Assembly: GCA_039545315.1 (NCBI GenBank)
Contig: BCIM01000003.1
Span: 1,313,637-1,377,636 of the forward strand
Origin: Kondoa malvinella
Lineage: Eukaryota > Basidiomycota > Agaricostilbomycetes > Agaricostilbales > Kondoaceae
Reading direction: 5' to 3'
DNA: 64,000 bases
Shown here: one piece after another, positions 1 to 64,000 of the stretch
Layout: each line of letters opens with the position of its first letter
How positions within the stretch are numbered: the stretch's first letter is position 1
The notes under the pieces: model-generated
What the model was told of the DNA's origin: nothing
The model's input: the letters and a program-made list of their open reading frames with translations, nothing else
Database searches by the model: none
Translations under genes and position numbers: made by a program

Positions 1-344
1 TTATGACCCACATGAAACTCCTTTGCGCGAGATTGGCGGACCCGATTGTAATCCTTTTGAATCTCGTGTATGCCTGGCTAAATTGGCATGTAGACTACGG
101 CAAGATCCGTCAAGACAAGTTGATTGAAGGATTGCTCGCTCAAGCTGGGTAAGCTTCTTTCTCCTCTATTTGATGTAGCTCATCGCTTCATAGTCTTCGT
201 CTCGCCGCGCTGCTCAATTATATCCTAGCTGACGAGGAAGACTTAGCTATGGGAACTTTGTTTGATTGGAAGCCAGAGTCAAGGTCGATCGAACAGTCGT
301 GGCAGTGGAAGATGTTTGGCTCAAAGGGTCTGTTGTTCTTGTGA
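1..344 (+). CDS. S1/P1-type nuclease, C-terminal end only (partial)
   Basis: Only the last two exons lie in the window: 3-148 (possibly starting earlier) and 194-344, split by an intron at 149-193. The spliced frame reads YGKIRQDKLIEGLLAQAG and then GLRLAALLNYIL before a 35-residue tail that ends at TGA 342-344. S1/P1 zinc nucleases usually end with a helix of the form 'LakAGlRLAalLN', which matches. None of the zinc-binding histidines are in view, so the family call rests on this C-terminal helix alone. The gene converges on the beta-lactamase-like gene that ends at 473. Confidence 0.45.
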
Positions 345-472
345 AAGCTGTATTAGTACTTTGCATGGTCGTCGGGATTTGTACAATGAAAGTTTACAAC
401 CTTACACGAGCCCCGCTGACTCCCTGAACAGGAAGTAGAAAGTTACTGAGCCTTAATCCTATGCCATCAATT

Positions 473-2307
473 TCAAGAAATCTTCCGCATGATACAGCCT
501 ACATCCGGCGCGATAGCTTCAAATCGCAGACCCACGACTTTGCCCTTGTCTATCTGGAATGTCAGGTCGCCGTCTGGCGAGGGCACGATCGATCTTCTTT
601 GCACGTCAACGGTCTTGCCATCAGGTAGGTTGGTTTGAAACCTAGCTTGTGCTCTGAAGGTACTTTCTGATATGGGAATAAGGGCTAGATAGGTAGTACT
701 TGACGTTAAGTCAGCGGAGTTGACAAGGCGTTTGGATCGCGCTCACCAAATTCCGATGTGCGGCCAATCAGGCGACAGCAGGTACAGCTGAGGCGTAAAG
801 CCCTTCTGATATGTGTGCAAATCAGAGCTGGACGCGATCTTGTCTAGTAGTGCATGACCGATCTTCGTCGCATTGATATTCGCCCGGCAAGTGACGAGAG
901 CTCGGTTGCCTTCGTTCGTTTCGTATAATCCACAATACTGAACAAAGTCGGCAAGTTCTCTTGTCTCCTTGTACTGGGACTCGATGGGCGCTTCCTCGCT
1001 CACAAAGAGTTTTTCTTTCCGCAACCTCGCATCCCAGTCAACCTGCTCCAACCGCAGAATGTCCTCGAAGATACGAAAGGTCACGATGGTAGCCAACGAG
1101 TTGCCCGTAGTAGCGCATGTGGTGAAAGCCATGATGCCGACGCCGTCTTCCGGTGCAAGCGTAAACTGAGCTGCAATCCCGGCACCACTACCCGGATGAT
1201 CGTATAGAGTGTGTCCTCGATAGCTGCTCTTGCTTACAGCTGCGCAGTACGCGATTGGGTGAGCATCGGTCCCTTGCAGTGCAGCTGCTTCAGGTGGAAT
1301 TCTGCAAATACCAAGGGAGAAGTCGTTATGATACGAGAAAATGACGTTGAGTTGTTCAGGGGAGACCAACAGAGTGGATGCAGAACCGGGCTGGGTCCGT
1401 TGGACCAAGAAAGAAAGCCATTTAGTTGCATCGAGACAGGACATGAAGACTCCGCCCGGTGCATGAAAAGCTGAGTTGTCCTTTTCCTTGATCCACTGTA
1501 TCATCGGACCAATTTGGTGAAAGTCTGCAGTGCTTGAAATAGCTGGCGCTGCAACTGAAGCTGGATCATAAGTAGCAGTCGACATCGCCAGTGGATCGAA
1601 AATGCGCTTCTTCACAAAGTCTACGAAAGGTAGGCCGGACAGTCTAGTGATGATCTCGCCTAATACGGAGAACATGGCGTTGGAGTAGACGAGGGAGTTT
1701 CTGAATTCGCCTGACTGCTCGGAATGGGCCAGCATGCGTCTCGACTCTTCGGCGGTCTGTTGAAGTAGGCTTGTAGGTGCAAAAGTTTGCCTGTTTCAGG
1801 TCTCAGCCATAGTGCTGGTCGACAATGATACACTGACCACTTGGTAGTCCCGCACCGATGAGCCTAGGAACAAGGTCAGGGTGATGCTGGTGCTTATTCG
1901 ACTAGCACTGACCAGCAAATCTAGAATAGTAGCTTCCTCGGACACTTTTTGGTCCATAACCTTGAATTCCGGAATGATCTCTTGAACCCTCGTGTCCCAT
2001 TCAACCTTCCGTTCATCGACCAGAATAGCTATTGCAAAAGCCACGAACGATCTAGGGTAGCCGGTCAACAGGAAGCATGGCGCGATCACGATTATGGCAC
2101 GTACTTGGATACGCTGCCAATATTGTACAAAGCCTCGTCATTGGGCTGGAGCTGGTCTGCCTGAGTACCAAAGTGTGCCGTTTCGCTTGTCAGCTGGCCG
2201 TTCTGTTGTCGCTGTACCAGTGCCAAAGACAAAACGGGACAGCGCCAATCTTTGAGCAAGCCATCAACGAAAGGCCGTAGCTTGGGCAAATGAGGCATGT
2301 CTGCCAT
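473..2307 (-). CDS. beta-lactamase-like (serine-type) hydrolase
   Basis: Six or fewer exons on the minus strand: 2105-2307, 1913-2051, a 26-base exon at 1838-1863, 747-1790 and 473-698. The phases agree and give 545 residues. Visible motifs are the S-x-x-K block (GSVSK, split by an intron to read SVSKSF), a 'DLLAHRCG' block, the Y-S-N block in SLVYSNAMF, and a late HPGSG block. These are the marks of the class C beta-lactamase/esterase/D-aminopeptidase superfamily, whose fungal members hydrolyse esters, lactones or amides; the substrate cannot be told. The start at 2307 (MADMPH) gives no signal sequence. An upstream open stretch from 2485 begins MDREAWLVVLLVCIAFSAIY, a plausible signal anchor, and could join through a 34-base intron, so the N-terminus is uncertain. 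Confidence 0.72.
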
Positions 2308-2846
2308 GTTCGACAGTTGTAGAGGCAAAAAGCAGGCCTTCAGCGAGCGAGGCTAATGGCGTAAGACGGGCATAATCAAGAGAAGAGTAAGGAAGCACAG
2401 CCCGAACAAGTTCAAAAGACCATGCGTAGATGGCGGAGAAAGCGATGCATACGAGCAGTACGACCAGCCAGGCTTCGCGGTCCATTCAATTGGCATTCGG
2501 TCCTCGTCACCGTGTAGGACGTCCTGCATAGACATTTCGACTCGACAGAGGCAGCGTGCATTCGATGTGCCACTTGATCCGCATGCAGTATAGGAACGCT
2601 CGTATGCGCATCCAGCTCAGGCAATCAGCTGAGACAGATCGTACACTTTGCTAGCCGTCCGACGAGAGCGACCAGTTGATGCTTCGAATTCTGAATGTCT
2701 ACCGTCTGAGCACTGCTGCGATAAATTTGAGCTGACTGGCCGTGGCTACTGAAAGTATTCGCTTGCTTAGAATTGATTCATGCTCTTTCCCAAACCGTCA
2801 TCCGACTCGACAGCTTCGGGCCGATACCATTTCGCCTGTCAATGCA
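2308..2846. promoter_or_regulatory. divergent intergenic region
   Basis: Lies between the minus-strand beta-lactamase-like gene and the plus-strand membrane protein gene, so it should carry both promoters. Its left part (2308-2485) may instead encode an N-terminal membrane anchor for the beta-lactamase-like protein. I see no convincing TATA box or operator. Confidence 0.3.
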
Positions 2847-3909
2847 ATGAAAGAACAGAATATCGCTGGAGCGCTGCTCTTCTATGGCTATATCGTAGCA
2901 GCAATCGGGTTGATTCTTCTTATCATGGGCAGCACCTGGTCTTTCAAAGAGAGAACAGCAACTGGACGGAACCTCTACGCCTCTCTTTATGCTGCGCTTG
3001 CTCAAATTTCATTTGTAATGTTGTCAAACAACATGGCGAGCCAATACCTTCAATTCCGCAACTGTCGAGCTGATCTGCATTGAAGCTTCAAGTCCTCTTC
3101 CATTCTTACTTTGATTGGGCAAGAGCTCGCGGTCTACCAGCGACGTATTCTGAAGGCGTACTGCGCGATCTGTACCTCTGGAAATGGCCCACCACTTCCA
3201 CGCTGTTTGGCAATTTTGCGCGTGATATCGCAGCGCGCGAGGACGTATTGTGCTGGACAACGCACTACTTGGGTCTGAGCATGGCAATTATGGTCTTTAT
3301 GGGTGTAGAAGGTCTGCTTCGTGTTTGTGTTACTTGGGAGAATCTAACGCTCCTTCAGGGCGACGACGAGCTATTCCGCATCTTTGGGCCTTCTTTGCGC
3401 TTGCCCAAATCCTGCCCGTCACCATGGCGCTCAACTTCTTCTTCCAAGCCATGTTTCTCTATCCCTTCAAGTCTACACAGTACATCAAGACTTGCTCTAC
3501 TCCAGCCTTATTATCAGCCATAGCAATCTATTTCGCTATCATCGCGTACATGCCAACGCTAAAAGATTCGCCTCAATTCATGTCGGGCATCCTCTTGCAA
3601 CGCTTCCTGTTGACGACACCTCTTTGGCTATCCAAGATCTTCAAACGAATCGTACCAAGCCAAGAAATCCACTCGCGCCATGTAGCAGTTTATGCCGCCA
3701 CGTTGTTGGGTATAGCTGGAACATCTCTCCGGCAGTATTCGTTGGCTCGACGAGTCTACAGTCACGAACAGATCCGCGGTGCTGTCTCGAGTCGCAACAG
3801 CAGTAGTTTCGTACTGGAATGCGACCTTTTCGCCTTTTATTCAACATTGATCATATCACTCGGGGTTGTGTCAGTCCGTTGGATTAGGGCTAGGATAGTC
3901 AGTGCATAA
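2847..3909 (+). CDS. multi-pass membrane protein, family not recognised
   Basis: Three exons (2847-3014, 3086-3311, 3359-3909) with consistent phases. The protein starts MKEQNIAGALLFYGYIVAA and has about seven hydrophobic segments: GALLFYGYIVAAIGLILLIM, a segment around YASLYAALAQISF, one near THYLGLSMAIMVFMG, WAFFALAQILPVTMALNFF, LLSAIAIYFAIIAYM, a segment at VAVYAATLLGIAG and a C-terminal one. A conserved-looking polar loop (RDLYLWKW) lies between the first helices. Fungal genomes hold many such orphan seven-helix proteins, and I cannot assign a transport or receptor role. The start ATG is the one directly before the first helix; an in-frame ATG at 2742 would add 35 residues. Confidence 0.6.
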
Positions 3910-4006
3910 AACGCTCGCGATTGTTGATAATTGTATATGTCCGTTACCGTAACAAACTGTCAAATAGCAATGTGTTGCCGAATAGATGCAATGGTATCCC
4001 CCATGA

Positions 4007-5338
4007 TTATGCATACTTCTCTATCTCGTTCTCTTTCTGCCTAAAGTGCTCCATGAAAGCAACCAGCTTATCCACCGCTTCTAGCTCTATTGCGTTATAC
4101 AGCGATGTACGCATGCCTGCGAATAATAGATCAGAATCCAAGAACCAATACAAACAACGACATGACTGACCACCAACAGAACGATGACCTTTAATCTGTT
4201 TGATGTTGACCTTGTCCGCCTCTGCCAAAAACCTCTTTTCCTGATCCGCTCCACCAGCCAGCACAAAGACGACATTCATCCTACTCCTACAGCCTTTATC
4301 CACCTTGGACACGTAGAAGCCATCACTCCCGTCAATGCAGCCATACACCCTATTCGCCTTTTCCTCATTCAACGCATCAATCGCCTTTACTCCACCTAAC
4401 CCTTTCAGATGCTCAAACACCAAGCCAGCGACGTATATAGGGAACATAGGCGGGGTGTTGTACAAAGAATCATTATCCGCAATATTCTTATAGGCCATCA
4501 TGGCCGGTAATCGAGGACCACCAAAAGGAACCGCTTCGTCCGGGTCGACGAGTAGATCTTTTCTTACGAAACAGAGAGTTAGACCCGCGGGACCAACGTT
4601 CTTTTGTGCGCCAGCGTAAATGATGCCGAAATTTGATTCCCAAGGAATTGGTTTAGAGAGGATGTTGGATGACATGTCTGCTACGATTGGTACGTCTGCC
4701 AAATGCGAAGGGATGGAAGATGGAGGTGGGATCTCGACACCGTTGACGGTTTCATTGGCACAGTAATAGATGTAAGCTGGTTTTGGTTCGTTTGGGCTTG
4801 ACCAGGACCAATCCGATTCAGGCGCTACTGAGCCAAAAGACTTCTTTTCGTTCAGCGTACGTGAATCAGTGACGCTCCGTGAAGTGATGCCGAGTCGTTT
4901 AGCTTCTCCAGCTGCTTTAGCTGACCAACTTCCTGTAATGATGTATTCCGCAATAACGGGTTCGTCCTTTTGGTCCTGATGCTGTAATTTGTACCAAGCA
5001 AGCATATTGAGGGCCGTCATACTGAATTGGGTCAATCCGCCGCCTTGCAAGAAAAGGACAGCGAAATTATCAGGAATAGCGAGAAGTTGACGAAGATCAC
5101 TTTCAGTTCGCTTGCAGAGGTTCATGAATGTTGAAGAACGATGCGAGAGTTCAGTCAGACCAATACCCGTGCCTTCATAGTCTAATAGACCTGCTGTCGC
5201 TTTCAAGAGTACCGGTGTTGGAAGACTTGAAGGTCCAGCTGCCAGATTGATGGTTTGCGAGCGAAGGGAGGTGAGCAGCGTGCTAGGGGAAACTTCGAAT
5301 CCGTCTGCTGAGTCATCTGCCATCTTGCAAATAACCAA
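4007..5338 (-). CDS. SER1: phosphoserine aminotransferase
   Basis: Catalyses the PLP-dependent transamination of 3-phosphohydroxypyruvate to phosphoserine, the second step of serine synthesis. The protein begins NLAAGPSSLPTPVL after a short leader and contains the PLP-lysine block YAGAQKNVGPAG, the glycine-rich FLQGGGLTQF and the C-terminal GHRSVGG...MRTSLYNA. The last block is interrupted by 18 residues that do not belong to the family. They correspond to a 54-base GT..AG intron (4117-4170) that has no stop and keeps the frame. Removing it restores GHRSVGGMRTSLYN and gives about 420-425 residues, close to the usual 390-430. The start could be 5338 or the ATG five codons later at 5323. Confidence 0.93.
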   Translation of the reverse strand: MVICKMADDSADGFEVSPSTLLTSLRSQTINLAAGPSSLPTPVLLKATAGLLDYEGTGIGLTELSHRSSTFMNLCKRTESDLRQLLAIPDNFAVLFLQGGGLTQFSMTALNMLAWYKLQHQDQKDEPVIAEYIITGSWSAKAAGEAKRLGITSRSVTDSRTLNEKKSFGSVAPESDWSWSSPNEPKPAYIYYCANETVNGVEIPPPSSIPSHLADVPIVADMSSNILSKPIPWESNFGIIYAGAQKNVGPAGLTLCFVRKDLLVDPDEAVPFGGPRLPAMMAYKNIADNDSLYNTPPMFPIYVAGLVFEHLKGLGGVKAIDALNEEKANRVYGCIDGSDGFYVSKVDKGCRSRMNVVFVLAGGADQEKRFLAEADKVNIKQIKGHRSVGGQSCRCLYWFLDSDLLFAGMRTSLYNAIELEAVDKLVAFMEHFRQKENEIEKYA

Positions 5339-5469
5339 CGAGGCCGTTGCGGAAGGAGAGGATTTCTTGCTGACTTGACTCGAGCAGCTAGGTCCGTCAC
5401 TGCAAAGTCTCTTTGTCTGCTATGTAGGATCTCTAGTGTACACTGCGCTACTGATATAGTACGTATGCC

Positions 5470-6968
5470 CTAAGCCAAAAGCATCCAAGCCGTAAAAGCG
5501 AGGAGCACACCAGTTCCTTGAAGCCGATGTGCAGAGGAGAAGATCGGAGTTGAGACAGCATGCGCAGTAGTCCCGTATGTATCGACTGCTTTCATGACCA
5601 CGGCTTTGGCGATCACGTTGGAGGGGCAAGGATTCGCTGATGGCTGCACAGACTCGACAGGGACAGGAATAGGGTCAGCCTGCAGAGCAGCGACCACGGG
5701 TTCAGCTATTACGGCTTCTGTCGTGGTGATAGGGTTGACAGGCGGTGTTCCTCCGAGAGTGGTAGTGCAGGTTTCTTCAGATTCGCCCGGGGCATAACCA
5801 GTAAAGATCTCGATCGACTTGACAAGAGTGTGCGAGTCTGTCAGAGGAGGTCCAGCAGACCATTGCGGGTCCTGAGTTGATAGCGTCAGCTTATGGGCCA
5901 TAACTGGGTAGCCATACTCACCCCATTGGACCAGACGTTACTGTTTAGGATGAGACGAGACCACAGAAAGACTCGTAAATCACTCACACCATGTAGGGGC
6001 CTGCAATCTGTGGAACATTTATAACGAACTCTGTTTGGTGTACGCCGCTAAAGAATTATCAGCTATAGCCAGTGCTAGAGAATGTTAAAGCTCACTCGAT
6101 GTAGAAAACAGTCTTGGTTGGGTCCCAATCGATACGATACTCGTGAAAGTCCGTCGAGGGGTCTTCACCCATTCCATACACGCCATTGGTCACTGGCGAG
6201 TCGTTTGTAGCTTTCCGATTGGTAGCCCAGATAGCTTTACTGCAAAGCTCTTTAGACCTAATGCTGGACCCGGAGCAACACTGACTTGTGAGTCAATATT
6301 TCCCCTGAGAAACCACATGTCAATTCCTTCAGGCTGGTGACTATCAAGGGAGAGCTCACAATCGATTTCCGCATTGTCATTTGCATAGAAGAACATGCCC
6401 TCACAAATACCGGCAGTGGTAGAGCTCTTCAGAACAGTACGCATAGATCCATAGAGCATAGGAGGGTCAAGAGTAGTGATCTCTGCGCTGGGTCGAGTGA
6501 CGCTGCTTCCGAATCAGCATATGCAATACCTTCCTGCGAACAGTACTCACCCTTCCTGAGCACGCACAGTCATCTCGAGAGCCCCGTCGACGAAAGCGAC
6601 AGTGTCTTTTTGCCATGAGGCACCCAGATTGATTACCTCAAATTGATTGATACCTTTTTCACTGTCAAAAGAGAAGGCAAGGGCACGGCTACAACATACC
6701 GAAGCCAACGGAACTACTCTAGCATCAGCAAATCTTCAAAAGACAGAAGCACATGATCTCACTTGAGATAGGCCTCGGGATGACCATCGGCCGCGGTCTT
6801 TCCTGCGAAATCTGCGACGAGGTGTCTAGAGCTGAGAAGAGGTCAAGACGGGATAGGCTTGCGTTGGTATGAAGCTCACTATGATCCGCTGATACCAGGG
6901 ACAGAGCATGCTCCAAGAACGCTTTGCAGGAAGCCAAGAATGAGCAAGGAAGAGATAACAGGTGACAT
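5470..6968 (-). CDS. GH16 family cell-wall glycosidase, probably GPI-anchored
   Basis: A gene of about eight short exons. It opens with signal peptide MSPVISSLLILGFLQSVLGA and then reads SWQKDTVAFVDGALEMTV, MLYGSMRTVLKSS, the catalytic block NAEIDCEL (the E-x-D-x-E signature of GH16), YGMGEDPSTDFHEYRIDWD and VHQTEFVINVPQIAGPYM, then NGDPQWSAGPP. Order and spacing match fungal GH16 proteins that cleave or transfer beta-glucan or glucan-chitin linkages in the wall. The last exon (5470-5901 region) adds a Pro/Thr/Val-rich stretch and ends in a hydrophobic tail (GVLLAFTAWMLLA), as expected for a GPI anchor signal. The nucleophile and acid/base glutamates are both present, so the enzyme looks active; the exact glucan substrate is not evident. 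Confidence 0.82.
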
Positions 6969-7682
6969 CTTGGGAAAGGGAGTAGATCGTGAATGGGAGA
7001 AGAAGAGGGAGAAAAGATTGACAGACTGCTAGTCAAGGCCTTAAGCAAAGAAGAGACGCGAAGAGCGCAGACAGAATGCAGCTTCTGACCCAATGTCCGC
7101 GCTTGGCAGTATGTTGAACAGAAGACTCGTTCCAATGTACAAGCGGTCAGATGAGGCTGCAGAGATGGCAGAGGTCTCTGTCAGTTTTGATATACAGGAG
7201 GAGGAGAAATGCAGAAGTTCATGCTTCCGTCGCAGCGGCTGACCCATCAACTGGTTTGGTACAATGCTGTTCACAATATTGCTGCTCGGCTCGTCCGTAT
7301 GTCTTGATGGATTGTATGGCAGAGGCAATGACATCGCGGTTCCAGGAGAATTGATGTTTGGTTGGTCTGACACGACCGTGAGCTCTAGTCTAAAGATGCT
7401 CTCTGCAGGCCCGTTTTCAAGTCATCCAGGCGCACGATCTTCTCTTCGCACTGGACTCACGAGCCGCTTGAGAGAAGCCTGTCAGGTGTCGCATTCTCTC
7501 TCGTCTGCCTCAGAGCTTCTTTGCGACTATAAAGACACGCTGTCCTTCGAAGCTGCCTGCAAGCCATTTTCCCTATACATTGGATGAATGTCCAGTCAAG
7601 TCCTGTTTCAATCTGGGCCAAGCTGTCTCTGCACCAGGATCTTTTGCGTTTCTTCTTGCTCACGACCAAGAAACAAGTCTTA

Positions 7683-8601
7683 ATGGACCGATTCAACTTT
7701 GGTTTCAATCCCACAATCCCACTTCGACATGCCCCTCCGTCCGGTTTCGCGCCTCCTTTCCCACCTCCTAACACCGGTTGTTTCTTTGGGCCTGCACTTC
7801 CGCCTGCATTTCCAAGCCAATATTTCAAGGATTCGTCAGGCCTAGCGCATGCATCGCCTGATCTGCAACTCATTTCTAGCAACAAGGTCGTCTTTAACGT
7901 CCATAAAATCTATCTTTCAACAGCAAGCAGCCTCTTTTATGATATGCTCGATATGACTGGTGATAAAGGAGAAGAGGGACTGCCGAAAGTGGATATGAGT
8001 GAAGATGCCCGAACCTTGGACAGACTCCTAGCTCTTTGCTATCCTGGCGCTCCACCCCATTTGTTCGATTGCAGCCAAACGGAATTGGTTCAGCTGATGA
8101 AAGCGGCTGATAAGCTCGCGATCGCTCGAGCTGTGGATGTAATCGGTCGTGCTTTATGTCGCCCGTAAGCCGGGTCTACTTTCACCGGATGCAGCTGACA
8201 TATGTTCAGATCATGGCTATCCGCTTCTGGTATCGCACTGTACACCCTGGCCTGCCAGATCGATCATTCGACACTGCGACATTGTGCTAAAGCATCAGCA
8301 GCCGCTTGTCCCACTCTCCTCAGCAACGCAACATCTCATATGTCAAACATGGGAGCTACAAACTTTGCTGTACTAGTACGCCCTCTTCCTTATACACTTC
8401 ACCTCGCTAATTTCTGTACAGCTTGAAACCGCTCAGCGAAATAAGCATATTTTCAGCCCGCCAGAAGTCTATTTGCACCACACAAATCTGAACAAGATCT
8501 CCACCTCGGGCGTACCTTCTCGGTCGGATAGCTTGCTCTTCTTCGACAGCATCAATCCGGAAAAGTTGAGCGCAAAGGTGATGGCTAATACCATGCTTTG
8601 A
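7683..8601 (+). CDS. BTB/POZ-domain protein
   Basis: Three exons (7683-8164, 8210-8375, 8422-8601) that join in frame. A proline- and phenylalanine-rich N-terminus (about residues 1-50) precedes a BTB fold recognisable from SPDLQLISSNKVVFNVHKIY, then LSTASSLFYDML, and a second half with MKAADKLAIARAVDVIGRAL. Fungal BTB proteins of this kind often act as Cullin-3 adaptors or homo-oligomerisation modules; no partner domain such as BACK, Kelch or MATH is visible after it. The total is about 275 residues. An in-frame ATG at 7584 would add 33 residues, but ATG 7683 is nearer to the conserved part. Confidence 0.72.
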
Positions 8602-9652
8602 ACTGTGAGCTTGATTTATTACAATGTATGCTTAATGACTGAAGTGCGTCAGCTATGTATCTAGATCAGCTCATGCAAGGGGTACTGAGGCACCTTATGA
8701 CCAGTGTCTAGGGAAGTAACAAGTAAAGGGATGCACTGCTGCGCTTAGGCATTGCAAAATGATCGCTTTAATTCGTCTTGGGCTACATGATATGGGCAAG
8801 AATGTATTTTCCTCGCGCAGTATTTGTCGTGCAAATCCTGTTCGATCCCCTCTTACAATTCAAGTCGTTCGCGCTTGGTCGAACTTGCTCATGACCATCT
8901 CAATCTGAAGACTCATCAATCAGGCCGCTGTCTTGCTGAAATTTCGCGCATATCAGACCTGCCACTGAGATATTGATTGATCACACGGAAATGAACTCGA
9001 TGTCTCGCGAATCTGTTCAAGCCTGTTGCATTCCAATTCAACGTCGATATGGCGTGGACATGCACTACATCAACAGTCTTCATGATATAACGCTGCACGG
9101 ACGCTGTCTAGACGCTGCAAGTGAATGAACGGAAGATGTTACTCTCGACCTCTCCGCGCAAAAAAGTTACCGCTCAACGATGGTCATTCTCAAAACCCGC
9201 AGCCTCAGGATGCTCTATACCAGCTAGCAAGATTCATCAAGTCGCATTATCCTGCAGCATGGAACAAAAGGAATAGGCATTCGGCCAGCAGCAAGTATTA
9301 GCATTCTGCTTCTACAAGGCAGCAGCAAGCCTGCTACTAGTCTGAATGCTGGCCGTTCTAGTCAAGAGCAGAAATGGACAAGCGGGTGGCAGTGTCAGCG
9401 GCCGTGCAGTCTTCGCCAAAAACATCGCTCGTTCTCGCCTCTCTACAGCGCTTGCCGAGCCGACAGCAGCGCCTGTTCATCGCTTTGGCCAAAGCTAGTC
9501 TATAAATCGACGCGCTTGCCTCTTCTTCCGTCTCTCTATCCATATCTTCTTTTCAGATCTTTTCATCTACCCTTGGTTTCTTCTGCACCAGTTCGTCCCT
9601 GCCTGCATACCTAGCGACTTCTTTCAACGCATATCAATCTCAAGTCTGCATC
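8602..9652. other. intergenic stretch of about 1 kb without a gene
   Basis: No open reading frame over 62 codons and no family similarity in any frame. It is the longest gene-free stretch in the left part of the window. Its right end should be the promoter of the coiled-coil gene at 9653. A short match to a tRNA T-loop near 8838 does not fold (see rejected items). Confidence 0.5.
9501..9507 (+). promoter_or_regulatory. possible TATA element
   Basis: TATAAAT lies 146 bases before the ATG of the single-exon coiled-coil gene and is followed by a pyrimidine-rich leader. This fits a TATA-type promoter with a leader of about 100 bases. It is a sequence match only. Confidence 0.35.
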
Positions 9653-10645
9653 ATGTTTTTCAAGAACACTATCCAGCGCGAGCAACAGCTGCAAGCACGC
9701 GAACGTGAAGCGCTGGCGAACGCTCTGGCCGCGATGGCAAGAGGGCCGAACTCTTATGCAAAGCCAGGCTATGCAGGCCCAGCCGACGTATTCCGGCAAC
9801 TCCATGGCCATGATTTCCCTGCCTGTGATGCCGGTCGTGAGACCCATCGCGTCGACCCAACTCCACGCTCCAAGGCCGAATGGCTCGCACTGCAGGTTGA
9901 TACTGAGGCTATCCGAGCTGAACATCAAGTTAAACTCAATGCGCATCCAACTCTCGAGGCAGTCAAGACCGAGTACAAAGGCCGTAAGGACGCCATCCAG
10001 AAGTCCTTGATCAATAAGCCCGTTGAACCAGTGGCTACGGGCTTGAGGAACCGCTGCAGTGACGCCTACAAGCAGCAGAAGGCGGAGTGGCAGGCTGCCG
10101 AAGCTAAATACAAGCTGGATGAAAAGCGGGTAGAGCAGGAATTGCAGGCTCTACACACTTGGCTGATCTCAAAGACTCTGCTGGCTAACGTAAACGCAAC
10201 AACGCGTGAGAAGCTCGAGGATGTGGTGCGGCGAAGTGACCATGATATGGAGCTCATCAACTTCGAGCTCGCGCGACATGCCAAGCTAGAAGAAGTCAAG
10301 CAGAAGGCCGAGTCGGAGCAGCACAGATTGAATCGCGAGGCACTTCTAAAACATAAAGAAGAATTGGAATCTGCTTGGAAGGAGGTTCTCGCGTGCGAAG
10401 AAACAATTCGAAAGGAAAGGAAACGCGAGGTAGAGCAGGGCAAATTGTTCGTTGGTGTAACAAATGCACTGGAGGCCTATATCACTTCCTTGCATGAGCT
10501 GGAAGAGAAGGAACAGGCTGATCACCTTAACCATGTCAAGGAGGAGATCGACGACTACAACAGGTGGATCACGAAGTACCCCAAAGCTGTTCACGAAGGA
10601 GCGAAACCTCTCTCTTTGCATCCACCAGGGAAAGCTTCCGCTTGA
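9653..10645 (+). CDS. coiled-coil protein of unknown function
   Basis: An intronless frame of 330 residues, unusual here because nearly all neighbours are split. Residues 1-30 are amphipathic (QREQQLQAREREALANALAA). Residues 30-110 are mixed. From about 125 to 295 the sequence is almost entirely charged heptads such as YKLDEKRVEQELQAL and EEVKQKAESEQHRLNREALL, predicting long coiled coils. There is no signal peptide, membrane segment or catalytic motif. I do not recognise the family. The lack of introns, the large upstream gap and the TATA box suggest an abundantly or conditionally expressed structural protein, but that is inference. Confidence 0.6.
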   Translation: MFFKNTIQREQQLQAREREALANALAAMARGPNSYAKPGYAGPADVFRQLHGHDFPACDAGRETHRVDPTPRSKAEWLALQVDTEAIRAEHQVKLNAHPTLEAVKTEYKGRKDAIQKSLINKPVEPVATGLRNRCSDAYKQQKAEWQAAEAKYKLDEKRVEQELQALHTWLISKTLLANVNATTREKLEDVVRRSDHDMELINFELARHAKLEEVKQKAESEQHRLNREALLKHKEELESAWKEVLACEETIRKERKREVEQGKLFVGVTNALEAYITSLHELEEKEQADHLNHVKEEIDDYNRWITKYPKAVHEGAKPLSLHPPGKASA

Positions 10646-10847
10646 ACATCATTTCTTCAATTGTACCATTCTTACTAGTAATTGCAATGCTTTGTTTTCT
10701 GTTTCTCCTTCGGATTCTCGCGCGGTATTTGCTGACGGCCTGAGATGGCAGCATTAACACCATTGTCACTTGTACATAACAGGGAATGGGATTCATCGTC
10801 ATCCGCTTGAACTTTGACGACCTTTGACTAGGCGCGTTATACCACCC

Positions 10848-13800
10848 ATGCTGCTGTGGAATATACCTTTGCTGTTGCTGGCCCTCAGCTGGCTGCAGAC
10901 GCCTGTCTTTGCTGTCAAAAAGCACGACTGGAAGACATGTTCTCAAGCAGGCTTTTGTCGCCGCAATAGAGCTCTGGCAGACAGAGCGAGCGAACACAAA
11001 GTATCCTGGACTTCTCCCTATTCGATTCAAGGCACTCCCAGCTTCTCTCAAGGCATCTATCAAGCTACACTCGCGAACGCTCTCTTTCCTGACATCTCAT
11101 TCTCGCTCGAGCTCCGCGTTCAAGAGGACAGCACTGTTCGGATCCTTGTAGATGAAGTCAATGGTCTCCAGCAGCGCTACAACGAAGCTGCCAGCTGGGC
11201 ACTGCTCAAAGAGCCACGTGTTGAAGTGAACGATCAAGCATTCAAAACCGACATCAATGCTCGCAGCTCCAGTATCACGTATGGCAATGGGAGCAATAGA
11301 GTTAGCATTCAGCATTCGCCTATCCTGATCACATTCTATCGCGATGATCAACCTCATGTTGTGTTGAACGAACGCGGACTCTTCAACATGGAACACTTCC
11401 GCAAGAAGACGATCGAAGCGCCAAAGGAGTCAGACAAGCCAGACGAGATCCTCTCGGATACTCAGCCTGATGCACAAACTGTTTTGCAAGATACGAAAGA
11501 TGACAAGTTTGCCTTGTTCCTCGACAAGAGCGAAGATGGTTTATGGGAGGAGACATTCGGTGGCAGGAAGGACACAAAGCCGAAAGGACCCGAGTCTCTC
11601 AGTTTGGACATTACTTTCCCTGGCTATGAGCATGTCTTTGGTATCCCTCAGCATACTGGACCCCTTTCCTTGAAGACTACCAGGTCAGTACCTTTATTCA
11701 ACGACTGCAAAGACTGATGGCCATGCAGAGGCGGAGAACGAGCCTTTGATGATCCTTACCGACTTTGGAATGCCGACGTCTTTGAATACGAGACCGACTC
11801 GCCAATGTCCATCTACGGCTCGATACCATAGTCAGTCATCTAGATGGGTCATACACTGCACACTTAACTCAATGCCGTGATTGAAAGCATGCAAGCACAT
11901 CGAGCAGGTTCAACAGTCGGTGTCTTTTGGCTCAACGCTGCCGAGACCTGGATCGACATTGAGAAATCTAGCACGCCCAAGCCAATCAGTGATTCCTGGC
12001 GAAAGACTCGTAGCAAGACGCTCTCTGACACTGGTCCGACTGACAAGACGACCACGACGCATTGGATGTCAGAAACCGGCATCCTTGATCTCTTTGTATT
12101 CTTGGGTCCAGACCAGGACTCGTTGTACAAGCAGTTCTCGTCCTTGGTTGGGTCAACAGCTATGCCGCAATATTTTGCGATCGGTCACCACCAATGTCGC
12201 TGGAATTACTTGACTGAAGAAGATGTGCTTGAGGTGTCTGCCAAGTTTGACGAGCATGATATGCCGATGGACGTCATGTGGCTCGATATGTGAGCTGCAA
12301 CTGATGTTCACTGTTGTATATGCTCACCTATTCTATAGCGAGTACGCGGAAGAACACAAGGTAAAAGTCCCTATGACTTGACGCGTTCTTTTGCTGATAT
12401 AGCTCGCAGTATTTTATCTGGGACGAAAGCAAGTTTCCAACGCCCGAGAAGATGCAAGAAGCCCTGGTGGCTCGAGGTCGACAGCTAGTAGCCATCATAG
12501 ACCCGCACATCAAACGCACGCCTTCGCTCCATGTCTACAAAGAAGCTCAAGATTTGGGCATTCTATGCAAGACGCCCGATGGTGGAGAATATGAGGGCTG
12601 GTGTTGGACAGGGTCAAGCTCTTGGGTCGATTGGTTCGATCCGAAGAGGTCTGTCAGTTGCGTAAGAGGTTGGGTCTAACTGACTGGCTAATGCTTAGTT
12701 GGGATTGGTGGACTGGCCTGTTCAAGTTTGCTAAGTTCAAGGTATGTGTCTATCATTCATATAAAGGGTAATGCCCACGTCATTGCCAGGGCTCGACTCG
12801 CAACCTTTGGGTGTGGAATGACATGAACGAGGTAGATTCCTCAAGAATTGGCTTGAAGCCTATTGATCGTCTATCAGCCTTCTGTATTCAATGCTCCAGA
12901 GATTACTATGCCGAGGGACAACGTTCACCACGGCGGCTGGGAGCATCGAGATGTCCATAACATGTTTGGCATGCTTTTCGTTTGTCCACTTGTCTGCAAA
13001 CAAATCACAATACTGATCATCTCTATTAAGCACAATGTCACCTCTGAGGCTTTGATACAACGAGAAGCAGAACCTCGAAGGCCATTCGTACTGTCGCGTT
13101 CCTTTTTTGCTGGATCACAGCGCTTTGGCGCGTAAGTTTAGCCTTGGAATCGACTGATATTGAGACTCACTGCATCGTAGTATCTGGACAGGAGACAACG
13201 GAGGAAGCTGGGACCATCTGGCTGTTTCTGTCCCAATGATCTTGGCCAATGGAGTCGGTGGAATGGCATGGAATGGAGGTAAGCATTCTATCAATGCTCT
13301 CGGGCTGCTTTGACGACTCCTCGCAGCCGATGTTGGAGGGTAGATCGTACCTTTTCTGTAAGGCGTTTCGCGTGTTGATGCCTCTGTTCTAGATTCTTTG
13401 GCGACCCATCCCCTGAGATGCTCGTCCGCTGGTATCAAGCTGGTGCTTTTGCTCCATTCTTCAGAGCGCATGCGCATATTGATACAAAACGCCGCGAGCC
13501 TTACCTCTTTGACGAGCCAATTCGGGGTCATCTCCGAGATGCCCTGCGCCTGCGCTATTCTCTTCTGCCTATGTGGTATACCGCCTTCTGGGACGCGCAC
13601 AGAAGCGGTAAACCCATCGCAACGTAGGCTTTTTCTTTGAGGAGTAGAGCAGTGTGATTGAAGTAGCCGAACAGGCCACACTACATCGCTTTCCCGGACG
13701 ACAAGGTTGGTATAGCGATAGATGATCAGTTCTACGTCGGTAGCAACGCTGCGCTCTTAGTCAAGCCAATCACAAAAGAAGGCGCAGCCGATACGACGAT

Positions 13801-16172
13801 TTACTTAGTGGACGAACAACCCTACTATGACTACTTCACGAACGAGGTTCACTTTGGTACTAAAGGTGGATCTACTGTTTCTGTATCGGCACCTTTGGAC
13901 AAGATTCCAGTCTACCAGCGAGGAGGCTCTATAGTGCCTCGAAGAGATATCGTCAGAAGAAGCGCTATACTTGCCTGGCGCGATCCAATCACATTGATTG
14001 CAGCGACGGATGACCATGGCTCAGCTCAAGGCAACCTGTACCTGGACGATGGCGAAACGTACAACTTTGAGCAAGGCGACTTCGTCCACCGTTCATTCAG
14101 CTTGACAACAACCTCGTCTAAGCTGGTGACTCTATCGAACAGTGATTTAATTGCTTCGGAATCATCAGTGGACCTGCAGCAATACTCTGGCAGCAAGAGA
14201 AGCTACTTCAACCAGATCAAGGAGCATCTCGTGACCGATACCATTGTTATACTTGGCCTAGCAAAGAAGCCGTCCTGTGTCAAACCTTCAGCAAGCGCTT
14301 CGGGTCTCGCCTTTGATTGGCAAGATGGTATAGGGGCATCCGCTGGTCGCAAAAAATCAGGCAAGACAGCCAGTCGCCTGAAGATCCAGGGCGCCAACCT
14401 CCCGATCACGCAAGCCTGGAAGCTACTCATACACTTTGACGGTCAGCAATGTCCGCAAAAGAGCTACAACGAACCTGCACTTGCTTTACAAAGTCCTGCC
14501 TGTCCGATTGGTCAATATCGTTGCAAAAATGAGGGACACAAGCCAGCGTGCATCCTCTTCTCGCGCGTTAACGATGGCTTGTGCGATTCAGAATGCTGCG
14601 ATGGTTCTGATGAGTTTGATGGCAAAATTACATGCCCAAACAGATGCAAGGAAGCCGGTCAGGCACATCGCAAGCAAATGGATGAGGAGAATCGCAAGAC
14701 TCGCGTTGGCGCTCAAGTGCGGTCAGAATACATCACCTTCGGCCGCAAAGAGAAGCTGCGACTCGAGGCCAATGTTGACCGACTTCAGGCTGAGCTCATT
14801 GCTTTGGAGGAGAAAGAGCACAAGATGAAGACTGTCCTTGACCAAACAGAAGCTAGAGGGCGCGAAGAGACAGATCGAAAGAAGGCCAGCCTGCCTTATC
14901 GCCGACTTGTCGACCATCAGCAGGCAATCAAGATGCTTCGAGGCCAGCGCGATGATTATGCCACTCGCTTAGACGAGCTTGTAGCGCTACTCAATGATCT
15001 CCGAGCGGACTACAACCCCAATTACCAGGACATGGCAGTGAAAGGTGCCGTCAAAGGCTTCGAAGATTGGCAACGCGCGAACGGCTATGATTTGGCCGAT
15101 GAGGGCGCCGAAATGCAAGAGCTCGTCGAAGAATCAGCTGCTACACCAAGCTCAATGGCTACCTCGCAAGCTGAAGTTGCATACACAGACGATCAATTGA
15201 AGGACTTTGAGAAGGAGGACCCGCTGTCGATTCTCGATGACCTTGCAATAGGTCAAGTCTCCCAAAGCAGTCTGCCGGATGTCACTGAGACTCGTGCGTG
15301 ATCTCTCTGGCGTTACATTACCATCGCTGATGTCGAGACAGTGTTCCGCCTGGAGAATTATGTGCCCGAAGCTTTGAAGCCTAGCTACACGGCTGGCATC
15401 GAAAACTTCCTTTCGGTTCTATCTCGCTTTGGTATCATAAAGGACTCTCAAAGATTCGACGCTTCCTCCTCTGATCGACCTGGTTTGTGGTGTCCTGAAT
15501 TGCAGAGGCTGGAGCTAATCGGTCCAATAGATGTAGTCAAGGCCCGATCGTTACACGGCGATGCTCAAAAAGCAGTGACCGCGTCAAAGAAGCATCTCAA
15601 GGAAGAAAAGGATTCTCTCGCCAAAGACTGGGGTCTGGAATGGGAGTTCAAGAAACTTGAAGGAGTTTGCGTCGACAAGAACACTGGAGAGTAAGCTTGG
15701 AATTTTATGCACTCTGTCTCGGGCTGAATAATGTGTTCCAACAGGTACACCTACGAAATCTGTCTATTCAAAGAAGGCAAACAAAAATCCAACAAAGGGG
15801 CTCAGAGCACATCATTAGGGTGAGCAGATTGTTCACGAGTGATGCCTGTACTGACTATTGATGTACAGCCGCTTTGCGAGCTGGCATCCTACAGCTGAGC
15901 AATCGTCCGATGCTTATTACACAAAACAAGTCTACGACAAAGGACAGCGCTGCTGGAATGGAGTACGTATCATCTTGTTTCTCTGTTACCCACTGGCTGA
16001 TGCACTATGACAGCCTGAGCGTAGCGTCAAGCTGGACATTGTCTGCGGCACCAAGAACGAGCTGCTGTCGGTCATGGAGCCAAACAAGTGCGAATACTTG
16101 TTTAGAATGACATCGCCGGCCGTCTGCAAGGTAGATGTCGAAGATGAGGGAAACGTAAAGGTAGAACTGTAG
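10848..16172 (+). CDS. glucosidase II alpha-beta fusion (GH31 catalytic subunit joined to PRKCSH-type beta subunit)
   Basis: Trims glucose from N-glycans in the ER. Seventeen exons keep frame: 10848-11683, 11729-11830, 11888-12289, 12339-12360, 12410-12648, 12699-12741, 12790-12831, 12878-12979, 13031-13131, 13181-13278, 13327-13339, 13393-13623, 13675-15293, 15342-15690, 15745-15819, 15869-15962, 16014-16172. They encode 1508 residues. The signal peptide (about 1-22) is followed by [17 protein letters not shown], a hallmark of the alpha subunit. The GH31 nucleophile is Asp559 in WNDMNEPSVF and the acid/base is Asp635 in [11 protein letters not shown]. The alpha part ends near residue 1003. 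After about 16 linker residues the beta part begins: an LDLa repeat from Cys1020 ([19 protein letters not shown]), a coiled coil, and an MRH domain from about 1396 ([36 protein letters not shown]). It ends in KVEL, an HDEL-like tail. Fusion and linker sit within exon 13. An in-frame ATG at 10824 is an alternative start. Confidence 0.93.
12339..12360 (+). other. 22-base micro-exon of the glucosidase II fusion gene
   Basis: Encodes the residues after WLDI in the GH31 domain (EYAEEHK). It is flanked by introns 12290-12338 and 12361-12409, both 49 bases with GT..AG ends. Without it the frame breaks and the conserved stretch leading to YFIWDESKF is lost. Confidence 0.75.
13327..13339 (+). other. 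13-base micro-exon of the glucosidase II fusion gene
   Basis: Thirteen bases between introns 13279-13326 and 13340-13392 supply the conserved ADVGG of the GH31 motif 'GMAWNGADVGGFFG'. Phase 1 before and phase 2 after agree with the neighbouring exons. Confidence 0.8.
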
Positions 16173-16509
16173 CGCTAGCATGCTCATGATGCATTGTGCA
16201 AACCTCGTCAAAGCAGATATCATGATCACATTCCGTAGACAGATTAATATGGCCGCTATGGCATCAGGAGCCCTTGCATACTGGTGTCCACGCAGAATTG
16301 AGAGAGCGACTCGTTCTGACAGGGTTGCATGTGATATCGGCTCGTGACGAGATGCCTGCATCTTGCTTGCTCAAACTCGAGGTAACACTTATTGGAAGAC
16401 CGTAGCAACTTCCATAGAGCAGAAGCAAAGCACAGCGCAGAATTTGCTCGGCAATCTCCTTTACCGACTTGGAAAGTTGTCATCGATAGCCTGTCATTTC
16501 AAGGCAGCC

Positions 16510-18838
16510 ATGGCCTTTGCATCGCTGGTGAATGGCGCAGATTGTGGTCCAGTGAATCCATTGGCGTCCTTGAAAAACGCATATGGACAAGACCGCGGGC
16601 TGCAGCAGGATCGTTTCTTGCCTGTCGCTGGACCTTCTTCGCAAAGCTTTCGCGGCCAGAACAAGCAATATCCAGTCTTGGATCATGAGACTGCTCAATT
16701 CTACGAGAACAGAGGTGCTGGACCTGCGTTCGACATGGCTCCTTTGGATCGAGCGCTCTCTCCAAATCAGAAAGCTGTGCCAAGTTGGGTAGTCGATTTC
16801 GCTGCTTCTCAAGCTCCGCAAGCCAATTCAAGCAATGTACCAGCATGGGCAAAAGACTTTAAGCGGGATCAGCGGGCTTCCTCACCTAGAAGTCAGCCGC
16901 AAGCCTATTCCGCGTCACCAGCTGCTCAGCGATATGCAGCTCCTCCAATGTTTCAGATGCAGCAGATGCCTTTCAATGATTGGAGTATGGAAGCTGAGAG
17001 GCAGAGGATAGAACAGCGGGCAGCTCAAGAGAGTTCGCAGCTGGATGCGGCATTCCATCGAGCTCATCAAGGTATGTCTGTTCCTGCTGACTTATCGGCA
17101 TCCATGCTCACGCTCTTGAGCGTAGCATCACAATGGGAGAAAGCCTTTGACGGCAGATCCAGCGACTCTCGACTGCAAGACCGCTCTGCTTCACCTCCCC
17201 TTGTCCAGAACCAGAGATCAGCAGCTACAGATGATGCTCTAGTACAAACTGCTGGAGATTTGCTCGAATCAATATCTTCCGATCAGAACCCTAAATTCAA
17301 ACAATCCGGTTTCATGAACCTCATGCGACAGCTTCGGGATCGAGAAGTCGCTGTTGAAGGCAATTCCGTCGTCGAGGCTGATGGTCAAGGAACGCCCTAT
17401 CAGTCTACCTCGAGATTGGACAAGGGCAAAGGAAGAGCATACCAACATGTCGCCGAACCATTGAACCAGAATCAAGATGCTGCTTATGAAGAACGGTTCG
17501 CACAAGAGACGATGCATGGGTACGATGTCATGCGCGATGTATGGGATGAAGAGGATACTGTCCGGGAAGCTAGGGAGAGACAACCGCAGAGGCAATTCCA
17601 GGGTGATGGAGGTGCTATAACGGATGATATGGATGAAGAAATGGTTGACGAACGCTTCGACAATCAGAACATCATCAACCAGCCTTCAGCTTTCCGCCAA
17701 GCATCTTCGCAAGTCGATCATTCGGATTGGCATCACCTGCAGCGCGAATGGGATGCTTTCGAAGCCACAGCTACTGGTGTTCGGCCGCTGCATACAACAA
17801 ATCAACATGCGCTGCATAGAGAATACATGTCTGAAGCAGCACAAGCAGCCATGTCTCGCACTATAGCTCAACTGGAAGCGGAAACCCAACAGAATCCGCA
17901 AGATTCTTCTTCCTGGCTTGCTTTGGGTATCAAACAGCAAGAGAATGAAAGAGAAGAACAAGCTATCAAAGCGCTGCAACAAGCATTAGCGTTGGATCCT
18001 GAACTCTCGGATGCATGGTTGGCTATCGCTGTTAGCTATACCAATGAGAATGTTCGGTCTTTAGCATACGATGCTATAGAAAGATGGATCGATAGTCGGA
18101 AGGAATACGCCGAGACTGTGCGCCAGTACAAGATGTTACAAGGAGAACAGATGGACGATGCATCTTCGGCAGATCGACATGCGTATTTGACTGGCATGCT
18201 TATTACTATGGCGACTGCTTCACCTGATGTACAAGAGATGGGCGGAGAAGCAATAGATGCAGATATTCAAGTAGCGCTTGGTGTGCTGTTCAACTCGAGT
18301 GAAGAGTTTGACAAGGCTGTGGATTGTCTCGGAGCTGCTTTAGCTGTTCGACCAGATGTGAGTCTGTGCGTAGCGTATTGTGAACAAACCCTAATGGTTG
18401 AGTAGGACCCGATGCTCTACAATCGCCTTGGCGCCACGCATGCAAACAGCGGTCGAGCAGAACAAGCGATGCAGTACTACTTCCGCGCACTTGAACTCCA
18501 GCCAGCTTATGCAAGAGCTCGGTACAACTTGGCAGTGGCTTCCATCAGCCTAGGCAATCATCAAGAAGCAGCTGAATATCTCCTGACTGCTTTGGCGCAG
18601 CAAGAGAGCGAGTACCAAGGCTCGGATAGAGATGTTGGAGCCATGCAAGATGATCGTGCTGGTGTATCTAGTGAGTCTTCCTCGTTCAAATGGGTATTCG
18701 TACTGATGCGCTCGAGTAGATGCGCTGTGGGAGACATTGGGCAATTGCTGCTCTATACTTGGACACCCTTCGCTCGTCGGCGCGTGCAATAGTCGCAACC
18801 TCGCTGCCTTTGTAGATAGCGGCATCTTTGCATTCTGA
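16510..18838 (+). CDS. PEX5: peroxisomal targeting signal receptor PEX5
   Basis: Binds PTS1 cargo in the cytosol and carries it to the peroxisome membrane. Four exons (16510-17071, 17126-18357, 18406-18670, 18720-18838) give 725 residues. The N-terminus MAFASLVNGADCGPVNPL carries the conserved cysteine that is monoubiquitinated for recycling, followed by LQQDRF. Several W-x-x-x-F/Y-type PEX14-binding motifs follow (SWVVDF, AWAKDF, QWEKAF, EWDAF). The C-terminal half holds TPR repeats, e.g. SSWLALGIKQQENEREEQA, AWLAIAVSYTNE, LYNRLGATHANSGRAEQAM and ARYNLAVASISLGNHQEA, and the ending NSRNLAAFVDSGIFAF. The first intron (17072-17125, 54 bases) has no stop and is a multiple of three. The start is the ATG at the conserved cysteine block; an upstream frame from 16363 has no family similarity. 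Confidence 0.93.
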
Positions 18839-19084
18839 TCTATTGTGCATTTTATCATAGCACGCAATCGCGGGGCGGCAAAAATATGATTTGTTGATCG
18901 CGGCCTCGAAGTGGGAAAAACCCAGAGCGCGACACAGCTTGACTTCCTGCAGCGACTTTGCTATTTTCCATTCATCTATCTCCACTACAATCATCGGTGA
19001 GCTGCAGTATTCGAGGTGTTCGTGACAGTTCTGATTAAGCGTCATGTCAGCAACCGCACCTTTTTTGCATTCTACATCTCGGAA

Positions 19085-21244
<2,160 letters not shown>

Positions 21245-21375
21245 ATGTGTTGCCAGATGAAGCATAGAGGAATAGATGTAGACCTGGAAGTACAAAAGCA
21301 TGCGTGTTGCATTACAATGATGATTGTGTATATGATATGACGGGTATTGGTTCACTACCGCACAGATTGTCCTTT

Positions 21376-23480
21376 CTATGTCCTTTGTACCACCTTCCAA
21401 CTCCCCTGCTTGAATCGTTTCGCTCCTAAAAGTGACAGACCTGCCATAGTGAACATCGCTATAGACCGCGTTAGTACTTGGTGGATGAATAGACAGTAGT
21501 AACGAACCTCCAGTAAAGCCGATGCCTATATGAAAGACAGAAGTGCTGGTCCTCCCAAGTGAGTCTTGCGAGTAGGTTGCGAAAATCTGAGCGAGAGGCG
21601 CAGAGATGGTTGCCGGTATGACAATCGTCAACCAGAGCATCGAAAGACCGCTTGTCAGGTTTCGTATCCCGATAATCTCTGTCAAGACCGCGCCATTCCT
21701 AGACAATCATGATCAGAAATTGGCTCGGGTGGATGAAGGTTAACTTACGAGATCCAAAAGATGCCTAGGGACTAGATGAGCCAAGATCAAGTCGAAATCA
21801 AAGCAGCTCACCTCCAGTAGCTCCTTGAATAATAGCAAAAACGCCAAGAATAGCGAAATTGGACGCAAACATCCACAAGAAGAAGCACGAAAAGCCAGCA
21901 ATGATCGTGACTATGGAAGCGCCGTTGATGCGACCGATCTTATCGCTGAAAATGCCACAGATCGGTCTTCCTACCAGTTGACCGGCAGCTAGCATACTTT
22001 GCAGAGTTGCTCTGTTTGGATGTCAGGAACAGCCTAAAGAAAAGACGAGATTCTGACCCTTGCTTCTGTGTCAAACCGAGACCTTGAGTCGCGTAGGACG
22101 GTATTGAGTATATCCCAGTGGCGTAGGCCATTTGACTGATCAAGCCTTCAGCAATCGCTGGGCAAGTGATCGACCACACGCACATAAAGAAGCCCCAGAG
22201 ACAAATAGAAATAAAACCTCCATTCTTAAATAGATCCAGCTGAAAGGGATGGAACTTGACTTTGAGCGGTTTGTTGCGAGCTGTCAAATACAAAATTAGC
22301 TTGTTTGCTCAGCTCAGAGGCTTGACGAGCTTACACTTCATCAGGATTGTAGCTGGTATCAGGACGCCAACAGCACAGAGTCCATTCATAAGGAAAGCAT
22401 AGCGCAATCCATGACGCTCAATCACCAATCCTATTTCGACATCAACAATTTCCTGTGCGAAAGTAGCTGCACGTACTCGTCACGCTGGAGAAAAGTAGGC
22501 CGCCTGCTCCACTCCCAGCTCCCTGTAAGCCTAGAGCCAGTGATCGTTTCCGTCCGAACCATTGAGCGACAATAGGTGCCGAAGAGACCATAATGAATCC
22601 CAATCCAAGACCGAAGCATACTCCCTGACTGGTTCATATTCAACAACACGCCGGCAATGCAAGAGCGTTAGATGACGCACGTGAGGAACAACTGCCAAAG
22701 CTTTTCCGCCCATCCAGCTGCTATTTGACCACCTCCAAGCAGAGCAGTACCGATCATCATGGGTACACGATGTCCGTATGACTTGCTTAGCCAGTTAGAG
22801 AATGGTCCGCAGAGCATTGCAAGGGAAAGAGATAGACCGCCGACTTTCACAGGGATCAGTTTGTGCCAGGTACGAAGAGAGAATTCGCACTGAAGGCAAA
22901 ATCGAGAGGTGTTGCTCCGGGGTAATAATCGCTATTGCACTGTTAATCGCTTGAAGAGCCATAGGCGTAGTCTGAGCTTACTTATCCAGATAAAATGACA
23001 GAAAAATCCCGAAAGTCGCGTTCAGCCCTGTGATGCATTGATCAGAACTGTACCAAGAACTTCAACATGCCTGGAGAGAGCATACCCCAAGTGACCATCG
23101 CCTGTTCGACTAAATTAGTTACTGCAAGGTTAGGCAGAAATCGAAACGCACAATGGCCTGAACAATCAACTCAGCGACTGTTATTTCGCGACAAAAGAGC
23201 AACTAACAAAAGAGCAGCTAACGATAACCCAACCGTAACCGCCATCCTTCATTCAGCGGGCGCATCAGCTCGAGTCTTGACATTTCTGGGGTCAGAGGCT
23301 CACAGGAAAGTCCTCCTTATTGTCGTCCTGCGGTAATATGTCTTCAACCTTTTCCTTTTCGTCATCGCTTGCAGTCTCTGGCTCAGCAGGACCTGGCCAT
23401 TTTAGCACTGGACCATTTTCAGGATGCACAGATTCGACTGAAGCTTGTTTTGAGATCCTTTCTCCTGGTGCAGTCGACAT
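21376..23480 (-). CDS. MFS transporter, monocarboxylate (MCT) type
   Basis: About ten exons. A hydrophilic N-terminus (MSTAPGERISKQASVESVHP...) leads by an intron to DGGYGWVIVSCSF, the signature of the fungal MCT-like family. Then follow GLNATFGIFLSFYLD, YYPGATPLDFAF joined to IGGLSLSLAMLCGPFSNWL, GVCFGLGLGFIMVSSAPIVA, WFGRKRSLALGLQGAGSG, LAAGQLVGRPICGIFSDKIG and a last helix ending MAGLSLLGAKRF. Twelve transmembrane helices are expected. Yeast relatives (ESBP6, MCH proteins) export or import small organic acids or riboflavin; the substrate here cannot be read. It converges on the ATP sulfurylase gene with 131 bases between stops. Confidence 0.8.
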
Positions 23481-23913
23481 TATGGATACAGAGCATGGAC
23501 GGGCACAGAGAAAGAGAAGCCGATATCCACAGTACTGGGTATGCTATTCAAGAATTGATGCTGGCTATAAGTTTATGCTGGCGACCTTACGGCCGAAAAG
23601 CTTGTCTTGTCTTGTATGTGAACGGGCTCGTGATAGCGCAAGGAGAGGTATACAGCCAAGGGTAAAGGGCCTGCAGTAGTTGCATGTCCAAATGGGCGCC
23701 GTGGAATTATCGCTTGACCAGCAACCGAATCCTTTTGACCCTTCTCGTTCGCGCTCTGTCTTTGCTGCTGTGCTGTGTGTCTCTTGTCAAGGTCTCTATT
23801 GCTCGTCGCTGCTCAGGACTCTGGTCTTATCGTTGTATCTGCACTACTTGTTTCCAGAAATTGTGATCTTCCGCTGAAAACAAATACCTTGCACCTCCTA
23901 GACTAGACTAGAC
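23481..23913. promoter_or_regulatory. divergent promoter region
   Basis: Separates the starts of the MCT-type transporter (minus) and the MTFP1-like gene (plus). No recognisable element was found. Confidence 0.3.
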
Positions 23914-24810
23914 ATGGCATCAACAGCAACAGCTTTGGTGGAAAAGGTCGTGAATCTAGAAGAAAAGATAGAAAGCGGTGATCTGGGAGATTCGACAAAG
24001 TACGGGCCCGATGTCTCACGAAGGATTGAATGCAATTGACTGGCTTGCCCTCAGCTCTTCCGTTCGATATGCAGCGTATCTCGCAAGACTGAAACGTAAT
24101 TCTCCGACTGTTACAAACCGAATGGACAGCTGATCCGCTGTCATAGCCATCTTTATCAAAAGTACTCGGTATCTAGCCTATACGTCAGACTTCGGTGAAG
24201 CTTTTCGACCACAAATTAACCCAAAATACGTGCAAGCCGCGTACGCTTTACCTTTTGCGTATCAAGCTACACCTATTCTGAAATTAAACACAGATACGGC
24301 GTTTCATGGCTTTACTTGTTGGGCGATGTCGGGTATGAAGGCTGGAAAACCCACCTTAGAAGAAAAGGTTCTCCTCAGATAGGCGGACCATCAGAATCGA
24401 CAGAAGTTGGGTTGGTCGTTGCGAAAAGAGCAGTCTTTCAAGGAACGGCTTCTATGCTTTTCCCTGCTTTGACGATACATTCAGCTGTCAAATACTCTCG
24501 TTTGTCCCACTTTAACTGTATAGATGTCTTGCTAAGGATAGTCGCAGCACCGTTGTTCCGGAATGTTCAACGTCCACGAGTAAAGGCATGGGGACCGACA
24601 GTAACGGGATTGGCGATTGTGCCCTTCTTGCCTTTCATCTTTGATGAGCCAGTGGAACATATTGTGGACGCAGTGTTTGAAAAGATTGAGACGGCAATGG
24701 GGTTGTCGCCTCATCATGTTGAGAACGTGCGTGCGATTGTTCTTCTTTCAAGCTTACTTATGTTCTGCTAGGTTCGGGAGGATTTACCTAAGGCGAAGAA
24801 AGACCTTTGA
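23914..24810 (+). CDS. mitochondrial fission process protein 1 (MTFP1/MTP18)-like
   Basis: Inner mitochondrial membrane protein family that influences mitochondrial fission. Spliced from at least five exons: MASTATALVEKVVNLEEKI..., then SSVRYAAYLARLK, STRYLAYTSDFGEAFRP, YGVSWLYLLGDVGYEG, the conserved AFQG-type block (KRAVFQGTASMLFPALTIHS), WGPTVTGLAIVPFLPFIFD, EPVEHIVDAVFEKIE and a final exon ending VREDLPKAKKDL. The order and the RYLAYTSDFGEAFRP and PFLPFIFDEPVEH motifs match MTP18 proteins. An extra 20-odd residues before RVKAWGPT may hide another small intron. Total about 220-230 residues. Confidence 0.85.
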
Positions 24811-25072
24811 TTCACCTGGACGGATGCAGCGGTGCGGTTGTATGTTTACAGACAAGTATGAAGCGAGTAGAGGGTTCGACGTAGATGCAGTAGGGCTTTA
24901 GAGGATCTCTACTACATTTGCATTGCACGTGTTCATGACTATGCAAAGCCAGGCGCCGCGATGTCCCGAAGCATCAGCGCGAGCTACCCCATGCCAATAG
25001 CGAACATCCGTCTTTAGCTGTACCTTGACCTGCGTCAGTACTTCGTCGTAGCTCATGAATTCACGCTCACAT

Positions 25073-26592
25073 CTACTTATCAAGCCTCTTGCATGGTCCA
25101 GGACAGTGCTGCCCACAAAATGCTTGGTCGCATCTAAGAGCCTTCTCTTTGTCGCATCCCGATCGAGAGCAACCCAGACCAGCTGCTCGAGCCTCTGCGT
25201 GTCTTTCTCGCGCTGCAATCTCCCTCCCCTCTTTCCTAGCCTGAACAGCTGCCTTCTTCTGTTCCCACAGTGCAGCTTTGTCCAAAGCATCGAAGAAGCA
25301 CGAGAGATCTTTCTGGAATCCACCTGCTAACAGCTCCTTCCAGGTGACTTTAGTATTGCTGCGAATCCAACCGGGTTTCTGCTCAAGCAGCTCTTGGGCT
25401 GATGACAGCTGATGCGAGCGAGAGTCGGCGGCCAGAATTCCAACAAGATCATCTTCTAATTTGATCGATGCGTAATACAGATCAACAAGCAGCTCAATAT
25501 CCCTCAAAGTGGTAGGAGTGTTTCGAACGACAAGATCCAAATGATGATTGACGAGCACAGAGACGCGAGATGCTTCTTGATCCTCCTTGATGTGATCGAA
25601 AACTGCCTGCAAAGATTTCGGATCACCTGTGTACATGTCCAGCATGACAGCTTCGCAGGCGGCCTCCTCCGCTTTCCATGCATCTGACGATAAAAGATTC
25701 AAGGCGATTTCAGCTGATGCTTTTGCTTCTGCAATCTCTTTGATGCTCGACTCTAGGTAGTAGTTCTTGTGTCTGTCCTTGCCAGCTGTATAGCGAGTCC
25801 CTTTGGTTGGTAAGTGCTGAATTTCGCCTTCCGTCAAGTTGTATTGGTGCATGGCTTGGCTGTGAGAGATGCAGCGAAATTGAACACGCCGCCATTGGCA
25901 GTTCTGGCATACACGAGCATCCTTTGGAGCGAAGGGCAAACACCCGGACAAGACCTGATTTCCGCTGCGACTGTACTTCGTTGAGCGAAATGCGTAAGAT
26001 CCGGTGGAAGGATGCTTACCAGCCAATACAAAGAGACAGTGATTGAATGATAAAGGTTTGCATCCAGTCCTTGCCGGCTTTGCGGACTTTACAGCCCACG
26101 AGTTTGGCTTGTGCTTTCCATTGGAGCTCATCCTCGACAAGCGCCTGCCCTGAGTTCAGCTGATGCTGGAGAGCGAAAGAGAGACCATCTGACCTTGTAC
26201 CAAGCTTTGTTGGCCAGCAGCAGATGCCAGATGTCAAGCAAGTCTTCAAACAGGTGCGACGCGATAAGACGCATCAACTCGACCGGCAAAGCTGCTTGCG
26301 ATGCTGTGCTTGCATATTGTTGAGCAAAGACAGCTGAAGCAGAGAACAGTGGACATTTGACTCGTTTAGACGAAGTGACTCTTTTCGTGATGGTCACTGC
26401 AGAGCCAGGACGCGCCTCTTGAAGGGCTTCTGTTGCTGTCTCCGGCTCTGTGTCAGAAGACAGTTCGCGAGTACGCTCTTTGGTAGCGATACCGGCAGCG
26501 ACGCGCTCTGCACACGACACAGGTTAGGAATCCTAGGAATTGAGGAGCAGGGCAGGAGACGCACTCGATGGCGGACGTCTACCGCTCGACAT
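25073..26592 (-). CDS. F-box protein with cysteine-rich and XPA-like C-terminal region
   Basis: Exon 1 begins MSSGRRPPSK; exon 2 carries an F-box (ALPVELMRLIASHLFEDLLD, IWHLLLANKAWYK), the module that ties substrates to SCF ubiquitin ligases through Skp1. An exon starting GQALVEDELQWKAQAKLVG follows. A cysteine-rich part, CIGCRSGNQVLSGCLPFAP then CQNCQW, can form a zinc site. Next comes YNLTEGEIQHLPTKGTRY, like the XPA-type helix found after zinc fingers. The C-terminus has another Cys/His cluster (GCSRSGCDKEKALRCDQAFC). Related F-box/zinc architectures occur in mushrooms; no substrate is known to me. About 470 residues in four exons. Confidence 0.65.
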
Positions 26593-26765
26593 GGATGCTG
26601 CAAGGGCGATTGTGGTACACTCTCAGACACCTTGTGACATCTCGCGACGGTTGATATTGCAGAAGAGTGAAGACCGAGAAACAACAAATTGATTACGTGA
26701 TACAAGCGAGAAGCAACGCTACACAGGGTTAAGAGAGAGAGTGCACAAGGGGACTACTAAAGCAT

Positions 26766-27737
26766 TCACTCATACTTCTCGATGATGGCAGCCAAGCCAG
26801 CTGGATCTGACAACATTGGCGAGTGCGACGTTGGCAGGCGATCGACCGAGCTTTCAAAGACGCCCGCATCATCTATCATCTTCTGTTGCATCTCCGGTAG
26901 CAGAGCTTGATCTTTCTCGCAAAGGACGTAGGCTGAAGGAATGCTTTTGTACGTTTCATGATCGAGTGGTGTTGTGAATGCAGCTGTCGATTGCGGTTGT
27001 AGTAGGGAGGTATAGTATTCTCCTTGTTCCTGTATAGATGACAGAGTTTAGCTGATGATCGTAGACCCGAGACTAATCAGTCTAACCTTGGAGATGTCAT
27101 TGTAGCAGGTCTCCATAGCTCCTTCTGCAATGAGTCTAGCGCCAGTCTGTAAGAACTTATTAGCACAGCACAATGAGCGAACATTAAGCATCTACATCAT
27201 CTTCTGGCTTGATCCAGGCTATCACGAAAGCACACTCAGCACTTGATAGTTTCGGGCAGCAGAAGACCCACGAAAGTTGAAGCCAGCAGTAATGAGCGCT
27301 GTACCCTTCGGCACGACGAATGCTGAAATATAGACGATGCGAACAACAGCAGCTTGATCACCTCTTGATTTCTTGTCTAGTCCTTCGAGAGCTTGTGAGG
27401 TCTACCAGACCGCGTTAGTTAGAACTACATTATGAACATGAAACATACAGGTACTCCTCCATATGAATGGCATGCGACTGCGACGTCTTTGCCCTGATCT
27501 AGGAACGCTTGAACAGCTTGTCTGATAGCGTCTGCGTCGTCATGCATGGTTTTTGCTTCGGTTGCGCCGACTGTCTACAGATGACACATGAGCTCACAGG
27601 TTGGATAGAGCGACCAGTCATACCGGTAAAGCGATTGCATTGACTTCTCGACCGTGCGATTTCAGTATGTCAACAACCTTCGTGTAATAGTGTGGTAGAT
27701 GCCAGCCGCCAGGAACGAGCACTACAGCAGGTGCCAT
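26766..27737 (-). CDS. alpha/beta hydrolase
   Basis: Several exons. The N-terminus MAPAVVLVPGGWHLPHYYTK has the oxyanion-type PGGW loop. The nucleophile elbow reads ACHSYGGVP, with Ser as nucleophile but Cys where Gly is usual at the first position. The last exon holds the acid-loop region (SAYVLCEKDQALLPEMQQ) and the catalytic-His region LPTSHSPMLSDPAGLAAII. The arrangement matches the small AB_hydrolase_6/EstC-like esterases common in fungal genomes, about 250 residues and probably cytosolic as no signal peptide is seen. The substrate is unknown. Confidence 0.72.
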
Positions 27738-27890
27738 TGGTATTGCTCGCCGTTGCAGGGCAAGGAGAATGAATAAGCAGAGAAAGCAAGTTTAAGCGGA
27801 GTGTTGATTTCGATCGCGTGGGGTCGAAAAGGTTATTCCAAAATGGTGGACAGGCATTTGCAGAGCTTGATAGGTCGGCGCGTGCACATG

Positions 27891-28823
27891 TTACAGCAGA
27901 GGATCGCTCTCCGAACGTTCTGAATGCTCGCCAGTCTCTTCAGCTGGTGTCCTGTTTCGGTAGAGCAGATGCTGAAAGACGAAGGCCGCGTCGAAAGCGA
28001 GCGAGATGAGACCAAGGACGAGCTTGGCTACGTTGCCTCGTACGCCTCGAAATGGATGGTCGGGATCTGCCAGACCAGAATCGAGGAAAAGCTGAATGAT
28101 TGAAAGGATGCCGCCTGTCGCGTCTAGTACGATCTGCAAACGTTGCTTCCAGTGGAGTACAAGGAGATAGGGACACTCTTACATTCCATATCTATCAGGA
28201 AACGTCAGGTAAGCTCATGCGAAGGCACGAAAAAGCTTACCGACCATCCAACCGTGCTCTTCCTCGAATAGCTCAAGCGCAATTGGGGCAAATATCTATG
28301 TGACCACTCAGCTTAGCTCGCAGTAAATTGCAAAGTTCCTGACTTGACAAAGCTTCCCACGAGCTTGCAATAGGACAAGAGATATAGAAAGTCGAGAGGG
28401 TTCAAGAGTCTGCCCACTGACAGCATGGCAGCACTGCATGTAAGCGCAACAGCTGCCACAATGGATTCAATCCAGCGCCTTGAAACGGACGTAGATCGCT
28501 GAGCACGAGCGTATCAGAGGCATGAAGCTGAAACCAAGAGACAATATACCGGATAGATTCGAGTCTGGTACAGCTGTGCTAGTACGGACAGCAGGCCGTG
28601 GACCGCAAAGACTACATCATTCAGTCGCACTTCTGGTAGGTAACCTGCTCGTTGTATTAGCACGACATGCCTGTTCGTTGCATACTGCTTACCATCGTTC
28701 CGCCTTTGATACTCTTGCCTGACTGACGGTATGGAGTACAGACCAACGTTGTAGATAGAATAACAGGTGAAAGCGAGCACATTGACATATAAAAATTCGA
28801 GCGATAAGCCTTCAGTGGGGAGA
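27891..28823 (-). pseudogene. cystinosin-like (PQ-loop) gene, 5' part missing
   Basis: Cystinosin (yeast ERS1) exports cystine from lysosome or vacuole. The exons read EGLSLEFLYVNVLAFTCYSI, YNVGLYSIPSVRQEYQRR, LNDVVFAVHGLLSVLAQLYQ, SIVAAVALTCSAAML, PLDFLYLLSYCKLVGSF, then QIVLDATGGILSIIQLFLDS and KLVLGLISLAFDAAFVFQHL. All align in order with cystinosin. The first transmembrane helix and the first PQ loop (the ...YPQ..NWRRKS part before GLS) are absent: upstream of TEGLS the DNA is a decayed copy of another gene, and no ATG opens the frame. The second PQ motif is also lost (FAPIALEL where FPQAYMN is expected). A functional gene with an unseen distant first exon is possible but less likely. Confidence 0.65.
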
Positions 28824-29101
28824 GGTGATTCGACAGCTAGGCGACGCGTTTTGAAAGCCTCTTCCAGCACTTGCTAATGCTTTGCTCTTCTGTCTATGCA
28901 GTGATTGACGCGAGATTGACATCCGAGGACTTGATGCATCTTCATGCGCATAATCTTCAGCAATTTATCAGCGTCTTGCTCCTAGGCGAAGTCTTGTTCT
29001 TGCGATTTGTACAGCGCAAAGATCACGTAGCCAGAAAACAAAAAGCCCACTAAGGCTAGCAACCGAAGCGTAGAACTGCCAGCAGAGCGGGTCACAGCCA
29101 T
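28824..29101 (-). pseudogene. decayed duplicate of the 5' end of the SGNH-hydrolase-like gene
   Basis: Read on the minus strand from ATG 29101 it gives MAVTRSAG...RLLALVGFLFSGY, then KSQEQDFA followed by TAG. After a frame change it gives RQSLHRQKSKALASAGRGFQ and NASPSCRIT. The plus-strand gene at 34359 starts MAVSRSAG...RLLALLALLVSGY and continues RQSLHRQKSKALAAAGRGFQ and TASPSCRIT. Identity is roughly 70 percent by eye over about 280 bases. The premature stop and frame change show it is no longer coding. It is inverted relative to the intact copy and abuts the first recognisable cystinosin codons. Confidence 0.8.
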
Positions 29102-29316
29102 TGCTTTTGATTGCTTCTTCAGATCTTCTGACGAGATGTCGGATCCAAGCTTGCTGTCTTCAATTCTTTGGGGTTACGTACACGGTCGCGTGGTCCTTGA
29201 GCTTCTATCCACAAGCTAATGGTCGATAGACGAGAAAGGGTCACTATTCTGTATAACACTTCTTGGCATGCTAGTATTACAACGCTATTCTAACCGCGTG
29301 ATGACCTTTATCTACT

Positions 29317-32300
29317 TCAGGCGTTCTTGTGCTTGCTCCCACTTCCGCTCGCTTGAGCAACATCGGCGTTCTTTGGTTTCTTCGCTCTGACAGGAGCATG
29401 CTCCTCTTCGCCTGTGTCTGCGGCAATAGCTTTTGCCTTTCTCTTCTTTGGCTTGACAAACTCTTCTTTCGGTCCAGCCTCATCTTTGCTCCTCTTCCCC
29501 TTCTTCGATGCTTGTTCTCCTTCATCTGATACGTGACGCTTTCTCTTCGGCTTGAGATCGTCGGGTGCATCAGTGGGAATTCTCGCGTTCGCCCTTCTCT
29601 TCTTCTTGGGTTTCGCTGACATGTCGTCCGAATCAATCTTGTCTCCATCCGAGAAGGCTTCGTTGTCTTTAGCAGCGCGCCATCTCTTCTTCGGCTCATC
29701 CAGACCATCTCCATTGACATCATCGTGCGGCTCCTTTGCCCGTTTCTTCGACTTTGACGCTTGCTCTTCCCCTTCTGCGTCCTCCTCAACACCCACAGCC
29801 TCGCGAGCAGCTTTCTTCTCCTCTCTTTTGCGCTTGCCTTCCGCCTGCTTGCTCTCTCTGACTAATCTAGCTGCCTCCATAGCTTCCATGTCTTCGTCCG
29901 TTGGCATGAGATCCGCTGGTAGCTGCCTGATCACAGCCAAGCCTGAACGGTGATAGAATGGCTGAACGTCCTTCAACGAATGGCGACCCTTGCCCATCAT
30001 TGCCAAGATACGGCCTTGAATCCAGGGTACATCGTTGTTAGAGATGATTGGGCTCTTCAGAATCTTGACCAATCTTGGTATATCTTTGGCAAAAATGCGT
30101 AGGTTGGGATTCATAGGGTCGTACAGCGCATCGAGGTCAATTTGAGTAGGCCTTTGAGAATTGGTTGCAGGCATTGCGATGAGCTGCTCGATGACCTCAG
30201 AGACCAGTCGGTGTTGGTTGAATTTCGACGGGCTTCTGACCTTCAGGCGCGTCGCTAAAGCTTTGATCTTTAGCGAAGCTTTGGTGGAATGAACAAATAG
30301 CTTCAATTCCTTCACCAACCAAATCATGCCGTCATCCGTGACACCTTCTGCATCGTATTTGGCATCCATCGTCTGCTGTTGTACAGCTCGAGCATCATAC
30401 ATGGTCTGTCGCTGAAGACTTCGCTGAGTCGGGAAATGGTCGGAGTGCATAGCGAAATTCGAATTTAGAGACGGTCGAAAGGATACGCTCTGAGCACTTC
30501 GAGATTCCAAACTGCTCCAACCACCGTTGATGCCAGCTTGAGAAAGAAAAGTAGACTGGACAGGAAAATGATCTGCATGAAAAGCGAATGTACAAGAATG
30601 GAGAGGGCGATAAGAGGCAGATGATTTCAGCAAAACATTGCGAGCTTCCAACATTGTTTGATTACCCAGTGTGCTTTGGACCGGAAAGTGATCTTCATGC
30701 AACGCAAATTGATGAAGAGGGCGGAAGGAGACTGACGTGTTTGCCAAGATCATCCTACCGATAGTAGAGAGTAGCGTGTGGCAGAGCTTGACCAAATTGC
30801 CTCTTGACACCGCCGGCAACCCAGACCATCCATGTAATGCCTTCTCACTTTTCTCTATCTGAGTCAATAACCAATCTGCGAATAAACCTCCATACTCCTC
30901 CTTCACAGCCTCATACGGAAAGACCATCAGGTTGCTGTAGTCGGCCATTGCATAGAGTAGCTGAGACCAGTGGCTATACTTTTCTCGACCTTCTCGGAAA
31001 GGGTTGAAGAGCCAGGTAGCCAGTCCGTAGCTTGGTTCGCTTTGACCTGAAAGTCGGTTGATGAGGGACATCTGGAAGTCCTGCAACTTTGTATCAGCAT
31101 CGATGTACTTCAAGCAGAACGTGCAACGAACGAAGCATGTTCCATTCTTCACATTTTCAGGCCCACTAGGCTGAGACATGCAGTATAGCGGGTTGGAGGG
31201 ATGGATGATATTTGACTCTACCGCATTCTGCTCTTTTCGACGATGAAGAGCTAGTTTTAAAATGGCATGCGAAGGTAGTCGTTCGTCCGGCTTTTCGAGA
31301 GGTATGCGAATCGAAATGGTTGAGGAGGAAGTCGCCCATCGATTGAGATACTTGCTGTAGGAATGCTTATGTCTGTTGCCGAATGTAGTGACCATGAAGA
31401 TGTTCAGACTACCCGCTACTGCTAGTAGATATCGTCTAGCCTCTTCCTCGTAGAAATTGACTTCCTCAGGAGAATCGTTACCCCAATAGTTGTCGGCTGG
31501 CTTGGGCATGAGAGGATCCTTCGAGCCTGAGGGATGCGCATGATTGTGCGTGTCCACCATGCCAATCTGGACAGGAGATCAAAATTGATCGCTGGGTGAA
31601 CTCTTATGAAAGACTTACTTGTCCTTCTCGCCAAGCATCTCGAACGCCGTAGTGATCCATCACAGTCATGGTAGGATTCTTATTATTGAACGAGTTCATG
31701 CCTTCGACTGGGTAGCACAGAGCTAGTAGGTTACGCTTGGTTGTAAAGGTGTGTCCTTCCGCCGAGCTATACCGGTATCAGTCTAAACTTAGATAAGAAG
31801 CTGGAGGACGTACTGCTCAGTGCAGGGCGGTGCAATCTCGATTCCCTTATCCTTGAGCCGTTGAACTTCGGATGAACGCCAAACCTCGAACGCGGTGAAG
31901 TTCGCTTTCGCTTTCGCTTCCTCTTCTGCTGTGAGCTCGGAGTTTACTTCTTGCAGGACCTTCAAAATTGCATGAAGAACAGCCTTGTCGGGCGAAGTGT
32001 CGCTCATCTCTTCGTACACAGAAGACAAGAAGAAGAGAGGGTCAGCAAAGGCGGAAGACTGAGGTGCTGCAGAAGCGTTTTCTAGAGCAACTTGAGCGGC
32101 AGAGAGGTCATCTTCGGTCGGCTCTGGAGCGATATCGCATGTCTTGTCACCTTGTGTTGCGTTGACATCAAGAACATTGTCGACAGACGCGAGAACAGCG
32201 CAGTCATGCGCAAAGTTTTCAGAGAGATCAACGGAGACGTCAAAAGAGTCGCCTGTCGTAGCTGTAGCTTCGCTATTTGGAGTCGCGAGATTCCAACCGA

Positions 32301-32361
32301 GTTCGCTGAAAACGCTTTCTGCATTGGCAGCATCTTGCTGTTGCTGCTCGTCTGTAGCCAT
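29317..32361 (-). CDS. large nuclear-type protein with three internal repeats, family not recognised
   Basis: Three exons. Exon 1 (31804-32361 region) encodes an acidic N-terminus, MATDEQQQQDAANAESVFSE. Exon 2 encodes EGHTFTTKRNLLALCYPVEG. Exon 3 holds most of the protein, starting IGMVDTHNHAHPSG. The middle (30395-30750) carries three copies of a roughly 40-residue unit with consensus S-[FY]-R-P-L-H-x-FA-x-H-x-DHFP-x-Q. The C-terminal 180 residues are rich in Lys/Arg/Glu with many basic clusters (KPKKKRRAN, KPKRKRHVS, KPKKRKAKA), which points to nuclear or nucleolar location. There are no transmembrane segments and no catalytic motif I can recognise. Total about 970 residues. Confidence 0.7.
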
Positions 32362-32650
32362 GGTGCAGACGACCGTTCGAGATTGAATAGAAACGGTTCG
32401 GGAGAGATGCGTTAAATCAAGCCAAACAGAGCTGTGTCCCTCTTTTGCAAACGTCCATTGTCCTGCCTGCCGAGCTATGCACTTCTCTTTTGCTCTCTGC
32501 TCTCTAGTCTAGCTGTCTTACCTCAGCTCTCCACTCTAGGTTTGCTCACTCTTCCCGTTTTCAATTGCGCGAAGTTTACGCGTCACTCCTCCCTGCTTCT
32601 CCTTCCCAGCGTGTTTTGAGCTTCTCAAGACCCAAGGCTGCTTGTACGAG

Positions 32651-33822
32651 ATGGCGCTCGCCTATCCAACCGTTTTACTGGAGCGAAATGTGCGTTCGCT
32701 TTGACCCCTTTGACCCTGCCTTCGCTGACGCGGTTTACAGCGCTACAAAATCGCTGTGATTGAAGTGACGCCAGCTCTGCGTCAAGCATTAGGCGTCCAC
32801 GATCTCTTCGAAGGAGCTCTTGATTCTGATCTTGCTGGCTTCGAGATACGTAAGTCTCAAATCGGCCTCTAACAGATTGAGCGCTGAACATCTTTTGTGC
32901 TAGTGGATCAAGATGTAGTCACTTTGTCCGAGTTACGCGCAGACCAGAGCGTTGATGCTTCGTTGCACGAGTCGCACCAGACTACCAAAACGATCTCCTT
33001 GCTACAAAATTCCTCGAGTAAGTCCACAGTCAGATGTACCTGTCATCCGTTCAATGATCGACAGTCAATTTCCTCAAGGACTGGCGTGCGCTCAATGGCG
33101 GCAACTTGAACAACTCGCCGTCTTTCAAGGCAATTCCTTTAGTCATGCAGAACTGGGTGAGGAATTGTTTAGCTACTGGTTTGTTTCTGTTGAGCTAGTC
33201 AGGTGCATACTCAAGGACCAACAGGCAAGGTCGATTCGAGCAAGCTTCTATGGCCAAACCATGGCAAACAACGCAAAATGGTCATTTCAGTCGAGAAAGT
33301 CACAGAAGGTCGTGTCTTGCACCTGCAGCAGAAGCCAGAGCGATCCACTTTCCTCGAGGTATGACACCCTATCTGTCATACGTTTCGCCTTCACCGATAA
33401 TATGTTGACAGGCTCGTCAAGACTTGCCTGTTGTCACGAATGTCGGTTCGCAGCACGAGTTGAGCAACATTACGGTGAGGAAGACTCGCGCTTTGCTTGC
33501 GACACATGCTGATCGTTCGTCACAGATCGCGGTCCATCAAACGAAGAAAGAAAAGAAGGTTAAGAAAGACAAAAAGGTAAGCAATGTTCAATATGCTGTG
33601 CTGAACACTACAGACAAGACTACAGGCGGGCGGGAAAGATGATCCCTTAAAGGCTAATCCTAATGATTCTCTTCTGGGCGAGAGTGCTTCTCCTGAGGTA
33701 CGCATTTCAGCCTAACACCTTCTGTCTCGTCTGATCTCGTAGCAGATCGAGCTGGATGTACCGGATCAGGTAAGTGTTCGTCGATCTGTTTGCACACTAA
33801 GGTTTAGACTGGCTTCGTGTGA
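32651..33822 (+). CDS. intron-dense protein of unknown function (3' end uncertain)
   Basis: About ten tiny exons that keep frame. The protein starts MALAYPTVLLERN, then RYKIAVIEVTPALRQALGVH, DQDVVTLSELRADQSVDASL, INFLKDWRALNGGNLNNSPS, VDSSKLLWPNHGKQRKMVIS, LHLQQKPERSTFLE, ARQDLPVVTNVGSQHELSNI and a lysine-rich exon KKEKKVKKDKK. The even protein-like composition across exons and well-formed GT..AG introns support a real gene, but I do not recognise the family. The last exon may end at TGA 33820. Alternatively, splicing may continue to an open stretch at about 34111-34202 that reads FALDHATSHLILLYHYTETL and looks coding. Confidence 0.55.
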
Positions 33823-34358
33823 AAAGGTGAGTGTCAAAGCAATGATGCAGCACAAAGCATTGACTCGCTCGACTAGCAGGCGCAAGTCATTCTGCCCTCT
33901 GCGCTGGTCGCTTCAGGTTCCGGTAACCGCGTTCAGCGATCTTGAGGATCCTGCTAGTCGCTATTCCACGACTTTCAGGTCTCTCGTTTCTATTCACTTC
34001 ACTATCTGTCCAATAGAAACCTGCATTACAATTTCATGAACCTTCCTGTGCTGAGACATATCAGAAGAAAGACACGCCTTGACTACTGACAGACCCTCGC
34101 CGAGCATGAGCTTGCTGTTTTGCCCTCGACCATGCAACATCCCATCTCATCCTGCTATACCATTACACGGAGACTCTCATCAAGAAACCGGAACCTTATT
34201 AGGCTCGGGATCGAGCAACGACATGGCCTTCATGTACCTTTTCCGCTGGTAATGCAAGATAGCCTGCGGATAAAAGCTCAAACTCCAAGCGACGGTATAC
34301 GCGATTCCCAGGATTGAAGACACCAAACTTGCAGCAGAAGACATTTTCGTGAAGTCCA
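33823..34358 (+). other. gene-poor stretch, possibly 3' exons of the preceding gene
   Basis: Contains two short protein-like stretches: KPALQFHEPSCAETYQKKDT near 34018-34078 and LILLYHYTETLIKKPEPY ending at TAG 34200. Neither starts with ATG. They may be final exons of the gene starting at 32651. The last 100 bases should hold the promoter of the SGNH gene. Confidence 0.3.
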
Positions 34359-36276
34359 ATGGCAGTCTCTCGGTCTGCAGGCGTCTATGTGCCGCGATTG
34401 CTAGCTCTGCTGGCCCTCTTGGTCTCTGGCTATTTGTTCTTTACGACGTGGAAGTCGCAAGAGCTGGAATACGTTTGGGAACAACAAGTCGATGATTATG
34501 CTCAAGTCGACATGTCAAATCAGCGCATCGCAATTACGCGTCAATCATTGCATAGGCAGAAGAGCAAAGCACTGGCCGCTGCTGGGCGAGGCTTCCAAAC
34601 CGCGTCGCCGAGCTGTCGAATCACAGACTTGCCTGAAGATCCGCTCGTACAAGAGTATGGCGAGACCAACATCAGACTCAGTAGAACTTATGAAGGTAGC
34701 GGAACGAGAATACGGCGAATACTTCAGAAAGCTATGCGAGGAGAAGGCATCACAATAGCCGTAGTCGGCGGAAGTGTTTCTGCAGGACACGGTATCTCCT
34801 GGCCGTAAGCATTTGTAGTATAGTCTAACGTGTCATCTTAAACAAGGCTCAAAGGTGGACACGCGAGAATCACGCGTATACTCGAATACTGGATTGGCTC
34901 GAGCAGAATTTCCCGAATCAAGGGCATAAGCTGGACATGCGAGCTGCTATTCCCGCTACAACAAACCTCTACTTTTCTTATTGTCTGCTCGAGCACCTTA
35001 TACCGGATCCCGATCTGGTCCTGATCGAATTGGACATTAAGTGAGCCATTTTGCTCAAATGTGCTTCTTTGGCTTGACGCAGATTTTGCACACAGCTCTG
35101 TCATTGCAGCTGAAGATACAGTCGGCTGTACAGATGCCATATATCGCACAGTGCTCAAGTGAGGACAGCCTTATCAAGCCTGCCTGCGCATCTAAATTTC
35201 CTCGTAGCTTGCCCTCACAACCAGCGATTATTTGGCTATCAGTCCTAGCACTCGCTCTACCGGACCTCAGTGTCGGCTTCATGCACACTCCAGTACTCTC
35301 ACAATGGTTTGATACTCCTCAGATCAATATCAGGTAAAACCCACATTGACTGACTGACGGCTTGTGCTAATTAACAAGGTAGAAATTTTCTGCTGCCGGA
35401 TCTACTTCTTCATCCAGAAAACAAGACCATAAACGACCTTTACGTGAACCATCAAGATTGGCTAGATACCAAGTGAGCTTTGACCGACCCTGCTGAACAC
35501 TATGCTCATTCAAGCATAGACACATGAACCAGAAAGGACACCGAAGTTTAGGCGATATGACGATCGCTTATCTCCGCGAGCAGCTATGTCTACTCGAACG
35601 AAAATCACCCATCGTTTCCCCTCATTCCGACGAATGGCCGCACGAAGATATCACCGAGACCATCCCTCGAGTAAGCTAGATTGTTCCCTACGAATCGGTC
35701 ATGCTGAATTTGTTATAGCTACATCCACTTTCTCCCTGGTCGCAGGATGCTGTTATACCACCTTTCAACCCTCGTTGTTCCAGCATCATTTCAACACACG
35801 ATCCACTTCAACCATCACGTAATTTCGGTTGGGTCAATGCGACCAACAATGATAAAGTAGTGCGCGTCTCTCTCTCTCGCTTCTACCGTAATCGTCTTTT
35901 AAGGTTCATGCAGGGCTGGCAAGCGACCGTTCTCGGCTCGGAGATTTCGTTCGATTTCGAGACTGCTGCTGGACATGCGGGGATTTGGTACTGGCATGCT
36001 TGGCAAAAGGATTACGCTTCCGTGGATTGTTGGATAGATCAGGACAAAAGGCCTGGAAGGATAAGGAGGTTGGATGGGCATGCTGCTTGGATGACAGCAC
36101 CTGTGTTTGACTGGTCGAGAAGTGTAAGTTTTCATATGGAAAGTCTTACTGTTACTGACGGTGTAGAGCAGATATTCGATGATTTGACGCCTGGCAAGCA
36201 TAGGCTGACTTGTAAAACACTTGAAGGTGTAGAGGGAGGGACAATTTTCAGGATCAGCGGTTTGGTGACGCGATAA
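34359..36276 (+). CDS. SGNH/GDSL-hydrolase-like membrane-anchored protein
   Basis: About eight exons. The N-terminus MAVSRSAGVYVPRLLALLAL continues as a type II anchor, followed by a luminal part. The first hydrolase block is IAVVGGSVSAGHGISWPW, with Ser as likely nucleophile. WTRENHAYTRILDWLEQNFP, AIPATTNLYFSYCLLEHL and DPDLVLIELDIN (block V-like) follow, then SQPAIIWLSVLALALPDLS and QWFDTPQINIR. The C-terminal half is a beta-rich domain (ISFDFETAAGHAGIWYW, VDCWIDQDK) that matches fungal SGNH proteins linked to surface or capsule glycan decoration. The catalytic Asp-x-x-His was not seen in canonical form. An intron at 36124-36171 (48 bases) is stop-free and a multiple of three. The 5' end was duplicated near 29 kb. 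Confidence 0.72.
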
Positions 36277-36293
36277 AGTTGTACAGAATAGGA

Positions 36294-37066
36294 TCAAATG
36301 TATCCAACCGCACTGTCTGAGATACAATCGAGGTTGTACCTGATCCCGGCATCCATAATCTGCTTGACCATGTTGCACTCATCCACATCTCTTGGAGCAT
36401 AAAGCAAAACCAATCCGAAATCCAACAATCCGCCTGAAGGACTAGGTTTGCCCGCTAGCGGAAACGTCACACCCCAACCTTGATCGACTACCAGAGCAGC
36501 ATCTTTTGGGTGTAAACAAACATGAATGGAATTGTCTGTATGTATATGAAGTCGATCATGTTGGAATGCAGGAGACGAAGAAGAGCGTAAAGAGTAACAT
36601 GCTAGCCCGTTGTTGCCTTCTCTGATAGAAGGAGCCAGCAGAAGGCTATTGCGATGACCTTGTGACCGAAGATGGGATTCGAGTTCTGTCGTCATCTGAG
36701 CGTTGGTTGCTGTTTGTGTTACATGACGATGTGGTAGTATCCACGAGATCATCGACGGTCTTGGACCACGCCTGGAAGGAATTTGACTTAGGTAGGACTT
36801 GGTTTCGGGATGTTCATGCAGGAAGGCGGTATCGAGTGGATCTCTGAGGCTGATATAAGCATTGCTTGATAGCGAGTAAGAAGCAGAAGAGCGAACCGTC
36901 CGGTGAATTTCAATTGATGTGACAACACCCAAGCTCTCCATCCGCTGAATCCGCTGCCTGGTATAGCATTCCATTGACGATAGTCAATCAAAGCCCAGGT
37001 CGCTGTAATGGCCGTAATAGCACCTAACGCGGCCAGATAGGAATGTCGCTTATCGCTTGCTGCCAT
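36294..37066 (-). CDS. fungal luciferase-domain (DUF5519-type) protein
   Basis: Exon 1 begins MAASDKRHSYLAALGAITAI, a probable membrane anchor, then DYRQWNAIPGSGFSGWRAW. After an intron, NAYISLRDPLDTAFLHEHP and RRGPRPSMISWILPHRHVTQ follow. The C-terminal domain has HVCLHPKDAALVVDQGWG, the conserved HPLAG-like FPLAGKPSPSG and GLVLLYAPRDVDE. These are the blocks of the 'luciferase domain' family, widespread in fungi and of unknown biochemical role despite the name. About 230 residues. Its stop lies only 17 bases from the stop of the convergent SGNH gene, so their 3' untranslated regions must overlap. Confidence 0.75.
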
Positions 37067-37220
37067 TTGGTTTATCGCACTATCTTCTTTCCCCGGGTTG
37101 ACTCGAAACCGTCTTCTTCTGTTGTCTGTCGCGCTGCCCGACTTCAACGACTTGTGAAAATTCTGTGCCGCTACTGTATGACCTTGTGAAGTGGAAGAAG
37201 AGAAGCCCAGCTTGTTAGGG

Positions 37221-39049
37221 ATGGCCGAACATGTTCAAGCCTCGTTTCCCACCACCTCGCCAGAAACGAGTCCCAGTGAAGCAAACAAGGAGGCTGCCGC
37301 AACCCAGCAGAAGAAGCTCAAACGGTCCATTACACCAGGTCATGGGAAAGCCAGAGGATGGGAAGCTAGAATCAGGCGGTTCTCACCAGGTCAGTCTGTT
37401 CGCTGTCGAGCAAATGTCAGACGAAAGCTGAATAGCGCACACTCTCCTCTTTGGTCTGTATAGCCTGGTTCAGTTGTACCATGGGTTGTGGAATTCCTAG
37501 TGTCCTTCTCTTTCTTCTCCCGTGGCAGCATACCGCTTTCAGAACGATTGGCTGCATCTATCTGATCTTTGACAGCGCCTTGTTCCTTGCCTTTTCTATA
37601 ATGATCATCACTCGCTATACGCTTTATCCAGAAATCTTCCCTGCTACTTTGAAGCATGAGCAGGTCAGTCTGCTCGATTCGCCAGATGCTCTTACTGATT
37701 ATGTATGCAGCATAGCATGTTCCTCGGAACCGTTCCTATGGGCTTCATCACCATCTCGACTGGCATAGGTAAGCTCTCTAAGTAGTCCAAATGAAGCATC
37801 ATTGAAGCAGATTCAGCACTCTACGGGAACGACTACGGTCTGGACGGATCAGTGATGGCAGCTAGCGTTCTCTATTGGATCGCTTCTGTCTTGAGCGTCT
37901 TCTCGGTCGTTGTGGTGCCCTACTTCATGATGACCGCACATGCACATCGGCCGGAAGGATTGACCGCTGCTTGGCTGTTGCCTTTCGGTTTGTCTTCCTT
38001 CTGTGAGCTGTGTGTACAGCTTAAAATGCTATGATGAATTGCAGTGCCGCCTATCACTATCGCTACTTCTGGATCATCGATAGCGGAATTATTGATTGAT
38101 TCACATCCGACTTATGCTCTTAACATCGTCCTGTCTTCTTACATTCAGTTGGGATGCGGTCTGGTACGTTTCAACGTTGCGGCTGCAGGCTATACAAAAT
38201 CCGACGGACCTTCGTTGAACAGATATTGGCGCTTTGTCTGCTGGTGCTCTACCTGCAACGACTAATCTTGCATCGGCTACCTGGTAGTGAAGTGATCGTA
38301 TCAAGTGAGCTTTTGCTTCCCGTAATCCCTCAGTGCTGATTGGTATCGCAGCGTTTTTACCATTAGGTCCAGCAGGTCAGCCTGGCATCCGAGCTTTGGC
38401 ATATCGCTAATGTACGAGGAATGACGGTTGACAGGTCAAGGCGGCTACGCTCTACTCCGACTAGGCGCAGTCTGTCAATCGCTCTTTCCAGTCCTAGTCA
38501 ACCGCTACCCAAACAACACAGTCTATCAAACTCTACACGTCTTAGGGCCTGCTCTTCATGCTACTGGGATCGTAGTAGGCCTGTTGCTATTCGGTTGGGG
38601 TCTGTGGTGGATGTGTCAAGCTGTAGCTGCCTGTGCTACGCATTGGTTGAAGCAAAGGGCGAAATTCAATTTGGGCTTCTGTGAGTTTGGAATCAGGGCG
38701 ATACTGCAAAAAGCTGATATTGTTGATCTAGGGGCCTTCACTTTTCCGCTTGGCTCGCTCAACCTACTGACGTATGGTCTGGCCTCGACGTTCGATAATA
38801 TCACTTTACGAGTCATGGGGACCATTATGACTGCTTCTGTGTGTTTGCTTTGGCTTGTGGTGTCTATACCGACAGTGTATGGGTTCAAGCGCGGTAGTGA
38901 GTGCATCAATTTACTGGACAGAGGGTAAGCTAATATGACGAGCAGCGCTGTTCCAAGCACCTTGTTTGGAATTGCTCCAACAGAACAAGCTGGAACAACA
39001 AGAAGAGGAAGCTGATCTTTCGGAACCAACCAGCTCAGAAAATGTGTGA
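37221..39049 (+). CDS. SSU1-type sulfite efflux pump (TDT family)
   Basis: About eight exons. A hydrophilic N-terminus (MAEHVQASFPTTSPETSPSE) precedes ten hydrophobic segments. Diagnostic stretches are FSCTMGCGIPSVLLF, HSMFLGTVPMGFITIS, the late FLPLGPAGQGGYALLRLG, WLKQRAKFNLG and GAFTFPLGSLNLLTYGLAS. Together these match the tellurite-resistance/dicarboxylate transporter fold of fungal sulfite exporters, including the GPxGQ and TFPLG motifs. It probably exports sulfite across the plasma membrane; a C4-dicarboxylate substrate is the alternative in this family. The C-terminus is an acidic tail (EEADLSEPTSSENV). Confidence 0.82.
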
Positions 39050-39085
39050 AGTGCTGCTATTACAAGAGTACTATTGAAATCACCA

Positions 39086-40107
39086 TCAAGGCTTGGACTT
39101 GCGCCTCTCCGCCGCCCGAGCAAGCATCTCCCTCGGCGACAAATTCGCATCCGACCTTGATCCGCTACCGCCCAATCGTTCACCACCAGAAGGCATAGCT
39201 ACATCCGAAGCATCGACATGGCATTTCCCGCTCGCCAACATTTTGCTCCCGACTTCGTGTGATTCGGCTGGGTCGTATTCGTCAAACAGATCACCTCCTA
39301 ATCTGTTACCCTTTCTCGCTGGATCGCTGTAGAAAGCCGCAAGTTCTTTGGCGAGCTGAACCGAACAATCAGTCAAAGCAAAGATCAGATTGATGAAGGA
39401 CTGACCTGACTATCCAATTCTTTGAAGGGTAGCTCGTGGTTCGGATGCCGTATATGACTGAGCTCATGCAACAAGACCCTTCTGACACCATTATAACTCC
39501 TCACGCCCTCCAAATCATCCGTCAAAATCCTCAACTCAATCTTTAACGTCGTGTTTGTCGTCCCGCCGTTATTGTTGGTGTTCAATCCAAGCAACGTTGG
39601 CTGAGTATGCGGATGAAGTTCGCCTAATTCCAGCACTATCCAATCTCTATCTTTTGCTGCCATGATATGCAAGACGGCTGGATCGGTGCTCAAACGATGG
39701 AGAAAAGCTTTGCGTTGCTCATAGTGAGGTGTTGTGGGTCCAGCGGTAAAGGGGTTGATGAAGTGAAATCGGGTGGAAGAGGCTTTGGCGGTGGAAGTGA
39801 CTTTGACTGGTTTACGAGCAGCAATGACGGAGGCTTTGTGTTGGAGGAAAGCAGTGTGATCAGTCATACGCTGGACATCTATATCTTTGGCTCCGAGTAA
39901 GAAGAGGCGGCTGTTGGGCGCGATGCCTGATGATTTCAAAGTGGCTGCATCGTCTTTGGGTATCGCTTTGCCTTTAAGCAGCAGTTTCTGTTTGGGTGGA
40001 GAGATTGCGAATCGTGTAAATAGCAAACCTTGCAGATCTGATAACGAGCTGTCATCATCCAAATCAAAGTCTTCCTGCTCAGCTGCACATTTGATTGTAA
40101 AGTGCAT
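39086..40107 (-). CDS. ubiquitin-like plus WLM-domain metalloprotease (Wss1-related)
   Basis: Two exons. Residues 1-75 resemble a ubiquitin fold (MHFTIKCAAEQEDFDLDDDS, LKSSGIAPNSRLFLLG). The WLM domain follows with THYEQR-like PTTPHYEQRKAFLHRLSTDP, VRRVLLHELSHIRHPNH (an HExxH zinc site with a third His after H-I-R-H-P-N) and, after the intron, AKELAAFYSDP. Glycine-leucine motifs GNRLGGDLFDE and GERLGG end the protein. WLM proteases of the Wss1/Spartan group cut DNA-protein crosslinks; the ubiquitin-like variant is found in fungi and plants. About 335 residues, starting 143 bases from the divergent APRT gene. Confidence 0.85.
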
Positions 40108-40250
40108 CTTCTACAGCCAGCTGGTGATTACTGATCAACCAGTGCATTCAAAGAGCATCGTCATCACTTAAAACTCTAAGTACATGACCTTAAGCTCGAA
40201 ATTGCCGACTTTCGAAAAGCTGGAGAAGTCTCTTATCACAGCCAGCCAGC

Positions 40251-41186
40251 ATGTCGGAAGCCAAGCATACGCTGACCACCAATACTGACGTGCCTGTGCA
40301 AGTCAAGGACATTCTCGCAAAGCACCTGCAGCACTAGTCTGTCCCTTCTCAATTATCATGTAATCTTTACTGACCGCTGCTGCTGCTGCCCAGTGCCGAC
40401 TTTCCGAAGAAAGGAGTGACCTTCACTGATATCTTTCCGTGAGGCTGCTTTCCACTCGAGGCGTGATGCACTGCTTGAATAGTTATAACAGTATTCTCCG
40501 GTTCGCTATCTACCTATGAGCTGTACGCATCAAGCTGAAAGAGTATTCAAGGGACCCAATAGCGACTGAAGCGCTCATCAACACTTTCCTCGCCCACATC
40601 TTTACTGTCGTTCTGCCAAGATTGGAAAACAAGAAGATTGACATGGTCGGTAAGTCGGGTTCTCGGTCTCCTTTCTGGCGTGAGCATGGCTTATCTTAGA
40701 TAGTCGGACTGGATGCTAGAGGCTTCCTTCTTGGTCCTCTGATCGCTCTTCGCCTGGGCGCGGGCTTTGCTCCAGTCAGAAAGGCCGGAAAGCTACCTGG
40801 AACCGTTATTCAAGCTGCCTATGTCAAGGAATATGGCACAGTCAGTCTCGTTCATAGATCAGTATTTGGAAAAGAAGTCTCAATTCGTGGGACAGGACAT
40901 GTTTGAGATGCAAAACGACGCTCTGCAGAAAGGCCAGAACGTGCTTATCGTTGACGATCTTATAGCTGTCAGTGCTCACCTTCTTATTACTGAGTACGCT
41001 CACGTTATTGTTCAGACTGGAGGCAGCGCCTATGCAGCAGGTGAACTAGTCGCCCAAAGCGGTGCAACCGTCGTCGAGAACCTTTTCATCATCGAGATTG
41101 GTTTCTTGAAAGGCAGAGAAAAGCTCAAGAGTCCTACCTGGGCGCTCATCCTAGAGGAGGAAGAGGCACCAGCAGGACACCCATAG
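40251..41186 (+). CDS. APT1: adenine phosphoribosyltransferase
   Basis: Salvages adenine to AMP using PRPP. Six or so short exons: [99 protein letters not shown] joined to [14 protein letters not shown], then the PRPP-binding loop VLIVDDLIA joined across an intron to [12 protein letters not shown]. All type I PRTase residues are present. About 185-190 residues, normal for the family. It is divergent to the WLM protease gene with a shared promoter of 143 bases. Confidence 0.93.
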
Positions 41187-41235
41187 AAAGTGCAGGCAAG
41201 AAACAGGAAAAAAGATTAGACAGTTTATAGGTTCC

Positions 41236-44200
41236 TCATTGCAATTCAGACAGTTTAACGTTTGACAGTCTGTGCCCATTCAGCATGACAATGATCTCTT
41301 CCAGCTTCCTCTGCGGTTCCGTCACTTGCTGTGCTTCTACATACACCTTTTCCGCTTTTAGCGCTTTGATCACTTGTTCGCCCGCTTGCTGATCTATCAT
41401 TGCTAGAGGTATCAGCTCTGCTTCATCTTCCCCTTCCGAGCTGGGTATGAAGTTCGACCCGTCATGATTGAGGACAATCACAGCTGAAGCTCCACTGCGA
41501 GCTGCGGCAGTCGACTTCTGATGGAAAGTGCAGCCACCTCTTTGGGCTAGGATGAAATGCGGGAGTCGCGTATGCTCATGCAGATCGTCGTAAGGTTCGC
41601 AGACGCCCGCATGAGAAGAGGGAGGAACAATGAGGTGAATCTTGTCGTGCGACTTGAATTCAGGACCGAAAGCGGCAAGCGTTGCGATGGTGGATACGAT
41701 TTCTGAGGAGGACTTTGAGAATTTGAGTTGAATGAGGACTTTTGGTGTTGTTCGCATCGCTTCGTGCATGGCTTTATCGGTAATCAGGACGATTTGACCT
41801 GTCGCGACTGGATAGCGAGCGACGCGGCTGATGTCCCACCATTCGAGCCCTTGTGGATCCGGCAGGTCGTCTCGTTTACTGATCTGGACTCGAAGGCCTG
41901 CAACGTCATTAATGACTAGACCGGCAGGTAGTGATTTGACTTTGTGCGGAGCGGGATTCTCGTCTTCTATATTGTCTGCGCTTGCAAAGAGTAACTCGAC
42001 GACCTGGCCGTCAAGTAGACAAACTTAGTACCTAAAGTACAATATGCAAACTGACGGACCTTGGGCAGCACTGGCAATTTACAAAAACCATTCGGATCCC
42101 AAAGCCCGCTCTTGAGTGCCAGGACCGGATCTAGTTCGAGCCCTGTGATCCTTCTCGCATACTCGGCGTCGTTTCGCTTGTCTATACCGAGAGCGAGGGG
42201 TGACCAATGATGAAGGGTATCGTTCGCAGGTGTATAAGGTGTACATGTTGGTGCCGAGACTTGGGTATATTTGCTTATTGAGGCTTTGAATTCTAGTTTA
42301 TTCCGATGTAGTGGTAAGATGTGACCTTCTGTGGTATATACTGCGTTGCTGGAGTCTTTATTGTTTGGGTTGTCTTCATCGCTGTATGATATGCTATTCA
42401 GTGAATACTCTGGAAAGGGAGACGGTGACGCACAATATGAGATATGCATACTTTAGCGTCTCACTGAGGGCGAAAGAGTGCATTCGATCTTCCAAAACGC
42501 CTGAGAAAGAGTAATAAGTTGGGAAACACTACGCCTTGGAAAGTCACAAACCGGTCGTCAAGTCATCAATGCTGGCAAGTCCACAAGGCACTACCGATCG
42601 GTTTACTATATCATGGATGGCTTGTTCCGCGAATTGCAAGTAAGTGTCATCTTTCGTTGCTTGATACAGGAAGAGGGTGCTCTCTATCAATTCTGGTCGA
42701 AGCTAGACACAAGGCTCAGCAGGTCCTCAGACAGCCACAAGAAGTACGTACAGGGTATGCCGTGTTAGGAGAGTCGACAGAGAGCGGGGAAAACACTTCA
42801 GGAAGGCCGTTATACCGATACCACAAATTCGCAAAGACTGCATGCGACTTGATGGCGTTCTCTATGTCGCCAGCCAGAACCAGTAGTCCTATACGATACG
42901 ATGAGGACCGCAATCACTCAGCAGCGGCGGACTGACCTGGCCAGAAAGCTGACAGCGAGTCTATATTGGCGTTCGCCAGCATGCCGGTGCTCATATGAAC
43001 GCTTCGATACTGTAGAGCCATTAATTTGGTACTAGTAGTTGGGGGAACATGAACTTACGAAGAACCCATCAGGCGTTCTTAGGTGCCGCATGACGGCTTG
43101 AGATGCTTCGCTCCAAACTCGCCAGTATTGATCTTCTCCAAGTCTAGTAATGCATCAGATGGATATACAGAGCTTGGATATATGATAGCGCACAGGATGT
43201 AGCCTGCACATGACCAGAAGCTTAGAAGCTTAAGCTGTATTCGCGCACACACTCACTCTTTACCATGTACTCGAAGAACTAGGTTTGATCCGGTCAGACA
43301 TTCCATACTAAATAGACGAGGTATGATGTTGGCTTACCGAATCAATACCAGCGCCTATGGAAGATACGCCATAAATCCAATTCCCGGATTTCTAGAGTAA
43401 GGAATCAGCCCGACCTCAAGCAAATTAGAGCGTAGCCTTACAATGTTGATGGTATTTCCAACAAGCGACAGAGAAGACTTGCTATTCCATAAAGCAAAGA
43501 AAGCTTTCCGAGCCACTTGCTATCGGATCACAGTTTCAGTAGTCTTCCTCTTGAACGGATTTGCGATGCCAAACCTCATATATCGGTTCACCAGTCAGTC
43601 GACTGAGAGTTGCGAATTCTAGCAAAAGAGATCCAGCTCCTGCAGTGCATGTTTCCCATTCGCGAACGTCTTTGAGGTTTGTAAGACCATGTTTGAGGTT
43701 GATCTGACTTTTAGGATCAGATGGTATCATAAAGGACAGCAAAGGAAGAGCCGACTCTAGCGAACGGTATGCCTGACGGACTATTACTGAAAGCTGGTAG
43801 CATTCGCCTGGCTAGATCCCTCGACATGGATAACAGCTCGTCGGTGTACCATGGAATGGCGAAACCATACTGAGGATCGCTAGCAAAGATGTGTGCTGAT
43901 AACAGACCACCCAAGACGCGTATCGTCACTTCAAAGACTTGAACTTTGGAATCCTTATCGAACGAGACGTGTTGGATCACTTGAGCTACGGCTGTTTGAA
44001 AGCCTTTGCTGTCGTTCATGACTACGAAAGTATCCAAGCAGTCTACGACTTGGAGTAGGAAATCGCCCGCGACATCATTGAATGCCTCTTGCGTTGCATC
44101 TGATCTGTTGTGACCTTGACCTTTGCATGACAGAGGGCGTAGCTCGTCCAGAGGGAAAGCATTGGCCATGTATTGCTGATAACCATGTTGCCAGGTCTTG

Positions 44201-44364
44201 CGTACCAATTCCCTGTGTCGTGCTGCAATTTCAGATACATCTCTTGACAATGTTCGACCATTTCCGCACCGAAGTTCGAGCTTCCGTTTGCTCGAGTAAA
44301 AAGGAGCAGAGGAGGACAAGTCACAGCAGCATATCAGCAAAAGCAAAAGGAGCAGCCATTGCAT
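41236..44364 (-). CDS. EDEM-type alpha-mannosidase (GH47) with C-terminal PA domain
   Basis: Trims mannose from N-glycans of misfolded glycoproteins and so marks them for ER-associated degradation (yeast Mnl1/Htm1). The signal peptide MQWLLLLLLLICCCDLSSSA is followed by WQHGYQQYMANAFPLDELRP, LQVVDCLDTFVVMND and FEVTIRVLGGLLSAH, which carry GH47 signature residues including the catalytic Glu. Then LKHGLTNLKDVREWETCTAG and GSLLLEFATLSRLTGEPIYE follow. The end of GH47 is marked by NAVYTTEGHILPLHRNKL. Downstream is a protease-associated domain (AQRGGCTFHQKSTAAARSGA, VIVLNHDGSNFIPS), as in EDEM3 and fungal Mnl1. More than ten exons. No KDEL-like tail is visible (it ends VKLSELQ). Confidence 0.88.
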
Positions 44365-45055
44365 ATCCTGACGACGTTGTTGCGTGTCAACAGAGTACTA
44401 GCCGTGCCTTCTGCGGTCGAGAGCTCCGTGTCTCTCTCCTCTTCTATTCTCTGTATCTCTGTGTGCGATCTTCGTATTGAGCACATGTGTGTCATCCGCT
44501 GCATGACTTGTCTTGCTCTGTAGACCTTTCATTGCAGGCTTTGAAGCTACCCACTCTGTTGGCTTCTTATACCACTTTCTTTCCTGTTCCTCATCTCGAT
44601 ATGGCAAGTCGTCTTCCTTTACTTGCTCAATGCGCTTGTTCCCGATGCGTTTCGACGACCTCTGATATTTGAAGCAGCCTTGTTTCCTGCTCATCACTTC
44701 CACCTTCTCTCGGTGCTTGTATGACTGTCTGACTGATTCGGCTAGTCAAGTAGTGCGCAAACTCGCGCTCAAGTGAATTCGTCTAGCTGAGTACGTTTGC
44801 CATTCTCGCTGGTGAAACCAGAGGCAACTCTCAAAGCGATGATGAGAGAGCAAAGAAGCTTGGCGTCTGGCGTAGATACAAGGCGGAGGCAGAATATACT
44901 TCGAGTGGTAAATGCAATGACGAGATTTGCATTACAACATGAATACCTTGCTCCGCACGACCATCTGTCAGTCCTAGCACCCATTTCATTGCTGCATTAG
45001 ATACCTCGCTGCCTGTCCTTCCCAAGACCCCTCCCTCACACACAGCTCAATTGCC
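44365..45055. promoter_or_regulatory. divergent intergenic region
   Basis: Separates the EDEM gene (minus) from the ZNRD2-domain gene (plus). Short open frames on both strands have no protein-like composition. No clear element seen. Confidence 0.3.
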
Positions 45056-46320
45056 ATGTCTGCTCAACTTGAAGAAACTTCAGCTGTCCTAGGGAAATAT
45101 CTTTTACTTGGTGAGTATTCCGCTGCTCTAGCGTACACTGTACTGATGCAGCTCTGACAGGGTGAGCTGATACAATGCAGTCTTCGAGGCATTCGACTGA
45201 TCCGCTATATCAAAACAGATGGACCATGGGCGACGCTTGCCCGAAGGACGATTGTGTTGGATGCCCAGTCATGTTCAAAGACTCTGCATCATTCTGCGCA
45301 AGGTGAGCCTAGACGGACTTCTCTGTTGTCGCGAACACAATTGACCATTTGAACGAACAAGATGCGACGGACCACCCGACAAAGACAGCTCACGTCGCTC
45401 TCAGAACCCACAGATCGAAGCTTCCACACCTTCAGTCATCTCTCCTCGCTCATCCGTTTCATCACTATCAACCATCTCAGACGCCTCTACACCTGTATCC
45501 GAATTAATAACCGCTGCACCTGCACCTGCACTACCGCAGATAGATCCAATAGCCGAAGCTCGTCGTCGTCAATCAGACGCCGCATCAGCCGCTATAGGTT
45601 CTCGTTTACTCAAAGGTTGGATCTTGTTAGCGCAAGAATGCGTCAATCCTTCATGTCATGGTATTCCCCTCATGAAGAGACCGAAAGCGCCTAGATCTGC
45701 TGTTCCCGGTCAGCCAGAACAAGCTGAAGAAAGCAAAAAGAATAGGAAATTCGCTTCTTCTTCTGCTTCGGCTCCCACTCTTGCTTTACCTGATCCAAGA
45801 AAGTCGGTCCATTTCCCCGCTTTGTTGAGTTTTCACTAGCTTATGTAGAGCAGGTTTTGCGTCAATTGCGAACGGAACTACGTAGACGAACGTGATCAAG
45901 CAGCTTTGGCAGCGTGGGAAGCAGCCAATGCCCCTTCTGCACCAATATCGGAACCTAAAGCTCAGCTACCTGTCCCTTCGACAAGCATATCATCCAGTAG
46001 TAAGGGCAAGAAAAGGGAGTTGGAGGACTCTGCTTCACCTATGAGGATGAAATCGACTTCCAAACCTAGATTGAACTCGGTACGTCTTTGCATTCCCTAC
46101 TTATGCAGTCTTCTGATCTTGGTGACAGATCGAGAAGTCGACTGCGACGTTGACAACTTCCGCTTCTGGTCCAGCTATACAAGCTCTGCAAGTCGCGGCT
46201 GATCGATTGGTCGAACACCTAAATGCGCTTTCCTCCGCTGCGGTGATCAACGTGAATGAGATGGCTGATACTTCGGAAGCATTGGGCAAAGTATATAGAG
46301 CGATGAAAGATGTGCAATGA
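45056..46320 (+). CDS. protein with two ZNRD2/SSSCA1-type zinc domains
   Basis: The first unit reads VLGKYLLLGWTMGDACPKDD, then GCPVM and FCARCDGP. The second reads IGSRLLKGWILLAQECVNPS, then GIPLMKRP and, after an intron, FCVNCERNY. Each has the 'LL-GW-L...C..C.G.P.M...FC..C' layout of the Sjogren's syndrome/scleroderma autoantigen 1 (ZNRD2) family, found in archaea and eukaryotes. A Ser/Pro-rich linker and a C-terminal helix (ADRLVEHLNALSSAAVINVN) complete the protein, about 310 residues. To form the first GW motif, the exon ending at 45110 must join a single base at 45161 and then 45219; both flanking introns (50 and 57 bases) are normal for this genome. Function is unknown. Confidence 0.75.
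45161..45161 (+). other. apparent one-base exon
   Basis: The G at 45161 sits between a 3' splice site (CTGACAG, ending 45160) and a canonical 5' splice site (GTGAGC, from 45162). Joining G(45110)-G(45161)-A(45219) makes the glycine codon of the conserved GW motif. The only single-intron route that keeps frame needs a weak donor (GTATTC at 45115) and gives GEW instead. Confidence 0.55.
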
Positions 46321-46703
46321 GACAATCAAATCATTGCGACCAGACATGAATCGAAAAAGGAGAGTGAGGAAGAGAGTGAAAAGCAAGATATGTACGATCA
46401 AATGTAGTGCCAATGCAAATGCGATGACTAGAGACGCTCGCCGGCGAATATACTGGAACGCGAGAACATACAAGCCCTGTCCCTATAAGAGATTGCAAGT
46501 TCTACAAACGACGTATACGCAAACAAAAGCCAACTCTTCCTCGATCGACAATCAGACTTCAGTCGAGAAAGCATTGTCGCATTGCCTGCACAACAAGATG
46601 AATGAAATTTGACGCAACTACGACTTGACTGTTACAAGGACTTTATACACCTGTACACCAAAAGGTCATTCTCTTGCGACTCGTGCATACAGCTGTTGCT
46701 CAA
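46321..46703. other. convergent 3' intergenic region
   Basis: Lies between the stop codons of the ZNRD2-domain gene and the RNase III-like gene. No coding signal seen. Confidence 0.4.
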
Positions 46704-47731
46704 TTAGCCTTGTAAATATTGGAGGGCTTCCGAATTAGCGCCATGCAGGGCGTGCTTCTTGTTCTTGTCGAAGCAGAATCCGATCCGTTTGTCTTGAAGG
46801 TATATAGCGCACTCCCAAGAATCTTGCGTGTACGTGTGTCGCCATTCTAGAGACATCTTCCTCCGCTGGATGTGATTGAATAAGGCGACAGAAGGGTCTG
46901 CTCTAGTGGTAGTAGTACAAATTCTAGGGTTGGCTATCAGATGATGTGAGATACGATACCGAAGGCACGAGAAGGAATGACTGACTCTTTCGTGGGGGCT
47001 TTTCAGCTATCCCATCTACCTCAGATATTGATCGTTTAAGTACAGGTGAAGAGCATGCAGATGTATCGTTAAGCGATTTTGAGCGGTAAGCGGCTTCGTG
47101 GGCCTGGTACCGACATAAGCGGGTATTCGATCCCTCTAGTGCGATGACTTACCTCATTCCAACCTCCCAGGTAGGGCAACAATATCCGAGATAACTGGTC
47201 CACACCGCCAGTTTCGCACAATATACAGACATATATCTCGAGGGCATTCTCCAGCTGCTGTGTAGTGACATCTGAGATTGAGACCTTCTTATGCTGCGAA
47301 ATTTTAGTTGCAAGTCCGCTCCTCTCGGCTAGATAGGCTTGAAATAGTCCGCTGCAGTAGATATCCCGCCAAGCCTGTAAGAATGTATATCAGATGCAGC
47401 TGCCGCTTAGCACGAGCCTGCCTACCGTCTGCGCTGTGAGTTTGATGTCTTCGGACTGCTCTGTGCTCCAAGTCGTTATCGCGCGAGTCACTAGCAGCCT
47501 CCACCAGATATCACCGATCCACTCCAGCTGCTTGCGAGTACCTCTTGTAAGAAAAGCAGTGTGTGTATGCGCAACGATAGGTTGCTTATTCGAGAAATCA
47601 AAAACAAGGGCTTCACACGTTTGGCACTCCAAGCTGGGCAAGATGAAACAGCTGGCAATAGTAGTGGATATCTGAAAAGAGACAGTCTTCTGCAGCAGTT
47701 GCTCAAGCCGCGATTCGTTGTTATCTGTCAT
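46704..47731 (-). CDS. RNase III-like protein with possible dsRNA-binding C-terminus
   Basis: Exon 1 starts MTDNNESRLEQLLQKTVSFQ and contains RGTRKQLEWIGDIWWRLLVT, which resembles the RNase III signature 'NERLEFLGDAVL'. The next exon gives AWRDIYCSGLFQAYLAERSG and QQLENALEIYVCILCETGG, which matches the 'LADAFEALIGALYLDGG' region, with Asn in place of the catalytic Asp. The last exon ends with SWECAIYLQDKRIGFCFDKN and KKHALHGANSEALQYLQG, like the second half of a dsRNA-binding motif. Splicing between 46880 and 47150 is uncertain. Degenerate RNase III folds with a dsRBD occur in mitochondrial ribosomal protein mL44, a likely alternative identity. Confidence 0.5.
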
Positions 47732-48330
47732 TGTTCAAGGTCAACCGCAAACTCAGAGCCCCCGGTGCAACAGCCGCATGAAACGGAACCTCTGATGAAC
47801 ACCTTGGGTGGAGGAGCAAGCTATGCAATGATACATAGATGCTATATTGCTGATGCTCAACATCGCACTGATGCTCAACATCGCACGGCGCAAGTCTCCC
47901 GGCGCGCTTGTATCGCCTCTGTGTTCTTGCGCTCGCATTGCTATCCTATATCTAAGACCTGGTCACTTACTTGAACAGAGCACAGAATCAAGTACGCTGG
48001 TCCGCGTCCGAGCTCAGCCTCTTGAACGTCCGCCGAGATTGACCTTTGCCAACCTGTGTGACACTCGCGGTACCGCAGATGCGATCTGGCTGTGATCCAT
48101 GGCTGACAGAAGCAAGGACGGTTAACGGTAGCGATGCCTTACTGCTCGGCTTAGTACTTTGTTTCGATTCTGGGCAATCTGTTCACTGAAGATCCAAGTT
48201 TCACATCGAAACAGCGTAGCAGTACAGTACAAGGACGATCGCATCGTACAACGCCAAGATTAAGCATAACGAGATGTTGCACAAGCATTACAGACTTTCA
48301 AACAGGGTGTCTCTTGTGAAGCAATGAGTA
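47732..48330. other. intergenic stretch without a recognised gene
   Basis: Upstream of the RNase III-like gene. Includes a short direct repeat near 47855-47885 (GATGCTCAACATCGCAC twice, 18 bases apart). No coding signal. Confidence 0.35.
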
Positions 48331-48838
48331 GATTGACCAACAGAGTAGTCGACGGCAGGTAAAGCAGACTGTGGGAGGGAATGAAGAAGTTTGGTAGAAC
48401 GAAGGGTACCTGATGACCCAGCTTGCAGACAAATCAGACAAATGTGGTCTTCGAGGAAATGGAAAGTATGCAGCCGCATCATTTCGACGCATTCCGAGGA
48501 CAACAACTGAGACAGCTATGTATGGCTCCTGCAATACGGCGTTGTGCGAGCAAAAACACAGCAGAACGCATGGCTGGTGCGAGTCAGATGAGAGCGAACA
48601 GATGCGGAGAGCCTTCGAGCTGGGAAAGCAATGGGAGGCATATCGGGAGAGGCGGATGAAAGTGCTGACAACGAGTCTCATTCGCTCCTGTACGATACGG
48701 AGAGCTCCCTTTCTCGAACGGAAACTCGAGTCTGTCGCTCCCTCGCCTTTACGCAGCGACCATTCTCCACGACGTCCTAAGTCTTCAAGCCCGGCCACCA
48801 AGACTTCCTCTAGATACGCATCGCCAGAATGCGCCTGA
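48331..48838 (+). CDS. possible small spliced gene, uncertain
   Basis: An ATG near 48341 opens MSRLTNRVVDG and can splice to QIRQMWSSRKWK. A separate open frame downstream reads MRRAFELGKQWEAYRERRMK and continues Arg/Ser-rich to TGA at 48838, overlapping the start of the OTU-like gene. I could not find one splice pattern joining both in frame. The stretch may instead be the promoter and leader of the OTU-like gene. Confidence 0.25.
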
Positions 48839-51800
48839 AGCTGCAGGACAGACTGTTCCTCTACAGCATCCTGCTCTCGAATGCTCTCTTCCTATCCCTT
48901 CTTCTCGATGAAGTACATGCTAGTAGTCTTCCTTTCGGAAGCTTTCTAGCTCGTGATGCTTCTCTCGAGTCTGGCATTGCGCTTTATGCCGATCCATTGT
49001 TCAACAACAATTCAAGGTCTGCAACCTTGTGCAGCCCGTCTCCTTCCTATCTCCCTCATCTTCCCAGCTCCGCTAGCTCCGCCAGCTTCCCTTCCCACAC
49101 TCTCTCTCCTGAATCTGAAGCAGCGCCTAGTCTGGAGACGGAACAAGATTTTGCCTTTCTGGAGCTCGAAAAAATCTATGATGACGTCTATGCGGTTCCC
49201 ATCCTCGGTAACGGTCTTTGTTTCTGGCAGTCTGTATTCGCCTCTGTCAACGGTAGATACGGATCCAGCCAAGATCTTGAAGATTTACGGCGTATCGCAT
49301 CCACCAACCCGCTCACGAACGAAGCCATCTTTCGTCTAGTCCAAAGTCAAGATCCGTTTATCGATTCTCGCTGGTCTCTAGAAGAAGCTCGTACTGGCGA
49401 CATCGGCCTGTACAACGATATCCGTAGCGTATACTCTACTTTTCTGGCTCCAGGTGCTCAGCCGGGTGGTCGGGACGCATGGGTCACCGATACTGGCATG
49501 GTCGTCATGGCCAGTAGTATGGATATCCGGCTTGAGATCTTTACAACAGCAGCGGAGGGAGGTCGATACTTTCAACGTACCGTCATCAATCCTCTCGGCG
49601 CAGTAACTGTTCCTCTACTCCATCGATACAACCACTACGAGCCCTTGGTGGGATCTGGATTGGACGAAATGCCATACGTTGACAGCCAGACACCTACCGC
49701 CAATCCATCTCATGCTCCGTCGCAAAATCAGTTGCGGGATTCTGGGTTCGGCGAGTCTCTTGGATCTAGCACCTCGGTGACGCAAGATGCGGCAGAGGAC
49801 ACGAATGCGCAAGATACTTCTATGGATGAGCTGGTTCCGATTTACGACGCTCTGGCTGGCAAGTTGTGGGATGGTCTTCAAGAGGAGATTTCGCGGGATT
49901 CCAAAGAAGTAGAGGATGATGATGAGGGTGGGTTTTCAATGCGTCAGGTGGAAGCTGAGGAGTCTCGGGGATCAGGTACCTTTGATGCCGGAGAAGTTGA
50001 TAATGCCTGGCGTACGGTTTCCTCGCATGATATGCTGTCTTTGGCTGATCTCATATCCACAGCGCAAGAGGATAGAGCCATCTTTGCAGATATCGTTGCA
50101 GCCGTCACCGCTCAAGATCCTGCTCTCGGTCGTGATCTCGGCACCAATTGGCGAAAACGTCTCTCGGATGTGCGATGCTCGGCAGATGACCTAGCCTACA
50201 CCTTTGAGCGTTATCTCACCATCACTGAAACCGCAAGAGATTTGTTCCACGAACACGGTCAAAAAAAACCGCCCTTGTCAAATTTCAAACAGTGCGTCCG
50301 AAACAGCGCCTTTTATGACGGTTTCTGACTTCCGTACTAGACCGAATGGATGTATGAACGCGCCAGTAAAAGCTATATTGGTCTACCCTCCTCCTCATCA
50401 AGATCTAGACACATTGACGGAAGCTAAGATGACCACAGCTGGATTTGTTCAGAAAGGCTATCGGCACCCTAAGGTAAGATACAGATCGTCTGGAACGTCG
50501 TAGTGTTATCATTGCTCACTATCCAATGAAGTGCCTTGCTGTCGACACCTACTTTCGTGAAGTGCGACTTGGCAAGAAGTGCCCGCACGGCGAAGATCCT
50601 CGTTTTGGCTTGCAGGACATCTCCCTTGATTTCGATAGAAGAGTCCGAGACTCATTGGCGGAGCTATCGGCTGAAGCCATGCGAACCGCCCTGACCACGA
50701 CGTCGTACTTACCCGTATTTGGCAATATCAATCATATCAACCGAGACGCCATTTTGCGAGATTTAGTTCAGAGTGGAACGATTATACAACGCCAGTATGT
50801 TGTGCGCAGTAGAATGCCAGAGCTCCCCAGTCGAGGCATCACTGAGGAGGACCGTTCCGACGTTCTTGTGGTCAGTTCTTTGCTATCTTGCTTTACATGT
50901 ACTCAAACCTCTTTTTAGACTGTCACCAGCCCACCAGATCGGCCGGAAGAAGCTTTGTGTGTATCCCCTGAGCTGGTTCATCCCTCGCAAGGCACTTTCG
51001 CTTATGGTTGCGGTATGGATGTTACTCTGTACGGGGATCTGCTAGGAGTAGTAAGTCATGTTCGCTTGGTGACCGGATCGGCTGAGACTTGCTCTTCAGG
51101 ACCATTACACAAATCTCGGAACTTGGCTGATTGAGCAGCCTGCTCAAGGCGGTGAGGAACTTGTCATTCGCCCTGAGTTCCTCTGACGCGGAGGCTACTC
51201 GTGTCACAGACTCTCGGCGATACTTTTCCATGAGCGGTCTTCCTCCTCCTCTGGGAGCCAATCCATCTATTTACGGCGGTCCAGCTCATCAATACATGAA
51301 GAACAAACGATCGAGGGAGATCCGCTTGAAGAAGATCTATCCTTGGCACCAGATCGCCCCTGCTATTCGAAATCATTACAACCAAAGAGGGTACGACGGC
51401 TCGTATACTCTTGACGGATCATATGTTCGAGCTGCGATTTCCGCCGCCAGGTCACATTACCTCTGGGATCGTGAGTTTGCCGACTCTAGTTCTTACTCAA
51501 ATTGCTGACCATAGAACAGCAACGCATGGAGTCGAACGAAGGGAAGGTATCCGACACAGTAATTTGCGGTATTATCACGACTGTTTGTTGAATCGCTGTT
51601 TTGATGTTCGTACTTAACGGTCTTTGCAGCCGAATTAGGGGAGCAAAGACGCTCAAAACATCGTGAAGATATTCAGAAGCTCTGGGACGATCGTGAGTGA
51701 TTGATGATCAGTTACAATGGACGCATCTTGATACCATATCCAGCCGTGTATGCTGCTAGGCGTTCCAAAAATGTCGGCGATATTGTCACGCAGCAACAGC

Positions 51801-52887
51801 AGGACTTCCACAAGAGCCATGGGCGGACCCCTGCCCAGCAACGTAAGCCCGTCATTCTATATGTGTTCCTGAGCTCATCAATCTCTCGACAGGATCTCTG
51901 AATCAAGTCGTCCACGATACTCTGGCAGGATTCACTGCGACGCAAATAGCAGGATCGACTGTCATCCCACGCATGAACGATCTCGTCGGTACGGAATACG
52001 CCAAATGGTGTCGCATCCTCAAAGAAGATCCAGAGGAAGCTTCATCTGTTCGCGCTGTCCAGGATTATCTGGCACTGCAGCTACAACAAGGCTTGACCCA
52101 CGTTCCCTTCAACCCCGATCGCCCTAGATTGCCCATCCTGTCTACCAATCAGCCTGCGGATAAGGATGGCGGCAGACAAGATGAATCGGCTGTTCAGTTC
52201 TTACCCTTTGACAGCTCTAGTAACTGAAAAGATAGTGTTATAGGCACACTGCAACCCTCTCCGCCCGCTATTGCAGAACAGCCCCGCAAGGCTTCTTTGA
52301 AGCGCAAGCCGTCGGGATCGATCAAAGGAAAGCCAGTCAAAGTACAAAAGAAGACATCCGCTGCAGGTCCTACTCGAGAGCAACTCGTAGCGGCATCTCT
52401 CCAGAACAAGAAAGGTCCGAAAAAGGAAAGCGCAGCCACCAAAAATCGGAATCGTACTCGTAATGCTCAAACAATCCGCTTCCGTTGCTGTGGCGACTTA
52501 CATCGTCGCCAGGATGTCTCAGCCAAGGTTCATAAGAAGTCCTGCAAGGAGCATGCAGAATACCAAGCTTGGGATATTGCTGAGGAAGGAGTCAGATCGG
52601 CGAAAGCGCTGCGCACTGGCAAGGTCTACCCGCAATATTCGTGCCCAAGCTGTGGAAAGCCGATGAGAGGGACCTGTGCCTCAGCCGCGCGAACCAATCA
52701 TCTGAAAAGCAAGGGAAACGCCAAATGCATTGAGGAGGATAAGCCGGCTTCAGATTGGAAATTGACGGTTGTTGTAAAGGAAAAGCAGGATGTTGAAGGT
52801 GAAGAAGAGGAAGAGCAGTCTGTCCCTGAATCAAGTTCCAAGAAGGGAAAGAAGAAGGACAAGGATCAGTCGGGCAAAGGCAAATAA
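48829..52887 (+). CDS. OTU-like cysteine protease domain protein with zinc-binding C-terminus
   Basis: A large first exon (48829-50257) encodes a probable signal peptide (MRLKLQDRLFLYSILLSNAL...), then an OTU-like fold: VPILGNGLCFWQSVFASV with the candidate catalytic Cys (Asn where OTU has Asp in DGNC), and LLHRYNHYEPLV with the candidate His. Further in-frame exons (50307-50473, 50532-50870, 50919-51050 and later) read VDTYFREVRLGKKCPHGEDP, YGCGMDVTLYGDLLGV and RSREIRLKKIYPWHQIAPAI. The C-terminal part has Cys/His clusters (FRCCGDLHRRQDV, YSCPSCGKPMRGTC...ARTNH) and a basic tail (KKGKKKDKDQ). A TGA at 52225-52227 lies in the frame unless a 24-base GT..AG intron (52220-52243) is removed. The middle region belongs to no family I know. 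Confidence 0.6.
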
Positions 52888-53161
52888 GGCCTCAAGTTTC
52901 TCCTTTCGATTTCCTTGTGTATACATCAGCGGAGCAAGTACCTTTGCAAGCACACGTGTAAAGACCACAGCGGACATGAACGAGACAGACCCTCGATGCA
53001 TCAGCAGCGAATAGAATCAAGATGCAAGGATAAGGGAACGAGGACAAGGACGATAGTGAGGACGAGAGAGAACAGAACAGATTACTGGTGTCATGAAGGG
53101 TCATACGATTGATGCAACAACGCATACAATGGCCCAAAACCCCTCCTCGATCAAAGCCAAA

Positions 53162-54213
53162 TCAGACGGCAGAGAGAATCGTCGGTTCTATTAGTTCAGG
53201 ACAGCGATTCATTAGTGATGATACTTCAAGAGAAGAGAGAATGCATACCCTTGAAATCTGCCTTGCCAACCTTGGTGCCAGTCTCTGCGGTAGCCGACTC
53301 GGAGTGCATCTCCAAAAGCTTGCCAGCTTCGTACTTGGGCGACCTCAGGATCTTTGCTTTCCTGATGTAGACGTTCTGAAGCGGGTAGATGCCTTGGCAG
53401 GCCTTTTCAATTTCTCGCCCAATAGATTCGGGGAAGAATTTTTGAACGAGTTCTTTAAGGTCGCAAGTGGAAGCTTCGCGAATCATGACTTCAAACATTT
53501 TCTTTCGAATTTCTCTGATTTGCGACGATTTGGCATAAGTCGTCTTCTTTACTTGGTTGGGGCGCTTCTTGGTGAAAGCAATGCAGAACAGGCGGATGAG
53601 GTAGCCGTCGGTCGTCTTGACGTCGACGTGAGCCTCGATCAGGGTCTGCCACTTTCGTACAAGAGACCGGAGCTTGTCTGAAGTGAAGTCCATGCCGTAG
53701 AAAGTGGTGAGGCAGTTCTTGCCTTGAACTTCGTCGACCTGCCACCACGACAGAAGTTTAGTATGAAATATACTCGACTTCAATCGAATGCTGACCCTCA
53801 GTTTGATCTTTCTGAATGCCTGCTCCTCATCCTTTTGCAAATCGGCCAGCGAGATCTCAACTATACGTCCCTTCAATGCATCGTTGGCGTTTTCTGTTTA
53901 GACGGTCTATAAGATGCGAGGCCTTGCACGTTGCAGCAGCTTTTAGACTTACTGAGACCTTGCGAACGGTTGACAAGAGTCTTGCCGACGTTGCGTGTCT
54001 CAAAGAATGAAGGCGCCTTGATGTCGTACCAGTCTGCCCACGATATCTTAGTCTTTTGATCCAGGTCTTTCTGTCTGTCATACCCTTGCGCGTGAACGGG
54101 TCTACGACCTTCTTCTTGAGACCTTTCTTGCCCTTTGAAAGGCGCCTATATCGCAAGATTAACACCGAGTTTGATTGGAAAGAAGGAACTCGCTTGTTCT
54201 TCCCAACTGCCAT
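53162..54213 (-). CDS. RPS1: 40S ribosomal protein eS1
   Basis: Small-subunit ribosomal protein (RPS3Ae family). Exons give MAVGKNKR, then [118 protein letters not shown] and KVGKADFK. A final small exon supplies EPTILSAV and the stop at 53162-53164. All blocks are highly conserved. The first intron follows codon 8; as read, the usual LSK after KNKR is lost, so that boundary may be slightly off. About 255 residues. Early introns are typical of ribosomal protein genes. Confidence 0.95.
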
Positions 54214-54871
54214 GACTTGTAGGTCTGGACGATAACGAATGAGAAGGGCTACAAGCCCGGATGAAAGAGATTTGACTGACTTCAGAAATTATTGGACGGC
54301 AACGCAATCCAAAAGCTTCTAGCTTAAATTGAGTGGGTGGCCAGATCAGCACGGTATCACAAGCACAGGTACGGGCTGGGCTCACAAAGATGGAGCGACG
54401 GTCTCCTCTGTGACAAGGGCGAGGGTTCGACCGGTCGAAAGATTGGTTTCAGCTTGTGGTCAACGGAAAAAAATCAAATTTCACTACTTGCCGTCAACTC
54501 TCGCTTTCCGCTGTTGGAGATATCGTCTTCTCCGTCTGCAATGGAATATGCACGCAAACTGTCACTCGCCAATCGCGTTGGGCCCGCTCGCTCTTTTCCA
54601 CCACGCGCGTGTCGCCTAAGGGCAGCATCAAATGCGACTCCCGAGTCTTTGTCACCACTGCTTCAGCCTTCCTCTCGCCTAGCTCAGACCTCTTTATCAA
54701 ACTCTCTTCCATAGTCTTTACATGATGATATCTAGACCGATATGCATGGCTTTACAAATCCTCTAGCGTTTCAGCATCCCCTCTGCTCTCCGAGCTTTGT
54801 GTGTGATCAGTCAGGCTTTTGGATCATGCGTACAAGTTCTACATGTCTGAACCTCCTTCCCCTTTCCTTGG
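54214..54871. promoter_or_regulatory. promoter region of eS1 and 3' flank of ATG10
   Basis: Contains only short open frames without protein-like composition. It must include the eS1 promoter and leader. No clear TATA box. Confidence 0.35.
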
Positions 54872-55579
54872 TTATATCAAGCACTCGCATTCATCTCGAA
54901 GATTTACAAGTCCGCCTACAAGCATCAACCAAGTTTCGATATACTGCCTCGGCGGAACATTGTCGTCCTTCAATACCTCCTTCAGCATCGTCTCCGTCTC
55001 ACATGGATGCAAGTAACAGCACGCTCCTCCCGTCTTTGGATGTTCGCCTTGTGTTATAGCTGGAAAGGTCGTGCCTTCATCAGCAGCGAAAGGATGGCTA
55101 TTCCGAGAAGCGTTGAAAAGGTTGGCCTTGTGAATCATGTATATTGTCAAGGGAGATCCAGCTGTCTATGATCAGCTTGTGCAATAATCATATTCAATTG
55201 CCATTCACCTGAATCGAAAGCGTTAAAGTAGAGCACTGGCACTCTATACGTGCTCGAATACACAATATAGAATTCCACTGTGATCAATTCGGCATCATGA
55301 GGACCTTCTTGCGCAGGGTCATGCGGTTCAATCAACTCTTGCTGGGCAACAGTTTGCTCCTGCACGAGCCGCTTCTTGACTCGTTTCTCTAGATAGCCGT
55401 ACGATCGTCCATGCACCTGAGCACGCTCAGCACTACCTGCGAGATGAGCGCTCAAACGCGTACATTTTGTTCATGCCATGCCCAACCTTGCGAATCCCGC
55501 GCTGTGAAGCTATCCTGTTGCTTTGCGTCTTCTAACGCGTGGCAGACGAGTTCAAATTGTTCCCTTGTCAGCTGCAACA
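54872..55579 (-). CDS. ATG10: autophagy E2-like conjugating enzyme ATG10
   Basis: Conjugates ATG12 to ATG5 in autophagosome formation. The first exon reads MLQLTREQFELVCHALEDAK and GWAWHEQN. Then YGYLEKRVKKRLVQEQ, AELITVEFYIVYSSTYRVPV and LYFNAFDSG lead to TFPAITQGEHPKTGGACCYL followed by HPCETETMLKEVL. The cysteine of HPC-E-T is the thioester residue shared by ATG3 and ATG10. RQYIETWLMLVGGLVNL closes the domain. The short size (about 190 residues) and the lack of the ATG3 flexible insert favour ATG10 over ATG3. Four exons; the junction near 55150-55200 is not fully resolved. Confidence 0.85.
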
Positions 55580-55680
55580 TCTCGTCGTTGCTATCTGCCC
55601 ACCAAAGCCCACTTTGACTTCTCCTCGTTCTGTTCTTGTCCTCAAACAGCTACGTCGTCCTCTACAGCGTCAGAATGTCC

Positions 55681-57162
55681 ATGCAAGCTCTGGTGAGTCC
55701 CATGCATCTTTAACGGCTCGAGTTGAATCGTTGTTGCAGGTGATCAACGGACCTGGGAAAGTAGCAATAGAAACTCGACCGATCCCAAACATCCAGCATG
55801 AACACGACGTGTTGGTCAAAGTTGAGCTGGCTGGCTTGTGTGGTTCTGACAACCATATCTGTCAGTTGCATCCCAATATGAACCGAATGAGGATGCTGAT
55901 GACCGTGTAGATAGAGGTGTTGAGCCTATAGCGGATGATGAATGGGGTTTCATTATGGGTCATGTGAGTTCCCTTCTATCCTATCGGGCTGGGCTGATGA
56001 AGAGTGCAGGAATTGATAGGCTCCGTGGTAGAGGTTGGAACAGGCGTGCAGAATTTCAAGAAGGGCGATAGAGTCGTATCTCCATTCACCATGCGAGTAC
56101 TAAACAATCATCTCTGCGAGCTTCCCGCTGATTATATCGAGACAGATCATGCGATAATTGCTACTTTTGCAAAAGACAGAAAACCTCTCGTTGCGCTTCC
56201 TCAAGGTTATTCGGTTCTCCAGCTTTACAAGGCGTACAAGCAGAATACGCTCTAGTCCCATTAGGCGAATCTACCTTGTTCAAAGCTCCTTCAGACCTAG
56301 ATCCGGAGTTACTGTTGCTCATGGGCGGTAAGTTCTTCCCCCTTGATCGATCACCTGAGGTTGATTTGGGAATAGATATATGGCCTACCGGTTGGATGGT
56401 CGCTAGGAATGCGTTCAAGCTTCTTGATGAACCAAAGAATGCAGAAAGCGTGGCTGTTGTCGTTGGTTTGGGTCCAGTGGGTCTTTGTGCCGTTACCGCT
56501 GCGAAGCAATTCTTTGGGACAGTGTAGTAAGCTCACACTATTCGCAAGAAGACTTGGCTGATGGTAGGTAGCGCTACTGACCCGGTGGCAGAAAGACGCA
56601 AACAAGCAGAGAAACATGGAGCGATCGCATTACCCGAGGCAGAATTACGAAGCGCGGTTCAGAAAGCTACAAATGGGAGAGGAGCAGATGCAGTCATGGA
56701 AGTGGTCGGGTTACCTGTCGCGCTCAATTTGGCTATTGATCTCATTCGACCTTGGGGAGTGAGTGTTTTCTTTCTGTCGAATTGTTTCAATGCTCATGTG
56801 TGCAAAGGCGGTATCTTCTTGTGGGGTGTACAATCATCATTTAGACTTGAACGGCACGACATTGTACGACAAGAACATCAGGATGCGTGCGTTTTCCACT
56901 CCTTTTTCATCACACAGCAAATGCTTACGATTCGATGTAGAGTTCGGTCGAGCGCCAGTAAAAGCACTCTTCCCCGAAGCGTTAGAAGGTAACTTCTCTT
57001 GAGTTGAGTTGAATGACATTTATTGATTGTGGAATAGTGCTTCGAGCGAATCAAGACGTTTTCAAAGGTTTCATTCAGCATAAAGTACCTCTGTCGCAGG
57101 CTCCGGAGTACTATGAGAAGTTCAATAGGAATGCGATACTGAAGACTGCTTTCATTCCGTGA
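55681..57162 (+). CDS. zinc-dependent polyol/alcohol dehydrogenase (MDR family)
   Basis: Exons give MQALVINGPGKVAIETRPIP, LVKVELAGLCGSDNHI, FIMGHELIGSVVEVGTGVQN and GDRVVSPFT. The structural zinc loop then reads SCDNCYFCKRQKTSRC, with four cysteines. LFGSPALQGVQAEYALVPLG, DIWPTGWMVARNAFKLL, the Rossmann motif VVVGLGPVGLCAVTAAK, VYATDPVAERRKQAEKHGA and the C-terminal RNAILKTAFIP follow. The catalytic zinc residues are the Cys of GLCGSD and the His of GHE. It oxidises an alcohol or polyol (sorbitol/xylitol type) with NAD(P). The intron at 56093-56145 appears to use a GC donor, the only choice that brings in the SCDNC loop in frame. About 370 residues. Confidence 0.85.
56093..56145 (+). other. 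probable GC-AG intron
   Basis: Donor AT|GCGAGT and acceptor GACAG. The adjacent GT (at 56097) leaves the wrong phase and removes the zinc-binding cysteines. GC-AG introns are a known minor class of U2 introns. Confidence 0.6.
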
Positions 57163-57347
57163 GTAAAGAGGCGAGTAGCGAGCTCTGTTGAGGACGCTGC
57201 AATAGCATTGGAGACATGGTTCAGTCGACAAGGGCACTGTATTGCTACGTCTCGAGATTTGTGTTGTCGCGCAACACCGTGTATCTTTGCTACGAGTGCT
57301 CGTCATTTGAAAACGTCGACTCCTAAATCCGCAAGGCATATAACAAG

Positions 57348-59610
57348 ATGGGCTGGTCAAGGTGGGGCTTTGATATCCTGAGACTTACACCTGAAGGAAT
57401 ACTGATAACGAGGCGATATTTCTGCAGAGAAGCGAGTTTGTACACTTTGTTAGCCATTGACACGGTCTTCTTCTTTGTAGAGATTATTGTCGGTGCGTAC
57501 AAAGTCACAGCGTGTTGGGCTTTCAGGCTAAAGTGTGTTGGCGTAGGATATGCTGTTGGCTCGTGAGGATCAGTTTCATGTGTTTTGCGTGATTGGGTGC
57601 TGACAGATATACCTCGTCGCAGGCTTGCACTGGTGGCAGACAGCTTTCACGTGAGTCTCTCGATCATTGTAGAAGTATCATAAGTATCATAGGCTCAGAA
57701 AGGATTCTTGCAGATGCTGAACGATGGTGCGTTATGTTTGGCATGAGCGACTACTTTCAGGCTGATGCCTTCAATACAGTCTGCTCCTTAATTGTCGCTC
57801 TCTATGCTATCAAGGTACGACGGCTCGTCTTTTGCATGAGTTATGCTAAAGAGATTCCGTCTGTACAGCTTGCAGCGAAAGAAACAACCTCGTCAAAGTA
57901 TTCGTACGGCTGGCAAAGAGCCGAAATCCTCGGAGCACTCATCAATGGTGTCTTCTTGCTTGCATTGTGCTTTTCAATCTTTATGGAAGCTATTGAGCGC
58001 TTTGTCAACGGTGCCGGTCAGTTCTGCATCCAGCTCCATCTTTGGATTGTCGGCTGATGACGGTGAATGACAGACGTACGCAACCCCAAGCTCGTCGTTA
58101 TAGTCGGTAGTCTAGGTCTGCTGTCAAATATAGTTGGCCTGTTCCTCTTCCACGGTCCGTCTAAACGAAGCGGTTGAGGGTCCGACTAAAGGCACATTCC
58201 AGACCATGGACACTCCCACGGCGGACACTCGCACAGCCATTCTAGCTCAGGCGATCATTCGCATGGTAACGTCGGAGCGATCAGATTACCGGAAGACGAC
58301 GAAGAAACCGCTCAAGATCTAAGCGAAGAAGAAATCGATGATCTTTACGCACACCCAGCTCAAACTCGCGCTAACATTGTTCGAGCCGCTTTGCAAAAGT
58401 CTGGTCACAACCGAAGAAGGAGCAACAGCACCAATGTGGACATGGAATCGACTCAAGGTAAACCAAAGTCGTACGCGGATGTGTTGAAGAAGAGTGGAAG
58501 TAGGAATGGTGCGCTATCAGACGCGGAACAGGGTTTGGGTCAGCATGAGGGTCACTCGCACGCGAACGGACATGGCCACGAGGAAGAACATGAACATGAG
58601 GCAAAGGCAGAAGAGAAAGGTCATGGTCATTCTCATGGTAACATGAACATGCGCGGTGTATTTTTGCATGTCCTGGGTGATGCTGTGAGTCACTGTCATC
58701 AAGGACCTGTTTTCCCCGGCTGACAATGTACGACAGCTGGGCAATGTCGGAGTCATCGCGGCTGGTCTGCTCATTTGGCTTACGCAATGGCAATACCGCT
58801 TCTACTTTGACCCCGCCATCAGTATCATCATTACAGTCATTATTTTCTCCAGCGCAATGCCTTTAGGTATGCCATCCTTTTGCCTTTTTGATTGGACTGT
58901 TACTGACGCTTGCTTGTACAGTTCGATCTGCCTCAGCTATCTTACTGCAAGGCACGCCTTCCGATGTTTCGCTCGATGAAGTTCGCGCTGCGATATTGCG
59001 CATTCCAGGGGTAGAAGACGTACACGGTTCGTACACTGTGACTCGGCGTTGTTTAGCACTCATGTTCGGTTGTTCAATAGATCTACACATCTGGTCCTTG
59101 TCAGAAAGCAAGGTCATTGGTTCTGTGCATGTGCTAGTGAAGAGCACGGACGAGTACATTGTAGTAAGCGCAAGAATTAGAGATGTGTTGCATCGTTATG
59201 GTATTCATTCGAGGTATGTCAAGAATTACTTTAGCTCTGTGCATAAAGGCTGAAAGACGTCTTGGTTTACAGCACAATACAACGTAAGCCTTTCGAAAGC
59301 AATCAGCCGAGATCATACTGAACAAGGTATCCAGCGGAGGTCATTGGTGAATTGCGATCTGCAGTTGCTGAGACGGCGGGTCCCGAACTTGAGCGGATCT
59401 CGGAAGAGCAATTCAATGAGGTGAATACCCTCAATCCTTGTGTTGGTCACACTGATACTATGTAATAGGCACAGCGAGAAGGTACATGTCTAGTCAGATG
59501 TGTGGATGAGGTATTTGCATTTGCGTCAATCATGAGGCGGTGCTGACATACGAGATTGACAGACATGCGGCTCGAAGATGTGTTGTCCTCCGGGAACTCA
59601 GGCATCTTAG
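57348..59610 (+). CDS. zinc/cation diffusion facilitator, ZRC1/COT1 type
   Basis: Moves zinc into the vacuole or an organelle in exchange for protons. About a dozen exons: SLYTLLAIDTVFFFVEIIVG, GYAVGSLALVADSFH, a 13-base exon giving MLND, VCSLIVALYAIK, KYSYGWQRAEILGALINGVF, NPKLVVIVGSLGLLSNIVGL and FLFHDHGHSHGGHSHSH. The HxxxD pairs of helices II (HMLND) and V (HVLGDA) are present. A long histidine-rich cytosolic loop (58199-58650) holds many H-G-H and H-S-H motifs, as in ZRC1. After LGNVGVIAAGLLIWL the C-terminal domain (LDEVRAAILRIPGVEDVH, LHIWSLSESKVIGSVHV) and a Cys-rich tail (CGSKMCCPPG) complete the protein, which ends at TAG 59608-59610. Confidence 0.88.
57714..57726 (+). other. 13-base micro-exon of the CDF transporter gene
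   Basis: Encodes MLND of the metal-binding HMLND motif. The flanking introns start GTGAGT (after the His codon) and GTGCGT. Skipping it would remove the zinc-ligand Asp. Confidence 0.75.
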
Positions 59611-59851
59611 TTACTTTAGTCGTTACACCTTCTAGCCTTCTTGTTAATGCAGCACAGCACGCACATTTGATTATACCCCGCCGCGGACAACAAATGACGA
59701 CTGTTCGGAATGCTGATCCGGATTTGGAAGTTTGTCTCTGCCCTGAAGCGAGCGAGCCATTTCCTTGTTGACTTTTGACCATCAAGGGAATTAAATACTC
59801 TCTTTCTTCTCACACCCACTTCTCTCCCACAAAGCAAACAACATATCACAA

Positions 59852-62363
59852 ATGGCAGAAAGTGACAGACTCAGCCAACATGGAGGTCGGGCTCCCACAA
59901 CTACTTCCCGTCAATCCCGTAGATCCTCCGTGGCTACCAGACAGTCGCAGTTGATTAAGAGTGAGTCTGCCCTGTTCCAACGTAAAAGTGACCAGGAAGC
60001 TGATATATTCGCATGACCTGTCTAGAAAACACCGGCCCTGTCGGTTCGTCACAATAGTTTCCGCATTTGTCTTCCTGCAAGGCTGACGTTTATACTTGCA
60101 GAACTGCGTCCTTCTGACACTGTACGGCAACGGGACTCTTTACTCGGAGACACGCGCTGACTTTGTGTTGTTGTTGTCTCCAGCTGATCGAACGGTTCGA
60201 AGCGTGGAAGAGAATTACAAAGAACTTGATTGCCTACTTTGAAGGCATTGCCGACATTGAGCAAAACACTTCCAAGGAGCTCTCCAAGCTCGGCGGTGTC
60301 ATTCAAGTTCCCTTCCATGCTGGTAACCAGTTTTTGGGCGATGGTAAGCCTTCAGAGACATTTTTGAACCGTCATTTTCCTAATTGCTCATGTTGTCGTG
60401 TGTGTCATCAGGCGGTATGCAAGACATCTTCTATGGCATTCGTGAAAAGACTCGCAACATTGCGGATCACCATGCCAACTTGGCTCGCACTGTCGACATG
60501 TCCATTGTCCAGCACTTGCACAAGCTCCGCACCGAGATCAAGGCTCACATCAAGAACATCCAGATGGACACTGGCAAGCTAGCTGTCGTGAGTAACAATT
60601 TCCTTTCTACGCTAAAAGCCTGCTGATAATTGTTTATCGCAGACCGTCGCCAAAGAGCGCGAAGTCTCTACCAAGGTCATCACTGACTTGGCTCGTTCTA
60701 TCACCATGTTGAAGAACACTCCCATGCACGTCACCGCCAAGGAGGACCCTTGGTACACCAACAGCTTGGTCGCTCGCCAGCTTCAAAAGCAAGTCCAGGA
60801 AGAGAATGCTCTCCAGAAGAGTGTCATCATCATGCAACAGAACTCTGAGCACTTTGAAGAGGGTGTCATCCGTGCTATCCAGACTGCTTGGGAGACCTTC
60901 GACAACTGGTCATCCAGGTTTGTTTTTCCATCCCAACTCCACATGGACTATGCTCACGAAAGAAACAGAATGTCGAGCTCTGTGCAAGACACTTGGGCTA
61001 CTATGGGTGTTCTCATGAAGTCCGTCCAGCCAAACACCGAATGGCTCGCTTTCGCCGCTCGCTCGGACCACCTCCTCGACCCCGAGACTCCTCTGCGAAA
61101 CATCGACCACATCAACTACCCTGGCAAGGACGACCCATCGGTTCTCCCTGTTCACGAGGGTATGCTCGAACGCAAGAAGCGCTTCTCCAAGAACTACACC
61201 GAGGGCTACTACGTTCTTACCCCTGCTGGTTACTTGCACGAGCTTGCGTGAGTGCTTGTTGCCCATACTAAGTACTTGCACTAACTCGTATAAAACAGGT
61301 CATCTGACGGCTACAAGCACCCTGAGCCTCGTCTGTCTCTCTTCTTGCCCGAGTGCACTCTTGGCGCACCTTCCACCATCCACGCCAGCTCTTACAAGTT
61401 CCACATTGAGGGCAAGAAGGGCAACCCCAACACCAAGTCCAAGTTCACTGGTGGATCTGCTTCTGCCTTCTCCTTCCGCGCACGCAACTACGAAGACATG
61501 ATGGAATGGTGGAACGACGCCAAGCAGCTTTCCAAGGTCTACCGTGAGTAATCTTTCGTTATTGGATGATTGGATCTGAGCGGTACACAGTCACTACTTC
61601 CGAGCCTATGGACCGTTCTGGACCAGTACCAGCTGCCGTTCGCTCTGCCGGTTACTTGTCTGAGGAGGAAGATGAGGAAGAGGGTGGATCATCCGTCGAG
61701 GAAGAGTCCGATGAGGGTATGTCAAATTGTCCTGTTCCATGTTGCAGTCTGACATTTACTGCAGAAGAGGAAGAAGAAGAGGAAGAGGAAGAAGCAGAGA
61801 TGGCTGCTGACCACCACTCTTCGCGCCAATCTGGCCGCACCGCTTCTCTCCACACCGCTCACACCACTGCTTCCAACCGCGCTGGATCTACCCACACCTC
61901 TTCTTCCCTTCGTCTCGCTCCAGCGATACAAGGTGGCCCAACCAGCACCAGCCTAGCTGCTCAAGAGGATGAGGCCGTCCCAGGCTACTCCGCACCAGCT
62001 GCTGACTCCAGCGTCAGCGTTGGCTCGAACGGCTACGCGACCGAGAAGAAGCCAGCTGAAGATGCCGGTCGCGGCTCATCTTCTGGCACTCCTCGTGCTG
62101 CTTCCGTCGCATCTGGCCACACCGGTGCTACTGGCAACAACAACCAGACTTCAAGACCTCAATCTACTACTGACCGCTCTGAACACGTCGAGTCTGAAGA
62201 ACATGTCGAGACTCAAGAGACTCGAGAGGAAGCAGAAGAGCGAAAAGAAGAGGACCAGGTCCTAGCTGAGAGCACTCCTGGTAAGTCTGACTTTTGACTT
62301 TATCCCTTTTTTTTCGGATTGCGAACTGCTCTTGGCAGCTACTCGTTTCAAGGAAGAGTTTTA
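59852..62363 (+). CDS. SLM1/SLM2-like PH-domain eisosome protein
   Basis: Binds PI(4,5)P2 at the plasma membrane and acts with TORC2. A Ser/Arg-rich start (MAESDRLSQHGGRAPTTTSR) precedes a F-BAR-like helical region: RFEAWKRITKNLIAYFEGIA, ELSKLGGVIQVPFHAGNQFL, REKTRNIADHHANLARTVDM and EVSTKVITDLARSITMLKNT. The PH domain follows (VHEGMLERKKRFSKNYTEGY, YVLTPAGYLHEL, SSYKFHIEGKKG, FSFRARNYEDMMEWWNDAKQ). The C-terminal 230 residues are low-complexity, with an acidic run of about 15 Glu near 61765 and Ser/Thr/Gly-rich stretches, ending ATRFKEEF. About nine exons; the ones between 59960 and 60180 are hard to place. Confidence 0.88.
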
Positions 62364-62707
62364 AACACTCTCTGATCCTCCAACAAATCCGTCCTTTCGC
62401 CCTTCGTGGGCTACCTCTCTCCTGTTTCTCGAATGCACGCTGACTGTTTTCTTGCTTTCTGCAGTGAGACCATAGATTGCTTTGATGCATGAGATGGACT
62501 TTTCAACAAAAGCCTTCAACGCATATATGATATAGTATATAATTATATTTTTCTTGTATTCTGCAAAGAATGTCGTGTACAGCCGTTCCATATTGATGTC
62601 CCTCCGCTCCTGTCCCGTTGCTCTGGTCAAGATCTCTTCGTCGTCGGACTTTGCGCACTTTCTTTCGCAACATGCAGCATTTCAACACTTAGGAAAGCTC
62701 TGCAAGA

Positions 62708-64000
62708 ATGTCTGCTACCGTAGCGTTGTCCAACTATGGCGGCTCTCACGCTTCAGCGCAAGTTCCACGATTTCAACCCCAGGCCAACAATACAGCAGTC
62801 CAGAGGTCTGCACCTTCCGCAGCACGCGTGCCTACACAGCCAAAGCCAGCTCCTCCTCTCTCTCAAGCTATCAGCAAGCCGCTACCTGGCCTCTGTGTTC
62901 ATACTTCGGATCTAAGTCGTGATGACTTGACCAAGACATTTGCTACAATTGCACTGTGGTCCAAGCAGCTGCAACAAGATGCAATACATCCTCCTAACAA
63001 GAAGCGCAAGGTGAGCTATAATCCTCTCGAGAAGGTATCGCCTTGGCTGATGTGACTTTTGATGTCTAAGCTGGACGCGCAACAATGCTCAGCATGCCGT
63101 TCAATGCTCCGAAGACCAACTATATGTCTTTCACAAGGATGCAAGCTGGCATTCTGCAGCACAAGTCATGCACAAGCGCACGGCACATCCCATAATCACC
63201 CCATATCGCTCGATGTCAAGACAATGTCGATGTATTGCACAAAGTGCGACGATATACTTTCGCTAACGCCTCAAGAGATACTTGCGGCTTTCGACAAGCG
63301 GGACTGCGCGGCTAGATCAGCTAAAGTCGAGGCTGCCCTTCATATGAGTATGTTCACGTATAGCTTTCAAGCATTGGAACTGACAGTGGAACAGACTCTC
63401 GAGGCTTTCTGAATCTAGGAGCTACATGTGTATGCCATTTGAGTAAAGGTTCTGAACAAACTCACAGCCAAACGGCAGTATCTGAGCGTTGTTCTACAAT
63501 GTCTCTTGCGGACAAATCAGCTGAGGGACTACTACCTTTCCAACGAGTACGTCGCTACTTGAGCGTGCGAGGCTATACACTGATTTTACTTCAGGCATGA
63601 CTGTGCTCTATGCGAGGAGAGATATGATGTTGAAGGTATTCAGGCTTGCATGTCATGCGAAATGGACAAGCTCTTTACTTCGGTAAGCTGCATTGGCTTG
63701 TTAGACGGTATGATTCTGATTAGGTGCAGTTCTATTCACGCTCGGAGCCGGCGTCGTCTTTTGCGCTCGATACTTTCCTGTATTCTTTCTGGCGCTCGAC
63801 AGAAGGTTCTGAGCTAGCACGACATGTTAGTAGATTGAAATTACCTGTGCCTCTACTGATGTCGTCGGTCATAGGGCCAACAAGATGGTAAGCCTGAGTT
63901 TCTGAGTGCGAACCATCGCTTACCAGGTAGCCGGCATTACAGGTCATGAATTCTTGGTCTCCCTCCTCACTGAGCTACACGCATCCTGTTCAGTCCACTC
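62708..64000 (+). CDS. ubiquitin-specific protease of the Ubp8/USP22 type (partial, runs off the window)
   Basis: Starts MSATVALSNYGGSHASAQVP. After an intron a UBP-type zinc finger follows: CSACRSMLRRPTICLSQGCK, FCSTSHAQAHGTSHNHPISL and MYCTKCDDIL. The catalytic core opens with RGFLNLGATC joined across an intron to YLSVVLQCLLRTNQLRDYYL, carrying the nucleophile Cys. Then EERYDVEGIQACMSCEMDKL and, near 63945, GQQ/DAHEFLVSLLTELHAS. A zinc-finger-UBP plus USP layout with CEMD after the Cys box is that of SAGA-complex histone H2B deubiquitinases. The histidine box lies beyond position 64000. Confidence 0.88.

What the first reader, a model, noticed from the sequence alone, without database searches (positions are those of the whole stretch)
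10848..16172. Glucosidase II alpha and beta subunits fused into one 1508-residue protein
In animals, plants and fungi that I know of, glucosidase II is a dimer of a GH31 catalytic subunit and a separate LDLa/MRH regulatory subunit. Here one frame runs from the alpha signal peptide through both GH31 catalytic aspartates into the LDLa, coiled coil and MRH lectin domain. The transition lies in the middle of a 1619-base exon without any stop, intron or start in between, and 17 exons all keep phase. A fused enzyme would fix the stoichiometry at 1:1 and tether the lectin to the active site. I do not know of a described case.
Basis: partly seen in the sequence, partly recalled or inferred. Interest (0 to 1): 0.93.

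Follow-up and report, generated by a model that had tools for sequence, protein, structure and literature searches.

The report
Single-chain ER glucosidase II in fungi
In this fungus the two normally separate subunits of an enzyme that takes part in checking protein folding are encoded as one long protein, and many members of the rust and red-yeast branch of fungi carry the same fused gene, which gives a natural test of what the second subunit does.

Summary
One gene (17 exons, 10848-16172, +) encodes 1508 aa: signal peptide, complete GH31 glucosidase II alpha, a 22-aa linker, then beta (LDLa, coiled coil, MRH lectin, C-terminal KVEL). The junction lies inside one 1619-base exon. It is not an assembly error: 36 of 46 hits to the beta part among long proteins are the same fusion; the 34 named ones are all Pucciniomycotina (rusts, anther smuts, red yeasts, Mixia, Atractiella). 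None of the named free betas in the best 120 of 506 hits is from this subphylum, and no second beta was found in this genome. A beta-part tree puts the 23 fused rows used in one clade (99/96). Best reading: an obligate single-chain glucosidase II. Ten paper searches showed no description. No RNA or protein evidence was available.

The parts
10848..16172 (+). whole fused glucosidase II alpha-beta gene, 17 exons, 1508 aa
10848..10913 (+). N-terminal signal peptide-like segment (residues 1-22; the cleavage point is my estimate)
   Evidence: (hydropathy maximum of the N-terminus)
11106..11957 (+). GH31 N-terminal galactose-mutarotase-like domain (residues 87-336)
12156..13585 (+). GH31 catalytic TIM barrel (residues 403-731)
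12820..12822 (+). catalytic nucleophile D559 (human D542 equivalent; the role is recalled)
13194..13196 (+). catalytic acid/base D635 (human D618 equivalent; the role is recalled)
13607..14434 (+). alpha C-terminal domains, ending at residue 997, which aligns with residue 944 of human alpha, the last one modelled there
13675..15293 (+). exon 13, 1619 nt, carries the alpha-beta junction in one open frame
13949..13960 (+). I836, V837, R838, R839 = human R815, V816, R817, R818 at the alpha/beta interface; R815 replaced, R817 and R818 kept (equivalence read from the RVRR motif of the mouse chain)
14435..14500 (+). 22-residue linker (998-1019) in place of the alpha stop, beta signal peptide and LDLa-1; holds conserved Cys1003 (14450-14452)
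14501..14647 (+). the single retained LDLa module (equivalent of LDLa-2; residues 1020-1068) with its Ca2+ ligands
14648..15007 (+). coiled coil (residues 1069-1188; model helices 323-404 and 406-444)
15662..16133 (+). MRH lectin domain (residues 1391-1496) with Q1413, W1454, R1459, E1478, Y1484
16158..16169 (+). C-terminal KVEL, ER-retention-like

Best explanation
The gene encodes a genuine single-chain ER glucosidase II. One translation and one signal peptide bring both halves into the ER. The GH31 half trims the two alpha-1,3-linked glucoses of N-glycans. The retained LDLa docks on the distal C-terminal domain of the same chain, next to R838/R839, as LDLa-2 does in the animal dimer. The coiled coil carries the MRH lectin, which holds mannose branches of the same or a neighbouring glycan near the active site, and the C-terminal KVEL returns the whole chain to the ER. 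Covalent joining took over the holding role of LDLa-1, which was then lost together with its alpha-side partner R815. Shown: the reading frame, domain order, residue conservation, one clade of fused proteins among the rows sampled, no second beta found in this assembly. Inferred: that the chain stays whole, the docking, the order of losses, and all activity.
For: Frame and domains. This genome: one PF13015 locus and one PF12999 locus, both this gene; the other two GH31 loci match it only in single pieces of 40% and 37% identity. 36 of 46 hits fused, 34 of 34 named ones Pucciniomycotina (lineages of 12 names checked, the rest recalled or stated in the record's name). Beta-part tree: the 23 fused rows used form one side of a branch, 99/96; alpha-part tree: 17 fused rows plus P0169 against 10 free alphas, 100/100. 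One LDLa motif in 42 of 42 fused rows, two in 111 of 117 free betas; one linker Cys in 42 of 42; R815 equivalent R in 1 of 42 fused versus 81 of 82 free alphas (one gap); R817 and R818 equivalents R in 42 of 42, read against the human interface. Five MRH residues each present in 35 of 36 fused and 117 of 117 free rows. ER-retention-like C-terminus in 34 of 36 full-length fused rows; 0 of 82 free alphas end in [DE][DE]L. AlphaFold2 pLDDT 82-92 in the ten-residue blocks from model residue 251 to 320, the junction and LDLa. The glucose-dependent folding cycle is present: matches to the families of UGGT, calnexin/calreticulin, ALG6/ALG8 (two loci), glucosidase I and ALG10.
Against: No RNA, proteomic or biochemical data. 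The R815 contrast rests on one evolutionary event; the free alphas come from the best 120 hits only (the named ones Agaricomycetes, by recall), and the glucosidase II alpha of 5dkx (Chaetomium, recalled), solved with a separate beta in 5jqp, has I there. The other LDLa-1 partner on alpha (human R929, placed by counting from a conserved Trp and a recalled human end) is K in 27 of 41 fused rows and K or R in 76 of 82 free ones, a partial difference only. P0169 (Puccinia triticina, 998 aa) is alpha-only but annotated partial. The LDLa pattern was loosened after a first, stricter one gave 40 of 42 fused rows with one motif and 85 of 117 free betas with two. The model covers one exon, without the barrel, with pTM 0.59.
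Confidence: 0.85

Rival explanations
1. The fusion is translated as one chain but cut in the linker in the ER, giving an ordinary alpha-beta dimer with 1:1 stoichiometry.
For: The linker varies much in sequence apart from its Cys and the end before the LDLa; no protein data exist.
Against: Linker length is nearly constant (Cys 17-20 residues before the LDLa Cys in 42 of 42) with a conserved Cys, the junction is predicted ordered, and LDLa-1, present in at least 111 of 117 free betas, is absent from all 42 fused rows. If the linker Cys is disulfide-bonded across the linker, a cut there would still leave the halves joined (inference).
Confidence: 0.1
2. Annotation or assembly merged two neighbouring genes.
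For: Merged models seem to occur in this database: 10 of the 46 hits are long proteins with beta domains but no GH31, some with unrelated domains, and the Mixia row has an extra PF00010 domain.
Against: One exon with no stop or intron across the junction; no Met or hydrophobic signal for a separate beta; the same junction in 41 other rows, with a shared, derived linker and no LDLa-1.
Confidence: 0.03
3. The protein has drifted to another function and no longer acts as glucosidase II.
For: LDLa-1 and R815 are lost.
Against: Both catalytic aspartates, the MRH sugar-binding residues and the LDLa Ca2+ ligands are kept; it is the only candidate glucosidase II found in a genome with matches to the rest of the cycle.
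Confidence: 0.02

Closest known systems
Heterodimeric ER glucosidase II (GANAB/PRKCSH in animals; GH31 alpha with Gtb1-type beta in fungi)
   Same: same domains in the same order within each half, catalytic D542/D618 equivalents, LDLa-2, coiled coil, MRH, ER-retention-like end
   Different: one chain instead of two; beta signal peptide and LDLa-1 gone; R815 equivalent gone; a Cys-bearing linker in place
Deposited Pucciniomycotina proteins named glucosidase II, Glucosidase 2 subunit beta, or GH31 family protein (for example P0001, P0003, P0012, P0022)
   Same: the same fusion; the 34 named rows are 1437-1564 aa long apart from the 2122-aa Mixia row
   Different: their names, as far as the listing shows them, do not mention a fusion
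OS-9/Yos9-like MRH lectin of the same genome (C2, L011)
   Same: MRH (PF07915) match, and a frame nearby on the same strand that ends in RDEL
   Different: separate locus; only PF07915 matched the 154-aa piece scanned; the OS-9 name is my reading

Membership tests
ER glucosidase II, alpha (GH31) | GH31 domains with nucleophile and acid/base aspartates | tested here: met
ER glucosidase II, alpha (GH31) | closest solved structures are glucosidase II alpha | tested here: met
ER glucosidase II, beta | two LDLa modules at the N-terminus | tested here: not met
   one motif here and in 42 of 42 fused rows; the homologue of LDLa-2 is kept
ER glucosidase II, beta | MRH lectin residues | tested here: met
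   Q, W, R, E, Y present in this protein; each in 35 of 36 fused rows
ER glucosidase II, beta | C-terminal ER retention signal | tested here: met
   KVEL here, KDEL-like in 34 of 36 including this one; that KVEL works is not tested
ER glucosidase II holoenzyme | two separate chains, non-covalent dimer | tested here: not met
   single reading frame, no separate beta gene found; that the chain is not cut afterwards is not tested
ER glucosidase II holoenzyme | alpha-1,3-glucosidase activity on Glc1-2Man9 glycans | not testable with these tools
   needs an enzyme assay

The most novel reading that the evidence does not exclude
A whole fungal subphylum replaced the usual two-subunit glucosidase II by an obligate single-chain enzyme in one event, with co-loss of a docking module and its arginine partner. 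The lectin then never leaves the catalytic half, so subunit dissociation or exchange cannot be part of how the timing of the two glucose cuts is set in these fungi.
Probability: 0.6. Interest if true: 0.72.

Novelty: new variant of a known kind. Interest (0 to 1): 0.62.

Why it matters
How the beta subunit helps alpha (ER retention, stability, or presenting the glycan for the second cut) is hard to separate in a dimer. A natural fusion, present in rusts, anther smuts and red yeasts, lets these roles be tested directly and offers a single-gene source of full glucosidase II for structure and inhibitor work. It is also a candidate molecular marker of Pucciniomycotina, and it shows that naming by one half hides half of the enzyme.

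Tried and rejected
Separate beta gene elsewhere in the genome: not found with PF13015 or PF12999 (the search goes exon by exon and the completeness of the assembly is not given); the one PF07915 match listed (C2) lies in an OS-9-like gene. Separate alpha: the other two GH31 loci are distant. Fusions outside Pucciniomycotina: none among the 46 hits, but only the 7990 candidates sharing most five-letter words were scored, so distant fusions could be missed, and only 4 of the 10 classes that NCBI lists are represented by name. Loss of the whole alpha-side LDLa-1 surface: not clear; the R929 equivalent is K in 27 of 41 fused rows. Six of 117 free betas show one LDLa motif; from the printed starts, three have an altered first motif, two seem to keep it (so the second escaped the pattern) and P0092 is cut short at the front. 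Eight fused rows with odd or missing residues at catalytic or lectin positions (P0008, P0013, P0024, P0027, P0030, P0033, P0035, P0036) are probably gene-model errors; I did not check this and left them as they are in all counts. Three fragments (P0047, P0048, P0078) do not reach the catalytic sites. In the alpha tree the label free/fused needs two changes because P0169 was entered as free. The interface text of Caputo et al. 2016 was not held, so I used PMC9713302 (passages only). The fold search says nothing on the LDLa part: only model residues 1-254 were widely covered. Ten paper searches, seen as search listings, showed no description of the fusion; a survey of fungal gene fusions that I recall (Leonard and Richards 2012) was not read. 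The species of the window was not identified.
Full report
What is there. Seventeen exons from 10848 to 16172, all GT..AG, introns 45-57 bases, give 1508 aa. Pfam places the GH31 parts, then the glucosidase II beta parts, in one protein. Alpha is complete: in the model of exon 13, residues 1-253 span human alpha 715-944, and 944 is the last residue modelled there. Model residue 253 is residue 997 of the fusion. The retained LDLa begins with Cys1020. The 22 residues between are the linker.

Is it an artefact? The junction exon is open for 539 codons, chance about 9e-12, with no Met between residues 727 and 1079 and no hydrophobic stretch at the junction. A beta-part search among long proteins gave 46 hits; 36 hold GH31 and PRKCSH domains together. 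34 of these are named and all are Pucciniomycotina; two (P0025, P0039) are unnamed. I checked the lineage of 12 names; the rest (for example Puccinia) are recalled or state their class in the record. P0047, an unnamed metagenome protein, is 94% identical over 56% of the beta query, 93% to the exon 13 product, and runs across the junction.

Is there another beta? The window genome (19.1 Mb, 20 contigs, completeness not given) has one PF13015 and one PF12999 match, both in this gene. The one PF07915 match listed is an OS-9-like gene on C2. Two further GH31 loci are remote. In the wide database, the best 120 of 506 beta hits are 3 fragments of fusions and 117 free betas, none with a Pucciniomycotina name; some are unnamed. 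The best 120 of 3009 alpha hits are 38 rows of Pucciniomycotina type (P0025 unnamed), 37 of them fused and one alpha-only row annotated partial (P0169), and 82 free alphas.

Origin. On the beta part, 23 fused rows (of 42 held) and 21 free rows (24 chosen, three dropped because a pattern failed) fall on two sides of a branch with support 99/96. On the alpha part, 17 fused rows and P0169 stand against 10 free alphas, 100/100. One fusion, before the split of Microbotryomycetes, Pucciniomycetes, Mixiomycetes and Atractiellomycetes, explains this. Six of the ten classes that NCBI lists are not represented by name.

What changed at the joint. All 42 fused rows have one LDLa motif; 111 of 117 free betas have two (with a pattern loosened after the stricter one, which gave 40 of 42 and 85 of 117). 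All 42 fused rows have one Cys 17-20 residues before the first Cys of the LDLa. In free betas that LDLa-side Cys closes the first module (recalled); I suggest that the linker Cys is its substitute partner. In human glucosidase II, alpha R815, R818 and R929 form salt bridges with beta D54, D94 and D53, and R817 bonds N93 (PMC9713302, passages; giving D53-D57 to LDLa-1 and N93/D94 to LDLa-2 is my reading of the Ca2+ ligands listed there). At the R815 position the fused rows have L 33, I 5, T 2, M 1, R 1; the 82 free alphas R 81 and one gap; P0169 has L. R817 and R818 are R in 42 of 42 fused rows. So the contact to the lost module went and the contact to the kept one stayed. Against: the alpha of 5dkx, solved elsewhere with a separate beta, has I there; R929 shows only a partial difference (K in 27 of 41 fused rows; K or R in 76 of 82 free ones); and it is one event.

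What is kept. D559 and D635 match the catalytic aspartates: D in 34 and 39 of 42 fused rows; the others are fragments or have gaps or altered letters around the site. In 36 full-length fused rows each of five MRH residues is present in 35, the misses falling in P0024, P0033 and P0035; in 117 of 117 free betas all are present. Trp409 is named in PMC6272264 (passages); the other MRH residue numbers are recalled. The LDLa Ca2+ ligands D94, D104 and E105 are kept in 36 of 36, D98 is D in 27 and E in 9. 34 of 36 end in a KDEL-like tetrapeptide, this one in KVEL, which also ends one free beta; the Mixia and Austropuccinia rows do not. Families of UGGT, calnexin/calreticulin, ALG6/ALG8 (two loci), glucosidase I and ALG10 have matches in the genome (PF18404 and PF03200 also ring in some bacterial controls), so the substrate of glucosidase II should be made here.

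Structure. AlphaFold2 on the exon 13 product with 40 sequences gave mean pLDDT 79.5 and pTM 0.59; the ten-residue blocks from model residue 251 to 320 score 82-92, so the joint and the LDLa are predicted ordered, not floppy. Coordinates were not given to me, so docking itself is inferred.

Mechanism. Reviews say that beta carries the KDEL retrieval signal and that its sugar binding matters for efficient trimming (PMC6331979 and PMC6272264, passages). The fusion supplies both permanently in one chain. I hold a single, uncut chain most likely (0.85). Novelty: the domains are known; the one-chain design is not described in any listing of the ten paper searches (numbers under Tried and rejected), though the sequences lie in public databases.

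Noticed in passing
16348-18405: ORF downstream on the same strand with TPR repeats (Pfam TPR_1 over its cut-off), PEX5-like by eye.
   Followed up: partly
9671-10642: Upstream ORF of 324 aa rich in charged residues, no Pfam match at E 0.01.
   Followed up: partly
L011 (C2:1481524-1481847 of the genome): Separate MRH protein locus with a frame ending in RDEL nearby, OS-9/Yos9-like by my reading.
   Followed up: partly
P0034, P0037, P0043: Betas of other fungi that the database shows with extra domains (PF00400, PF08613, PF00175 and others); probably annotation merges.
   Followed up: no
P0012, stretch around GYQQSRWQYW: The Rhodotorula toruloides fusion departs from the usual barrel motif (ITLDVDFTPDKRYF instead of WLDIEYAEEHKYF); not explained.
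   Followed up: no
whole window: ARAGORN, run with bacterial settings, finds no tRNA gene in 64 kb.
   Followed up: no
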